A stretch of DNA of 51,341 bases from Fidelibacterota bacterium. GTDB taxonomy: Bacteria > Fidelibacterota > UBA2242. Location of the stretch: the NCBI GenBank assembly GCA_018002295.1, contig JAGNGI010000001.1, positions 1 through 51,341 of the forward strand. The letters are read 5' to 3'. The notes beneath the pieces were generated by a model. It was given only the letters and a program-made list of their open reading frames with translations. It was not told the origin of the DNA and did no database searches. The number at the start of each line of letters is the position of its first letter. The stretch's first letter is position 1. Positions 1 to 51,341 of the stretch are shown here, piece by piece. Made by a program: the position numbers and the translations under genes.

Positions 1-1001
1 TCGGTGCTACCGGCTACGCCGGTTTCGAACTGGTAAAAATTCTGCTACACCATCCGTACATAACGATCAGCCGTCTGGCTGTCATCGCCGAAGAAGTCGG
101 TTTGTGTTTTTCGGACATTTTTCCGGCACTGAAATGGCTTTGCGATCTGACCTGCACTGCGATTGACGTTCAGGAAATCAAACGCGAGAGTGACGTAATT
201 TTCTTTTGTCTGCCGCATACGGTTAGTATGACTTACGTCCCGGATTTCATGGGAAACGAAAAATTATTAATCGATCTTAGTGCCGACTATCGCCTTAATT
301 CGGCTGAACTTTACCAGAAAGCTTATGGCGTTGCCCATACCGATAGCGAGCATTTGCCGGATTTTGTCTATGGTCTGCCGGAATTTAACCGCGCTAAAAT
401 TAAATCAGCAAAAACCATCGCCAATCCCGGATGTTTTCCTACCGGAATAGAATTGGCTTTGAAACCGGTTTTGCAAGCCGGATTAATCGAAACTACGGCG
501 ATTTTCGTGGATAGCAAAACCGGTGTCTCCGGCGCCGGACGCGCTCCCAAACCGGCTTATCACTTCCCGGAATGTAATGAGAACCTGACCGCCTATAAAG
601 TCGCATCGCATCAACATGAACCGGAAATCGAACAGGAATTGAGCAAAATTGCGGGCGCGGCGGTTGATGTGATTTTCGTGCCGCATCTTGTTCCTTTGAC
701 GCGGGGTATTTTTAGCACGATTTACACCAAATTGCGGCGGCCAATTTCTCAAGCCGAATTATTAACTTTATATCAAAATGACTATCGAGCGGAACCTTTC
801 GTGCGCGTTCTATCAAATAACCAAATTCCCCAATTAAAAAACGTTGCTAATAGCAATTTTTGCGATATCGGTTTAAAAGTTATCGGCGATCACTTGATTC
901 TGCTAAGCGCGATTGACAATTTAATCAAAGGTGCCTCCGGACAGGCCGTCCAGAATATGAACATCATGCTCGGTTATCCTGAAACAACTGGATTATTATA
1001 G
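1..1001 (+). CDS. argC: N-acetyl-gamma-glutamyl-phosphate reductase, 5' partial
   Basis: NADPH-dependent reduction of N-acetylglutamyl 5-phosphate to the semialdehyde, third step of arginine synthesis. The reading frame is open from the first bases and begins with the nucleotide-binding motif GATGYAGFEL, so the true start lies just outside the window and the internal ATG at 102 is not the start. The active-site cysteine is in NPGCFPTG (about base 430), followed by the family signature GVSGAGR and by LVPLTRGI. The C-terminus is complete (DNLIKGASGQAVQNMN). It is followed by argJ, argB and argD on the same strand, so it heads or belongs to the arginine cluster. Identification is secure; only a handful of N-terminal residues are missing. 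Confidence 0.95.
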   Translation, partial: GATGYAGFELVKILLHHPYITISRLAVIAEEVGLCFSDIFPALKWLCDLTCTAIDVQEIKRESDVIFFCLPHTVSMTYVPDFMGNEKLLIDLSADYRLNSAELYQKAYGVAHTDSEHLPDFVYGLPEFNRAKIKSAKTIANPGCFPTGIELALKPVLQAGLIETTAIFVDSKTGVSGAGRAPKPAYHFPECNENLTAYKVASHQHEPEIEQELSKIAGAAVDVIFVPHLVPLTRGIFSTIYTKLRRPISQAELLTLYQNDYRAEPFVRVLSNNQIPQLKNVANSNFCDIGLKVIGDHLILLSAIDNLIKGASGQAVQNMNIMLGYPETTGLL

Positions 1002-1060
1002 GGATTAGAAATGAATATAATTCAGCCGATTTTTAATAGCCTTGATTTTTCTTTAGTTCA

Positions 1061-1084
1061 TTTCTTTGGATCAAGACAAAGAAA
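1061..1084. other. short hairpin in the argC-argJ spacer
   Basis: TTTCTTTG (1061-1068) and CAAAGAAA (1077-1084) form a perfect 8 bp stem with an 8-base loop in the 122 bp argC-argJ spacer. There is no T-run immediately after it, so it is not a clear terminator. It may be a processing or repeat element; a hairpin of similar composition occurs at 13644-13672. Confidence 0.3.
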
Positions 1085-1123
1085 CGGACAGGTTTTTATT
1101 AATGAAATCAATTTCAATTTTTA

Positions 1124-2347
1124 ATGAATGGATTCGCTATGAATTTTTACAATAATCCTAAAATCACCGACCCCAAAGGTTTTACTGGTGCGGCAATGCA
1201 TGCCGGCTTCAAGCGCAAACGTAATGACCTGTGTATAATCAAAAGCGCTGTACCGGCTAAATGTTCAGCCAAATTCACCACCAATGCCGTCAAAGCCGCG
1301 CCGCTCATCGTCGCTATGGAAAATTTACCGAAATCCGGCAATCGCCTTCAGGCTTTGATCATCAATTCCGGTAATGCTAATGCCGGTACCGGTCAGCAGG
1401 GTTTGAACGATGTGCACGAGACTCTAAACTTACTTTCCGCCCATCTTGATATTCCGGAAGAACTAATTCTGGCTTCCAGTACTGGTGTAATCGGACATTG
1501 TCTCGATATGGAAAAAATGCGTAATGGTATTACCCACCTCGTACCGCATCTTAGTGTGGAAGGCGGAGCCGCCTGCGCCGAAGCGATATTGACGACCGAT
1601 ACCGTCGAAAAATCGTTCGGTGTAAAATTCAGAGTCAATGGCGCGGAAATCAAGCTTTGCGGCATTACCAAAGGTTCCGGTATGATTCAGCCTAATATGG
1701 CGACCACACTGGCTTTTGTCACTACTGATGCCGATATTGACCACGATTTTCTGGAAAAGACTTTCACCACGACTGTCGCAAAAACTTACAATATGATTAC
1801 CGTTGATGGCCACACCAGCACCAATGATACCGCCCTGATTATGGCGAACGGTTTAGCGGGTAATCAAATAATTACCGCCGGTTCGCCAGCTGGTGAAATT
1901 TTCGAAAATGCTCTCCTAATGCTGATGACCGAAATGGCAAAATCCATTGTCCGAGACGGCGAAGGCGCCACCAAGTTCGTGACCGTTACTGTCAATGGCG
2001 CCGATAGTTTTGAAGATGCTAAAAAAATGGCGTTCGGTATTGCTAATTCCATGTTAGTCAAAGCCGCGCTTTTTGGATGCGACCCGAATTGGGGCCGAAT
2101 TCTCTCCGCGGCGGGAATGGTATTTGCCCATTTTGATCCGGCTGTCGCTGATTTGCGCATCAATGGGGTTTACCTCTACCGGCAGGGTGAACCGCTTAAT
2201 TTGAATAAAACCGAAATTCAACGTATGATGACACCGGTCGAACTGGAGATTGTACTCGACTGCAACCTCGGAAAAGATAGCGCCGTAGTTTACACTACCG
2301 ACCTTTCTTATGACTATATCAAAATTAACGCTCAATATCATACTTAG
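1124..2347 (+). CDS. argJ: bifunctional glutamate N-acetyltransferase / amino-acid acetyltransferase (ornithine acetyltransferase)
   Basis: Transfers the acetyl group from N-acetylornithine to glutamate, recycling acetyl groups in the cyclic arginine pathway. The 407-residue product has the normal family length. The autoproteolytic site is visible as KGSGMIQPNMAT, where the threonine at about residue 194 becomes the N-terminal nucleophile of the beta chain after cleavage between Ala and Thr. Other conserved segments are LIINSGNANAGTG near residue 90 and GCDPNWGRI near residue 320. Two starts are possible, ATG 1124 or ATG 1139; neither has a strong ribosome-binding site, and the second would remove only five residues. 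argB begins 8 bases after the stop. Having argJ suggests the acetyl-recycling route; no argA is present in the window. Confidence 0.95.
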   Translation: MNGFAMNFYNNPKITDPKGFTGAAMHAGFKRKRNDLCIIKSAVPAKCSAKFTTNAVKAAPLIVAMENLPKSGNRLQALIINSGNANAGTGQQGLNDVHETLNLLSAHLDIPEELILASSTGVIGHCLDMEKMRNGITHLVPHLSVEGGAACAEAILTTDTVEKSFGVKFRVNGAEIKLCGITKGSGMIQPNMATTLAFVTTDADIDHDFLEKTFTTTVAKTYNMITVDGHTSTNDTALIMANGLAGNQIITAGSPAGEIFENALLMLMTEMAKSIVRDGEGATKFVTVTVNGADSFEDAKKMAFGIANSMLVKAALFGCDPNWGRILSAAGMVFAHFDPAVADLRINGVYLYRQGEPLNLNKTEIQRMMTPVELEIVLDCNLGKDSAVVYTTDLSYDYIKINAQYHT

Positions 2348-2355
2348 GAGCTGTT

Positions 2356-3249
2356 ATGCAGAAAATTATTGACAAAGCCGCCGTTTTGATAGAAGCTTTA
2401 CCTTTCATCAAAGCCTTTCACGGCAAGAAAATCGTGATCAAATTCGGCGGCAGTATAATGGACAGTGAAAATGCTATGAAATCTGTTTTGCAGGACATTG
2501 TCTTTATGAAATACGTCGGCTGGTTACCAGTAGTTATCCACGGCGGCGGCAAAGCCATTAGCGAAGCAATGAATAACCGTGGAGTTAAACCGCAATTCGT
2601 TAATGGACTGCGCGTAACCGACCGCAAAACTATGGAAATCGTTGAAAATGTTCTCGCCCACAAAATCAATGCCCAAATTGTTAACTTGCTGAATATGATG
2701 GACGGCGAGGCGGTTGGAGTTTCCGGACTCGATAATGGGTTAATACGCGTTGATAAAATGTTCACCGAAAACAATGGGCAATCGGTAGACCTCGGTTTCG
2801 TTGGTCAGGTTCGCTACATTAATGCTAATTTTCTTAATCGGCTTATAGAAAGCGGAAAAATTCCTGTAATTGCACCACTCGGTTTGGGTGATGATGGCGA
2901 GAGCTACAATATCAATGCCGACCTTGTTGCCGGCGAAATCGCGGCTTCAATTGGCGCTCGCAAGCTAGTTTATTTAACAGATACCCCCGGCATTTTGCGG
3001 ACACCCGGCGACGAGAAAAGTATCATTAGTACCATTAATCGCCAGGAGGCTGAAAAACTTATCGCCGCGGGCATCATCGAGGGCGGTATGATTCCCAAAG
3101 TCAACTCCTGTCTCGATGCTTTGAGGTTTGGGGTCAACAAAGGTCACATTATAGACGGGCGCATTAAGCACTCGCTCTTACTCGAAATTTTCACTAAAGA
3201 AGGAATTGGAACGGAGATATTAAAAGATGGATCGGAAAGAATTCGATAA
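2356..3249 (+). CDS. argB: acetylglutamate kinase
   Basis: Phosphorylates N-acetylglutamate with ATP, the second step of arginine synthesis. The 297-residue protein belongs to the amino-acid kinase family: VIKFGGSIMD near residue 27, the VVIHGGGKAI glycine loop near residue 60, GLDNGLI, then the C-terminal YLTDTPGI and GGMIPKV segments that bind nucleotide and substrate. An AGGAG ribosome-binding site precedes the ATG. The 3' end overlaps the start of argD by 23 bp, implying translational coupling. The N-terminal helix (about 25 residues before the kinase core) resembles that of arginine-sensitive hexameric enzymes, so feedback inhibition by arginine is plausible but not proven. Confidence 0.96.
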   Translation: MQKIIDKAAVLIEALPFIKAFHGKKIVIKFGGSIMDSENAMKSVLQDIVFMKYVGWLPVVIHGGGKAISEAMNNRGVKPQFVNGLRVTDRKTMEIVENVLAHKINAQIVNLLNMMDGEAVGVSGLDNGLIRVDKMFTENNGQSVDLGFVGQVRYINANFLNRLIESGKIPVIAPLGLGDDGESYNINADLVAGEIAASIGARKLVYLTDTPGILRTPGDEKSIISTINRQEAEKLIAAGIIEGGMIPKVNSCLDALRFGVNKGHIIDGRIKHSLLLEIFTKEGIGTEILKDGSERIR

Positions 3250-4390
3250 TTACGTTTTACCTACTTATAAGCGTTTCCCGATTACCCTGGTAAAAGGACG
3301 CGGTATGCAGGTCTGGGATGATGAAGGCAACGAGTACCTCGACTTTTTCCCCGGTTGGGGTTGTGGCAATATCGGACATTGCCATCCCAAAGTCGTGGCG
3401 GCTCTGCATGAACAATTGGACAAAATCATGCACGTACCGAATGTCTATTATAACGAGAAAGCCGGCGAACTTGCCAAACTAATCATTCAGGACAGCTTTG
3501 ATGGACAAGTTTTCTTCGGCAATAGCGGCGCGGAAGCCAATGAAGGAGCACTGAAGCTGGTGCGCAAACGCAACCCCAATAAGAAAACGATTATTACGCT
3601 CAATAACTCCTTTCATGGACGCACGCTGGCTACAGTTACCGCAACCGGTCAGAGCGAATACCAGAAAGGCTTTGATCCCCTGCTCGGCGGTTTTGTCTAT
3701 TGCGATATCAATGATTACGCTATGCTCGCAAGCTTAATGAACGAAAACGTCGCGGCTATTATGCTCGAAGTCGTCCAGGGCGAAGGCGGCATTACACCTG
3801 TCACACCAAAATTTATTCAGACCGCGCGCGAACTGTGCGACCGGTTTGACGCTATGCTAATCATAGATGAAGTTCAGACCGGCATCGGGCGCACCGGTAA
3901 AATGTTTGCCTACCAATATTTCGATGTCCAACCAGACGTTATGACTCTCGCCAAATCACTCGGCGGCGGTATGCCGATCGGCGCTTTTGCCGTAGCACGC
4001 CAATATTGCAATATTTTACAACCCGGCAGTCACGGCTCGACTTTCGGTGGTAATCCACTGGCTTGCGCCGCTGGTGTGGCGGTTTTTCAAGCTATTCACG
4101 AAGAAAATCTGCTCGAGAATGCCGTTAAAATGGGCACCTATTTCCGGCAAAAATTGGAAGAACTGAAAAGCCAAGCGCCATTAATTCGCGAAATCCGCGG
4201 GCTCGGACTTATGCTGGGCGTCGAATTAAATAAGCCCGGCGCGGAAATCGTTGACAAATGCCGCGCCCAGAATCTACTGATTAATTGCACACACCAGACC
4301 GTTCTGCGCCTGATGCCCGCCATCAACGTCACTAAAGAGCAGATCGATAAAGCTGTTGCGATTATCGGGAAAGCCTTGATGGAATCATAG
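3227..4390 (+). CDS. argD: acetylornithine aminotransferase (class III)
   Basis: PLP-dependent transamination of N-acetylglutamate semialdehyde to N-acetylornithine. The 387-residue length is typical. Visible motifs are the GNSGAEANEGALKL phosphate-binding loop, NSFHGRTLAT, the IIDEVQTGIGRTG aspartate region that contacts the PLP ring, and TLAKSLGGGMPIG containing the Schiff-base lysine. The ATG lies inside the end of argB (23 bp overlap, different frame), and the alignment begins close to this start, which supports it. It closes the arginine cluster; argF, argG and argH are not in the window. Dual use as succinyldiaminopimelate aminotransferase is known for some homologues and cannot be excluded. 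Confidence 0.94.
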   Translation: MDRKEFDNYVLPTYKRFPITLVKGRGMQVWDDEGNEYLDFFPGWGCGNIGHCHPKVVAALHEQLDKIMHVPNVYYNEKAGELAKLIIQDSFDGQVFFGNSGAEANEGALKLVRKRNPNKKTIITLNNSFHGRTLATVTATGQSEYQKGFDPLLGGFVYCDINDYAMLASLMNENVAAIMLEVVQGEGGITPVTPKFIQTARELCDRFDAMLIIDEVQTGIGRTGKMFAYQYFDVQPDVMTLAKSLGGGMPIGAFAVARQYCNILQPGSHGSTFGGNPLACAAGVAVFQAIHEENLLENAVKMGTYFRQKLEELKSQAPLIREIRGLGLMLGVELNKPGAEIVDKCRAQNLLINCTHQTVLRLMPAINVTKEQIDKAVAIIGKALMES

Positions 4391-4394
4391 GCAA

Positions 4395-4442
4395 AACCTT
4401 CCGAAGGTTGGGTTAGGCTATTTGAAGCTATCTGAAGGTTTT
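4395..4442. repeat. AACCTTC/GAAGGTT palindrome downstream of argD
   Basis: AACCTTC-C-GAAGGTT (4395-4409) is a perfect 7 bp inverted repeat, and a further GAAGGTTTT at 4434-4442 can also pair with the upstream AAAACCTTC. The same core recurs after thrC at 9284-9302. It may work as a transcription terminator or be a small dispersed palindromic repeat; there is only a short T-run after it. Confidence 0.55.
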
Positions 4443-4526
4443 ATCAATTAGTTTCGTGTTTAATCCGTAGCTAAATCTATCTCTGTATTTGGCTTGGCAG
4501 GTTCTTAAAAAAATCGTATTTTCTCT

Positions 4527-4535
4527 TGCTATAAT
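4527..4535 (+). promoter_or_regulatory. extended -10 promoter candidate for thrABC
   Basis: TGCTATAAT matches an extended -10 element (TGn plus TATAAT) and lies 32 bases upstream of the thrA ATG. No good -35 hexamer is seen at the expected distance, which is tolerated in extended -10 promoters. The predicted leader is about 25 bases, too short for an attenuator. Confidence 0.45.
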
Positions 4536-4567
4536 TGAACAATTGACAACCAGATAGAAAGACAGTT

Positions 4568-7036
4568 ATGAAAGTCTTAAAATTCGGCGGCAGTTCGATT
4601 GGTAAGCCAGAAAATCTGCCAACTATTTTCAATATCATCGCCAGGGAAGTCCAGAGCGAGAAGGCGGTAATTACAGTTTTTTCAGCCTTCAATAATGTCA
4701 CTGATCAATTGAAAGAAATCAGCCAATTAGCGGCAAGCAAAGATAAAACCTATCAAAATATTCTTGATGACCTTGCCCGAAAACATTTTAATTTTATCGA
4801 AAAATTAATACCCCAAGATAAGCAGAAGACACTCAACACCGAAATCAAAAACCTCCTGGCGGAATTGAAAGAAATTATCCACGGCGTTTTCTTATTGAAA
4901 GAATTATCCTTACAATCTCTTGACCTGATCCTGAGTTTCGGAGAACGCTTGGCTTGCACCATCATCGCCGCCTATGGTCAATCCATCGGTTACCCAACAA
5001 AGTACGTGGATGCGCGCCAATTTCTGGTAACCGATGATCATTTCGGAGCGGCGCGTATTCTTCCGCGCATCAGCAATCCGAAAATCCAAGCATTCTTTAA
5101 AAATTTCACTGGAATTCCAGTAGTCACCGGTTTCATCGGCGCTACCGCAGATGGCATTACTACAACTTTAGGCCGTGGCGGTTCGGACTTAACTGCCTCT
5201 CAAATCGGTGCGGCTCTTAACGCGGAGGAGATTCAAATCTGGAAAGACGTCAATGGCTTTATGTCGGCTGATCCAAGCAAAGTCAAAGAAGCTTTTTCAT
5301 TAGCGGAACTCAGCTACGAAGAAGCTGTGGAACTCAGTCATTTCGGCGCCAAAGTACTATTTCCACCCACTATTCAGCCGGTAATTGATAAGAATATTCC
5401 TATTCGTATAATGAATACCTTCAATCCGGATTTTCCCGGAACGGTCATTCGCAAAAATCCCTCCGCTAACGGCGGCTTCGTCAAAGGTGTCACTTCAATC
5501 CGCGACATTGCATTGTTGACGGTTCAAGGTAGTGGCATGGTCGGCGTTAGTGGCATCTCTTCTCGTCTTTTCAGCGCTCTGGCAAAAGTCAACGTCAACG
5601 TGATTTTGATTTCCCAAGCCTCGTCTGAACATTCCATCTGTGTCGCCATTTTGCGAGAATCTGTCAATATCGCGAAAAAAGCCATCGAAGAAGAATTTGC
5701 CCTTGAAATTAAACTCCGCCTGGTTGATCCGGTCGTAGTAGAAAATGATTTAGTCATCATTGCGGTTGTGGGCGAACGAATGCGTCGCACCACTGGTCTG
5801 GCGGGACGTCTTTTTAGCGCATTGGGAGAAAAATCCATTAACGTCATTGCTATCGCTCAAGGTTCCTCGGAACTGAATATTTCCATCGTAATTGACCAAA
5901 AAGATGAAAAACAAGCCCTTAATGCCATTCATAATGCTTTCTTCGCTAAAAAGATTAAAATGAATTTATTTCTCTGCGGGGTGGGTTTAATCGGATCAAC
6001 TTTAATCGAACAGATTAAAACCAATTATTCCAATCTACTGGAAAATTATGGGCTGGATATTAAAATCGTCGGTCTTGCTAATAGCCGGAAAATGCTGATC
6101 GAGCCCGACGGAATTGACCTCAACAATTGGCGCAATTCTCTCAATGAGTGTCAGGTCAAAAACGATATGCGGGTTTTACTGGCAGAAATAAAAAAACTCA
6201 ATCTCGATAACAATGTCTTCGTGGATTGCACCGCCAGCGCCGATATCGTGAATTATTACGAAAAAATTTTAGCCGGTCGCACCTCCATAGTGACTGCTAA
6301 TAAAATCGGCAACACTGGCCCATACGCTCAATATGTAAAATTCCACGAACTGGCGAAAAGTAAACACGTCCATTTTCTCTACGAAACAAATGCCGGTGCG
6401 GCTCTGCCAATTATCAGCACTCTGCGCGATATGATCAATTCCGGCGACCAAATCATCCGAATCGAAGCAATTCTTTCTGGCACAATTAGTTATATTCTCA
6501 ATAATTTCAAACCGGGGAAAAAGTTCAGCGCCATTGTGCGCGAAGCCAAAGCCAGAGGTTTTACCGAACCCGATCCACGCGACGATCTTAGTGGGATAGA
6601 TTTCGCCCGCAAGGTTTTACTGCTCGTCCGCGAAATCGGCATTCCCGCCGAACTCTCCGACATTCAAATCGAACCGCTTTTGCCGGAAAATTGTCTCAAA
6701 GCTCCGACGGTAGAAGCGTTTTTCACCGAACTCGAAAAATCCAATGACTATTTTGATAAATTGCTCCAGCAAGCCTCTGCGGAAGGTAAAGTATTACGCT
6801 ATATCGCAATTTATGAAAATGAAAAAGCTGAATTGAAATTAGTTCAGGTAGAAGCGAATCATCCCTTCTACTTCCTGAGCGGTAGTGACAACATCGTCGC
6901 TTTCACTACGAAACGCTACGCTGAAAATCCGTTGGTTATCAAAGGCGCGGGTGCTGGGGCGGAAGTTACCGCCGCCGGTGTAATGGCTGACATTTTTAAA
7001 ATTGCCAACGCCGTTATGAAAAGCAAGAGTTTCTGA
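4568..7036 (+). CDS. thrA: bifunctional aspartate kinase / homoserine dehydrogenase
   Basis: Catalyses the first and third steps of threonine synthesis: aspartate phosphorylation and aspartate-semialdehyde reduction to homoserine. The 822-residue fusion has the normal ThrA/MetL layout. The aspartokinase domain begins at KFGGSSIG (residue 4) and includes GRGGSDLTAS near 205. Two ACT-type regulatory segments lie around 315-460 (VSGISSRLF, then TTGLAGRLFSALG), and the homoserine dehydrogenase Rossmann domain starts near 465 (LFLCGVGLIGST). Catalytic-region motifs VTANKIGN and LSGTISYILNNF are present. The stop overlaps the thrB ATG (TGATG). Feedback inhibition by threonine through the ACT domains is the usual control and is inferred here. 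Confidence 0.95.
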   Translation: MKVLKFGGSSIGKPENLPTIFNIIAREVQSEKAVITVFSAFNNVTDQLKEISQLAASKDKTYQNILDDLARKHFNFIEKLIPQDKQKTLNTEIKNLLAELKEIIHGVFLLKELSLQSLDLILSFGERLACTIIAAYGQSIGYPTKYVDARQFLVTDDHFGAARILPRISNPKIQAFFKNFTGIPVVTGFIGATADGITTTLGRGGSDLTASQIGAALNAEEIQIWKDVNGFMSADPSKVKEAFSLAELSYEEAVELSHFGAKVLFPPTIQPVIDKNIPIRIMNTFNPDFPGTVIRKNPSANGGFVKGVTSIRDIALLTVQGSGMVGVSGISSRLFSALAKVNVNVILISQASSEHSICVAILRESVNIAKKAIEEEFALEIKLRLVDPVVVENDLVIIAVVGERMRRTTGLAGRLFSALGEKSINVIAIAQGSSELNISIVIDQKDEKQALNAIHNAFFAKKIKMNLFLCGVGLIGSTLIEQIKTNYSNLLENYGLDIKIVGLANSRKMLIEPDGIDLNNWRNSLNECQVKNDMRVLLAEIKKLNLDNNVFVDCTASADIVNYYEKILAGRTSIVTANKIGNTGPYAQYVKFHELAKSKHVHFLYETNAGAALPIISTLRDMINSGDQIIRIEAILSGTISYILNNFKPGKKFSAIVREAKARGFTEPDPRDDLSGIDFARKVLLLVREIGIPAELSDIQIEPLLPENCLKAPTVEAFFTELEKSNDYFDKLLQQASAEGKVLRYIAIYENEKAELKLVQVEANHPFYFLSGSDNIVAFTTKRYAENPLVIKGAGAGAEVTAAGVMADIFKIANAVMKSKSF

Positions 7037-7974
7037 TGAAGTCTGTCACTGTTTTCGCACCAGCTACTGTGGCTAATGTCGCTTGCGGTTTCGATATTTT
7101 CGGTTTTGCTGTTAATGAACCGGGCGACGTTGCTAAGGTTACTCTCCGCGGAAATCCCGGCGTCGAAATTACACGCATAACCGGCGACGACGGGAAATTG
7201 CCAAAAGCCGCCGAAAAAAACACCGCCGGATTCGCCGCCCTCCGTTATCTCGAAACCATTAAATCCCAGCAGGGCGTTTCTATCGAATTACATAAAAAAA
7301 TGCCATTGAGTAGTGGACTGGGATCGAGCGCCGCCAGTGCGGTGGCGGTACTCTTTGCCATTAACACTCTTTTCGATAATCGGCTGACGAAATCCGAACT
7401 GCTCAGTATCGCTCTGCAATCGGAAAAATTGGCTTGCGGCGCCGCCCATGCCGACAACGCCGCACCGGCTCTCTTTGGCGGTTTTCTTTTAATTCGGGAA
7501 AACAATCCACCTGATATCGTAGAATTACCGGTCCCGGAAAATCTCTATTGCACAATTATTCATCCAGAAATTGAAATCAATACTGCCGATGCCCGTAATA
7601 TTCTTGCTCCCAATGTTCCTCTAAAAGACGCCGTAAAACAATGGGCTAACACTGCCGGACTGGTTGCCGGTCTCTATCGGAAAGACCTAACATTGATTAG
7701 CCGCTCAATGAATGATTATATTATCGAACCTCAGCGGGCGAAGCTTATTCCTCACTTTTATGAGATGAAAAAGGCGGCTCTGGACCGCGGCGCTCTCGGG
7801 TGCAGTATTTCCGGCTCCGGTCCGTCGCTTTTTGCGCTTTCAAATTCACAAGAAATTGCTCAAAAAATCGCCGGCTCTATGTCAGCCGTCTTAGCTAATT
7901 ACAAAATCTGCAACCAAATCTATATCTCGACGATTAACACCGAAGGTCCCAAAATCATCGCTCAAGAAGGATAA
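7036..7974 (+). CDS. thrB: homoserine kinase
   Basis: Phosphorylates homoserine to O-phosphohomoserine for ThrC. The 312-residue GHMP-family kinase has its ATP loop PLSSGLGSSAASAVA at about residues 90-104, the N-terminal motif APATVANVACGFDIFG and the C-terminal GCSISGSGPSLFAL motif. Its ATG overlaps the thrA stop by one base, so it is translationally coupled; thrC starts three bases after its stop. All family motifs are intact. Confidence 0.96.
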   Translation: MKSVTVFAPATVANVACGFDIFGFAVNEPGDVAKVTLRGNPGVEITRITGDDGKLPKAAEKNTAGFAALRYLETIKSQQGVSIELHKKMPLSSGLGSSAASAVAVLFAINTLFDNRLTKSELLSIALQSEKLACGAAHADNAAPALFGGFLLIRENNPPDIVELPVPENLYCTIIHPEIEINTADARNILAPNVPLKDAVKQWANTAGLVAGLYRKDLTLISRSMNDYIIEPQRAKLIPHFYEMKKAALDRGALGCSISGSGPSLFALSNSQEIAQKIAGSMSAVLANYKICNQIYISTINTEGPKIIAQEG

Positions 7975-7977
7975 AAT

Positions 7978-9279
7978 TTGCTTTATTACAGTACTACTGA
8001 TCGCTCTCACAAAGTTTCTCTGAAAGAAGCCGTGTTGAAAGGCATGCCACCGGATGGCGGGCTATATCTGCCGGAATCATCGCCGGTTATGCCAGACAAA
8101 TTTTTCCAAGACTTGCCGGAAATGACTTTTCAGTCGGTGTCTTATGAAATTGCTAAAGCTCTACTTGGGGGCGATGTCCCATCTGATGTTCTCCAAAAAA
8201 TTATCGTTGAAGCTTTAAATTTCGAAACACCGCTGGTGGCTATTTCGGAAAAGACTAAAACACTCGAACTTTTTCACGGACCAACCCTCGCCTTTAAAGA
8301 TGTCGGCGCTCGTTTTATGTCGCGCCTGATGGCTTATTTTATTCGTAATGACTGTCGCGAGCTCACGATCTTAGTTGCCACCTCCGGTGATACCGGCAGT
8401 GCGGTTGCTAATGGTTTTTTCCAGGTGCCGGGCATCAATGTCATCGTGCTTTATCCAGCCGGAAAAATTAGCCTAATTCAAGAAAAACAGATTGCGACTC
8501 TCGGCGAGAATATTACTGCCTTAAAAGTAGAAGGCACCTTCGACGACTGCCAGCGTCTTGTCAAAACCGCTCTGGTGGATCCGGAGGTGCGGAGTGTACT
8601 TACAGTTAGTTCCGCCAATTCGATCAACATCGCCCGTTTAATTCCTCAAACTTTCTATTATTTTAACGCAATTCGCCAGATTCCCAATTTCCATTCTAGG
8701 AAAATCGCTATCTGCGTACCGAGCGGCAATTTCGGTAACCTGACCGCCGGATTAATCGCTAAAAAAATGGGCTTACCGGTAATACGCTTCATCGCGGCTA
8801 CCAATATCAATCACGTCGTGCCAGATTATCTAGCGACCGGAAAATATGAACCACGCGCCTCAATTCAGACTATCTCCAACGCAATGGACGTTGGCAGTCC
8901 CAGCAATTTCGCTCGGATGCTGGCGCTCTATGATTATTCGGTTGAGAAAATGCGTCGCGATTTGGCTGGCTGTTATTTTAATGACGATGAAACTCGCGCC
9001 GCTATCGCCGAAGTCTATCGCAATTACGGTTATATTCTCGACCCACATGGTGCCGTCGGCTACCTTGGCATTCAAAATTATCTCGCCAAACATCCAGAAA
9101 TTGACACCGGAATTTTTCTGGAAACAGCTCACCCGGCGAAGTTCTGCGACATTGTCGAACCAGTTATCGGAGCAACAGTTCCCATCCCCGACCGATTGAA
9201 AAAATTCCTGGAGCGTCCGATTCTGTCGCGCGCGATTTCCAGCGACTACGACGAATTCAAGGATCTCCTGCGGGCATAG
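7978..9279 (+). CDS. thrC: threonine synthase
   Basis: PLP-dependent conversion of O-phosphohomoserine to threonine. The start is a TTG codon: AGAAGG at 7965-7970 sits 7 bases upstream, and the protein then begins with the conserved YYSTTDR segment that opens this family. The PLP lysine is in GPTLAFKDVGARF at about residue 107, followed by TSGDTGSAVANGF, PSGNFGNLTAG and the C-terminal LETAHPAKF segment. Length is 433 residues, as for the E. coli-type enzyme. It is the last gene of the operon and is followed by a palindrome and a T-rich hairpin. Confidence 0.95.
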   Translation: MLYYSTTDRSHKVSLKEAVLKGMPPDGGLYLPESSPVMPDKFFQDLPEMTFQSVSYEIAKALLGGDVPSDVLQKIIVEALNFETPLVAISEKTKTLELFHGPTLAFKDVGARFMSRLMAYFIRNDCRELTILVATSGDTGSAVANGFFQVPGINVIVLYPAGKISLIQEKQIATLGENITALKVEGTFDDCQRLVKTALVDPEVRSVLTVSSANSINIARLIPQTFYYFNAIRQIPNFHSRKIAICVPSGNFGNLTAGLIAKKMGLPVIRFIAATNINHVVPDYLATGKYEPRASIQTISNAMDVGSPSNFARMLALYDYSVEKMRRDLAGCYFNDDETRAAIAEVYRNYGYILDPHGAVGYLGIQNYLAKHPEIDTGIFLETAHPAKFCDIVEPVIGATVPIPDRLKKFLERPILSRAISSDYDEFKDLLRA

Positions 9280-9283
9280 TCAA

Positions 9284-9302
9284 TCAACCTTCAGAAGGTT
9301 GA
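9284..9302. repeat. AACCTTC/GAAGGTT palindrome downstream of thrC
   Basis: TCAACCTTC-A-GAAGGTTGA is a perfect 9 bp inverted repeat with a single-base centre, starting 5 bases after the thrC stop. It shares its core with the element after argD (4395-4409). Confidence 0.55.
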
Positions 9303-9333
9303 AAATAAAATTGTGGACAATAAAATACGTATC

Positions 9334-9357
9334 GAAAAACCTTTAGAAGTTTTTTTA
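9334..9357 (+). terminator. candidate terminator of thrABC
   Basis: An imperfect hairpin (AAAAACCTT, TAG, AAGTTTTTTT) ends in seven T residues, about 60 bases after thrC. The stem is A/T-rich and weak, so the terminator role is tentative. The convergent gene at 9435-9800 reads towards it from the other strand. Confidence 0.4.
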
Positions 9358-9434
9358 ACCAGTTCTATCAGGTCTCGTATCTTACAGTTTTAATCTTAGC
9401 TTCTCGTCAGGCTTGAGAACCTAAAAAATGGATT

Positions 9435-9800
9435 TTACGGTTCCGTTATCACCCGGCAGTTATTGTACAAAATCTGCCATTCACCACTCGGAGCGCGTTG
9501 CTGGATAAAGGCCGTCTCGCCTTTCATCCAGAACACGATTTCCCGTTCATCGGTATAGCGCACACCGGAAGCAGATACAACTTGTGGCAATGTGTACTCT
9601 TTGCCACCCGGTAGAACCACTTTGACGAATTTCAGACTATTATCCGATAAAGAATAAAATCGCGTCACGATTTTCTCGCCGGTCTCAGTTCGCCAGGTAA
9701 TTACACCATTATTCACAACCTTCAACTGATAAAGATTTGGCGAACAACTACCTATTATAGAAATGGTAATTATTAACAGTACTTTACTTTTAAGACTCAT
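9435..9800 (-). CDS. lipoprotein with MliC-like (C-type lysozyme inhibitor) domain
   Basis: A 121-residue lipoprotein. The N-terminus is a hydrophobic signal ending in IIGSC, a fair lipobox with the cysteine at about residue 19, so it should be lipid-anchored in the envelope. The rest resembles the MliC/PliC fold: a VVNNGVITWRTETGEKIVTRFYS opening, then LPQVVSASGVRYTDEREIV and FWMKGETAFIQ, which closely follow the family pattern (ASGARY, then FWxKGxEA). Known members bind and block C-type lysozyme and so protect the peptidoglycan. A paired cysteine (NNCRV) lies near the end, but the usual mid-domain cysteine is absent. The domain call is fairly sure; inhibition of a lysozyme is inferred. Confidence 0.75.
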   Translation of the reverse strand: MSLKSKVLLIITISIIGSCSPNLYQLKVVNNGVITWRTETGEKIVTRFYSLSDNSLKFVKVVLPGGKEYTLPQVVSASGVRYTDEREIVFWMKGETAFIQQRAPSGEWQILYNNCRVITEP

Positions 9801-9842
9801 ACAGGAAATTCAACCTATATACCGATTCTCAACGATAAAATA

Positions 9843-9880
9843 AAAAATAGCCGGAGGAATTTATCCTCACGGCTATTTTT
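9843..9880 (-). terminator. rho-independent terminator of the barrel-protein gene
   Basis: AAAAATAGCCG ... CGGCTATTTTT with inner GAGGA/TCCTC pairing forms a long stem with a five-base loop. On the minus strand it follows the stop of the gene at 9903-10340 by about 22 bases and ends in a T-run. The near-symmetric A/T flanks would allow bidirectional action. Confidence 0.8.
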
Positions 9881-9902
9881 CATAATTTTTTAAAATCGCC
9901 TG

Positions 9903-10340
9903 TTAGAAATTATATCTCAAGCCGATCGCACCACTAACCCCAAAACCAAAATCAGGCAATAAGCCCACTACCGGAACCAATTCAAAAAAGACATCAAATT
10001 TCCGATCAGCAAAGAAATATTCAATCCCTAATGGAATCCGTGCCCCGAGATGAAAATCATCGCCAAAACCAATACCTGCGCCCAACCCATAATAAAATGG
10101 AAGAATAGTGCCACCGATATTAATCAAATTGTTGTTATGAATAAGGTAATCCGCATGCACGTGTAGATAATCGTGACTCAACGACCATGCTAATCCACCA
10201 GCAATCGCATTCTTTTCACTCATCCAGTATTTACCACTTAAACCGGAAGGTTCACCGAGCATAATGCCCAAGCCGAATCCGTAACTTAAACTAGCCATTA
10301 AAAACATCACAACTACTGCACTTAAAACTAACTTCTTCAT
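9903..10340 (-). CDS. small outer-membrane beta-barrel protein (BAPKO_0422/DUF3996-like)
   Basis: A 145-residue protein with a clean signal peptide (about 1-21, cleavage after LSYG) and alternating beta-strand composition ending in phenylalanine (GAIGLRYNF), as expected for a small outer-membrane barrel. The opening GLGIMLGEPSGLSGKYW and the later HVHADYLIH match the pattern of the BAPKO_0422 family first described in Borrelia, as far as I can recall it. Function in that family is not settled. It is a single-gene unit with its own terminator. The barrel assignment is confident; the family name is moderately so. Confidence 0.7.
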   Translation of the reverse strand: MKKLVLSAVVVMFLMASLSYGFGLGIMLGEPSGLSGKYWMSEKNAIAGGLAWSLSHDYLHVHADYLIHNNNLINIGGTILPFYYGLGAGIGFGDDFHLGARIPLGIEYFFADRKFDVFFELVPVVGLLPDFGFGVSGAIGLRYNF

Positions 10341-10477
10341 AATGACTCCTTTCTCTATTTTTAAAATACTCCGAAAATATAAATATCAACTATGACAATA
10401 GCAATTAATATTTGCCCTTAAAATAGCCATAAAAATTAGAAAATTTTGTAATTGGTTTTGGAATCGGATGTATTTTT

Positions 10478-11695
10478 TTATTTCCGAAGCAAATTCGACT
10501 CTTTCAGATTAACGCTGAGCAAAGTACATAAAACCATCAGAGCGATTAAAATTACGAGTGGAAGGGTCATCGAGCCGGTCTGCGGTGATTTCAAACCGTC
10601 CATTCCGAAAATGAAAAGCACCCCAGAAATTTGTCCCATTAGCAACAATAACCCGTTCGAGGTTCCTTCCGGAGCCGGGTAGGAAATTTCAGCCCCGTAT
10701 TGAAATCCCAACGGACCGACGCCTAACAGGAAAAACCCCATTGCGAAAGCCGAAGTCAATAATAGCCAATAACTCCGCGCAAAAGTAACGCCGATAAATC
10801 CCAGTGTTGCTCCCACCAGCGCTAGAATGATAAACGGCACTCTTTTCCCTATCCGATCCGATAGCATCGGAACGATTACCGCCCCGATTATCCCACCAAT
10901 AATCATCAGACCACCGGTCAAGCCGGCTTGAGTAATCGAAAAACCGCGTGGACGGACAATATTTTCGATCCAAGTAGTTACTCCGTTAAAAACTCCGAGC
11001 CCGATAAAAAATACCAACATCAGTCGCTGAAATTCTTTTAGCTTCAGCATTTGCTTCAAGCCATCGAAAACCAAAGCCCGTTCATCCTGACCGGCCGGAC
11101 AGGGCGGCGTCGGCGGATGTTCCCTCACCAAAACGAAAAAGATAATAGTCCCGATAACTGAAACAATCCCATATAGCAACAATGTGCCTTCGATTCCGGC
11201 CCGAATCGTCAGATACGGCGTTAATGCCATTCCGATTATGATACCGACATACATCGCCAGCGAACCCAAACCGGAAGCCGTTGCTCGCTCTGCGATCGGA
11301 AACCAACGCGCCGCAACTTTCGTAATGGAATTCAAAATGAATGGCTGACCAATGGCGAGTCCGATTTGAGCAATTAGCACATATTGATAACTCGTCGCCA
11401 ACAAACCGCGCATTAAGCCAAAAACTCCAGTTAAAGCGGCCCCGATTCCGACCGCAATTCTAATTCCGTACGTGTCAATAATCCAAGAAGCCGGAATCGA
11501 AATAACAATATACACGATCATAAAAATCATTGATAAAAAACCGATACTGAGGTCAGAAACCCCATAGAATTGCGCGGCTCGACCAGTGATTGGCGCAAAT
11601 GTGATCCAGCAGAGCTGATTCACCGCGATGATAACCATAAATGCAATTAACACTACCCAACGATAAGGATATATTTTAAAACGAACTTCTTCCAT
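10478..11695 (-). CDS. MFS transporter, FLVCR-like
   Basis: A 405-residue inner-membrane protein with about 12 hydrophobic segments in two halves. The first half carries WITFAPITGRAAQFYGVS and SIPASWIIDTYGIR, which resemble the eukaryotic FLVCR group and its bacterial relatives. The second half has SDRIGKRVPF, the usual MFS loop motif. GGAGG precedes the ATG. It is divergent from a dipeptide epimerase gene with 177 bp between them, so the two are probably co-regulated and the transporter may carry a peptide or amino-acid product; FLVCR proteins themselves have been linked to haem and choline. The substrate cannot be read from sequence. Confidence 0.8.
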   Translation of the reverse strand: MEEVRFKIYPYRWVVLIAFMVIIAVNQLCWITFAPITGRAAQFYGVSDLSIGFLSMIFMIVYIVISIPASWIIDTYGIRIAVGIGAALTGVFGLMRGLLATSYQYVLIAQIGLAIGQPFILNSITKVAARWFPIAERATASGLGSLAMYVGIIIGMALTPYLTIRAGIEGTLLLYGIVSVIGTIIFFVLVREHPPTPPCPAGQDERALVFDGLKQMLKLKEFQRLMLVFFIGLGVFNGVTTWIENIVRPRGFSITQAGLTGGLMIIGGIIGAVIVPMLSDRIGKRVPFIILALVGATLGFIGVTFARSYWLLLTSAFAMGFFLLGVGPLGFQYGAEISYPAPEGTSNGLLLLMGQISGVLFIFGMDGLKSPQTGSMTLPLVILIALMVLCTLLSVNLKESNLLRK

Positions 11696-11872
11696 CTGGC
11701 AAATCCTCCGATGAATTGGAAATTAATTGCGCCATAAATTCGACTGATTTTATGACATTTAGAATTATGACACAAGCTTTAGGTAGAATTATTTACACCA
11801 AAAGAACTTTGCTCAGTTATATAAAGAGATTAAATTGCATCGTATTCGGATTTAAATTTTAACAGGATCGAA

Positions 11873-13009
11873 ATGAAACGACGAGAATTTATCGGTACTT
11901 TAGGGATTACTGCCGCGACCGCACGTATATCACAGGCATTCCCCCTTATATCTCAATTAAAAACCAAAACCACCGATTCTGGCATGAAAGTACGTTACGA
12001 AATCAAAGCTTTGAAATTGAAACATACCTGGACAATTTCACGCAATTCCAGCGATGTGAAAGACAATGTTTTTGTTTACCTTGAAAAGGACGGCATCACC
12101 GGCATCGGCGAAGCCGCACCGAATATTCGCTATGATGAGACTCCAGAATCAACTATCGAGCTTATCAAAAAAGCCACACCTTTGATCGAAAGACTAAATC
12201 TCTCGGAATTTACCCAATTTGGCTTCGCGCTGCAAGAAATCGAGTCCGGCCAAACTGCCGGGAAATGCGCCATTGATATGGCTTTAATGGACTGGATCGG
12301 CAAGTCTCTTAACCTCCCACTTTATAAATTCTGGGGACTCGATCCAACCAAAGCCCCACTGACCTCCTTTACGATTGGCATTGATACGGCGGAAATTGTC
12401 AAACAAAAAACGCGCGAAGCCGAACCTTTTAAAATTCTCAAGATCAAAGTCGGCGGTCCAAACGACGAGGAGATAATTACCACCGTGCGCAGTGTCGCCC
12501 CGGATAAACCAATCCGGGTTGACGCCAATGAAGGCTGGAAAGATAAGGAAATCGCCACTCGTAAAATTGAATGGTTAGCCAAAAATGGCATCGAGCTAGT
12601 TGAACAACCTCTGCCGTCCGAGATGCTGGAAGAAACACGCTGGATTCGTGAGCGCATTGATATTCCGATCATCGCCGACGAAACCGTCAAGACTGCTTCT
12701 GATATCCCTAAACTCGCCGATGCTTTCGATGGCATTAACATCAAACTAATGAAAGCCGGTGGTCTTCAGGAAGCCCTGCGAATGATCTGGCTGGCTAAAT
12801 CACTTGGCATGAAGATTATGATCGGTTGTATGATCGAAAGTTCGGTCGCCATTTCCGCCGCAACTCAACTCTGTTCGCTGATTGATTACGCTGACCTCGA
12901 TGGTAATCTGCTAATCTCGAACGATCCCTTTAGCGGTGCGATTTTCAGAGATGGCCGCCAGTTCCCGGCGGATAGACCGGGATTAGGTGTAAGAAAAGCA
13001 ACAGGCTGA
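11873..13009 (+). CDS. Tat-exported dipeptide epimerase (enolase superfamily)
   Basis: A 378-residue enolase-superfamily protein of the muconate-lactonizing subgroup. The N-terminus KRREFIGTLGITAATARISQA is a twin-arginine signal, so the enzyme should fold in the cytoplasm and act in the periplasm. Metal ligands are in RVDANEGW, ELVEQPL and IIADETV; catalytic lysines are in LKIKVGG (about residue 188) and INIKLMKAGG (about 288). This K/K arrangement and the closing DLDGNLLISNDPF match L-Ala-D/L-Glu epimerases, which rework murein-derived or other dipeptides. The exact dipeptide is unknown. RBS: ACAGGATCG just before ATG. The neighbouring divergent MFS gene suggests uptake of the product. Confidence 0.85.
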   Translation: MKRREFIGTLGITAATARISQAFPLISQLKTKTTDSGMKVRYEIKALKLKHTWTISRNSSDVKDNVFVYLEKDGITGIGEAAPNIRYDETPESTIELIKKATPLIERLNLSEFTQFGFALQEIESGQTAGKCAIDMALMDWIGKSLNLPLYKFWGLDPTKAPLTSFTIGIDTAEIVKQKTREAEPFKILKIKVGGPNDEEIITTVRSVAPDKPIRVDANEGWKDKEIATRKIEWLAKNGIELVEQPLPSEMLEETRWIRERIDIPIIADETVKTASDIPKLADAFDGINIKLMKAGGLQEALRMIWLAKSLGMKIMIGCMIESSVAISAATQLCSLIDYADLDGNLLISNDPFSGAIFRDGRQFPADRPGLGVRKATG

Positions 13010-13011
13010 GA

Positions 13012-13080
13012 TTAGTCATTGGTTATTGGTTATTGGTCATTAGTCATTGGTCACTGGTCATTAGTCATTGGTAAATAGTA
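13012..13080. repeat. heptamer tandem array 1 (consensus TTRGTCA)
   Basis: About ten imperfect tandem heptamers (TTAGTCA, TTGGTTA, TTGGTCA, CTGGTCA and similar) begin two bases after the epimerase stop. The array ends in GTAAATAGTAAAAAGG and passes into a 13-mer array. It is the first of three similar arrays in the gene-free stretch 13010-13806. Confidence 0.9.
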
Positions 13081-13087
13081 AAAAGGT

Positions 13088-13146
13088 TGAGAAAAGAGAC
13101 TGAGTAAAGAGACTGAGAAAAGAGAATGAGAAAAGAGATAGAGAAG
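13088..13146. repeat. 13-mer tandem array (consensus GAGAAAAGAGACT)
   Basis: Four tandem units of 13 bases (GAGAAAAGAGACT, GAGTAAAGAGACT, GAGAAAAGAGAAT, GAGAAAAGAGATA) plus a partial follow heptamer array 1 directly. Shorter pieces follow arrays 2 and 3, so heptamer and 13-mer parts form one composite repeat. The next 140 bases (13150-13290) are A/T-rich with no gene or motif that I recognise. Confidence 0.85.
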
Positions 13147-13293
13147 GAAGGCGGAAGACAGTTTCGCGGAAATTGGTTTGGCTATTTGTGATTTGGAATT
13201 TGGGTTTTGGGATTTTACTCATTTAGCGGTTCTTGGCGAACTTGGCGGTTTATTCTCTTAAGACCAAAACAAGAAAAATAAGGTTAAGAATGG

Positions 13294-13368
13294 GCATTGG
13301 TCATTGGTCATTAGTCATTGGTCATTAGTCATTGGTCATTGGTCACTGGTCATTGGTAATTAGTAAAA
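13294..13368. repeat. heptamer tandem array 2
   Basis: About ten units of the same TTRGTCA consensus, ending GGTAATTAGTAAAAAGG and followed by GCTGAGAAAAGAGATAGAG, the 13-mer-type sequence. Same orientation and order as array 1. Short open frames across it are low-complexity artefacts. Confidence 0.9.
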
Positions 13369-13643
13369 AGGCTGAGAAAAGAGATAGAGAAAAGAGGAGC
13401 AGAGGAGCGCTAAAACTAACCATCCAGTTTACCATTACGGCATCAAGAACATCTCCGACTGGGAAGCGAAGTCCCAGCGGAAAAAATGGAATTTTCAGCG
13501 CTGTAATAGCACTTTCGTAAATATCCATTACCCTTTCCTTTATCACTAAGGTTATATGAACTTGATGACTTTTGCGCCTTAAATTCCATTCGCTGGGGAT
13601 GAGCGAACCCCCGTGAGAGGTTCTTTAGCCGTTGCCTTTTTTG

Positions 13644-13672
13644 GTTCTTTTTTCGGCAAAGGAAAAAAGAAC
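13644..13672. other. perfect 11 bp hairpin within the repeat region
   Basis: GTTCTTTTTTC and GAAAAAAGAAC enclose a 7-base loop. It lies in the 280 bp unique-looking piece between heptamer arrays 2 and 3 (13400-13682), where no gene can be supported. It could be a terminator working in either direction or part of the composite repeat. Confidence 0.45.
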
Positions 13673-13682
13673 AGGAAAGTTT

Positions 13683-13738
13683 GTCATTAGTCATTGGTCA
13701 TTGGTCATTGGTCATTGGTAATTAGTAATTAGTAAAAA
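13683..13738. repeat. heptamer tandem array 3
   Basis: Seven or eight units of TTRGTCA/TTGGTCA, ending GTAATTAGTAAAAAGG and followed by TTGAGAAAAGAGATTGAG. Same order and orientation as arrays 1 and 2. Confidence 0.9.
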
Positions 13739-13776
13739 GGTTGAGAAAAGAGATTGAGATTTAAGTTCTTTATAAG

Positions 13777-13811
13777 TCTCAGTCTCTTTACTCAGTCTCA
13801 GCCTTTTTATT
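13777..13811. repeat. inverted copy of the 13-mer segment
   Basis: CTCAGTCTCTTTACTCAG and the following CTCAGCCTTTTTATT are the reverse complement of the AAAAAGG-CTGAG-AAAGAGACTGAG part found after the heptamer arrays. It can pair with 13730-13760 to make a large hairpin. It also contains the stop codon of the convergent TPR gene. Confidence 0.75.
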
Positions 13812-14949
13812 GAGTATAGGGTGTTTTCAAATAAAGCTTGGCTAATTGGCAGGCTTGCGAGCGGTTCTTCAATCCATACGCTCGCTGGTAGCATTGAACC
13901 GCCAATTCCCGCCGACCAGTCAAGTCATAGACATTGCCCAATCTAAGAAGCGCAAATCCCAACTGGACATCCATTTCCTGGTCATAATTATCAATCACTG
14001 CCCGAAGTTCCTTCTCAGCTGTCGCCAGATTACCTTTCTTAAGCGCCAGACTGCCCTGCAATTGATGCAATTTTGACCAATACTCCTTTTGCGTTTTGGG
14101 CTTTAATTTCGGCAATAATTGTTTGATTCGCTTAATCTGTTTTTCAGCCTCGGCGTAGCGCCCCATTTGAATCAGCGCCTCACCAGCTAGGTAATTATAA
14201 TACGGATTATTGGGAAAGTCGGACGCCATCATCTCCGCATAGTAGAGTGTGGACTTGTAGTCACCTTCGAAATATAAAGTTACCATTGCCAGAATACTGC
14301 GCGCTTCATAACAACTGTAACGCGCATTATGAGCGGCATAACGCATCTGCGCCAATCCCTCCTCTTTACTTCCCGACGTATTCATAATCCAGGAGGCGAT
14401 TTGCATATAGCCTCGCGAAATACCCACATAATAATTGAACACGCCAAAAGGTATTTGGAGCTCTATGAAATCAGGTTGATGACGTTCCGCCGCCTTGATA
14501 TAGCGCACCGCATTGTAGCCGTTAATCAAGACACCCAGGTAATCTTTTTCACCGAGCGACAACCGGGCTTTCAAACCGTAAGTACAACCATAATAAAATT
14601 CCAGCTCGCCGTTCTGCGGGTTAGCTTTTAATTTATCATGATAAATTGCCAGAACGGAGTCAATCCGCGAAGCCAGGATTCGATTGCCCTCCTGATAGCC
14701 CAATTCTTCCTGATTCTTCAACCAATCAGTTGCCAGTTCTGCCATCGGCGCCAACGGATGAAACGGTTGGCTACTTAATACTTCTTTAAAATGCTGGTGC
14801 GCGGCGACGTTATTCAGGTTATACATCTCAAATAAGGCTTGCTGGATTTTTTGTTCCTGCCATTCGTTGGCATTACCCGGTATTGAGTACAAACTGATTA
14901 AAGAAAAATAAACAATTAAGAGCGTTACAATTTTATGTTCACCAGTCAT
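13807..14949 (-). CDS. exported tetratricopeptide-repeat protein
   Basis: I place the start at ATG 14949, giving 380 residues with a signal peptide (KIVTLLIVYFSLISLYS, cleavage near GNA-NEW). The frame stays open upstream to 15189, but that part overlaps the nitroreductase gene on the other strand and looks non-coding. The mature protein is helical: an IQQALFEMYNLN start, a middle with EFYYGCTYGLKARLSL and GVFNYYVGISRGYM, then TPR units such as NPYYNYLAGEALIQMGRYAEAEKQ and GFALLRLGNVYDLTGRRELAVQCYQRAYG. Similar periplasmic TPR proteins are common in FCB bacteria, and their role is unknown. The stop codon lies in repeat sequence. Confidence 0.75.
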   Translation of the reverse strand: MTGEHKIVTLLIVYFSLISLYSIPGNANEWQEQKIQQALFEMYNLNNVAAHQHFKEVLSSQPFHPLAPMAELATDWLKNQEELGYQEGNRILASRIDSVLAIYHDKLKANPQNGELEFYYGCTYGLKARLSLGEKDYLGVLINGYNAVRYIKAAERHQPDFIELQIPFGVFNYYVGISRGYMQIASWIMNTSGSKEEGLAQMRYAAHNARYSCYEARSILAMVTLYFEGDYKSTLYYAEMMASDFPNNPYYNYLAGEALIQMGRYAEAEKQIKRIKQLLPKLKPKTQKEYWSKLHQLQGSLALKKGNLATAEKELRAVIDNYDQEMDVQLGFALLRLGNVYDLTGRRELAVQCYQRAYGLKNRSQACQLAKLYLKTPYTQ

Positions 14950-15049
14950 TGCTATGTAACAATTTATTTCATTATCTTCTCTAAAGGTAACCATTGAAAG
15001 GCGTGCAAAACAAGTGAAAATGCAAAAGATTAAAATAGGGAGGTTTGTT

Positions 15050-15601
15050 ATGCTGAGAGACATTTTAGACAGACGCCGTGCCACGCGCTCATTAGCGCCA
15101 GTTGAAATCACCCAGGCGATGATAAAGGATTTGGCGGAAAGTGCCCGGTTAATGCCGTCTTGTTTTAATAAACAGCCTTGGCGATTCATTTTTGTTTATG
15201 ATAAAGAGCAATTGACTCGCCTGCATCCAGCTCTTAACAAAGGCAACGAATGGGCTAAAAAGGCTTCGCTGATAGTGGCGGTTTTCACTAAAAAGGACCT
15301 CGACTGCGTTATCAAAGATCGAGAATATTATCTATTCGACACTGGAATGGCGACTGCGGCTCTCATCCTGCGCGCAACCGAAATGGGATTGGTCGCTCAT
15401 CCCATTGCCGGTTACGATGAGGATAAAGTCAAGGAGGCTTTGAATATTCCCACTGAATACCAGGTAATTGCTCTCGTAAATATCGGTAAACAAGCTGATG
15501 AAATTGATCCAATTTTAAGCGATTATCAAAAATTAGCCGAAAAAGAACGACCGGCGCGCTTGCCTCTCGAAAATTTTGTTTATTTAAATAAATTTAGTTA
15601 A
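15050..15601 (+). CDS. nitroreductase-family FMN oxidoreductase
   Basis: The start at ATG 15050 is chosen because GGGAGG (15038-15043) lies 6 bases upstream; an ATG at 15014 would add 12 residues without a site. The 183-residue product has the family FMN-binding opening (RRRATRSLAPVEIT), ARLMPSCFNKQPWRFI with the conserved asparagine-x-glutamine-proline segment, and a C-terminal GLVAHPIAGYDEDKVKEAL. These enzymes use NAD(P)H and FMN to reduce nitro or quinone-like compounds, or act as dehalogenase- or BluB-like proteins. The physiological substrate is unknown. The next gene, fhs, starts 43 bp later. Confidence 0.85.
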   Translation: MLRDILDRRRATRSLAPVEITQAMIKDLAESARLMPSCFNKQPWRFIFVYDKEQLTRLHPALNKGNEWAKKASLIVAVFTKKDLDCVIKDREYYLFDTGMATAALILRATEMGLVAHPIAGYDEDKVKEALNIPTEYQVIALVNIGKQADEIDPILSDYQKLAEKERPARLPLENFVYLNKFS

Positions 15602-15644
15602 CATATAGCCGTTGATTAAATTAATTAACTAATATAGGCGCGTT

Positions 15645-17309
15645 ATGGTCAATGAATCTTCGATGGCTTCAGCAGGTCTTGTTCCAATTCGCCAAATTGC
15701 GGAAAAAATTGGAATCCCTCCCGAAGCAATGGATTTATATGGTGATTACAAAGCCAAAATCAAGCTGAGTTACTTCAATCAGCTCCCTCCCAACGCTAAA
15801 AATAAATTAATTCTGGTCTCGGCTATGACGCCAACTCCGGCTGGTGAAGGTAAGACAACCGTAGCAATCAGTCTGGCAATGGGACTGAACCGCATTGGTA
15901 AAAGCGCGATTGTTACATTAAGAGAACCATCGCTGGGTCCGCTTTTTGGAATGAAAGGCGGCGCGACCGGCGCTGGCAAAGCCAAAGTACTTCCAGTCGA
16001 AGAGATCAATATTCATTTTACCGGTGATATACATGCCGTAACTGCCGCTCACAACTTGATTGCCGCTTGTCTCGATAATCACATTTTCCGTCGCAAGGAG
16101 CCTATAATTGATCCAAGACGGGTTACCTTGCCACGGGTTATGGATATGAATGATCGGGCTTTACGAAACATCATCGTCGGTTTGGGCGGCAAATCTAATG
16201 GAATTCCTCGTGAGACGGGATTCATTATAACCGCCGCTTCCGAAATTATGGCGATTCTCTGCTTGGTAAAATCGTACTCCGAAATGCAAGAAAAACTTAA
16301 TCGTATAATCCTGGGCTATACTTACGACAACGAACCAGTGTGTTTAGGCGATTTAAAAATTACCGGAGCGGTTGCATCTTTATTAAAAGAGCCCTTGAAA
16401 CCCAACCTGGTGCAGACCAGCGAAGGCACTCCGGCTTTTGTGCATGGTGGACCGTTTGCCAATATTGCGCAGGGAACTTGCTCGATAATGTCTATGAAGA
16501 TGGCGGCTGGATTGGCAGATTTCGTCGTTACAGAAGCCGGTTTTGGGTTCGATCTCGGCGGTGAGAAATTTTTCGATATTGTCTGCCGAATGAACGGTCT
16601 TAATCCACAGGCAGTCGTGTTAGTGGCTACGATTCGGGCACTCAAGATGCACGGCGGTAAATCTAAATCCGAGCTGGATATTCCTAACCTTGAAGCCATT
16701 CGAAAAGGTTTTGAAAATTTAGAAAAGCATCTCGAGAATCTCGCTTTCTTCGGCATCCCGGGAATTGTGGCTCTAAACCGATTTGCAACTGATACTGAGG
16801 CAGAAATTAGTCTATTAAATGAATTAGTTGCCTCCAAAGGATACCCATTCGCTGTCGTGGATTCATTCGCAAAAGGAAGCGCCGGGGCGATTGAGCTGGC
16901 TGAAAAAGTCGCCGAAATTGTTCAAAACGAGTGGCATTATACGCCTTTATACGAGCTGAATACCCCAGTGATTGAAAAAATCAATACAGTTTGCCAAAAG
17001 ATTTATGGTGCAGAAGAAGTCGAATACACCCCGGAAGCTCGCGCCGATTTGCAACAAATTAAAAACCTTGGCCTCGAGAATCTGCCTATCTGTATCGCCA
17101 AAACCCAGAACAGCCTCTCTGATAATCCAAACTTGATCGGGAGACCGCGCAATTATACTCTAACCGTAAGGCAGATCGGCATTTCCGCCGGAGCGGGTTT
17201 TTTAGTGCCTGTGACTGGCAATATACTGTTGATGCCCGGCTTGCCAACTAAACCAGTCGCCGAGAACGTTACCATTGATGACGACGGCAATATCAGCGGA
17301 TTGTTTTAA
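15645..17309 (+). CDS. fhs: formate-tetrahydrofolate ligase
   Basis: ATP-dependent activation of formate to 10-formyl-tetrahydrofolate, used in one-carbon metabolism or the methyl branch of the Wood-Ljungdahl pathway. The 554-residue length fits the monofunctional bacterial enzyme. The P-loop TPTPAGEGKTTVAISL is at about residue 60, followed by REPSLGPLFGMKGGATGAG, the ITAASEIMAILCL segment, FVHGGPFANIAQG and TEAGFGFDLGGEKF. The C-terminal LMPGLPTKP is typical. No other Wood-Ljungdahl gene is in the window, so purine, serine or glycine metabolism is as likely a role. Confidence 0.97.
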   Translation: MVNESSMASAGLVPIRQIAEKIGIPPEAMDLYGDYKAKIKLSYFNQLPPNAKNKLILVSAMTPTPAGEGKTTVAISLAMGLNRIGKSAIVTLREPSLGPLFGMKGGATGAGKAKVLPVEEINIHFTGDIHAVTAAHNLIAACLDNHIFRRKEPIIDPRRVTLPRVMDMNDRALRNIIVGLGGKSNGIPRETGFIITAASEIMAILCLVKSYSEMQEKLNRIILGYTYDNEPVCLGDLKITGAVASLLKEPLKPNLVQTSEGTPAFVHGGPFANIAQGTCSIMSMKMAAGLADFVVTEAGFGFDLGGEKFFDIVCRMNGLNPQAVVLVATIRALKMHGGKSKSELDIPNLEAIRKGFENLEKHLENLAFFGIPGIVALNRFATDTEAEISLLNELVASKGYPFAVVDSFAKGSAGAIELAEKVAEIVQNEWHYTPLYELNTPVIEKINTVCQKIYGAEEVEYTPEARADLQQIKNLGLENLPICIAKTQNSLSDNPNLIGRPRNYTLTVRQIGISAGAGFLVPVTGNILLMPGLPTKPVAENVTIDDDGNISGLF

Positions 17310-17436
17310 TCGAACTACAATATCTTTAGCTTTTAATTTCTCGCTTTAATAGCCCAAATAATTTACCCAACTTCCAATCTTGCTAGCCATCTTGTTTTTC
17401 TCCTGATTCCTCTTTAATTTTTTAAGTCATTTTGAC

Positions 17437-17461
17437 AGCGAGATGTAACGTTAATGTCGCT
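17437..17461. promoter_or_regulatory. imperfect palindrome upstream of the methylmalonyl-CoA mutase operon
   Basis: AGCGA and TCGCT at 17437-17441 and 17457-17461 flank TAACGTTA, itself a perfect 8 bp palindrome, about 65 bp before the mutase ATG. The outer and inner symmetry axes differ by half a base, so it is imperfect. It could be an operator. The surrounding 217 bp intergenic stretch holds no gene. Confidence 0.3.
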
Positions 17462-17526
17462 CACAATACAATCATTTCTTCTCCATACCATAACCAGTGT
17501 CAATAATAATCAATCAGGAGCACTCT

Positions 17527-19200
17527 ATGCCAACCTCCGATAAATTAAAAGCACAGCGCCAAAAGTGGGAGGAGACTACTCTAAAAAAAGTCATCTCTCG
17601 CAATCCTGAAAGTAAAACGGAATTCACCACCAGTTCGTGGTTGCCGGTCGAACGCACGGCTCTGCCGGAAATTACTTCCGACGATGAATATCTGGAAAAA
17701 CTCGGCTTCCCCGGTGAATTTCCCTTCACGCGCGGCGTCCAGCCCACGATGTACCGCGGTCGTCTCTGGACAATGCGACAGTACGCCGGATTCGGAACTG
17801 CCGAAGAATCTAACCGGCGTTATAAATTTCTGCTTAATCAGGGACAAACCGGCTTATCAATCGCCTTCGATTTGCCGACTCAAATCGGCTATGATTCCGA
17901 CGATCCGCATAGCGAAGGCGAAGTCGGCAAAGTCGGCGTAGCGATTGATACTCTGCGCGATATGGAGATCCTTTTCGATGGCATACCTTTAGACCAAGTT
18001 TCCACTTCGATGACAATTAATGCTCCCGCCGCAATTTTACTGGCAATGTACTTAGCAGTAGCCGAAAAACAAGGTGTCGCCTTCGACCAGCTCAATGGCA
18101 CAATCCAGAACGACATTCTGAAAGAATACATAGCCCGCGGCACCTATATTTTTCCGCCCAAGCCGTCTCTACGTTTAATTACTAACATTTTTGAATTTTG
18201 CGCTCGTTCAGTCCCGAAATGGAATACGATCAGCATTTCCGGCTATCATATTCGCGAAGCCGGCGCGACTGCCGTCCAGGAAGTGGCTTTCACTCTGGCT
18301 GATGGCGTTGAATACGTCAAAGCCGCTTTGAACACCGGAATGGACGTTGATAGTTTTGCCGACCGGCTCTCCTTTTTCTTTAATGCCCACAACGATTTGT
18401 TGGAGGAAGTCGCCAAATTCCGCGCGGCACGGCGCATCTGGGCTAAAATTATGCGCGATAAATTCCACGCCCAAAACTCGAAGTCTCTAATGTTGCGCTT
18501 TCATACTCAAACGGCCGGTAGTACTCTCACCGCCCAACAGCCGGACAATAATATCGTCCGGGTTGCAATCCAAACATTAGCGGCAGTGCTTGGCGGCACC
18601 CAGAGTCTGCATACCAATTCCCGCGATGAGGCTCTGGCTTTACCGTCCGAAGATTCCGTGCGCATTGCTCTACGCACTCAGCAAATTGTCGCCTACGAAT
18701 CCGGCGTGACTAACTCAGTTGATCCGCTGGGCGGCTCCTATTTGATTGAGAATCTTACTGATCAGATCGAAAGCGAAGTCTGGCAATATCTCGATCAAAT
18801 TGAAGCCATTGGCGGGATGATTCCGGCTATCGAAAATGGCTTTATCCAGAAAGAAATCCAGGATGCGGCTTACCGCTACCAAAAAGAAATCGAAAGCAAC
18901 GAGCGCATCATCGTCGGCGTCAATAAATTCACCACTGACGAAGAAACACCGAAAAATTTATTAAAAGTTGATTCCGAACTTCAGCGCATCCAAATCCAAA
19001 AAACTGACGCCGTCAAAAAACAACGCAACAATCAAGCAGTTAAGGAAAAACTTGAACTTTTACGAGAAACTGCGCGCCGAACGGAGCAGAATCTTATGCC
19101 TCCCATTCTCGCCGCCGTTAAGGAATATGCCACACTGGGCGAAATCTGTGGCATTCTGCGCCAGGAATTCGGCGAATACCAGGAATCAATCGTTTTATAA
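17527..19200 (+). CDS. mcmA1: methylmalonyl-CoA mutase, catalytic (large) subunit
   Basis: Adenosylcobalamin-dependent isomerisation of methylmalonyl-CoA and succinyl-CoA; this subunit is the substrate-binding TIM barrel. CAGGAG six bases before ATG 17527 fixes the start, giving 557 residues, normal for split enzymes lacking the B12 domain. Signatures: [22 protein letters not shown] near residue 75, [39 protein letters not shown], and [15 protein letters not shown] with the conserved histidine. The tyrosine in TMYRG favours methylmalonyl-CoA over isobutyryl-CoA, in which the equivalent residue is usually phenylalanine. The B12-binding subunit follows 9 bases later. Confidence 0.95.
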
Positions 19201-19209
19201 GGATTCAAT

Positions 19210-19614
19210 ATGGCTAAAAAGATCAGAATATTAATTGCCAAACCCGGGCTGGATGGACACGACCGCGGCGCCAAGTACATTGCCCGCGCTCTGAAAGATG
19301 CCGGATATGAGGTAATCTATACCGGGATTCGTCAGACACCAGAAGCCATTGTCAAAACTGCTATTCAGGAAGATGTTGACTTCGTCGGTCTCAGCCTGTT
19401 GTCCGGGGCTCACAATGAGCTTTTCCCGCGAGTTGTCGAACTTTTACGTGAAAATCAGGCTGACGACATCATTGTTTTCGGCGGTGGCGTTATCCCAGAA
19501 AGTGATATTCCCGGTTTAAAGGCAAAAGGATTAGCCGCCATTTTTACACCCGGGACGCCAATTAAAGCTGTCATAGATTTTATTGAATCCTGCCGGAGCA
19601 AAATCGAAAATTGA
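19210..19614 (+). CDS. mcmA2: methylmalonyl-CoA mutase, cobalamin-binding (small) subunit
   Basis: A 134-residue B12-binding Rossmann-like domain that completes the preceding catalytic subunit. The base-off/His-on motif DxHxxG is seen as LDGHDRG at about residues 15-21, with the later SLLSGAH and the GGGVIPESD segments that surround the nucleotide tail. The rest follows the C-terminal domain of one-chain mutases. The stop overlaps the TTG start of the MeaB gene (TTGA), indicating translational coupling of enzyme and chaperone. Confidence 0.96.
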
Positions 19615-20561
19615 GCGAATTGGCTGAAAAAATTTTGAAAGGCGACCAGCGGAGCATCGGTCGTGCCATTTCTATTGTAGAAAATGACGGCAGAGACCGC
19701 GAACAATTAATTGACGAAATTTTCCCGCACACCAATCGGGCAGTAGTTTGGGGAATCACTGGCGCACCCGGCAGTGGAAAAAGCACTTTGCTGGATGGTC
19801 TTATCGCCAATTTGCGGGCTCAAAACCGGACGGTGGCGGTAGTCGCGGTTGATCCCAGTTCACCGTTTACTGGCGGTGCGCTTCTCGGTGATCGTTTACG
19901 CATGCAAAGACATGCCACCGATTTAGGCGTTTTCATCCGCTCGATGGCTTCGCGCGGACATTTAGGTGGCATTGCCACTGCTACGGCTGACACTATTAAA
20001 ATTTTGGATGCCGCCGGCTATGATTTAATCGTGATTGAGACTATTGGTGTCGGGCAAGCTGAAATCGAAGTCGTCGAACTGGCTGATATCGTTATGCTCG
20101 TTCTGGTACCGGGAGCGGGTGATGAAATTCAGGCGATGAAAGCCGGAGTGATGGAAATCGGTGATATTTTCATTATCAATAAGAAAGACCTCGACGGCGC
20201 TCTCAAACTCAAAGCCGAAGTCGAGTATGTCCTCCACCTCAAGTCAAATAGTAATGAATCCGTAATAAATCCGGTTCTATTAACTTCGGCAACTCATAAT
20301 GAAGGCATATCGGAAACACTCCAAACTATTGACGATTACCTTGCCCGGATGCAAGCTGACGGACGGCTGGCAACTCGCCGTCAACAGCGGATCGAAAACG
20401 AAGTCAGAAAAATCGTCAACACCAAAATCCACCAAATGGCTGAAAAACATCTGCAAATTGACCAAAAAATCAAGCAATGGGCTCAGCAAATCGGAAAACA
20501 AAAGCAAGCGCCTTATGCCTTGATCAATTCTCAAATTAATCAATTATTAAAGGACTCCTAA
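19611..20561 (+). CDS. meaB: MeaB/ArgK-type G3E GTPase, mutase-associated chaperone
   Basis: Guards methylmalonyl-CoA mutase: uses GTP to load adenosylcobalamin and eject damaged cofactor. The 316-residue protein has the P-loop [12 protein letters not shown] near residue 50, [21 protein letters not shown] (switch region), ETIGVGQAE, and the base-specificity motif NKKDLDG near residue 185, then a C-terminal helical dimerisation arm. The probable start is TTG at 19611, which overlaps the stop of the small subunit by three bases; no better ATG exists before the conserved core. The position directly after the mutase genes strongly supports this role rather than arginine transport. Confidence 0.95.
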
Positions 20562-20565
20562 TTCT

Positions 20566-20970
20566 ATGATAAAAAAACTCAACCACATCGGCATCGCGGT
20601 CAACTCTCTTACGGAACACATATCGTTTTATCGGGATATTTTGCAATTAAAGTTCGTCGGCATCGAAGAAATTGCCGACCAGAAAGTCAAAACCGCCATC
20701 TTTCAAGTCGGTGAAATCCGGATCGAATTACTCGAAGCCACTGCGCCCGATAGTCCAATCGCCCAATTTCTCGAGAGAAGAGGTGAAGGTTTGCATCATC
20801 TGGCTTACCAAAGCGACAACATCGAACGAGAACTACAATTTTTAAGAGAACATAATGTTGCCTTGATTGACGAAAAGCCGAGAGGCGGCGCGCATCATAC
20901 TCGCATCGCTTTCCTGCACCCGAAATCCACTGGCAAGGTCTTGACTGAAATCTGTGAGGAAAAGAGGTAG
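20566..20970 (+). CDS. mce: methylmalonyl-CoA epimerase
   Basis: Interconverts the (R) and (S) forms of methylmalonyl-CoA, linking the mutase to the decarboxylase. The 134-residue vicinal-oxygen-chelate fold has metal ligands in LNHIGIAV (His near residue 6), EGLHHLAYQ and LTEICE; the central IELLEATAPDSPIAQFLERRGEG is characteristic of the family. It starts 4 bases after meaB. It is followed directly by an inverted-repeat unit carrying an unrelated GxxExxY gene. Confidence 0.95.
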   Translation: MIKKLNHIGIAVNSLTEHISFYRDILQLKFVGIEEIADQKVKTAIFQVGEIRIELLEATAPDSPIAQFLERRGEGLHHLAYQSDNIERELQFLREHNVALIDEKPRGGAHHTRIAFLHPKSTGKVLTEICEEKR

Positions 20971-20999
20971 TTTTAGACAAGATTAACAAGATTTACATG
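20971..20999. repeat. left inverted repeat flanking the GxxExxY gene
   Basis: Bases 20971-20993 are the exact reverse complement of 21464-21486 (23 of 23 by eye; core AGACAAGATTAACAAG). Bases 20986-20999 are the exact reverse complement of 21434-21447. It begins immediately after the stop codon of the epimerase gene. Confidence 0.9.
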
Positions 21000-21024
21000 T
21001 TGTTTATTAATATTTAGAACTAAG

Positions 21025-21474
21025 ATGGATAATAAAATACACGAAGAGTTATACAAGGATAAAGAATTGACATCCACCATAATCGGTTGTGCTTACAAGG
21101 TCTATAAAAACCTGGGATTCGGCTTTTTAGAGTCCGTCTATGAAAAGGCTCTGATAATTGAAATGACCAAAGCGGGTTTGAAATCCGAATCTCAGAAAGC
21201 AATTGATGTCTATTATGATGACCAAATTGTTGGACATTTTATTGCCGATCTTTTTGTAGAAGGAAAAATAATCGTTGAATTAAAATCTGTAGCGACTTTG
21301 ACGAAAAGTCACGAAGTTCAATTAGTGAATTACTTAACAGCTACCAGAATAAATATCGGACTATTAATAAATTTCGGAGAGGAGAAAGTCGAAATCAAAC
21401 GCAAAATAAGATCATTAAAACAATCAAATCAATCATGTAAATCTTGTCAAAAGAAAAAAAATCAATCTTGTTAA
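21025..21474 (+). CDS. GxxExxY protein (PD-(D/E)XK-like)
   Basis: A 149-residue member of the GxxExxY family: the name-giving motif is GFLESVYEKAL at about residue 34, followed by YYDDQIVGHFIADLFVEGKIIVELKSV. The latter is a nuclease-like D..E-x-K core (D in IADLF, E and K in VELKS). The last 18 residues (SNQSCKSCQKK and on) are translated from the right inverted repeat, and the stop codon lies in it. The gene splits the methylmalonyl-CoA operon between epimerase and decarboxylase and has no metabolic link to it. Family function is unknown. The flanking repeats suggest that it moves or spreads as a unit. Confidence 0.85.
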   Translation: MDNKIHEELYKDKELTSTIIGCAYKVYKNLGFGFLESVYEKALIIEMTKAGLKSESQKAIDVYYDDQIVGHFIADLFVEGKIIVELKSVATLTKSHEVQLVNYLTATRINIGLLINFGEEKVEIKRKIRSLKQSNQSCKSCQKKKNQSC

Positions 21475-21508
21475 TCTTGTCTAAAATAAAAACAATGTTA
21501 ATCTTGTC
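21434..21508. repeat. right inverted repeat flanking the GxxExxY gene
   Basis: Three related pieces: CATGTAAATCTTGT (21434-21447), AATCTTGTTAATCTTGTC up to 21486, and TGTTAATCTTGTC (21496-21508). The first two are perfect reverse complements of parts of the left repeat. They are separated by an A-rich insert, so the right end is an expanded form of the left end. The decarboxylase gene starts 23 bases later with its own AAGGAG. Confidence 0.88.
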
Positions 21509-21531
21509 AATAAAATATACAAGGAGCATAA

Positions 21532-23082
21532 ATGAGTCGTCAACGTAAACTACTTGAATTAAAAGATAAAATTGAACTTGCCAGAATGGGCGGCGGTGCG
21601 GAAGCCATCGAAAAACAGCATCAGCGCGGCAAGTTAACTGCCCGGGAGCGCCTGCAATTACTACTCGATCCGAATAGTTTTGAGGAAATAGATGCCTTTC
21701 GCACTCATTCCTGTACCGACTTCGGTATGGCTGACAAGAAATTTCTCGGCGACGGAGTCGTCACCGGTTATGGCACCATCTATGGTCGCCTGGTATTCGT
21801 TTATTCTTTTGATTTCACGGTCTTCGGTGGTTCGCTATCAAAAGTCGTAGCTGAAAAAATTGTCAAAATTATGGAAATGGCGACTAAAGTCGGCGCTCCG
21901 TTAATCGGCATCAATGATTCCGGAGGCGCGCGAATTCAGGAAGGGGTGGATTCACTGGCCGGTTATACCGAAATTTTTGTGCGCAATGTGCTTTACTCGG
22001 GCGTCATTCCCCAGATTAGCGCCATCGTCGGACCTTGCGCCGGCGGAGCAGTTTATTCACCGGCGCTGACCGATTTTATTTTTATGGTTAGAAAGTCAGC
22101 CTATATGTTTTTAACTGGCCCAAAAATAGTCAAAACCGTTACTCACGAGGATGTCACCGCCGATGAATTGGGTGGCGCCGATGTTCACGCCAGCAAAAGC
22201 GGCATTACTCATTTTACCTATGACGATGAACAAAGTCTGTTCGCCGGTATGCGCGAACTGCTAAGCTATTTACCGCAAAACAATATGGAAGAGCCGCCCG
22301 TTATTGCACCGACTGATCCGGTTGATCGCATTGATGAGGAATTGAATTATATCGTGCCCGAAAATCCCAATAAGCCTTACGATATGAAGGAAATTCTCGC
22401 CAAAGTTCTGGATGACGGACAATTCCTCGAAGTTCAGGCTTTGTACGCCACCAATATGCTAATCGGGTTCGGACGTTTAAACGGCAAAGTCGTCGGCATT
22501 GTCGCCAATCAACCCCGATCGCTGGCGGGCGTCATTGACACTAACGCGTCGAACAAAGCCGCCCGTTTCGTGCGCACCTGCGATTGTTTCAATATTCCCA
22601 TCATTACTTTCGAAGATGTGCCGGGATTTATGCCGGGCACCGCCCAAGAATTCAACGGCATTATCAAGCACGGCGCTAAACTCCTCTATGCTTTTGCCGA
22701 GGCAACCGTGCCCAAAATCACGGTCATTACCCGCAAGGGCTATGGCGGCGCATTTTGCGTCATGAATTCGCGCCAACTGCGCGGCGATTACAGCTTCGCC
22801 TGGCCCAGTGCCGAAATAGCCGTAATGGGTCCAGAAGCCGCCGCCGAAATTATCTTTGCGCACGAAATTAAAACCGTCGAAAATCCGGAACAGCGTTTCG
22901 CCGAAAAAGTCGAAGAATATCGCGAAAAGTTCGCCAATCCCTACATCGCCGCCTCCAAAGGCTACATTGATGAAGTGATTGAACCTAAAGTTACTCGCTA
23001 CAAATTGATCAAAACGCTGGAGATGCTTTCTAATAAGCGCGATACTCTCCCACCTAAGAAACATGGCAATATTCCTTTATAG
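21532..23082 (+). CDS. mmdA: methylmalonyl-CoA decarboxylase, carboxyltransferase (alpha) subunit
   Basis: The 516-residue carboxyltransferase moves the carboxyl group from methylmalonyl-CoA to biotin on the carrier subunit. It has the two crotonase-like halves of this family: GGSLSKVVAEKIVKIME and GINDSGGARIQEGVDSL with the oxyanion glycines in the N-terminal half, then AGVIDTNASNKAARFVR and GYGGAFCVMNSRQL in the C-terminal half. On sequence alone it could be a propionyl-CoA carboxylase beta chain, but no biotin carboxylase gene is near, and gamma, biotin carrier and sodium-pump beta subunits follow. AAGGAG sits 7 bases before the ATG. Direction in the cell (propionate formation or use) is not fixed by the sequence. 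Confidence 0.93.
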   Translation: MSRQRKLLELKDKIELARMGGGAEAIEKQHQRGKLTARERLQLLLDPNSFEEIDAFRTHSCTDFGMADKKFLGDGVVTGYGTIYGRLVFVYSFDFTVFGGSLSKVVAEKIVKIMEMATKVGAPLIGINDSGGARIQEGVDSLAGYTEIFVRNVLYSGVIPQISAIVGPCAGGAVYSPALTDFIFMVRKSAYMFLTGPKIVKTVTHEDVTADELGGADVHASKSGITHFTYDDEQSLFAGMRELLSYLPQNNMEEPPVIAPTDPVDRIDEELNYIVPENPNKPYDMKEILAKVLDDGQFLEVQALYATNMLIGFGRLNGKVVGIVANQPRSLAGVIDTNASNKAARFVRTCDCFNIPIITFEDVPGFMPGTAQEFNGIIKHGAKLLYAFAEATVPKITVITRKGYGGAFCVMNSRQLRGDYSFAWPSAEIAVMGPEAAAEIIFAHEIKTVENPEQRFAEKVEEYREKFANPYIAASKGYIDEVIEPKVTRYKLIKTLEMLSNKRDTLPPKKHGNIPL

Positions 23083-23091
23083 GAGCAAGCA

Positions 23092-23445
23092 ATGAACCCG
23101 GAACTATTGAATGGAATCATAATCGGTATCGGTGGACTGATTATCGTATTTGTCGGATTGTTAATTATCGAATTCGTTATCGCTCTGTTCAGCCAGTATT
23201 TTGCAAAAAAAGAACAGAAGACCCAAACGGCTGCCGGTTTGCCGTCAATCGAAACTAAAAAACATTCAGCGCAAACCAAACGCATCGCCATCCCGGAAGA
23301 AGATGTGGTCGCCATCGCTACGACAATTGAACTTTATCGCAAAATCCACTTCGAGCAGTTACCAAGCCAGATTACCTTTATACATGGCAATCAGCAGAGC
23401 AATTGGAAAATCGGCTCAATCGCCAGTCAATTCTTGAGGAAATAG
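23092..23445 (+). CDS. sodium-pump decarboxylase gamma subunit (OadG-like)
   Basis: A 117-residue protein with one N-terminal membrane helix (GIIIGIGGLIIVFVGLLIIEFVIALF, about 8-33), then a charged linker and a short soluble domain. The single helix plus cytoplasmic tail is the layout of OadG/MmdD subunits, which stabilise the complex between the carboxyltransferase and the membrane beta subunit. The soluble end (EEDVVAIATTIELYRKIHF, then WKIGSIASQF) resembles the HisL-like tail seen in this group. It lies 9 bases after mmdA and one base before the biotin carrier gene. Confidence 0.85.
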   Translation: MNPELLNGIIIGIGGLIIVFVGLLIIEFVIALFSQYFAKKEQKTQTAAGLPSIETKKHSAQTKRIAIPEEDVVAIATTIELYRKIHFEQLPSQITFIHGNQQSNWKIGSIASQFLRK

Positions 23446-23446
23446 T

Positions 23447-23923
23447 ATGAAAGAGAAAAAAGTAGAATTAGAAATAAACGGCCAACCTTACACAGTCATC
23501 ATCAATGCAATTACTGCTTACCACGCTTCCGTAACCGTCAATGATCGCACTTACGAAGTTGGCTTAAAAGATCTGGGCTTCGATCAAGTTGCTGACATTA
23601 AACCTAAATTAATTAATGTTCCTGAATCAGCCGTACCAACCGCTAAACCGGCAAGTAAGACTCCGCCTACTCAACTGCATCGGCCTAAGTCGGTGATCGA
23701 CAGCTCCGCGGTGGTAGCACCCTTGCCGGGTCTGATTCAAAATATATTAGTTAAAGTCGGGGATACCGTCCACGCCGGCCAGCACGTCCTGACGATGGAA
23801 GCCATGAAAATGGAAAACGAAATCCAGACTAACCGTGACGGGATTATCAAAGACATTAAAGTCCGAATCGGCGATTCGGTCAACGAAGGCGATACCCTCA
23901 TAATTCTCAATTCAGGGGAGTGA
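23447..23923 (+). CDS. mmdC: biotin carboxyl carrier subunit of the decarboxylase
   Basis: A 158-residue biotin carrier. The biotinylation site is MEAMKMEN at about residue 116, within a complete biotinyl domain that starts near VVAPLPGLIQNILVKVGD and ends with VNEGDTLIILN. Before it are a short N-terminal beta domain and a proline/alanine linker (SAVPTAKPASKTPPT), which lets the arm swing between the carboxyltransferase and the membrane decarboxylase. Tight spacing to both neighbours supports one complex. Confidence 0.95.
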   Translation: MKEKKVELEINGQPYTVIINAITAYHASVTVNDRTYEVGLKDLGFDQVADIKPKLINVPESAVPTAKPASKTPPTQLHRPKSVIDSSAVVAPLPGLIQNILVKVGDTVHAGQHVLTMEAMKMENEIQTNRDGIIKDIKVRIGDSVNEGDTLIILNSGE

Positions 23924-23926
23924 TAA

Positions 23927-25093
23927 ATGGATAGTTTCCTGAAAATTCTACAAACGACTGGCTTTGCTAATATTCAGATCGGCAATATTATTATGATTTT
24001 TATCGGGCTGATTGCCATTTACTTTGCGATAACGAAAAAGTACGAACCGCTCCTGCTTTTGCCGATTGGGTTCGGTATAATTGTCGGCAATATTCCTTCC
24101 ATACCATCTATTGCAATTGGAGTCTTCGATACAGTTGAGAATGGCGCTGCGAGTAACAGCGTTTTCAGTATGATTTATTATTTAGTGACTTCGGGAATAT
24201 TTCCACCGCTGATTTTTCTGGGCATCGGAGCATTAACCGATTTTTCATCATTAATTTCTAATCCGAAATCACTTCTATTGGGAGCCGCCGCTCAGTTAGG
24301 TATTTTCGTTACTTTTATCGGCGCGTTGATTCTCGGTTTTTCTGCGCCGGAAGCCGCCTCGATCGGCATCATTGGAGGAGCAGATGGACCAACTTCGATC
24401 TTTCTCGCCTCCCAACTCGCGCCCCATTTACTGGGACCAATCGCAATCGCCGGTTATTCGTATATCGCACTCGTTCCATTAATTCAGCCACCGGTTATGA
24501 AACTATTGATAACCGAAAAAGAAGCCCGCATTCGGATGAAGCCATCCCGCAGAGTTTCTCGGAAGGAAAAAATCCTCTTCCCGATTATCGTCACAATTTT
24601 ATCAGCGCTGATCGTACCGGGGTCTATCCCGTTAGTGGGTATGTTGATGCTGGGCAATTTATTGAAAGAGAGCGGCGTCACCGATCGTCTGGCAAAAACA
24701 GCCGGAACGGCGATCCTAGATACCTGCACTATTCTCTTATCCTTTACGGTCGGGGCTAGTACTCAAGCCACGCGCTATGTTGATGGCGTCAACGTTGGAT
24801 TTTTGACGTCTCGCTCACTTAGTATTTTCTTTCTTGGCTTCTTTTCTTTTGTGATCGCTACGGCTGGCGGGTTATTATTTGCCAAATTGATGAATTTGTT
24901 TCTGAAGGAAAAAATCAACCCATTGATCGGAGCGGCTGGCGTTTCGGCAGTTCCCGATTCAGCGCGGGTTGTGCATATGTTTGCTCAGCGTTATGATAAA
25001 GACAATCACCTGCTATTTCACGCTATGGGTCCGAATGTCGCTGGCGTAATCGGTTCCGCTATCGCCGCCGGGGTTTTTCTGTCAATATTTTAG
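23927..25093 (+). CDS. mmdB: Na+-translocating decarboxylase beta subunit
   Basis: The 388-residue membrane subunit decarboxylates carboxybiotin and exports sodium ions. It has about ten hydrophobic segments. The functional signatures are IGIIGGADGPTSIFLASQLAP near residue 148, with the aspartate that takes part in Na+ binding, then GYSYIALVPLIQPPVMKLL, and the C-terminal GAAGVSAVPDSARVVHMFAQ and MGPNVAGVIGSAIAAG. These match OadB/MmdB/GcdB beta chains. It closes the operon; the following gene is convergent. Confidence 0.95.
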   Translation: MDSFLKILQTTGFANIQIGNIIMIFIGLIAIYFAITKKYEPLLLLPIGFGIIVGNIPSIPSIAIGVFDTVENGAASNSVFSMIYYLVTSGIFPPLIFLGIGALTDFSSLISNPKSLLLGAAAQLGIFVTFIGALILGFSAPEAASIGIIGGADGPTSIFLASQLAPHLLGPIAIAGYSYIALVPLIQPPVMKLLITEKEARIRMKPSRRVSRKEKILFPIIVTILSALIVPGSIPLVGMLMLGNLLKESGVTDRLAKTAGTAILDTCTILLSFTVGASTQATRYVDGVNVGFLTSRSLSIFFLGFFSFVIATAGGLLFAKLMNLFLKEKINPLIGAAGVSAVPDSARVVHMFAQRYDKDNHLLFHAMGPNVAGVIGSAIAAGVFLSIF

Positions 25094-25122
25094 CAATTCA
25101 GAGTTTCAGGTAACTCTTTTTA

Positions 25123-25704
25123 TTAAGTACTTAATAATATTTCCTTGCCGAATTCCAGGCAGTCGGGCCGTTTCAGATCATCATAATCTTCTATACCGGC
25201 CATCATGTTTGCTACCTCAGGTTCCATCAACGATTTTGTGACTCTGCCCAGAAAAACCCGGGAGGGGACATTATCGGCTTCACACAACTTCGCCAGATGA
25301 TTATCAATAAACTTGGCCGTCTGTGCGGGGCCGACCGGATTACGCATATTCCCGCAGACGGCAAATAAACCGCGAACCTTTTTTCGTATCTCCTCTATAT
25401 TTTCTTTAATATACTCCTGCAATTCCCGGGATGTGACATTACTACGGATGGCACCGCCGATGACAAGGTGATCGAATCCTTTCAGATCAGGCTTCTCACG
25501 CACATCGAAGACATCTGCAATTCCACCCATGCCTTCCGAAATCCAGACGGCCGCATCGCGCGAACTGCCGCACCATGTGCCATACAATATCGCCCATTTT
25601 TTATCGGACGAGAGCGGATAATACTCAAGAGCGCGTAATTTATCGGTCAAAGCCAATGAACCTAGCCCCAAACACCCCAATTTGATAAAATGCCTTCTTT
25701 CCAT
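25123..25704 (-). CDS. flavodoxin-like protein with Tat signal
   Basis: A 193-residue protein. The start ERRHFIKLGCLGLGSLALTDKLRA is twin-arginine-like with a short hydrophobic core. The body is flavodoxin-like: AILYGTWCGSSRDAAVWI as the FMN phosphate loop, then DVFDVREKPDLKGFDHLVIGGAIRSN and LFAVCGNMRNP. It resembles the HemG/flavodoxin-domain group more than electron-transfer flavodoxins. An exported flavodoxin would be unusual, since the cofactor is loaded inside, which is consistent with Tat export. GGAGACAGG lies upstream. The partner is unknown. Confidence 0.75.
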   Translation of the reverse strand: MERRHFIKLGCLGLGSLALTDKLRALEYYPLSSDKKWAILYGTWCGSSRDAAVWISEGMGGIADVFDVREKPDLKGFDHLVIGGAIRSNVTSRELQEYIKENIEEIRKKVRGLFAVCGNMRNPVGPAQTAKFIDNHLAKLCEADNVPSRVFLGRVTKSLMEPEVANMMAGIEDYDDLKRPDCLEFGKEILLST

Positions 25705-25875
25705 AAATATCCTGTCTCCTTATATAGACAATATATATTTTCACAGTTTCATATTAAAGAAATATTTCGACGTTTACCAATTATTTAATTCATATAAAAA
25801 TGAAATTTTCAATCTTTACACATACCCGGAATTACTTTATGACAACCACCGGGCTCCCGTCTATTAATTACCTCT

Positions 25876-27147
25876 TTACTTCATCAGAACCATTTTCTGT
25901 GATTTGGTATAATTACCGGCATTCATCTGGCAGATATAAATTCCGCTGGGGACCGGATTCCCAGAATGATCAGTCCCATTCCAAGTAATGGATTGGTACC
26001 CAGCCGGTTGAGTTTCATTTACAAGTGTGATTATTTCTTTGCCGAGGATATTGTAAATCTTTATAGTTACAGCTGCCTCATCTTTTAAAGCGTATTGGAA
26101 AGTGGTGGTGGGGTTGAAGGGATTGGGATAGTTCTGTGAAAGAGAAAAAATTGTGGGAGTCTCTGTTTCTTTCTTGACTTCTGTGAGACCGGAAATAGAC
26201 CGGTACCAAAGACCGTTTAGCCCGGTGCCCACAAATAAATTGTCCCCGCAAACAGCCATACTGTAATTAAACAGACTGTCGGGCAAGTCCCCGGTAATAT
26301 CCAGCAACTTCATTTCTTGTTTTAATAATAGAAATATTCTTGGTCTTGTAGCAATAAATAATTGTTCACCGTTACTGGCAAATGCTATTATGTACGAACC
26401 TTCATTGAATTGCTGCCAGCTTAATCCAAAATCTGTTGTATAAAATAACCCACCGCCTGAAGAACCGACTCCTGCAAAGATTTTTTTATCGAATAAAATA
26501 AGTCTTTTTATTTGGGGGTATGGACTTGGTTCGGGATAGACTGGCAATCCATTATTCAACGCATTCCATGTATTTCCATAATCCGAAGATCCATAAATCC
26601 CCATCTCTTCAGTACCAACAAAGATAAGAGAATCAAATGCTATAAGTGATTTATTCGTACAACTGACACCGTTCCAAATCTCCGTCCAGGTATTCCCATT
26701 GTCGGGAGACTTCAATACACCAGCAGGACAAACATCGGTTGTCGTTCCAGCATAAAGATTGCTATCACAATATGCCAGCGCAGTAACTCCGACATTAGCA
26801 TAGCATTCCTCCCAGTTGAGGCCCCAGTCGGATGTGCGGAATATGTAACCGCCTTCAAATCCTTCACCGGTAAAAATATAGTCATCGGTAATGACAATAT
26901 CATTGGGATGACTGGCCTGCGAGTTGAAACATTCCGTCCATGAATTGCCGTAATCTTTGGAATAGAAATAACTGACGGCGCTGTCGCTCAGGAGACCGCC
27001 GCCCAGGAAAATCACACTATCCTTTACCGAAATTGCTGAGACAAAACCTTGATTAATCACCGGCGACTGCATCCATTGACCATGAACGACCGGCTGACAA
27101 AAAATGATTGACACAAATATGATAATTATGACTTTTGATTTCAACAT
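25876..27147 (-). CDS. secreted YCF48-like beta-propeller protein with type IX sorting domain
   Basis: A 423-residue exported protein: signal peptide (KVIIIIFVSIIFCQPVVHG), then repeated propeller blades with the sequence theme SKDYGNSWTECF, RTSDWGLNWEEC, SPDNGNTWTEIW, SSDYGNTWNALN and TTDFGLSWQQF. These are BNR/YCF48-type repeats with S-x-D-x-G-x-x-W. The C-terminal 85 residues form a sorting domain that opens FSLSQNYPNPFNPTT and closes with PSGIYICQMNAGNYTKSQKMVLMK, the pattern recognised by type IX secretion. It is therefore surface-attached or released. The next gene upstream is a close paralogue sharing a near-identical 116 bp block. The ligand is unknown. Confidence 0.85.
   Translation of the reverse strand: MLKSKVIIIIFVSIIFCQPVVHGQWMQSPVINQGFVSAISVKDSVIFLGGGLLSDSAVSYFYSKDYGNSWTECFNSQASHPNDIVITDDYIFTGEGFEGGYIFRTSDWGLNWEECYANVGVTALAYCDSNLYAGTTTDVCPAGVLKSPDNGNTWTEIWNGVSCTNKSLIAFDSLIFVGTEEMGIYGSSDYGNTWNALNNGLPVYPEPSPYPQIKRLILFDKKIFAGVGSSGGGLFYTTDFGLSWQQFNEGSYIIAFASNGEQLFIATRPRIFLLLKQEMKLLDITGDLPDSLFNYSMAVCGDNLFVGTGLNGLWYRSISGLTEVKKETETPTIFSLSQNYPNPFNPTTTFQYALKDEAAVTIKIYNILGKEIITLVNETQPAGYQSITWNGTDHSGNPVPSGIYICQMNAGNYTKSQKMVLMK
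26114..26229. repeat. 116 bp block shared with the neighbouring paralogue (copy 1)
   Basis: Matches 27392-27507 at 115 of 116 positions by eye. It codes for the last propeller segment and the ISGLTEVKKETETPTIF linker up to PNPFN. At the 26114 side identity stops abruptly, and the two sorting domains are quite different. Confidence 0.9.
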
Positions 27148-27168
27148 GGCTTTAATCCTTCATGAATT

Positions 27169-28485
27169 TTACTTCATTAAAATAAATTTCCTGGTATTCG
27201 AAAAACTTCCGGCCTGAATATGGTAAAAATAAACTCCGCTGGCAAGATGACTTCCATTGAATTCAACTTCATACGATCCCGTCGGCTTTTCCTCGTTGAC
27301 CAAAGTGACGATCTCTTTGCCAAGAATATCATAGACTTTCAATCTAACCAAACACATTTCAGGTACGGTATATTTTATTTTTGTTGTCGGATTGAAGGGA
27401 TTGGGATAGTTCTGTGAAAGAGAAAAAATTGTGGGAGTCTCTGTTTCTTTCTTGACTTCTGTGAGACCGGAAATAGACCGGTACCAAAGACCATTTAGCC
27501 CGGTGCCGAGAAATAAATTGTCGTCGCATACAGCCATACTGTAATTATATAGACTGTCAGGTAAATCCCCGGAAATATCCATCCACCTCATTTCCTGTTC
27601 AAGTAATACATACACTTTTGTATCCGTATCAGCAAACAAATAATCATTATTTTTCACAAGATTCCTTACCCTTATATAAGATGTTGTGTCCAATCCGTCT
27701 ATATAGTATTTTGTGTCCAATCCGTCATTTAATGTTTGCCAGTTTAAACCATAATCTGTTGAATAAAATACTCCACCGTCTCCAGAAGAATTTGTTATAA
27801 AAATCCTGTTATCAAATAAGACCATACTTCGCACGTTACTATTAGGAGGGAGTCCATTATTCCTCTCTGTCCAGGTATTTCCATAATCCGAAGAGCCATA
27901 GACTCCCGCATTGCCGGTCCCGACAAGAATGAGTGAATCCACGACAACGATTGAAAGAATTCCCCGAGAATCAACCGTCCCATCATTCCAAATCACTGTC
28001 CAGGTATCCCCGTTGTCTGAGGATTTAACTACGTAGTTTCCTCCACAATCTGAAAATGTTCCGGCATAAAGAGCGCCTGCGTAATATATTAAACATCGAG
28101 GGTCGGGATATCCAAACTCTAATCCAAAGCATTCCTCCCAATGGAGTCCCCAGTCGGATGTGCGGAAAATGCAACCGCTTTCTCCTCCTCCTTCAGCGAT
28201 AAAAATATATGTATCCGTAATTACAATAGATCTGGGAATACCGCCTCCCACTGTGATTGTATTGAAACATTCCGTCCATGAATCGCCGTAATCTTTGGAA
28301 TAGAAGTAACTGACGGCGCTGTCGCTCAGGTTACTACCGCCGAGAAAAATTACGCTATCTTTTATAGTTATTGCAGAGATAAATCCCTGATCGATCACCG
28401 GCGACTGCATCCATTGCCCCTGAACTACCGGCTGATAAAAAAAGATTGACAGAAGTATTATTTGAATAATTTTAGATTTTAACAT
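27169..28485 (-). CDS. secreted YCF48-like beta-propeller protein with type IX sorting domain (paralogue)
   Basis: A 438-residue tandem paralogue of the gene at 25876-27147, with the same signal peptide type (KIIQIILLSIFFYQPVVQG) and the same blade order (SKDYGDSWTECF, RTSDWGLHWEEC, SSDNGDTWTVIW, SSDYGNTWTERN, STDYGLNWQTL). The sorting domain starts with the identical FSLSQNYPNPFNPTT but continues as KIKYTVPEMCLVRLKVYDILG and ends ASGVYFYHIQAGSFSNTRKFILMK, clearly a different domain version. GGAGGG lies before the ATG. The two genes are 21 bp apart and probably co-transcribed. Confidence 0.85.
   Translation of the reverse strand: MLKSKIIQIILLSIFFYQPVVQGQWMQSPVIDQGFISAITIKDSVIFLGGSNLSDSAVSYFYSKDYGDSWTECFNTITVGGGIPRSIVITDTYIFIAEGGGESGCIFRTSDWGLHWEECFGLEFGYPDPRCLIYYAGALYAGTFSDCGGNYVVKSSDNGDTWTVIWNDGTVDSRGILSIVVVDSLILVGTGNAGVYGSSDYGNTWTERNNGLPPNSNVRSMVLFDNRIFITNSSGDGGVFYSTDYGLNWQTLNDGLDTKYYIDGLDTTSYIRVRNLVKNNDYLFADTDTKVYVLLEQEMRWMDISGDLPDSLYNYSMAVCDDNLFLGTGLNGLWYRSISGLTEVKKETETPTIFSLSQNYPNPFNPTTKIKYTVPEMCLVRLKVYDILGKEIVTLVNEEKPTGSYEVEFNGSHLASGVYFYHIQAGSFSNTRKFILMK
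27392..27507. repeat. 116 bp block shared with the neighbouring paralogue (copy 2)
   Basis: Partner of 26114-26229, with one mismatch seen (GACCA here, GACCG there). The flanking propeller sequence at the higher-coordinate side remains similar but diverged; the sorting-domain side does not align at DNA level. Confidence 0.9.
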
Positions 28486-28530
28486 TGCTTTTACCCTCCA
28501 TGAATTTTACTTCATTAAAAAATTGCGTCG

Positions 28531-29511
28531 CTATTCTCCATACCGATAAACATTGCCACTCTCGCTCAATACCCATCCGTTGGAATTATTTACAAAGGAG
28601 AGGCTTACGAGTTTTTCGCCTTCGTCTACCCGATATTGTTCCTGCCATGAATCACCGCCATCGGATGAATAATAGATTGCCCTTTCACCCATGACCCAGC
28701 CTTCATTTTTATTGAAGTAAATCCCATTCAAACTGCTATCAGGAAGAGTAGACTTGTAATACCAGTTATTGCCGCCATCGTCAGAATGATAGACTGAGGT
28801 GTTCGAACAAAACCAGCCGTTTTGTTCATCCGTAAAATAAATGTCATTGATAGAAGAAATATAGCCACATGAGTCGGCCTCAACCTGCGCTGTTGACCAG
28901 GTTACCCCGCCATCCGTTGATAGATAAATATTATTTGCTAAATCAGCAAACCATACCTTGTTTGCCACATTAGTGACGGACGAAAAAAAATTGGTAAAAT
29001 GAAGCGATGAAGCCAATAAAGAGAATCTTGCGCTATCCACATTAAAAGTATATCGGGTTACTATAAGAGGATAACTTGACCTTGACCAGAATGCTATTAC
29101 ATTTTCTCTATCAATAAAAAATATTTCTTTAGTGGATGCTGCCCAGATAGCTAAATAACCAAAAAGATCAACATAATTCCATGAGGTTCCCCCATTAATA
29201 GTATAATAAGCTGCAATTAGTCCCGTTGCCCAACCGTATTGCTTGTCGAGAAAATGAACAGTAACTAGATCGCGGTTACCAGAATTCTGAAGTTCCCAAC
29301 TTTTGCCGCTATTACTGGTATGAAATATTTGATCAGATTCCTCAACCAGCCATCCTTCATTGGCATCGATGAAAAAAATGTCTTTATATATACCGCTATC
29401 AGGCAAGGTACAACATAGATTCCATGTAGGCGTTTTATCCGGCTCGGTTGGACCACAGCTAAAAAGTAACAACAAAATGAGAGGTATTGAAATAAACATT
29501 ATTGACTTCAT
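28531..29511 (-). CDS. YCF48-like beta-propeller lipoprotein
   Basis: I start it at ATG 29511, with GAAAGG 8 bases upstream, giving 326 residues; an upstream ATG at 29565 adds a charged stretch before the signal. MKSIMFISIPLILLLLFSCGP is a lipoprotein signal with the cysteine at about residue 18. The body has propeller repeats: FFIDANEGWLVEESDQIFHTSNSGKSW, FLDKQYGWATG, YLSTDGGVTW, FTDEQNGWFCSNTSVYHSDDGGNNW and YYSSDGGDSWQEQY. This is the YCF48/HCF136-like fold. There is no sorting domain, so it is a membrane-anchored relative of the two secreted neighbours downstream. The ligand is unknown. Confidence 0.82.
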   Translation of the reverse strand: MKSIMFISIPLILLLLFSCGPTEPDKTPTWNLCCTLPDSGIYKDIFFIDANEGWLVEESDQIFHTSNSGKSWELQNSGNRDLVTVHFLDKQYGWATGLIAAYYTINGGTSWNYVDLFGYLAIWAASTKEIFFIDRENVIAFWSRSSYPLIVTRYTFNVDSARFSLLASSLHFTNFFSSVTNVANKVWFADLANNIYLSTDGGVTWSTAQVEADSCGYISSINDIYFTDEQNGWFCSNTSVYHSDDGGNNWYYKSTLPDSSLNGIYFNKNEGWVMGERAIYYSSDGGDSWQEQYRVDEGEKLVSLSFVNNSNGWVLSESGNVYRYGE

Positions 29512-29641
29512 TGCATAAACCTTTCTTTGTTTTAATGTTCGATTTAGTTTATACATTTCAATCAACTAAATCAATAGCATTGTTTTGATTCACTTGGAGA
29601 TGGAAAATTGTTTGAAATAAGAGATTAAAAAAAGAGCCAAG

Positions 29642-29845
29642 ATGAATCAGAATCATAAACGACACCCAGCCAGCAAGAAGGTCGAGATTTTACGAAAGCA
29701 CCTGGAGAACCATCCCGAACATTCGGGACATTAGTGAGATAGCCCGTCGCTATGGAATAAATCCCAACTTAATCCATAAGTGGAAGAAACAGTTATTTGA
29801 GGGTAAAATAGAACAACGACTGGAAGAACGGCAAAAAAAGTTAGA
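29642..29845 (+). pseudogene. IS3-family OrfA transposase remnant
   Basis: Reads MNQNHKRHPASKKVEILRKHL, then hits a stop after a small palindrome (29713-29728). In the shifted frame it continues ISEIARRYGINPNLIHKWKKQLFEGKIEQRLEERQKKLDQA. Together these are a recognisable helix-turn-helix OrfA of IS3-like elements, broken by a frameshift. The downstream OrfB is missing here; a matching OrfB tail lies at 36010-36340 on the other side of the cassette array, on the same strand. No terminal inverted repeats were identified. Confidence 0.75.
29713..29728. repeat. palindrome TCCCGAA/TTCGGGA inside OrfA remnant
   Basis: Perfect 7 bp arms with a CA centre, exactly where the OrfA reading frame breaks. 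The flanking transposase sequence reads through if it is removed with a frame adjustment, so it looks inserted. Confidence 0.6.
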
Positions 29846-29857
29846 TCAAGCCGCCGA

Positions 29858-29886
29858 CCCGCCTGCTCCCGACATAGGAGGGCGGG
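29858..29886. repeat. GC-rich palindrome at the end of the OrfA remnant
   Basis: CCCGCC-TG-CTCC pairs with GGAG-GGCGGG across a 7-base loop, with a two-base bulge. It is strongly GC-rich in an A/T-rich surrounding, like the palindromes at 29713 and 36087. Confidence 0.6.
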
Positions 29887-29993
29887 CAGGAAATCATAAA
29901 AATTTATCCTTATTTGAAAAGGGGAGAAAATTCCATTTCCTTATGAACCGAGACATTGGGAGTTACCGTATCGTGAGGTCGTATCGCTGGGTC

Positions 29994-30022
29994 TTGACAA
30001 TCAGATAATAAATAGTTAAAAT
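29994..30022 (+). promoter_or_regulatory. strong promoter-like sequence pointing into the cassette array
   Basis: TTGACA (29994-29999), 17 bases, then TAAAAT (30017-30022): a nearly ideal housekeeping promoter, about 115 bp upstream of the first cassette boundary. In known integrons a Pc promoter at the array head drives the cassette genes, and this one has the right position and direction. Between it and the boundary no gene is seen. Confidence 0.6.
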
Positions 30023-30136
30023 ATAACAGTTATGGAAATATACAGGTTAAGGGGGAAAGTGTTTGTTTATAGAGAAAGTTCTAAGTTTCTTAATAGAGAA
30101 ACCTGTTTGGAAGATTGAAGTGATGGATAAACATAT

Positions 30137-30143
30137 GTTAGGC
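30137..30143 (+). other. left recombination point of the cassette array (GTTAGGC)
   Basis: GTTAGGC fits GTTRRRY and is the exact complement of the start of the first cassette's attC (GCCTAAC, 31269). The 100 bases upstream lack the L-box pairing found in the three attC sites, so this is a remnant attI or a secondary integration point, not another attC. Confidence 0.65.
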
Positions 30144-30188
30144 AAATATTTAGATTGACGTTATTAATTTAAAAATTGGAGGTTAAAA

Positions 30189-31238
30189 ATGGACTTAAAA
30201 GATCATCTTAAACAGATTAATGATAAAATCAATAAGTTTAAGGATTCAATTCAAACCGAAGAAGCTACAAAAAATGCTTTTATCATGCCTTTTATCAATG
30301 CTCTCGGATATGATATTTTCAATCCACAAGAAGTTGTACCTGAATTTGTAGCTGATATTGGTTCTAAAAAAGGTGAAAAGGTAGATTATGCAATTTTAAA
30401 AAACAATGACCCAATCATCTTGATTGAATGCAAGCATTGGAAAGAGGATTTAGATATTCATAGCACTCAACTCCTAAGATATTTTAACACAACAAAAGCA
30501 AAATTTGCCATTCTTACAAACGGTATAAATTACAGGTTTTATACTGATCTGGAAGAGCCAAACAAAATGGACGAAAAACCATTTCTTGATATTAATATGC
30601 TTGAATTAAAAGACACCCAGATAGAAGAACTTAAAAAGTTTCATAAATCTTACTTTGACATTGATAATATTATCAATACAGCAAGTACTTTAAAATATTC
30701 AAACGAGATTAAAGTCCTTTTAAGCAATGAATTTAAACAACCAACTGAAGATTTCATCAAATTTTTCATCAAAAATGTTTATAGCGGTATGGCAACTAAA
30801 AAAGTAATTAATCAATTCACAGAAATTGTAAAAATATCTTGCCAACAGTTTTTAAGTGATTTAATTACAGAACGATTAAAAACCGCTTTAGATAAGGAAA
30901 AAGAGACAGAACCTAAAATAGCTGGAGACCAATTGAAGGATAGTGCGATCGAAACGACCTCAGAAGAAATAGAAAGTTATTACGTTATAAAAACAATTCT
31001 TAGACAAGAAATTGAAAGCAATCGTATTTATTATCGTGATTTTCAAAAGTTTTTTAGCATATTGATTGACGATTCAGTTAGAAATACTGTTTGCAGATTA
31101 TATTTGTCAGGTTCAGTAAAGCAAATTGTATTTATCGATGAAAATAAAAATGAAATAAAGTATCAAATAAATTCAGTTGATGACATATTTCAATATTCTG
31201 AGCAACTAAGAAAAATTGCTAAATCTTTTATAAAGTAA
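30189..31238 (+). CDS. cassette 1: HsdR N-terminal-type PD-(D/E)XK protein
   Basis: A 349-residue protein preceded by TTGGAGG 7 bases before the ATG. The N-terminal half is the type I restriction HsdR_N nuclease domain: TEEATKNAFIMPFINALGYDIFNPQEVVPEF, then KGEKVDYAIL and IILIECKHW, giving the catalytic D, E and K. It lacks the helicase motor of true HsdR. The second half is helical and charged (IRREI-like segment YYVIKTILRQEI) and ends with a small beta domain, FIDENKNEIKYQI. Stand-alone proteins of this type are common and are often found near defence genes; their action is not known. Its attC starts 30 bp after the stop. Confidence 0.8.
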   Translation: MDLKDHLKQINDKINKFKDSIQTEEATKNAFIMPFINALGYDIFNPQEVVPEFVADIGSKKGEKVDYAILKNNDPIILIECKHWKEDLDIHSTQLLRYFNTTKAKFAILTNGINYRFYTDLEEPNKMDEKPFLDINMLELKDTQIEELKKFHKSYFDIDNIINTASTLKYSNEIKVLLSNEFKQPTEDFIKFFIKNVYSGMATKKVINQFTEIVKISCQQFLSDLITERLKTALDKEKETEPKIAGDQLKDSAIETTSEEIESYYVIKTILRQEIESNRIYYRDFQKFFSILIDDSVRNTVCRLYLSGSVKQIVFIDENKNEIKYQINSVDDIFQYSEQLRKIAKSFIK

Positions 31239-31268
31239 AATAGTAAAAAATGAAACGGATTAATTTTT

Positions 31269-31398
31269 GCCTAACCATCGCGTTGAGTCAACGCCTTGGG
31301 CTGTGGCATGGATTTGAGATTGGACGAGTTTTTGGAAAGTTTGAGAAAAGAAAAAAGGGGCGCTGCTCCTCGGCGTGGCTCACGCTTGTTTGTTAGAT
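31269..31398 (+). other. attC site 1 (130 bp)
   Basis: Starts GCCTAAC (RYYYAAC) and ends GTTAGAT (GTTRRRY). Inside, GCGTTGAGTCAACGCC pairs with GGCGTGGCTCACGC with an unpaired extra A, the extrahelical base typical of attC. The 70-base centre is similar in length and content to the centres of attC 2 and 3 (for example GATTTGAGATTGGACGAG). The terminal TTAGAT belongs to cassette 2. Confidence 0.87.
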
Positions 31399-31426
31399 TT
31401 ATATGAAAATATATATTAGGTGTCAT

Positions 31427-33889
31427 ATGAAAAAATCAGTAAAAGTGTATTTTATTCTCATAATATTTTGCACCTCATATCTATTCTCACAAGATGGGTG
31501 GATTGTTCAAAACAATGGAACAACAGCCACATTGACTGGGATTTGTTTTAGTACGGCAGATACAGGATATATTGTTGGCTATAGTGGAACAGTATTACAT
31601 ACAACCAATCAGGGAAAAAACTGGATTCCTATTGACCTGCAAACAACTATACCCCTGAAAGATGTTGCGTTTAATAGTTCCAGACAGGGAATTATTATCG
31701 GTGGTGATTTTGGAGGGTATCCAAAATGGTATTCGACGTCTGATGGTGGACAATCATGGACATTTGGTTCCCTAACAACCTGGCTCTATTATGCCGTTGA
31801 TTACACCGATGATGTTATTACAGCAGTGGGCTACATGGGAATTATTAAACGAAGTTATGATAATGGGGTTACCTGGATTTCAAAGTCTTCGGGTATTTGG
31901 CCTGCTCCCTCTCAATATAGTGGCATATGTTTTATTGACAGCGATACCGGCTTTGTCGTTGGAGGTGATGGAATAATTATCTATACTGAAAATGGCGGAG
32001 ATGTCTGGACCCAACAAAACAGTAATATTACGACAGGTTTAATAGGAATCGATTTCACCGATACAAATACTGGAATGGTTGTTGGAGTAAACGGTACGAT
32101 TTTAAAAACGACCGATGCCGGAAATACCTGGACTCAACTAGTTTCTGGTACTGATCTATGTTTATATGATGTGGTAATGATAAATAAAAATAAAGCGATC
32201 GCTATTGGAAATGGAGGAACAATATTATGCACCATTAATGGTGGAGAGACCTGGACTCAACAGGAGTGTCCTGTTACGGAGGATCTATTTTCAATATGTG
32301 CAATTGATGATAGCACTTTATTTATTATTGGTGATAACGGAACGATATTATTTACCAACGATGGCGGTGAGATTGCATCTCCGGAAATACCTGAATTGAT
32401 GGATCCTGAGGACAACTCAGTTAATTTACAAACAAATGTGACCCTTAGCTGGTGTTCAAGCATTCATGCCAGTTCTTATGAAGTCCAGATCGCATACTGC
32501 GATGATTTTAGTGATATTTATTTAGATACAACGGTGGTCGGCGATACGACATTTCAACTTTATCATTTAAGTGCCGGCACAACCTATTTCTGGCGCGTCC
32601 GGGCAAAAAATATTTCTGGTAACAGCGATTGGACCAGTCCACCACGGCAATTCACTACAATTGAAGATATCACCTGGTATTGGGAAAAAATCAATTTTCC
32701 TGGTCAGGATGGAATAAAACAATTAATTGCCGATTCAAGTGGCGGTATTATAGCAGTGGTTAATGATGCTTTATATCACAGTATTTTCTATCGCTCAGTT
32801 GATATTGGTAATACATGGGACAATACCGGAGAAGCATCGGATTTGCATAGCTATTTTACTTTATCTGGGAGAAATTATATATTCGCTCAAGGTCCACAAC
32901 AAACTGGAGCAACTGGAGAATCGATTTGGCGGTCTAATGATTTTGGGAAAACCTGGGAAATGGTACATTTTGGAGACTATGCCGCTGATGTCTATAAAAC
33001 CAAAGGTAATAGATTAGGGCATTTATATATATTATATAACAAAGCAGTAGAGCCAAAATTTTATTTGAAATTTTCTTTAGACTACGGAAACCATTGGAAA
33101 TATTCCACGGTATCTTGGTCTGAGGATTGGTATTCTATGCATTATATTGATTTTTCGGTGATCGACAGTTCTCACATTTTCGTAAGTCGTAACAATTGTC
33201 TGTCTTTAACCACAGATGATGGTATAAGCTGGGATACACTATTAGTCATAAGTGAAAACGACTATATAAAGAGTATTACTATTAATAGATTTAATCAAAT
33301 ATTTGCTATTTGTGACAGCAGTGGGGTATTCAGATCAACTGATTATGGACAAAACTGGGATAATATAGGAATCTCCGATACTAAACTCACTTCGTTCAGT
33401 TTTATTGGAAGTGATACAATCATTGCAGTGAGTGCAGACCAGGGTATTTTCAGTTCATTTGATAACGGAGATCACTGGATTCAAAGAAATTCGGGATTAT
33501 CAAATTTCAATATTTGTGCCATATCCATTGATAAAGGCAATAGTGTATATATTGCAAATGATGATGGATTGTATCGGAACTCTGCGCTCTGGGTAAATCC
33601 GGTAGAAGAAGATTTAAAAATTCCTGATAAATTCATACTAAAACAAAACTATCCTAATCCGTTTAATTCATCTACTACAATTCGGTTTACATTGCCAAAT
33701 GAAGATAAAGTGACCGTATCTGTTTTTGATATTCGTGGTCAGTTTATCAGTAATCTTCATAACGGTCAACTAAACAAGGGATCGCATAAATTCTTTTGGA
33801 ATGCTTCATATCTGAGCAGCGGTATTTATTTTTGCTGTGTTCAAATTGGAAACCGAACCTATTCACAAAAAATGCTATTAATTAAGTAA
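31427..33889 (+). CDS. cassette 2: large secreted YCF48-like beta-propeller protein with type IX sorting domain
   Basis: The start at ATG 31427 (AGG about 7 bases upstream) gives 820 residues; ATG 31403 would add eight. Signal peptide KKSVKVYFILIIFCTSYLFS. The first third is a YCF48-type propeller with blades like GTVLHTTNQGKNW, WYSTSDGGQSW, IIYTENGGDVW, ILKTTDAGNTWTQL and ILCTINGGETW. A fibronectin-type segment follows near residue 320 (PELMDPEDNSVNLQTNVTLSW to TYFWRVRAKN), then a second propeller (WRSNDFGKTWEM, FRSTDYGQNWDN, FSSFDNGDHW). It ends with FILKQNYPNPFNSSTTIRF and SSGIYFCCVQIGNRTYSQKMLLIK, a sorting domain. A type IX-secreted protein of this size is a most unusual integron cargo. 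Three chromosomal relatives lie just upstream on the other strand. Confidence 0.85.
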   Translation: MKKSVKVYFILIIFCTSYLFSQDGWIVQNNGTTATLTGICFSTADTGYIVGYSGTVLHTTNQGKNWIPIDLQTTIPLKDVAFNSSRQGIIIGGDFGGYPKWYSTSDGGQSWTFGSLTTWLYYAVDYTDDVITAVGYMGIIKRSYDNGVTWISKSSGIWPAPSQYSGICFIDSDTGFVVGGDGIIIYTENGGDVWTQQNSNITTGLIGIDFTDTNTGMVVGVNGTILKTTDAGNTWTQLVSGTDLCLYDVVMINKNKAIAIGNGGTILCTINGGETWTQQECPVTEDLFSICAIDDSTLFIIGDNGTILFTNDGGEIASPEIPELMDPEDNSVNLQTNVTLSWCSSIHASSYEVQIAYCDDFSDIYLDTTVVGDTTFQLYHLSAGTTYFWRVRAKNISGNSDWTSPPRQFTTIEDITWYWEKINFPGQDGIKQLIADSSGGIIAVVNDALYHSIFYRSVDIGNTWDNTGEASDLHSYFTLSGRNYIFAQGPQQTGATGESIWRSNDFGKTWEMVHFGDYAADVYKTKGNRLGHLYILYNKAVEPKFYLKFSLDYGNHWKYSTVSWSEDWYSMHYIDFSVIDSSHIFVSRNNCLSLTTDDGISWDTLLVISENDYIKSITINRFNQIFAICDSSGVFRSTDYGQNWDNIGISDTKLTSFSFIGSDTIIAVSADQGIFSSFDNGDHWIQRNSGLSNFNICAISIDKGNSVYIANDDGLYRNSALWVNPVEEDLKIPDKFILKQNYPNPFNSSTTIRFTLPNEDKVTVSVFDIRGQFISNLHNGQLNKGSHKFFWNASYLSSGIYFCCVQIGNRTYSQKMLLIK

Positions 33890-33895
33890 AATTGC

Positions 33896-34028
33896 ATCTA
33901 ACCATTGGCTGGAGATAACGGCTTGAGCTATTCGATGAATTTGAAGTTTGACGATTTTGGAGGAGATTTTAGGGAAGTGCAAGAAAATCACTCCGAAACC
34001 CGCCGTGCCTTAGCCTTGCCCGTTAGGC
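33896..34028 (+). other. attC site 2 (133 bp)
   Basis: Starts ATCTAAC and ends GTTAGGC. ATCTAAC is the exact complement of GTTAGAT at the head of cassette 2, and the terminal TTAGGC is complementary to the start of attC 3. The inner arms (GGCTGGAGATAACGGC and GCCGTGCCTTAGCC) pair imperfectly with extrahelical bases. It begins 6 bp after the stop codon of the cassette gene. Confidence 0.88.
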
Positions 34029-34046
34029 TTATAAAAAGGAAATTTT

Positions 34047-35177
34047 GTGACTAAGGGAGACGTTGGATCATTAGGAGAAGAGTTAGTTCAAAATTTTTTT
34101 GATAATAATTTCTCAAAAGTATTTTCATTCTTTAGACCTACAACATCTGATCGCGAACAAGTTGCAGATTTATTAGTTTGGATGAACAGATTTGTTTTCC
34201 TTATAGAAGTAAAAACCCGGGATCAAGGAATCGCATCTATTGAATCTTGGAGTAAATCTCGGATTGAACAAGCAAGAGATCAATTAGTTAGAAATTTTAA
34301 TAGGATAAAATCGAATGAAAAGATTAATATCCATAATAATTATTACAACATACAGCTCTTATCTGATGGTTTATCAAGCATAATTGGTATAATAATCTTA
34401 GTCACAGATGAAGGATTTTATGTCGCTCCAGGTAAAATAGTTACTGATATATACAATCAAGAGTTTCCTATACATGTATTTACTATGAAAGATTTAGAAA
34501 AAATGATTATTGAGATTGATACTGTATCAGACTTTTTATATTATGTATCTGATCGAAAAAAATATTTAGAAATAGCAGATATATCTCTGAACTCAGAGAT
34601 GAATGCTATCGGGTATTATAAAGCACATAATAATGCTTTCCCAGTTCAAGCAACTGATTTTAGAACTAATAATTATTGGGAATTGTATAAGCAAAATTTT
34701 ACAAATGAAATTGAATTACGAAATAGACATAATCTTAAGTCAGGATGGATTGATAAACTAGAGGTCTTATTCGTTAAAAATAGAAAATTATATGAAGGTA
34801 TACCGCTTGGTCTTTACTATGCATGGGAGTTAGGTTCGATTAGTAGACGTGAAAGAGCGTATTTAGGTGAAAAGATTGAAAGCGTTCAGGATTGGTTTAA
34901 TGATGGTCATTTATCAAGACGATTTGCATGGCTCAATAGCATATCGGGTAACTGGATCGTTTTTTTCTTTTCTATAGGTAATGAAAAAGATATTGAAAAA
35001 GGCTTGATTAGATTGTGCCGACTAAAGCTTATTAAAGAAATGTATTTTAACTCTTTTAAATATGGTGTTTATGGTCTTGCTTTTCAAGTAAGTTCTTTAT
35101 ATCCTCATAGATTATTAGGTGTTTGTCTGCCTACATTATTGGCGTTGATGATAATATTCGTAATAGTTTTCATTTAG
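34047..35177 (+). CDS. cassette 3: PD-(D/E)XK nuclease-like protein with C-terminal membrane segment
   Basis: A 376-residue protein starting with GTG, supported by AAAAGGAA six bases upstream and only 19 bases after the cassette boundary. The N-terminal domain has the nuclease order GSLGEELVQNFF, EQVADLLVW and FLIEVKTRDQG (E, D, then E-x-K), resembling NERD or restriction-type folds. The middle is not recognised (for example GLYYAWELGSISRRERAYLGEKIESVQDW). The last 20 residues are a hydrophobic helix (LPTLLALMIIFVIVFI), suggesting a membrane anchor. A nuclease fold at the membrane could act on incoming DNA, but this is conjecture. No relative was recognised by name. Confidence 0.7.
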   Translation: MTKGDVGSLGEELVQNFFDNNFSKVFSFFRPTTSDREQVADLLVWMNRFVFLIEVKTRDQGIASIESWSKSRIEQARDQLVRNFNRIKSNEKINIHNNYYNIQLLSDGLSSIIGIIILVTDEGFYVAPGKIVTDIYNQEFPIHVFTMKDLEKMIIEIDTVSDFLYYVSDRKKYLEIADISLNSEMNAIGYYKAHNNAFPVQATDFRTNNYWELYKQNFTNEIELRNRHNLKSGWIDKLEVLFVKNRKLYEGIPLGLYYAWELGSISRRERAYLGEKIESVQDWFNDGHLSRRFAWLNSISGNWIVFFFSIGNEKDIEKGLIRLCRLKLIKEMYFNSFKYGVYGLAFQVSSLYPHRLLGVCLPTLLALMIIFVIVFI

Positions 35178-35257
35178 AAATCTCGGATGCAATATCTGAA
35201 TGGAGTGATCAGAAAGGCTATAATGGTATTGATATTGATGAATTCCCTAAAAAATAA

Positions 35258-35389
35258 GCCTAACCATTTGATGGAGGCAACGAGGTTAGCTGTTCGACAA
35301 ATCCAAGATTTTCGACTTTTAAAAGGAGTTGTGAAAAGTGAAGGTTTACTACATCGTTTCACCTCGTGCCTCAGCCTTGTTCGTTATGC
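35258..35389 (+). other. attC site 3 (132 bp)
   Basis: Starts GCCTAAC, complementary to GTTAGGC at the head of cassette 3, and ends GTTATGC. TGGAGGCAACGAGG pairs with CCTCGTGCCTCA with one extrahelical A. It shares CTAACCAT, GGAG, AACG and TGTTCGA with attC 2 at matching positions. It lies 80 bp after the stop of the cassette 3 gene; translation across it in the plus frame is an artefact. Confidence 0.88.
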
Positions 35390-35408
35390 AGTATTAAAAG
35401 GAGCTAAT

Positions 35409-35918
35409 GTGAAAAGTAAAATAATAATCTTTACGACTTTACTTTTTATAACTTCTTGTACTGATCAATCTGATAAAGAAATAAACGGAAGAAAAGAAGT
35501 TGAGCAAATAATAAAAATCCATTATAAATATGACTTTGCTAATGAAATCAATACCTTTAATAAAACATGTACAAAGGATTTAGTTTTAGGTGGAGTTATT
35601 ACGATGGATTATTGGTTTCAGTTGGAAGAACAGGATACAATAATTAAAGTTATAGAAGAGATAGACTTTTTCAATTTACCAGATACTCTTTCCTATCAAC
35701 CTGAAGACTCTATTTCAGTGGTAATCGAACCTGATCCGGGGATTCAATCCTTGAGAATTAATTATAATAATCAGGATAAGACAGTTTATTGGTATATTGT
35801 CAATAGTTTTCCATCTGAATATGAAATAATATTACGGATAACGACCTTATTAGAAGAAATATTACATTCGGATCCGGAATATCAATCATTACCTGAACTG
35901 ATTGGTGGGTATATTTAA
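35409..35918 (+). CDS. cassette 4: small lipoprotein of unknown function
   Basis: Starts at GTG 35409 with AAAAGGAG five bases upstream, 26 bases after the cassette boundary; the frame is open further upstream, but that part is attC 3. The 169-residue product has a lipoprotein signal (KSKIIIFTTLLFITSC). The mature part is acidic: KEVEQIIKIHYKYDFANEIN, then VIEEIDFFNLPDTLSYQPEDSISVVIEPDPG and TLLEEILHSDPEYQ. I do not recognise the family. No attC follows: the expected GCATAAC is absent before the IS remnant, so the cassette looks truncated on its right side and is probably locked in place. Confidence 0.65.
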   Translation: MKSKIIIFTTLLFITSCTDQSDKEINGRKEVEQIIKIHYKYDFANEINTFNKTCTKDLVLGGVITMDYWFQLEEQDTIIKVIEEIDFFNLPDTLSYQPEDSISVVIEPDPGIQSLRINYNNQDKTVYWYIVNSFPSEYEIILRITTLLEEILHSDPEYQSLPELIGGYI

Positions 35919-36009
35919 AGAAATACATAAAAAACTATATAGTTAATCTTCTTCCGAATCAAGAGATGTTGTGCCCCAGTATAAACACTGGAATTTTGTC
36001 GTTACGACG

Positions 36010-36340
36010 ATTCTGACCGATAATAGCTAGGACTTCCAACCATCCCTATGAACTATGTCTGGAATTGTCGGATATTGAACATCGTAATCCCGCCTGGGCG
36101 GGATGCCATCCGCAAACCAATGGTTTTGTAGAACGATTCAATCGTACCGTCCTAAATGAATTTTTCCGTCCGGCTTTCCGAACTAAAATGTACGAATCAG
36201 TCAAAGCTTTATAAAAAGATATAGATATATGGCTGAGAGAATACAATGAACAAAGACCCCAACGGGGTTACCGCAACATGGGCAAACGCCCAATTGATCG
36301 CATCAATGAATATTTGAAAATTGTTTCGCCAGAAGGTTAA
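36010..36340 (+). pseudogene. IS3-family OrfB transposase remnant (integrase core end)
   Basis: Reads TILTDNS (with the second catalytic aspartate), a TAG stop, a frameshift near 36040, then HPYELCLELSDIEHR, a GC-rich palindrome, HPQTNGFVERFNRTVLNEFF (with the catalytic glutamate), another stop at 36212-36214, and WLREYNEQRPQRGYRNMGKRP to a final TAA. This is the C-terminal half of a DDE transposase, clearly dead. It marks the right border of the cassette array; the OrfA part is at 29642-29845. Confidence 0.82.
36087..36104. repeat. palindrome ATCCCGCC/GGCGGGAT inside OrfB remnant
   Basis: Perfect 8 bp arms around a TG centre, inserted in frame between EHR and HPQTNG of the integrase core, where relatives have only a few residues. 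Same style as 29713-29728 and 29858-29886. Confidence 0.65.
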
Positions 36341-36366
36341 TCATACCCATTTTTTGCCCTCACAAT

Positions 36367-37620
36367 TTAATCCACAGGCACCCCAAACAACGGCTGAATA
36401 TGTCTTTGGTAGAGATTTTCGGTCACGTTCGGGGCAATAAATTCAGCGTATTTTTTGAGAGCCGAAAGGTAGCGCTCGCCCATCTCAGCCGCAATCTTAT
36501 AACCGACGTGTAATAGCTGGCGCAGATGCGGGTTATAGGCTTTTTCACTCTGATTATGACGTAAAGCTGATACATACTCGCGAGAAGTCCAACCGTTGAC
36601 GACCGAAGGCGCCGGCAATTTAGTCCGATCAATGTCCACAACAGTTGCATAGGGCTTAACTAATTCCTCATAACGTTCATAAGCACGACAATAGATTTCA
36701 CGCGCTATTTCCAAGCCTTCGCCGCCAGCCGCGGCTAAACCAATTAGTTCCTCCAGCCAGGTTGTCCCGGCAGTCTTGAGATGCAGTCCGGCATTAGTTT
36801 TTGTAATAATGCTATTAATATGTGGATAGAGTGAGAACTTATCACTGCCGGAGTGAACGCTAAGTTTCAGCCCATCCGGCAAAGAAAATTCCTTGATCGC
36901 AAATTTTACCACGGCGACATCCTGCTCGAATTCAACCGCAAATTTTGCCGGGTCGCCGACGTAGTCAACGCCTTTATTGAAACGTCCCGAAAATTTCGGC
37001 GCAATTGTAGCCAGCGGTAGCTCCTGCCAAGCCGCCATACTCAGAATGAAAAATAATTCCAGCGGGCTTTGTGGCTTGTCAGTTTCATCAACAGAAAGTT
37101 CAATCACATAATCGTGTTGACAATTATGCTGAATGTAGTGATAAGTATCAGCCGCGGCTAATACTGCCGCTAAGTATTTGCGGGCGATCTTTTCGATAGA
37201 TTTATGATCAACTGCGATTTTCTGCAGAATGCCCGGAATACCAAAAGGTTGCGTATATTTTTCAGCAAATTTTAAAAATTCCCGAATATCGTTTTCATTG
37301 GGCGGAACACCGATGGCATCAGCTACATCCAGCGTAAAAAAATCAGAGGATTCGATAAAATGGGGCACGGTTTCGAGATTGATATGATCGGCATCAACAA
37401 AATACCCCTTCGACCAGTTCAAAGCCTGGACCGCTTTCTCGGCCGAATGACGCACATCGGCCGGTTGACTGCCGATTATATTATGTTCGCGAAAAGACTT
37501 ATTCCAGACTGGTGTGATATTGATGCCCTTTTCGGCGGCTTTGATTATCGCGGTTAATTGGGCTTCAGCTTGATGCCCGAAACGATCCCCTATTCCCAGT
37601 GAATATTTTTTCAATTTCAT
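36367..37620 (-). CDS. uxaE: tagaturonate/fructuronate epimerase
   Basis: A 417-residue cytoplasmic protein matching UxaE: KYSLGIGDRFGHQAEAQL at the start, then TPVWNKSFREHNIIGSQPADVR, YFVDADHINLETVPHF, VELSVDETDKPQSPLELFFIL and LSVHSGSDKFSLYPHI. UxaE, first described in Thermotoga, converts D-tagaturonate to D-fructuronate, letting galacturonate enter the glucuronate branch without the altronate enzymes. It is the last gene of the pectin locus and processes its end product. AAAGGAAG lies before the ATG. The uxaC and mannonate genes that would complete the route are not in the window. Confidence 0.88.
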   Translation of the reverse strand: MKLKKYSLGIGDRFGHQAEAQLTAIIKAAEKGINITPVWNKSFREHNIIGSQPADVRHSAEKAVQALNWSKGYFVDADHINLETVPHFIESSDFFTLDVADAIGVPPNENDIREFLKFAEKYTQPFGIPGILQKIAVDHKSIEKIARKYLAAVLAAADTYHYIQHNCQHDYVIELSVDETDKPQSPLELFFILSMAAWQELPLATIAPKFSGRFNKGVDYVGDPAKFAVEFEQDVAVVKFAIKEFSLPDGLKLSVHSGSDKFSLYPHINSIITKTNAGLHLKTAGTTWLEELIGLAAAGGEGLEIAREIYCRAYERYEELVKPYATVVDIDRTKLPAPSVVNGWTSREYVSALRHNQSEKAYNPHLRQLLHVGYKIAAEMGERYLSALKKYAEFIAPNVTENLYQRHIQPLFGVPVD

Positions 37621-37721
37621 TTTGACTACTTCCTTTTAGCAATTAAAATAACCGGTCTATATTTACGAATTCTTACGAATTTAAAAAATGAAAATTCCGG
37701 CAATTAATGTTTTCCGATGTT

Positions 37722-38975
37722 CTATTTTATCGTAATAATTAAATCATTATCCAGCATTGCCACCGTTTCGTTTAGATAATCCGCGAACTGGCTTTCGGTC
37801 TTAATACCGTCCGGCTCCTGTTCCCAGGCGGCTAAGAAATAATACGTCAATTTTCCCGCCGTCGGTTTCAAAATCACAACATAGCTATTTTCATCATCGG
37901 TTATCTGGATCAAATCTTGGCGACGGAAAAGCACCGCCAGCCCTAATTTATCATTCGCCAGACTCTGTTTACCATAGGTGGCAAAGTACATCCAGTCACG
38001 ATTTTGATCAGTCGAACTAAGTAGTGACACGTTTTCCATTTTCACAATGCCGGTACACAGATTGGGCGGCTCGCCAGTAATTTGGATATCGTGACGGGTT
38101 AAGCGACTACCGGCGGCAATCGAGAGTTCGGACACCAAATCATATTTTTGACCTCCGATTTGCCAGCCATAATAACGAGTGCGGATGCGCGATTCAAGCA
38201 CGCCGTCCTGTATAATTTCGCAAATTATACTGTCAGTAACGGCAATCCGCTCGGCTTTCCCTTCATACCACATTTCCAATGTACCGAGACCGAGCGATTC
38301 ACCGACTTTCAGCACATCCATTCCCCAGGGACACATACTATGATACGATTCAAAGCCATCCTGGCCGATTTCTTGTAAAACCATATCGGGTACTTTCTTG
38401 CCAAAGACATCTATGGCATTGCGCCAGTCGAGATAAAAACGATAGCCGACTTTATCGGACTCCCAACCCGGTCCTTCATAACGAATGAACAGCGAATGGT
38501 CGGTATGTTCGGGTGGTACCCGCAAATATTTTACATTCTGAAATTGTCCACCTTCATAAATCCGATTGACAAAACGTCCGCCGACTTTATGAGATAATTC
38601 CGCCTGCGTTCGCTTGGGATAATTGTGAGTAATCGTTCCTTCCTTAGCATAATGAATTGTGAAGGTTTTCTTCTCGGAAGGAGCAAAATCGGTAACGAAT
38701 AAAATTTCGGTTTTCTCCGCATTTAGCTGAGAGGGGATTTCCGTCTCACCGGCGAAAATTACCCAAGCGTCCGGATTAAAATCCGGGTATTTGGCTTTTA
38801 TGTCAGCCAGATTTATTCTAACCATCGCGTCTTTACGAACCTGTTTGGTAGGATTTTTTACAATTATTTTAAAGGAAAGCGACAGGTCTGGACGCTCTTT
38901 AGCAGAACGGTCATTACAAGAAAAAACACTTGTTAAAAACAGCATTGCTACGATTATTAATCTTGGTTTAGACAT
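37722..38975 (-). CDS. DUF4861-family lipoprotein of the pectin locus
   Basis: The start at ATG 38975 is favoured by AGGGAG upstream and by a lipoprotein signal (KPRLIIVAMLFLTSVFSC); 417 residues. The body begins with a short beta domain (KIIVKNPTKQVRKDAMVRINLADIK), then YEGPGWESDKVGYRFYLDWRNAIDVFGKKVPDMVLQ and YHSMCPWGMDVLKVGESLGLG, the hallmark segment of DUF4861. Such proteins occur in pectin-degradation loci of Bacteroidota and relatives, probably as beta-sandwich carbohydrate-active enzymes. The precise activity here is unknown. Position between UxaE and the pectin methylesterase supports a role on galacturonate-containing glycans in the periplasm. Confidence 0.8.
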   Translation of the reverse strand: MSKPRLIIVAMLFLTSVFSCNDRSAKERPDLSLSFKIIVKNPTKQVRKDAMVRINLADIKAKYPDFNPDAWVIFAGETEIPSQLNAEKTEILFVTDFAPSEKKTFTIHYAKEGTITHNYPKRTQAELSHKVGGRFVNRIYEGGQFQNVKYLRVPPEHTDHSLFIRYEGPGWESDKVGYRFYLDWRNAIDVFGKKVPDMVLQEIGQDGFESYHSMCPWGMDVLKVGESLGLGTLEMWYEGKAERIAVTDSIICEIIQDGVLESRIRTRYYGWQIGGQKYDLVSELSIAAGSRLTRHDIQITGEPPNLCTGIVKMENVSLLSSTDQNRDWMYFATYGKQSLANDKLGLAVLFRRQDLIQITDDENSYVVILKPTAGKLTYYFLAAWEQEPDGIKTESQFADYLNETVAMLDNDLIITIK

Positions 38976-39022
38976 TGGTGACTCCCTGATATTATTTTTA
39001 TTTTTTAACCTAAAATTCATAT

Positions 39023-40285
39023 CTAATTGTTAATAATTCTAAAATTACGAGCTACGCCTCGCTCGGTAACGTAAGCTTGCGAGGCAATTATTTTCCCTTC
39101 TACAAGCCTCATTTCACCCGTCAGGTCTTTTTGGGATATTGGCCGCTCTGCAAAAAATATCAAGCGGCAATTGTCGGTAAAACGCTGAGGCATAATGCTA
39201 AATTTAAAGCCGGTCTGACTCATAAAAATCGGATTGCCACCTACCGTCACACTTTCACTAAAAGTTAATTCAACTGTTCGACCATCAATGCGATAAGCTG
39301 TAACCGTAACAGGCGCGCTTGATTCCGGATCCCAGCGGTCAGCAAAAGTCCAGGCTGGTGTTATTTCTTCCGGTTGCGGTTTTCCAGGAGCTGTCGCGAG
39401 ATTATTACGATACCAATCGAAAGCTTTGCCCGCTTTCCGGCAATTAAAGAAATATTTACGTTCGCCCCACAAATAAGGATTATTGCGACTGACATCGTCA
39501 TAAGTTTTCAGATAGATCGGCTGATCTGCCATATTTTCCGAAAAATTACAATTGATAAGGAAAAATTGAGCGTCGTAATGATGGCGTCCCAGCTGAAAAT
39601 CCGGTACGCCGTCAAAAGTGGAATTTACTATAACGAATTTCTGATCCGGATCGTAATGACCATCATGCCAGATCGTCGCCGAGGTCTTTACCTCGAAAAA
39701 TTGCGAATCGCGGATAAAACACCAGCCGCGCGGGCAAACCATATCAACCGCCCCGCGAAAATAACAATTAGAATGGTAATACAAACCCTGCTGATAATTC
39801 CAGAGCGAAACAGTATCGCCGCCTTTTCCCAGCAGGTTGCAGTTCCGTAAAATTGTGCGAGTTCCTTTTCCATAAATAGCGAAGGCATGCGGTTCAATCT
39901 CCGGCTGAGTATTTTCCACCGTCAAATTTTCCAAAATAATGTCGTCGGCATAGATATTGACGACTGCCGGTCCGATATAATCCTTGCTGGCTTCCCAATC
40001 AGTGCGTTTCTGACAGAAACGGATAATGGTGCTGTCGCGATTTTCACCGCGAAGAGTGACATAATTCTGGTCTAATCGAATTTTTTCCTCGTAAGTACCA
40101 TTTCGAATAAAAATAACCACCCGTTGATAAGCCATATCCGGTAAAGCCGCCAGCGCCGCCGTGATCGAGGTAAATTGTCCCGCGCCACTTTGATCAACAA
40201 TCATCAGGTTATCGAATTCTTCGGAGGCAGTCACAATTTGAGCCAGACAAATCAGCAGAAACGTCATGACGACAATTTTTCTCAT
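39023..40285 (-). CDS. pectin methylesterase (CE8), exported
   Basis: A 420-residue beta-helix enzyme with a signal peptide (KIVVMTFLLICLAQIVTA). It removes methyl esters from homogalacturonan so that lyases and hydrolases can act. Family pattern: VDQSGAGQFTSITAALAALP and IRNGTYEEKI at the start, then GKGGDTVSLW in place of the usual QDT, GAVDMVCPRGWCFIRDS in place of VDFIFG, and DFQLGRHHYD in place of LGRPW. The catalytic aspartate in GAVD and the arginine in LGR remain, but several flanking residues differ, as in divergent bacterial CE8. A C-terminal 90-residue beta domain (VTVTAYRIDGRTVELTFS) is added. Confidence 0.85.
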   Translation of the reverse strand: MRKIVVMTFLLICLAQIVTASEEFDNLMIVDQSGAGQFTSITAALAALPDMAYQRVVIFIRNGTYEEKIRLDQNYVTLRGENRDSTIIRFCQKRTDWEASKDYIGPAVVNIYADDIILENLTVENTQPEIEPHAFAIYGKGTRTILRNCNLLGKGGDTVSLWNYQQGLYYHSNCYFRGAVDMVCPRGWCFIRDSQFFEVKTSATIWHDGHYDPDQKFVIVNSTFDGVPDFQLGRHHYDAQFFLINCNFSENMADQPIYLKTYDDVSRNNPYLWGERKYFFNCRKAGKAFDWYRNNLATAPGKPQPEEITPAWTFADRWDPESSAPVTVTAYRIDGRTVELTFSESVTVGGNPIFMSQTGFKFSIMPQRFTDNCRLIFFAERPISQKDLTGEMRLVEGKIIASQAYVTERGVARNFRIINN

Positions 40286-40354
40286 AAAAGACCTGCAGTT
40301 ATAACGACGCTACCACTTTTTTCAATTACCAGATTTACCTTTTTCCGAAACATT

Positions 40355-41764
40355 TTAATAATATAATTTATCCAGACTATTTAAATATTCTTCAAGATTA
40401 GTGTAACCGTCACCGTCAAAATCGCCGTTACGGTCGTTCGGGTCGTTGGGATTAAAGCCATTTGTCAGTTCCCAGTCGTCTGCCATACCATCTTGATCTG
40501 CGTCTTTGACCGGTGTAGTAGAATTCAAGGTCGGCCAGCCGCCAACTTCCCTCTGAGAGTCAATAATGCCATTTTTACCAAAATGAACAATCCCATCCCG
40601 AACTTCCGCCACCAGACGTTCATCCACCGCATCGCGTTTGGGCAGAACAGCACCGCAGTTTGCCAATACTAATTCGTATGCCACTTCCGCCGAATGAGTA
40701 GCGACCGGCGCCGCCGCAAAAGGTTGATCAACGCGCCCAAAATTGCGAAACTTACCTTGTACACCGCCCGCCCAATTATCCGCCGTAATGGCTGGAAATC
40801 CAAACACAAAATTTTCGGCAACGTACCACTGACCGGTGCTGTCCCATGGCTCGACAATTCGGTCGGGACACTCCGAAGCGGGACCGGCTTTATAATAATT
40901 GGCGATAATATTCTGATGGCCACCTTCGCCGCCGTAGGCACTATTAAAACTCCAATTGAAAATCACATTATTACGGAAATCAACGTACTCGGCTTCCGGC
41001 TTGTGACTATAGCGACTACCATTGAAGCGCGGATTGCGACTGGAATTATGCGCAATTAGATTATGGTGGAAAGTCGCCCCCTGACCGCCCCAGATGCCGC
41101 CATAACCGTGGTCGCCTTTGTGATGAATCGAATGAGTAAGGCTCTCGCTGATTAGACACCATTGAACGGTGGAGTTGACATTATCGCGGATCGAAGCGAC
41201 TTCATCCGTGCCCCAGCTGAACGAACAATGATCTATAATAATATCTTTCTGGAAAATGGCAGAAATGGCGTCGCCTTCAACTTTACATTCGTCACCCAAC
41301 CTGACACGGAGATAGCGGATTATGACATTATCAGCCGCAATTATCAAAGGGTAATTACGAATACAAATACCGTCGCCCGGCGCAGTTTGACCAGCGATCG
41401 TTAGATTGCCATTCTGAATAGTCAGTTCGGATTTTAAAGCAATCGTGCCTGAAACCCTGAAAACAATTGTTCGGGCGCCATTGGTTTCTATTGCGGCTCG
41501 CAAACTGCCCGGACCTTTATCATTTAAGTTCGTTACAGGAATGACTTTACCACCGCGGCCACCGGAGGTGAACCGGCTAAATCCTTCCGCGCCAGGAAAT
41601 GCCAATTGCTGAGCAAATGCCGTTGATTGGCAGACGATAAACAAACCGAGAAACAAGATCAGGTAAAAATCGGTATGATTCAAAGATAGTATTGATAAAC
41701 GAATTTGTTTTATTAAGGACGATTGATCAGTTGACTGGCGATTGATTTCATTGCAGTTCGCCAT
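40355..41764 (-). CDS. pectate lyase (PL1) with C-terminal calcium-binding repeat
   Basis: A 469-residue secreted enzyme. The start overlaps the GH28 gene by 17 bp, and the hydrophobic signal (DFYLILFLGLFIVCQSTAFA) comes only after about 30 residues, so the real start may be later. Mature protein: LAFPGAEGFSRFTSGGRGGKVIPVTNLND, SLRAAIETNGARTIVFRVSG, then DHCSFSWGTDEVASIR and HHNLIAHNSSRNPRFNG with the catalytic arginine, all typical of the PL1 subfamily in Bacteroidota-like loci. The end carries DADQDGMADDWELTNGFNPND and NGDFDGDGYTNLEEYLNSL, an EF-hand/thrombospondin-3-like calcium repeat. It cleaves de-esterified homogalacturonan by beta-elimination. Confidence 0.88.
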   Translation of the reverse strand: MANCNEINRQSTDQSSLIKQIRLSILSLNHTDFYLILFLGLFIVCQSTAFAQQLAFPGAEGFSRFTSGGRGGKVIPVTNLNDKGPGSLRAAIETNGARTIVFRVSGTIALKSELTIQNGNLTIAGQTAPGDGICIRNYPLIIAADNVIIRYLRVRLGDECKVEGDAISAIFQKDIIIDHCSFSWGTDEVASIRDNVNSTVQWCLISESLTHSIHHKGDHGYGGIWGGQGATFHHNLIAHNSSRNPRFNGSRYSHKPEAEYVDFRNNVIFNWSFNSAYGGEGGHQNIIANYYKAGPASECPDRIVEPWDSTGQWYVAENFVFGFPAITADNWAGGVQGKFRNFGRVDQPFAAAPVATHSAEVAYELVLANCGAVLPKRDAVDERLVAEVRDGIVHFGKNGIIDSQREVGGWPTLNSTTPVKDADQDGMADDWELTNGFNPNDPNDRNGDFDGDGYTNLEEYLNSLDKLYY

Positions 41765-43157
41765 TGATATAGACGTCCTTCATCTTTAAGCCTTCCACAT
41801 TTTTAATAATGTTGGGCTTTTTTACACCGTTAAAACGACAATTACTAAGTTGCACATTAGATATAGGCGACCTTTCATAACCTTGTAAAAATAAAGCATA
41901 ATCGCTTGCCTGGCTGGTTACATTTTCGACGTAAATGTTACGGACAATCGGCGTATGCTGACCAACGTCTCCTTCGGCATAGTAGAAGTAAATTCGAATA
42001 ACCGCGTCACTGACAACCCCGACAGTGACGTTGCGCATGTAGATATTCTCAACGATTCCACCCCGCAGGGAATTGGTTTTAATCCGCAAAGCTCGATCCA
42101 GGTTAGGACTATCCATAATACAATCTTCCGCAAAGACATTCCGGACGTTGCCCGACATTTCACTGCCGATTACTACACCACCATGCCCGTCTTTCATTCG
42201 ACAGTCTTGAATAATGATATTTTCGCTCGGGGCTTTGAGACGTCGTCCGTCGCCATTGCGTCCGGATTTTATGGCGATACAATCATCGCCAGTATCGAAA
42301 TAACAGTCTTTGATCAAGACATTGCGGCAACTTTCGGGATCACAGCCATCGTTATTAGGACCGTGGCTGATGACGGTAACTTTTTTGACGGTTACGTTTT
42401 CACACAGCACTGGATGAATTTCCCACATAGGTGATTGCTTAAGCGTAACGCCTTCAATCAGAATATTTTTACACTTATAAAACTGGATAAAATTCGGCCG
42501 TAAATAATGGCCTTCACCGAAGATACGTTCTTTTACCGGTACATTTTTATCTGCCATTTCCATCAATAAATCACGGTCTTTTTCCTGATTCGGCATTCCT
42601 TCTTTCCAGCCGAATTTCTTGTTCATCACCCAATTCCACCAGGTTTCATTATCAGCCTGACCATCAATGGTACCCGATCCGGTGACAGCCAGATTCTCTT
42701 GCTCATAGGCATAGATAAAAGGCGAATAATTCAGACATTCCACCCCTTCAAATCGGGTAAATACGACCGGCAAATATTGATGTATGTCTCGGCTGAATAG
42801 AATATTTCCTTCACCGGTAATATGCAGATTGACATTACTTTTCAGATGAATAGCACCCGTCAGAAATTTACCGGACGGTACGACGACGCGTCCGCCTCCG
42901 GCTTTATGACAGGCATCAATTGCCTTAGCGAAAGCCTGAGTGCAATCGAATTGACCATCACCGATAGCGCCGTAATCAGTGATGTTGAAATCTTTGGCAT
43001 TGAATTCGGGGGGAACGATTTTTTCCAGAATTGCTGGTACTTGATTCCAACCCGATTCGGGAGTTTGAGCAATTCCCCAGGTACAAATCATTCCCAACAG
43101 AATGATAATTGTCAGATTCAGACGTAGATGGCGATGAACAGGCGATAATTTTTTCAT
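41748..43157 (-). CDS. polygalacturonase-type glycoside hydrolase GH28
   Basis: A 469-residue exported enzyme (signal LTIIILLGMICTWGIA). FNITDYGAIGDGQFDCTQAFAKAI begins the beta-helix. The GH28 catalytic set is complete: GPNNDGCDPES (first Asp), DTGDDCIAIKSG (two Asp), DGHGGVVIGSEMSG (His) and RALRIKT (Arg-x-Lys). It hydrolyses galacturonan or rhamnogalacturonan, probably from the ends, given the length and the absence of other domains; this is an inference. It overlaps the pectate lyase gene. Confidence 0.92.
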   Translation of the reverse strand: MKKLSPVHRHLRLNLTIIILLGMICTWGIAQTPESGWNQVPAILEKIVPPEFNAKDFNITDYGAIGDGQFDCTQAFAKAIDACHKAGGGRVVVPSGKFLTGAIHLKSNVNLHITGEGNILFSRDIHQYLPVVFTRFEGVECLNYSPFIYAYEQENLAVTGSGTIDGQADNETWWNWVMNKKFGWKEGMPNQEKDRDLLMEMADKNVPVKERIFGEGHYLRPNFIQFYKCKNILIEGVTLKQSPMWEIHPVLCENVTVKKVTVISHGPNNDGCDPESCRNVLIKDCYFDTGDDCIAIKSGRNGDGRRLKAPSENIIIQDCRMKDGHGGVVIGSEMSGNVRNVFAEDCIMDSPNLDRALRIKTNSLRGGIVENIYMRNVTVGVVSDAVIRIYFYYAEGDVGQHTPIVRNIYVENVTSQASDYALFLQGYERSPISNVQLSNCRFNGVKKPNIIKNVEGLKMKDVYINGELQ

Positions 43158-43195
43158 TTTGTACTAGTTACACTTTCATTTATTTATTCAAATAA

Positions 43196-44425
43196 TTATT
43201 TCCACTTTTCATCCAGCATTTCCATTTCCAGACTTGCCAGAATAAATGGCCCGACGGCTTTGGGATCGTTGCGCGCAGTTTTGGCGCTCACATAATAATC
43301 GTAAGAACCGTCACGGTAAGGTTTACCGCCCAGCCCAGCTACTGCGCAAGCTTGGTTGATATTGACCAGTCCGGCGGAATCCACTTCGATAAACTGATTC
43401 AAAATGCCGGAATATCCTTTCTTAACTGCATCAAGGTAAACCGGATCAAGATAGCCGAGCCGAACGCCTTTGGCTAAGGAATAGACAAACATACAGGACG
43501 CCGAGGATTCCAAATAATTACCTGGCTGGCCACCTTTATCCAGAACTTGATACCAAACGCCGGTTGTCGGATCCTGCACTTTAACAACAGCATCCGCTAA
43601 TCGCTTTAAAATAGCGATGATTTCTGGTCGCCCATGATGATCAGCGGGTAAAAAATCGAGCACATCAACCAGCGCCATAGCGTACCAGCCCATCGCGCGT
43701 CCCCAAAAATTGGGAGAACAACCGGTTTCTGGATTAGCCCAGGCTTGCTGACCACTCTCGTCCCAGCCATGGTAGAGCAAACCGGTTTGTGGATCGCGCG
43801 TTTTTTCTTCGATTAAAATAAATTGCTTGATGACATCATCAAATAATGCCGGCTCATTAAAGACCACCGCATATTGAGCTAAAAAAGGTCCTGCCATATA
43901 TAAACCGTCCAGCCACATTTGATGCGGATAGATTTTCTTATGCCAGAAACCACCTTCTTTGGTACGCGGATGAGTCGTCATTTGTTGCCGCAAATTCATC
44001 AGTGCCTTTTGGTATTTGACCTTGCCGGTTTCGGCATAGAGCCGAAAAAGGGGTTTACCAGCATTGATCCGGTCAAGGTTATACTCTTCTGGACGGTAAG
44101 TTAAAATGCGGCCGCTATCGTCAATAAAATATTCATAATAGGACTCGACATACTGGAAATATTTTTGTTCACCGGTTTTTTCCCAAACATCCAGAATGGA
44201 TTTCATAACCAGTCCGTAAGTATACTCCCATTTAGGTTCGTCTGGACTTTCGAGCAACCATGGTTGCGGATGCCGCTGGATAACCGATTCCGCCATCCGC
44301 ACCGACCAGGTTGAGGTTGGTTTAATTTCTTGATTCAATGCCGCTCTTCCAATCAGCGGGATAAAGGCGATCAGAATCAAGCCCGACAAATAAAATTTTT
44401 TCTTATGGTTATCTTTAGCCTTCAT
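43196..44425 (-). CDS. unsaturated (rhamno)galacturonyl hydrolase GH105
   Basis: A 409-residue enzyme with an N-terminal hydrophobic signal (FYLSGLILIAFIPLIGRAAL), so probably periplasmic. GH105 removes the unsaturated uronic acid left by pectate or rhamnogalacturonan lyases. Motifs of the (alpha/alpha)6 barrel: WEYTYGLVMKSILDVWEKTG, the catalytic aspartate in YPHQMWLDGLYMAGPFLAQ, GLLYHGWDESGQQAWANPETG, FWGRAMGWYAMALVDVLDFLP and NYLESSASCMFVYSLAKG. All are intact. It works directly after the PL1 enzyme of the same cluster. Confidence 0.93.
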   Translation of the reverse strand: MKAKDNHKKKFYLSGLILIAFIPLIGRAALNQEIKPTSTWSVRMAESVIQRHPQPWLLESPDEPKWEYTYGLVMKSILDVWEKTGEQKYFQYVESYYEYFIDDSGRILTYRPEEYNLDRINAGKPLFRLYAETGKVKYQKALMNLRQQMTTHPRTKEGGFWHKKIYPHQMWLDGLYMAGPFLAQYAVVFNEPALFDDVIKQFILIEEKTRDPQTGLLYHGWDESGQQAWANPETGCSPNFWGRAMGWYAMALVDVLDFLPADHHGRPEIIAILKRLADAVVKVQDPTTGVWYQVLDKGGQPGNYLESSASCMFVYSLAKGVRLGYLDPVYLDAVKKGYSGILNQFIEVDSAGLVNINQACAVAGLGGKPYRDGSYDYYVSAKTARNDPKAVGPFILASLEMEMLDEKWK

Positions 44426-44440
44426 ATTTACTCAATTGGT

Positions 44441-44480
44441 AAAAATATGGGTTGGGAGGACATTACATCCTCCCAACCCA
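44441..44480 (-). terminator. rho-independent terminator after the beta-helix gene
   Basis: TGGGTTGGGAGGA (44448-44460) and TCCTCCCAACCCA (44468-44480) form a perfect 13 bp GC-rich stem with a 7-base loop. On the minus strand the stem is followed by ATATTTTT. It lies about 33 bases after the stop of the 44513-47533 gene and 16 bases before the GH105 start. It should limit read-through from the receptor and beta-helix genes into the enzyme genes. Confidence 0.85.
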
Positions 44481-44512
44481 TTACCCATTTCAGATTAATA
44501 TTCTAATAGAAA

Positions 44513-47500
44513 TCACTTCAACAACATCATCTTACGAACATTAACCTGACCAGCACATTCCAGTTTATAAAAATACATACCACCGGCTAAATGACTGGCA
44601 TCAAAAGTAACTCGATAAGAACCAGCCGGTAAGTGTTTGGCTACCGGTTTGTCCACCATCTGTCCCAACAAGTTATAGATCGTTAGAGTCGTATAACCGG
44701 ATTTATCCAGATCAAATGCAATCTGAGTAGTCGGGTTGAACGGATTCGGATAGTTCTGCTTGAGCATAAATTTTGACGCTTTTGTAGAGGTATATTCAGC
44801 AATAGCCGCATCTTCACCTTTCAACCATTTAGCTTTCAAAATAGGATACCAGTTAAGATCACCAACTGGGTATCCCTTATCAGCACCAGTATAAGCTGGA
44901 GATGAGCTCGAGTAAGTCGCATCGAGGGTATCGCGATAGTATTCCAGTAACCGGCGATCATAATCATCACGCTCTACTACAAATAAGTCCGAAGGCGTAT
45001 TCTTAGTCTTATTGCCTCCTGTCGGGCTCTCATACCAGCGCATCATGTTGGTCATTAACCGCGGCGTGTTGCCTAACGCTATATTAGTCTGCGTAAATGC
45101 CTGCGATGCACCCGAACCTAACTTACCATATATATGATCCGATAACGGCGAGCCCGGCCCAAAATTAAAATCATTCAAAAATGCCCAGCCAGAATCACTT
45201 ATCGCCCAATAATTCTTCGATACCGTCCACTGGGTCGTATCATTCGGCGTCGAGAATATCCATGTTATCTTGTTATTACCGTTCGGATAGGTCTCTCCTG
45301 TGTTAGCCCATTCCGCCGCTCGTGTCGCATCCGTCGAGTCCTCACCTAATGCAAAAGCATCCATAAATAAATTATTCGTGATTATTATCTCCGGCCCTAC
45401 ATTGCCAAGCGATAATAAACCATGATAGCCCATCCCATTGATAAAGGTATTATGGTCTATCAAGCCATACATTATCGGACCCTTCGTCGGATCCGTCGTA
45501 TAATGTCGTACCGCACGATCCTGATAATTCACAAATGTATTATTGACCAATATCAACGAATCAACTCGTACATCTCGCAAATCCAAGCCCTTACCAGCAC
45601 CTAAATTCGAGGTCGTCAATGCTCCCATATTCGCAAATATCGTGTTCGTCACCTTTACCTTAAATACATTCTGATTAGTACGAATATGATTACCATTGGT
45701 ATTAGACAATATAGCTCCATCTATGACTATCGAACCTCCCGCGGCTGAGGTGCTGATCAAACCACCCTGTACTCCGCTAACCCGTTCAGGCTCCCATTCA
45801 TAATAACCAGCTATACAAATATCTTTCAACTCAATATTACCACCATTCAATGTCACAAACCAGCCCGGCGGCCGCGTCGGCGAAGAACCTGTGCCTGTCT
45901 CCCACAAATATACAATCGGCTTCTTGCCTGTGCCTTCCTGTGCTCTCAAACGTAAGGTCGCACCAGGCGGCACCGTGAAGGTAGCGTTGGCAAAATAGTA
46001 TTCATCTCTTTTAAGCTCATATACATGATTTGCCAATAATCCACCCGAGGCTAATGTATCAGCCTTTATCTGATTTTGCAGAAATGTGGCTTCACTTTCA
46101 CCATCATACGGCTCCAAGATTACTACGACTTCTGTAGGCTGGATAATAACGCCCTGTTCCCATTGAGCTTTTAATTCGGGAAACCAATTTAGGTCACCCA
46201 CAGGATAATTATTATCGGCTCCTACAAAGGCAGAATGAGTCTCAGGATAGGATGCATCCAAGGTATCGCGGTAGTATTCCAGTAACCGGCGATCATAATC
46301 ATCCCGCTCCACTACAAATAAGTCCGAAGGCGTATTCTTAGTCTTATTGCCTCCTGTCGGGCTCTCATACCAGCGCATCATGTTGGTCATTAACCGCGGC
46401 GTGTTGCCTAACGCTATATTAGTCTGCGTAAATGCCTGCGATGCACCCGAACCTAACTTACCATATATATGATCCGATAACGGCGAGCCCGGCCCAAAAT
46501 TAAAATCATTCAAAAATGCCCAGCCAGAATCACTTATCGCCCAATAATTCTTCGATACCGTCCACTGGGTCGTATCATTCGGCGTCGAGAATATCCATGT
46601 TATCTTGTTATTACCGTTCGGATAGGTCTCTCCTGTGTTAGCCCATTCCGCCGCTCGTGTCGCATCCGTCGAGTCCTCACCTAATGCAAAAGCATCCATA
46701 AATAAATTATTCGTGATTATTATCTCCGGCCCTACATTGCCAAGCGATAATAAACCATGATAGCCCATCCCATTGATAAAGGTATTATGGTCTATCAAGC
46801 CATACATTATCGGACCCTTCGTCGGATCCGTCGTATAATGTCGTACCGCACGATCCTGATAATTCACAAATGTATTATTGACCAATATCAACGAATCAAC
46901 TCGTACATCTCGCAAATCCAAGCCCTTACCAGCACCTAAATTCGAGGTCGTCAATGCTCCCATATTCGCAAATATCGTGTTCGTCACCTTTACCTTAAAT
47001 ACATTCTGATTAGTACGAATATGATTACCATTGGTATTAGACAATATAGCTCCATCTATGACTATCGAACCTCCCGCGGCTGAGGTGCTGATCAAACCAC
47101 CCTGTACTCCGCTAACCCGTTCAGGCTCCCATTCATAATAACCAGCTATACAAATATCTTTCAACTCAATATTACCACCATTCAATGTCACAAACCAGCC
47201 CGGCGGCCGCGTCGGCGAAGAACCTGTGCCTGTCTCCCACAAATATACAATCGGCTTCTTGCCTGTGCCTTCCTGTGCTCTCAAACGTAAGGTCGCACCA
47301 GGCGGCACCGTGAAGGTAGCATTGGCATAATAGTATCCATCTCTTTGCAGTTCATATACATGATTTGCCAATAATCCACCCGAGGCTAATGTATCAGCCT
47401 TTATCTGATTTTGCAGAAATGTGGCTTCCGAACCATCATACGGTACTAACGTAACAATGACATCCTGTCCATACAGTCCTGCAAATAACAGAAAAGTAAT

Positions 47501-47533
47501 GATAACAATTGCCCCAATTTTTTCCTTTAACAT
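44513..47533 (-). CDS. secreted duplicated beta-helix protein with type IX sorting domain
   Basis: The start at ATG 47533 is favoured by AAAGGAG six bases upstream; an ATG 15 bases earlier overlaps this site. The 1006-residue product has a signal peptide (KIGAIVIITFLLFAGLYG), two consecutive copies of a 445-residue right-handed beta-helix module, and a sorting domain (FMLKQNYPNPFNPTTQIAF ... KMMLLK). Each module runs from DVIVTLVPYDG or VVVILEPYDG through the helix turns (GLIDHNTFINGMGYHG, NVGPEIIITNNLFMDAF) to YPVGDLNWFPELKAQW. It resembles the pectate-lyase-like folds of pectin loci, but I see no catalytic set, so it may be a binding protein or a divergent lyase. About 1 kb of the two modules is identical in DNA. 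Confidence 0.82.
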   Translation of the reverse strand: MLKEKIGAIVIITFLLFAGLYGQDVIVTLVPYDGSEATFLQNQIKADTLASGGLLANHVYELQRDGYYYANATFTVPPGATLRLRAQEGTGKKPIVYLWETGTGSSPTRPPGWFVTLNGGNIELKDICIAGYYEWEPERVSGVQGGLISTSAAGGSIVIDGAILSNTNGNHIRTNQNVFKVKVTNTIFANMGALTTSNLGAGKGLDLRDVRVDSLILVNNTFVNYQDRAVRHYTTDPTKGPIMYGLIDHNTFINGMGYHGLLSLGNVGPEIIITNNLFMDAFALGEDSTDATRAAEWANTGETYPNGNNKITWIFSTPNDTTQWTVSKNYWAISDSGWAFLNDFNFGPGSPLSDHIYGKLGSGASQAFTQTNIALGNTPRLMTNMMRWYESPTGGNKTKNTPSDLFVVERDDYDRRLLEYYRDTLDASYPETHSAFVGADNNYPVGDLNWFPELKAQWEQGVIIQPTEVVVILEPYDGESEATFLQNQIKADTLASGGLLANHVYELKRDEYYFANATFTVPPGATLRLRAQEGTGKKPIVYLWETGTGSSPTRPPGWFVTLNGGNIELKDICIAGYYEWEPERVSGVQGGLISTSAAGGSIVIDGAILSNTNGNHIRTNQNVFKVKVTNTIFANMGALTTSNLGAGKGLDLRDVRVDSLILVNNTFVNYQDRAVRHYTTDPTKGPIMYGLIDHNTFINGMGYHGLLSLGNVGPEIIITNNLFMDAFALGEDSTDATRAAEWANTGETYPNGNNKITWIFSTPNDTTQWTVSKNYWAISDSGWAFLNDFNFGPGSPLSDHIYGKLGSGASQAFTQTNIALGNTPRLMTNMMRWYESPTGGNKTKNTPSDLFVVERDDYDRRLLEYYRDTLDATYSSSSPAYTGADKGYPVGDLNWYPILKAKWLKGEDAAIAEYTSTKASKFMLKQNYPNPFNPTTQIAFDLDKSGYTTLTIYNLLGQMVDKPVAKHLPAGSYRVTFDASHLAGGMYFYKLECAGQVNVRKMMLLK
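44976..45985. repeat. 1010 bp direct repeat, copy 1 (C-terminal module)
   Basis: No mismatch seen by eye against 46311-47320; the offset is 1335 bp, a multiple of three, so the frame is kept. Outside this core the two modules still align but with scattered substitutions (for example 44920-44975 and 45986-46110). Confidence 0.9.
46311..47320. repeat. 1010 bp direct repeat, copy 2 (N-terminal module)
   Basis: Partner of 44976-45985. The identity includes third codon positions throughout, so the two copies were recently duplicated or homogenised. Confidence 0.9.
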
Positions 47534-47641
47534 AATTTCTCCTTTCATGCTAATTTTTTCGCTTTAATAGATCAATAATTAACTCTTTACTTTTGATTAC
47601 AACCTCCTTTCTAATAAAAATATTTTCCGGTTTCATTGCTA

Positions 47642-50600
47642 TCAAAGTTTTATGTTAATACCAAAATCGGCAGTTATTCCGTACCTTTCACTATTTCTAA
47701 ACAATTTCCGATCATATACTCTATTATAGATTGAACTGCCTTCTTCAATATCGGTTAAATTGGATACATTAAGGAATACCGAAATATTATCATTTAATCC
47801 CTGTTTCAGGGTCAGGTCTACGCGCGTAAATGGATTATTCACCCGATCACTTAAACCAGAAGCGGAATAGGAAATATTATATTCCCCCTGATGGAAAACC
47901 GAAATTCTTCCCGAAAACCTCTTTATATCATAACCCAAAGCAACGTTACCAAAGAATTCCGGCATCCCCTCTAATTTTTGCTTTCTTTCTGTAAGCACAT
48001 AGAATTTCTTATAGGTTGCCGGTGCAGGCCCTGGCGGATCATAATAGACTGAATCAATTTTTGAAGCCCAGATATAGGCTTCTGAACGTACCACAGAAGC
48101 ATTATAGCTTAATACAAAATATTTAAGAAATCCGGGTAGATGAGTAAAATTAATCTGATGCTCGAATTCAAATCCCCATACTTTGGTCGGTTTAGGCGAA
48201 TTATAAGGAAGCGTCAAATTATAAGCCGCTGAGCCCATTTGACTTGACCATTTTATCCCAAAGCGTTGCATAAGGGTATCTTGATAGACTCCTTGATCAT
48301 CTTTCACCGCTGTCGTATTGAAATTATTCAGCATGTGAAACATATCTTCGATTTCTTTATAATAGGCCGAAACCGAAATTAATCCAATAGCATCGCCAAA
48401 AAATGATGTGTTAATCTCATAATTCCATGCTTGGGCGGTCTTCAAATTTGGATTGCCAACATAAACTTGTAAGCTAGTCCCAACCTCAGCCGGACGACCG
48501 GCTATATATCTTTCCAGACGCATATTAAAATCAGGCCGAGCAAGAGCTTTATATGCGGCTAACCGTAATTTCATAAAACTGAATGGCGAAATTGCCAGAT
48601 TAAAATTTGGCAACCAAACAGTTTGGGAACTACTGGAAGTGGTATCGAGAATCGAGTTGGCTGGCACAGGAAAACCCGACACCATATTAGGCATATAACA
48701 GGAGATATAATCATTATCTTCATTTTCTACCCGAACACCGGCAATAAAAGTTACCGCTTGACCAATATTTAAAGTATTCATTAGGTAACCGGCACTGACC
48801 CTTTCGGTAATATCATAATCATCATATTTTATCAATGGATTAGTCCATACTTCATCTATATTGCCAGTGACATCAACCCCATATCGGTTTAGATACCACC
48901 ACTGCCGCATCCTATCTCTATCAATCAATGGATCTAATGCATAAGAATCATAAATATTTCTTGATTCGTGGCTACTATAGAATTCTGAAATAGGAATAAA
49001 GAGAACCTCTTTATTGTACCATTCTTCAAAATAAGTACCGGAGAAATCTTTTTCTCTAATCGTACCATCGGGCAGTTTTTCATACTTTTGCCATTTACCA
49101 AGATAATATGGGGTAAAATATTCACTTCTTACATTTGATCTGTCCTTTATTTTATACTTACCGCCGAATTTAAATTGACCTGAAAAAGTCTGTGCAAAAG
49201 AATACTGCCGATCAATATTCAAATATAATGTTCGTTCTTTATCATAATTATGTTGCGGACGATAATACACCCAGTATAAATTAGCTGCCGAAAAATCGTT
49301 GACCGCATAATCAATTAATTGCTTAGGATTAGATTGAACTTTTGGTGAAGGATTCATTCCATTAGGCTCGACAAAATATGCTTCATAATCGAAGGTATGA
49401 CGCGATTCCGATTCACTAAAAGATAAGCCCCAATTTATCCCAAAGTTGAATAGTTTATTATCACCGTGAATAGAACTGCTAAAAGTCTTTATTTCTTGTT
49501 CGCGATCTCGATAATCATATTCCGGATTACCAGACTGATCGCCCCCTCCATTGGAAGGATAATCCCTTGAATACCAGAAATAATCCCGTTTGGTTCTTCC
49601 AAAAACATTATTAAAACGTATCGAGCCTTCGTCCGGTGTATTAATATCGAGCAAAAGGCTAAATCCATCCCTTTTCCTAATTTCATCAGTAAACTCAAGT
49701 ATAAAATCATCAATAAAATAACCTGCGTCGGACTGTGTCGGATTCTGATTGTAGTCTAAGGTGATTCTCTCATTGCTCCTGATGCGCTTTTCCATATTAC
49801 CGGTCATCTGCACGCCCAGAATATTGTTAATAAACCTTTCACCATATTGAACAGATAAATCATATTGATTAGCCGACTTCATCAAATCGTTATAAATACC
49901 TTTAAAATCTACTTTTACCTTGCGAGCAATCGGTGCTTTTTTAGTAACAAGATTAATGGTTCCCGCTAAGGCATCCCCGTCTTTGTCCGGAGTTATAGCT
50001 TTGTATAATTCAATGCCTGCCAATGTACTCTGTGATAAGGTGCTTAAATCAACCCCTCTACTTGTTTCGTCGGTAGGTGGAATTTTGATTCCATCAATGG
50101 TAATGTTTGTAAATTTATCTTCCAAACCACGTAAAATAACTTTATTGGCTTCGCCTCCAGATCGTAGAACCGAAACGCCCGGTAATCTGCCAATAGCCTC
50201 GGCGGCATTGGCGTCGGGTAATTCCTGAATCTTTTCCTCCGATACGACGTTGATGATTGTCGCCGATGTAATCTGCTGATTAATGGCTGCCGCTTGGCCT
50301 ATTGCTTGTCCCCGAACGATTACTTCCTGCCCCCGAATCACATCGGGGCTCAATTTCACGTCCTGGATAACCGTCCCGTCTTCGGGTACTACAACGTTGT
50401 ATTCCTTATTCTTATAACCGATATATGTAACTCGTAATACATAATTGCCAGATGGCACCGACTCGATGCGATAATTACCCTCGATATCCGTGGCACTCCC
50501 CAGAGCCGTTCCTACCAGAAATACATTGGCTCCGACCAAAGTTTTAGATGTCAGCGAATCCGTAACAACTCCGCGAACTGTACTGGCGGGACTGGCAATA

Positions 50601-50668
50601 CTTTTCATCGTAAGAATAATTACCCCTACAATTAACCATTCCTTTTTAAATATTTTGGCTTTCCCCAT
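47642..50668 (-). CDS. TonB-dependent receptor of the pectin locus
   Basis: A 1008-residue outer-membrane importer. A signal (WLIVGVIILTMKSIASPAS) is followed by a carboxypeptidase-regulatory-like domain (VRGVVTDSLTSKTLVGANVFLVGT, residues about 31-110). The plug comes next (ELPDANAAEAIGRLPGVSVLRSGGEANKVILRGLE, then GIELYKAITPDKDGDALAGTINLVTKK). The rest is a 22-strand-type barrel ending in YGITADFGINIKL. AGAGGTGA lies 7 bases before the ATG. The form is that of TonB receptors that work without SusD; no SusD gene is in the window. It is the first gene of the minus-strand pectin cluster and probably imports oligogalacturonides using the proton gradient through TonB. Confidence 0.92.
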   Translation of the reverse strand: MGKAKIFKKEWLIVGVIILTMKSIASPASTVRGVVTDSLTSKTLVGANVFLVGTALGSATDIEGNYRIESVPSGNYVLRVTYIGYKNKEYNVVVPEDGTVIQDVKLSPDVIRGQEVIVRGQAIGQAAAINQQITSATIINVVSEEKIQELPDANAAEAIGRLPGVSVLRSGGEANKVILRGLEDKFTNITIDGIKIPPTDETSRGVDLSTLSQSTLAGIELYKAITPDKDGDALAGTINLVTKKAPIARKVKVDFKGIYNDLMKSANQYDLSVQYGERFINNILGVQMTGNMEKRIRSNERITLDYNQNPTQSDAGYFIDDFILEFTDEIRKRDGFSLLLDINTPDEGSIRFNNVFGRTKRDYFWYSRDYPSNGGGDQSGNPEYDYRDREQEIKTFSSSIHGDNKLFNFGINWGLSFSESESRHTFDYEAYFVEPNGMNPSPKVQSNPKQLIDYAVNDFSAANLYWVYYRPQHNYDKERTLYLNIDRQYSFAQTFSGQFKFGGKYKIKDRSNVRSEYFTPYYLGKWQKYEKLPDGTIREKDFSGTYFEEWYNKEVLFIPISEFYSSHESRNIYDSYALDPLIDRDRMRQWWYLNRYGVDVTGNIDEVWTNPLIKYDDYDITERVSAGYLMNTLNIGQAVTFIAGVRVENEDNDYISCYMPNMVSGFPVPANSILDTTSSSSQTVWLPNFNLAISPFSFMKLRLAAYKALARPDFNMRLERYIAGRPAEVGTSLQVYVGNPNLKTAQAWNYEINTSFFGDAIGLISVSAYYKEIEDMFHMLNNFNTTAVKDDQGVYQDTLMQRFGIKWSSQMGSAAYNLTLPYNSPKPTKVWGFEFEHQINFTHLPGFLKYFVLSYNASVVRSEAYIWASKIDSVYYDPPGPAPATYKKFYVLTERKQKLEGMPEFFGNVALGYDIKRFSGRISVFHQGEYNISYSASGLSDRVNNPFTRVDLTLKQGLNDNISVFLNVSNLTDIEEGSSIYNRVYDRKLFRNSERYGITADFGINIKL

Positions 50669-50835
50669 AAAATTTCACCTCTTTTTTAATTGAGACTTAG
50701 CCGCTTGCTGAGAGTCTTTGGTTAATATCTCCCGGCAAATTCCAAAAATCCGATCTACTTTGTTCAAATCAAAAATCGCTTGAAATAGACGCATTATTTC
50801 ATTAACAATAAAGATAAAAACTGTGAATAACCTTT

Positions 50836-50850
50836 TTTAACATTGTTAAA
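50836..50850. promoter_or_regulatory. inverted repeat TTTAACA/TGTTAAA, candidate operator
   Basis: A perfect 15 bp inverted repeat with a T centre in the 238 bp region between the divergent receptor and regulator genes. Two more GTTAAA half-sites follow closer to the regulator start (within 50878-50899). The arrangement suits a binding site for a regulator of both genes. Confidence 0.45.
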
Positions 50851-50906
50851 CATGTCATACAACTTTTTCTTGGCTTTTGTTAAAAATATTGTTAAAGTAT
50901 CAATAG

Positions 50907-51341
50907 ATGATTAATGAGCAAACCCGCAAAAAATTATTAGAAAAAATTCTGCAGAGTAAAGAGTTCAGCTCTTCTAAGATTTATGCTTCCTACTTGACAT
51001 ACCTATTTGAAGCAGCTGAAAGGGGAAAAAAATTAAAAGAAATTTCGATCGCAATCGAATTTTTCGGCAAAGATGCCAATTTTAATCCAGCCGAAGATAC
51101 CATCGTCCGTACCCATACTTATAACCTGCGCAAGAAATTGCAAAATTATTACTACGATGAAGGCAAGGACGACAAATATCGTCTGCGAATTCCCAAAGGC
51201 CAATACGATGTCATTTTCATTCCGGCTTTAGAAAATACCTACCACCCCAAGCGAATCTTGCGCTTTATGGTTCGTGAATACAAAATAACCCTAATCGTCG
51301 CACTACTAATTTTATTAATAATCGCAATAATTTATAATTTT
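50907..51341 (+). CDS. membrane-anchored regulator with winged-helix-like N-terminal domain, 3' partial
   Basis: Begins at ATG 50907 and stays open to the window edge (145 codons). The first 105 residues have the pattern of the putative DNA-binding domain found before membrane-spanning TPR or TolB-like sensors in several phyla: KIYASYLTYLFEAAERG, KEISIAIEFFGKDANFNPAEDTIVRTHTYNLRKKLQNYYYDEG, YRLRIPKGQYDVIFIP. A transmembrane helix follows (KITLIVALLILLIIAIIY). The missing C-terminal part would lie outside the cytoplasm. Its divergent position next to the receptor gene suggests that it controls the pectin locus, but no target is proven. No ATG upstream fits better. Confidence 0.7.
   Translation, partial: MINEQTRKKLLEKILQSKEFSSSKIYASYLTYLFEAAERGKKLKEISIAIEFFGKDANFNPAEDTIVRTHTYNLRKKLQNYYYDEGKDDKYRLRIPKGQYDVIFIPALENTYHPKRILRFMVREYKITLIVALLILLIIAIIYNF

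Follow-up and report, generated by a model that had tools for sequence, protein, structure and literature searches.

GxxExxY genes between inverted arrays of a 9-bp unit: a widespread architecture in bacterial operons and a putative minimal mobile cassette

In the window, by which we mean the whole stretch of 51,341 nucleotides analysed, a GxxExxY gene (21025-21474) separates the methylmalonyl-CoA epimerase gene from the decarboxylase-alpha gene and lies between two inverted arms made of short tandem units. This armed architecture is general, and units of this kind are found across many bacterial phyla. By comparison, several copies are shown to be mobile, though the window copy is not among them. 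Our main reading, which we favour by a modest margin (probability about 0.58), is that the unit is a minimal mobile cassette whose nuclease recognises its own arms and drives its movement. Under this reading, one PD-(D/E)XK-type nuclease gene and two inverted arms, each of about three imperfect 8-10-bp units (mostly 9 bp), make up a cassette of about 430-590 bp. Comparison shows that it acts as one discrete unit, that copies occupy unrelated sites and lose their homology beyond the arms, that units sit in operon gaps in sense orientation, at or just past a stop codon, that precise insertion is possible, with a target duplication of 6-8 bp, and that the gene can disappear to leave a gene-less arm pair. 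It is inferred that the cassette is expressed by read-through from the host operon, and that the GxxExxY nuclease recognises, at the DNA level, arms belonging to its subfamily and makes the cuts for movement of the unit; joining may be completed by host repair or another enzyme. On this view, the copy in the window is one of these cassettes, placed at the epimerase stop codon. A point against this reading is that, to our knowledge, no PD-(D/E)XK protein of GxxExxY size transposes alone.

The operon neighbours of the window unit are mutase, MeaB, epimerase and carboxyltransferase genes; therefore, the unit interrupts a methylmalonyl-CoA operon. The epimerase gene (20566-20970, plus strand; TIGR03081, E 4.7e-43) ends in the stop codon TAG at 20968-20970, and the 23-mer TTTTAGACAAGATTAACAAGATT begins on the next base. 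This 23-mer (20971-20993) opens the left arm (20971-21008, plus strand), which is a tandem of the roughly 9-bp unit ACAAGATTN with two full units and a partial third. It is perfectly inverted (23/23) at 21464-21486 in the right arm (21449-21486, minus strand), where units of about 9 bp recur, and over a longer stretch of 38 nt the arms still agree at 82%. The gene between them (plus strand, 149 aa; TIGR04256, E 2.9e-43; PF13366, E 9.3e-42) belongs to the PD-(D/E)XK nuclease superfamily, and its last codons and TAA stop (21472-21474) are encoded by the right arm. An inner inverted copy of the right arm spans 21431-21452 (minus strand; 94% over the 17 nt at 21434-21450). The right end has yet another copy, the third, which is partial and is located at about 21496-21513 (minus strand), just before the Shine-Dalgarno sequence of the decarboxylase-alpha gene. 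The latter (21532-23082, plus strand) encodes a methylmalonyl-CoA decarboxylase alpha-type carboxyltransferase that matches PF01039 and scores 796 bits against TIGR01117, below the model cutoff of 998.8 bits. An extra right arm copy is also present in the units of two relatives, G010 and G001. The window arms, of the type ACAAGATT, reach an alignment score of 46, higher than the maximum of 34 in 2000 block shuffles and the maximum of 35 among 77 control intervals in relatives' loci. An earlier note, made from the sequence alone, had claimed the 23 bp repeat after the epimerase stop and its perfect inversion, a 14 bp part at 21434-21447, a third partial copy at the right end, the end of the gene within the repeat, its GxxExxY identity, and the separation of the epimerase and decarboxylase genes. 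All of these claims held, the 14 bp part lying in the further copy at 21431-21452. Beyond that note, we found that the arm is itself a tandem of a unit of about 9 bp, that units of this kind are very widespread, the window copy being no local curiosity, and that a gene-less degenerate arm pair occupies the same junction in several relatives.

Related genomes bear on the three checks that the earlier note had proposed. When the repeat pair was searched for with and without the gene, both states were found; uninterrupted mce-mmdA junctions exist in relatives, with a gap of about 8-100 bp and no GxxExxY gene wherever the junction could be read; and isolated repeats occur both as gene-less pairs and as solo arms. 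The note would have been refuted had all relatives kept the gene at this place with diverged flanks; however, the gene is at the mce-mmdA junction in no relative examined. Arm remnants with the sequence type of the window unit are present there in five relatives (G001, G007, G010, G002 and G008), those of G010 reading TTTAAGACATGGTTAACAGG...CACATCCTGTAAATCCTGTC, and the epimerase reading frame ends inside the left arm in G010 and G007. Since several relatives have such a gene-less degenerate pair, the window copy need not be a fresh insertion. In the tree of the epimerase and mmdA, the arm-bearing genomes form a clade separate from G000 and G004, and G004, the sister genome of the window's, is clean at this junction, without arms. 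Because no relative has the gene at the junction and this sister is clean, the history of the window copy is ambiguous, and an old insertion that either shed its gene or was removed several times cannot be told apart from two insertions at one stop codon. L076, another locus with this arm type, gives a clearer picture: G010 and G007 have the gene, and G001, the sister of G007, and G012 have only the arms, a pattern indicative of gene loss with a gene-less pair left behind. The source genome harbors four GxxExxY copies, and several gene-less arm remnants of the window type at other places.

GxxExxY copies were identified in 45 of the 61 relatives, with up to 24 per genome. When each left flank was scored against its reverse-complemented right flank, matched arms were detected in 69 of the 81 relatives' copies versus 4 of 77 control intervals from the same loci. 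Flanks paired between different loci also reach the arm threshold in 68 of 400 cases, because the arms share a loose consensus, TTAACC-RCNGATT-ACRCNGATT-NCRCNGATT when read from the host side, with a dominant period of 9. The letters of the arms vary between copies, even within one genome, and the two arms of one copy match. Arms are likewise present in 66 of 72 additional copies, which come from Planctomycetota, Bacteroidota, Chloroflexota, Acidobacteriota and other groups (controls, 10/72). The same layout is seen in a Bacteroides finegoldii record annotated by others, between radA and a gene for an FAD-dependent protein, where the arm is TTCACCACAGAGGACGCAGAGGACACGGAG with an inverted partner (arm type CACAGAGG). 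No published description of the repeats or the cassette was found in the open-licence literature searched, nor was any phage record carrying a GxxExxY gene, and defence and phage libraries gave only weak Cas4 and unnamed matches for the protein.

Neighbouring genes were called for 107 units. In 95 of these, the genes on both sides are on the unit's own strand, and 103 follow a sense gene, whereas 51 of 84 control neighbour pairs are co-directional in sense. The median distance is 5-8 nt from the upstream stop codon to the left arm and 17-18 nt from the right arm to the start of the next gene; any single distance is approximate, since a simple longest-first rule was used to call open reading frames. 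Such a pattern would follow both from stop-codon targeting and from read-through expression, and selection for expression alone may account for the sense orientation. Gene-less remnants also occur. A pattern for one arm type has 164 matches in 61 genomes versus 22 for the reversed control, 13 of them in one genome, and 20 sampled places free of GxxExxY include arm pairs 87-242 bp apart as well as solo arms, several directly past stop codons. Genomes with more GxxExxY genes also tend to have more arms (Spearman 0.44, p 0.0003). We also observed a gene-less arm pair of about 240 bp that is duplicated in tandem (L292, G025:C72).

Mobility is shown by two sets of copies with unrelated flanks. The units L070 (G003), L077 (G010) and L255, the last from a Deltaproteobacterium, share 82-98% identity over about 445-480 nt, and their homology is bounded by GTAATAGTTCACCAC...GTGGTGAACTATTAC; L078 and L079, both from one genome, are near-identical. 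Across both sets, identity is 82-98% over about 440-510 nt. In these copies, though not in the window copy, terminal inverted repeats at which the homology ends are therefore established. L079 is the clearest case and also has a precise empty site, the same locus being found without the unit in G013 and G005 at 94-96% identity. At the filled site, TAATTA, from which the upstream stop codon comes, is present in duplicate (6-7 bp). A target duplication with an empty site is a criterion for a transposable element, and this copy meets it. One might instead regard the unit as an ordinary, non-mobile operon gene with auto-regulatory repeats that is inherited vertically. Purifying selection on the protein (see below) and the orthology of some units between genera (L076/L104) speak for this explanation; however, the empty site with target duplication of L079, the homology that stops at the unit's borders in copies from unrelated sites, Neomarinimicrobiota and Deltaproteobacteria among them, and the absence of GxxExxY from all relatives' mce-mmdA junctions examined speak against it, and we consider it very unlikely and already refuted for recent copies. 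The suggestion in the earlier note of a small mobile or selfish unit is supported by the bounded homology, the one precise empty site, target duplications in a subset of copies, the gene-less arm pairs, and a junction where the repeat occurs together with the gene in one genome and alone in others. The mechanism, which that note called unknown, is still only inferred.

The main rival to our reading is a non-autonomous cassette that depends on a conventional transposase acting in trans. This enzyme would be IS66-like for a subset of units with GTAA ends and is unidentified for the rest; the GxxExxY gene would then be a passenger, and the arms would be transposase sites or passenger-regulatory sites. 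This remains possible. In its favour, seven of 148 copies carry GTAANNNTTYA at both ends (control, 0), gene-less arm pairs exist, and 8-bp duplications occur in the subset: they are perfect in L077, L109, L110 and the related L084, which has GATAATAG at its left end, and match at 7/8 positions in L070, L255 and L086. These seven loci have GTAANNNTTCA-like ends that resemble those of IS66, and GTAAGCG ends together with 8-bp repeats are reported for IS66 (PMC11946415). For at least the GTAA-ended subset, which shares its ends and 8-bp duplications with non-autonomous elements of the IS66 family, mobilisation in trans by a separate transposase is thus likely. On the other hand, GTAA ends occur in those 7 of 148 copies only, most units lack them, and GTAANNNTTYA ends are absent from the window unit; furthermore, with a trans-acting transposase one would not expect the arms to follow the GxxExxY protein as they do. 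A search of eight of these genomes gave no IS66 transposase, although, being drafts, they can miss insertion sequences. No target duplication was detectable for the window copy or most non-GTAA units, and the ends of most other units are therefore not fixed; a general scan for target-site duplications over all units gave a weak excess, mostly from the GTAA subset. A search with the flanks of L106 gave no matches, which by itself is uninformative.

The protein bears directly on the reading of a self-acting cassette. The window protein scores 146.9 bits against TIGR04256 (cut-off 35) and 142.5 bits against PF13366 (PDDEXK_3; cut-off 22). Over 47 proteins, two G residues, E36, D75, K87, Q99 and N116 are invariant and E85 is nearly so; the PD-(D/E)XK active-site residues are thus conserved in the family, and nuclease activity is inferred. 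The median dN/dS of about 0.12 indicates purifying selection. Homology searches against solved structures gave nothing convincing for this protein. Over 112 copies, arm similarity follows protein identity (Spearman/Mantel rho 0.35, 0/500 permutations), and the arm sequence goes with the protein clade, not with the host genome; dissimilar proteins share arms in 2.5% of cases within one genome versus 4.6% between genomes. Together, the tracking of arms and protein, the purifying selection and the conserved residues suggest that the protein acts on its own arms. This is unproven, and the co-divergence could be plain linkage.

The arms might alternatively function in RNA. By this explanation, the unit is an element like the intervening sequences of 23S rRNA, with arms that pair in the transcript, excision by RNase III, and spread linked to RNA or transcripts. 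The sense orientation inside transcripts is in its favour, as are S23p units with the same layout; the Coxiella intervening sequence has heptamer repeats and is excised by RNase III, and its authors called its origin unclear (PMC4990558). However, mismatches between GxxExxY arms show no bias to the G-U type (114) over the A-C type (118), which indicates that the two arms are held similar at the DNA level rather than by forming an RNA helix. We therefore rejected an RNA-helix function for these arms. Target duplications and the empty site point to DNA integration, and gene-less solo arms occur, so that we regard an RNA-level element as unlikely. In S23p arms the same test gave a weak bias in the opposite direction (19:36).

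Among known systems, the family lacks the defining features of RAYT/REP, IS66 and S23p elements, and by analogy it would resemble RAYT/REP and S23p in its workings. In RAYT/REP systems (REPtrons, REPINs), inverted short repeats flank the gene, and gene-less pairs and solo repeats lie elsewhere between genes (PMC2817692, PMC3116915), as they do here. Unlike RAYT/REP, the units encode a PD-(D/E)XK superfamily protein instead of the HUH tyrosine transposase of RAYTs (the window protein matches PF13366 only), are multicopy with several arm types per genome, leave 6-8-bp target duplications where ends could be fixed, and have arms that are non-palindromic 9-bp arrays. Palindromic arms of the REP type were rejected on self-folding (z median +0.37, 12% below -2). 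Rpn/YhgA-like nucleases are also of the PD-(D/E)XK type and have been tied to DNA mobilisation or phage defence (PMC5350276, PMC10327210), but they belong to a different Pfam family, and Rpn genes are not known to have terminal repeat arms.

The S23p genes of 23S rRNA intervening sequences (TIGR02436, PF05635) share with GxxExxY units the layout of one small gene between inverted short-tandem arms, in sense in the transcript. They differ in an unrelated four-helix-bundle protein, a period of 7 versus 9, a different arm motif and the rRNA location, which GxxExxY units lack; the window unit has neither an S23p protein (it matches TIGR04256 only) nor a 23S rRNA location, being in a protein-coding operon. 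In relatives, 25 of 27 S23p genes outside rRNA (L165-L194) have inverted arrays of a 7-8-bp unit, and 18 of 21 lie in co-directional gaps. The protein of L165 has a weak match, below cut-off, to the Pfam bAvd-like family PF22296. A bolder reading, which we offer tentatively and judge more likely to fail than to hold, is that GxxExxY units form a hitherto unrecognised class of minimal transposon that spans phyla and would have a single enzyme, a PD-(D/E)XK nuclease of about 120 aa, which would recognise co-evolving arms of 9-bp period, with insertion at stop codons within operons and expression by read-through, and that S23p units, with arms of 7-bp period, would be a convergent twin explaining the origin of 23S rRNA intervening sequences. 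Two very common families of unknown function, GxxExxY and S23p, share one architecture for which our searches gave no report, a single small gene between inverted short-repeat arrays that is sense-oriented in operon gaps. The GxxExxY family thereby gains a testable role, a type of short interspersed repeat that is very common in bacterial intergenic regions is explained, and there is a route into the open question of how 23S rRNA intervening sequences arose and move.

Elsewhere in the window, positions 13000-13816 hold three arrays of a 7-bp unit (GTCATTG/ATTGGTC), arrays of a 13-bp unit (TGAGAAAAGAGAC), and a perfect 23-nt inverted repeat (13096-13118/13777-13799). These arrays look like gene-less remains of S23p-type units; an S23p gene is absent from the source genome. 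Between the 7-bp arrays, on the reverse strand at 13226-13262, lies a solo GxxExxY-type arm, TTTAGCGGTTCTTGGCGAACTTGGCGGTTTA. On the minus strand at 25876-28485, two adjacent, paralogous long open reading frames have near-identical starts and C-terminal ends that resemble sorting domains.

Follow-up and report, generated by a model that had tools for sequence, protein, structure and literature searches.

A cassette array in a Fidelibacterota genome that appears to be an integron without its integrase

Integrons are described as a single platform that consists of one integrase gene (intI), one attI site and one array of cassettes. The stretch of DNA analyzed here (the window, 51,341 nucleotides of contig JAGNGI010000001.1 from the Fidelibacterota assembly GCA_018002295.1) had been read, from its letters alone, as holding an array of integron cassettes without an integrase in an FCB-type genome. 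The question that this locus raises is how cassettes come to stand in such a place: as what is left of an integron, as cassettes that strayed to a secondary site, or as an ordinary row of genes with palindromes between them. The FCB assignment itself is borne out by the placement of RpoB, which falls in the FCB group beside KSB1, Calditrichota and Chlorobi, as a separate lineage.

The three attC sites are all located on the plus strand, each directly 3' of a plus-strand gene: attC1 at 31269-31398 (130 nt; R'' GCCTAAC, R' GTTAGAT), attC2 at 33896-34028 (133 nt; R'' ATCTAAC, R' GTTAGGC) and attC3 at 35258-35389 (132 nt; R'' GCCTAAC, R' GTTATGC). The sequence-only reading had listed three plus-strand sites of 130-133 bp that start with RYYYAAC and end with GTTRRRY; the strand, the lengths and all three starts agree with this description, but the ends do so at attC1 and attC2 only, GTTATGC of attC3 having a T at position 5. 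GTTATGC is a common R' form among the sites of relatives. When aligned, the three sites have the organization of attC: R''/R' boxes on the outside, then an additional short stem, then L''/L' boxes forming an L stem, in which GAGNNA-[A]-CGNN pairs with its partner around an unpaired A, and an extended variable center. Among the three window sequences alone, 5 pairs of the named attC structure are already altered on both sides. In computed folds, the canonical attC fold differs from the minimum-energy fold in most forms, with no consistent strand preference, and a scan of the window against Rfam gives no match.

A covariance model built from the three window sites (R1) matches, in the source genome at E up to 1, only these three sites, which is circular, so that the independent support for attC comes from the relatives, from covariation and from the matching of cassette ends. 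R1 matches 12 of the 16 same-family genomes, the best match outside the source genome having E=3e-26, and a model broadened with the sites of relatives (R2) matches 15 of the 16, with 36 sites in genome G006, 22 in G015 and 20 in G008. With these models, the covariance-model check that had been put forward yields strong attC matches, those in other genomes included. At other IntI loci of the phylum, the family attC model mostly has no match, as expected for a family-specific model. Across 73 family attC sites, the stems score 0.433 for covariation; with shuffled partners the score falls to 0.161, and with slid partners it does not exceed 0.094. Of the 21 stem pairs, 17 are changed on both sides.

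The starts of cassettes 1-3 were originally noticed to complement the starts of their own attC sites, and in the window this complementarity is exact in three cases of three. When the cassettes of relatives are included, 32 of 44 cassettes match their own end at all four variable positions, whereas shuffling (10,000 rounds) yields 2.6 on average and 10 at the most, in line with the original claim that chance would not produce such a pattern. For the neighboring R' box, which is part of the cassette that follows, full agreement with the same attC is seen in only 3 of the 44. Matching of this kind, between the two ends of one cassette, is the pattern that would be expected from a circular cassette intermediate.

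The cassettes are all on the plus strand. Cassette 1 spans 30138-31392 (the start of the array, initially set at 30137, has to be moved one base further in) and its gene (30189-31238) encodes an HSDR_N-domain endonuclease-like protein of 349 aa (Pfam PF04313, E=2e-17). This protein, in which the HSDR_N domain is solitary, shows ~53% full-length identity to 'endonuclease' proteins of Porphyromonas phages, and a relative with 33% identity forms the first cassette after a leader (see below) in G015. Cassette 2 (31393-34022; gene 31403-33889) encodes a beta-propeller protein (Ycf48/BNR) of 828 aa (Pfam PF14870, E=2e-28), with a type IX secretion signal at the C-terminus (PF18962, E=6e-13; TIGR04183), through which the protein suits this sort of host. 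Just to the left of the array, the region 25876-29565 encodes three propeller-like proteins of the type IX-secreted kind, two of which (423 and 438 aa) resemble each other while the third is on the minus strand, and the cassette 2 protein is similar in kind to these. Cassette 3 (34023-35383) contains a gene, from 34047, for a weakly recognized NERD nuclease-like protein (Pfam PF08378, E=4e-4, just under the cut-off), for which no plasmid relative was found. The frame of this gene (34047-35257) is broken near 35120-35150 and the continuing frame stops at 35257, directly 5' of attC3; the break marks either a pseudogene or a sequencing error. Cassette 4 (35384-35918) is incomplete: its lipoprotein-like gene (35409-35918) is followed by no further covariance-model match and by no GCATAAC after 35918, so that attC3 is the last site. 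The proteins of cassettes 1, 3 and 4, the three that were tested, have no match among defense-system models.

The lack of an integrase, as originally claimed, holds beyond the array: a genome-wide search detects no integron integrase over the curated cut-off of TIGR02249 in the source genome, a 2.2 Mb draft that is 94% complete, so that an intI may lie on a piece missing from the assembly. The window itself has no intI with the extra segment that would make the integron complete. The best candidate, a tyrosine recombinase on contig C65, was considered as a hidden IntI and rejected, given that it is devoid of model positions 180-233, the part that contains the IntI-specific segment; this recombinase passes a XerA-type model and has relatives in family genomes both with and without IntI. 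Of 149 genomes of the phylum, 39 encode an IntI.

The head of the array, at 29945-30143, was missed in the sequence-only reading; it comprises the 3' end of a small gene, orfX, a promoter and an attI core. The orfX tail (29945-30013, plus strand) consists of the last ~23 codons and shows 74% identity over 23 aa (tblastn, E=1e-6) to orfX of G015; the rest of orfX and intI are absent 5' of the array. A Pc-like cassette promoter, TTGACA-17-TAAAAT, is predicted on the plus strand at 29994-30022, with 11 of 12 consensus positions in a consensus scan, and is conserved across the dispersed leader copies of relatives. The leader/attI unit extends, on the same strand, over 29987-30146 and is matched by a sequence model of the leader (R3) with E=2.8e-23 in the source genome, this copy being part of the training set of the model. 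The putative attI core is TAAACATATG^TTA, in which base 30137 is the crossover G, and its R' box, GTTAGGC, complements GCCTAAC, the R'' of attC1. When examined for the components of an integron, the window accordingly contains a putative attI ahead of the first cassette and a predicted cassette promoter. The region 5' of cassette 1 was also considered as a plain IS remnant, an assignment that was rejected because DNA comparison identifies the leader: the segment 29952-30152 recurs in the family, including between intI and the first attC of the G015 integron. The order on one strand is promoter, attI, three cassettes closed by attC and a fourth one truncated ahead of its attC. The array proposed from the letters is integrase-less indeed, but it has kept its head, which consists of the promoter, attI and what remains of orfX.

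Most leader copies contain a short open frame just 3' of the -10 box, such as MEIYRLRGKVFVYRESSKFLNRETCLED in the window, which carries repeated GTTTCT/AGAAAC blocks (29900-30146 in the window; loci L052, L186, L187 and L194 in relatives). The short ORF of attI1 aids cassette expression, and the frame in the leader resembles it.

The complete integron of G015, which has a leader of the window type, shows what may have stood upstream. There, intI (10378-9434) is followed by orfX (9421-9086), a small gene of 112 codons in the same orientation, by the leader (9115-8907), and then by a RelB/YafQ toxin-antitoxin cassette, an attC, the next cassette and another attC, in a single direction throughout. 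The intI-orfX order is seen at loci L052, L051 and L284; besides G015, it is shared by G006, by a further genome from the order and by public loci, those of KSB1 and a few others. In G008 (L049, 5830-6090 of G008:C38), the leader promoter is located directly before intI, and the intI frame replaces the attI part.

More widely, the leader is a dispersed repeat of the family. With an E-value limit of 0.001, R3 detects copies in 13 of the 16 family genomes; with a limit of 1e-8, the number is 12 of the 16, and the remaining 133 genomes of the phylum have none. At a limit of about 1e-10, 12 copies are counted in G015, 9 in G006 and 7 in G013, on different contigs, and each of these three genomes encodes one full-length IntI. 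The attC and leader models were partly trained on loci that were later counted with them, and for this reason the copy counts lean on end matching, on the break in conservation and on covariation as much as on E-values. Across 27 leader copies, conservation is high up to the crossover GTT (2.0 bits) and amounts to ~0.1-0.6 four to eight bases further on; the 26 first genes behind leader copies are all different save two related pairs. Model-recognized attC sites follow at least eight leader copies, and in 11 of 29 copies the R'' 7-mer predicted from the copy's own attI is found directly behind the first gene, compared with a mean of 1.6 and a maximum of 7 in 5,000 shuffles; most of the remaining copies have no recognizable attC behind them and may be worn-out units. 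The stop of conservation at GTT, the varied first genes and the attC or R'' sequences together indicate that the copies followed by such sequences are putative docking sites holding cassettes, in some cases single ones with an attC that would have drifted. Many copies sit at the ends of contigs, as would be expected because assemblies tend to break at repeats; MAG contigs may be misassigned, which is considered less likely because the leader is limited to the family.

Some leader copies occur in rows of two or three, ~0.8-4.7 kb apart, with genes between them (L254, L251, L261, L188 and L200). The truncated copies L186, L187 and L189 in G006 and L049 in G008 have in common a left edge, TGGAATAAG, inside orfX, which hints at the copying of one truncated unit. 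The second leader copy of the source genome (G000:C46:37641-37805) has lost the attI core and has no attC behind it.

On both sides, the array is flanked by fragments of IS3-type transposases in the plus orientation: a remnant of the first frame (HTH_Tnp_1) at 29724-29849 on the left (Pfam PF01527, E=4e-6) and a remnant of the second frame (rve_3) at 36017-36338 on the right (Pfam PF13683, E=6e-5 and 0.02 for two pieces, both under the cut-off). Remnants similar to the right-flank piece are present elsewhere in the family; in a search, no undamaged copy of this IS and no empty site turned up, only other remnants. Judging from position alone, loss of intI with IS3-type insertions is probably the simplest reading.

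Taken together, the sequence features make it very likely that the locus is an integron that lacks intI but has attI, a promoter and cassettes. Under this reading, an integron integrase would have captured the cassettes singly at attI, cutting the folded attC and joining it to attI at G^TT; transcription from the head promoter would run into the first cassettes. The intI gene and most of orfX would have stood upstream, oriented as in G015, and would then have been lost, probably with the IS3-type insertions; the cassettes of the window would now be mobile only if an integrase acts from elsewhere.

The competing explanations fare differently against these observations. That the locus is an ordinary operon-like row of genes with chance palindromes between them is suggested by the location of all four genes on one strand, and strict-pattern matches at 8-9 of 10 stem pairs do arise in shuffled sequence at a low rate; this explanation is, nevertheless, refuted virtually beyond doubt by own-end matching, by the homologous sites family-wide and by covariation. 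Furthermore, the cassette genes do not appear as conserved neighbors in relatives, an arrangement that the sequence-only reading had named as evidence against itself. If, instead, an off-target integrase had put cassettes into an IS remnant, that is, into an attG-type or other secondary site without an integron platform, IS3 remnants on both flanks would be natural. CALINs are known to arise in this way (PMC8618304), and insertion at attG has been published as a route (Loot et al. 2024, as cited in PMC11023631). Such a site would, however, carry neither a promoter+attI unit nor an orfX tail, whereas a 160-base unit of this kind and the orfX tail, in common with the G015 integron, are located exactly before cassette 1. 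The presence of the promoter, the attI core and the orfX tail argues for an integron that lost intI rather than for stray cassettes, which we regard as quite improbable.

A further possibility bears on the history only: the promoter+attI unit might have been copied to this locus from a master integron, so that intI was never there. In favor of such a satellite are the many units per family genome with one IntI each, and the left edge shared by the truncated orfX tails of the G006 copies and G008; on the other side, the left edge of the window itself lacks the shared motif, and the source genome has just one other leader copy, a decayed one. This history is a real possibility, although somewhat on the improbable side.

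With respect to the family as a whole, the many scattered units and, usually, one IntI per genome suggest that one integrase serving many docking sites is likely to be the normal state. The fuller proposal, which we put at nearly even chances, is a distributed integron, in which one integrase would act in trans to capture and move cassettes at up to about 12 scattered docking sites, each a promoter+attI unit copied as a repeat. If true, the combination of one intI with many attI+promoter units per genome would break the single-platform picture; more than one captured gene at a time could occupy the place next to a strong promoter, and the many attI units would offer natural replicates for studies of attI evolution. 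The window also illustrates a way in which arrays without intI may form, with the platform truncated and attI and the promoter kept.

In the IntegronFinder definition, a CALIN is a cluster of attC sites (two or more, spaced by up to 4 kb) without an integron integrase next to it. Like a CALIN, the window contains three attC sites on one strand at spacings below 4 kb, and no intI is present either close to them or in the rest of the draft genome. Unlike a CALIN, it retains a recognizable attI, a promoter and the tail of the intI-adjacent gene, and is, in effect, a decapitated integron. Many phyla, Bacteroidetes/Chlorobi among them, are reported to have integrases, and CALINs equal complete integrons in frequency (PMC9024848, PMC8618304); in Treponema, IntI is transcribed towards attI (PMC3607928). 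Given these reports and the IntI found in the phylum, the window array is a further case of the known intI-less integron/CALIN type. The family resembles integrons of the Treponema type (PMC3607928) in that intI is co-oriented with orfX in G015 and G006, and in G015 with the cassettes as well, but it differs in having orfX between intI and attI and multiplied attI units, with the window devoid of intI. The long attC sites (~130 nt), alike within the lineage, and the toxin-antitoxin cassettes of relatives recall the sedentary chromosomal integron of Vibrio; in contrast to the one long array behind one attI in Vibrio, the family has short arrays or single cassettes behind many dispersed attI units. 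Similarly to cassettes inserted at attG, those of the family are scattered over the genome, but each scattered cassette stands behind a conserved promoter+attI unit of ~130-230 bases. No account of many promoter+attI units with few integrases was found in the literature searched, which was open-access, with subscription papers largely outside it, and it is these dispersed attI units of the family that we rate as what is new compared with the known systems.
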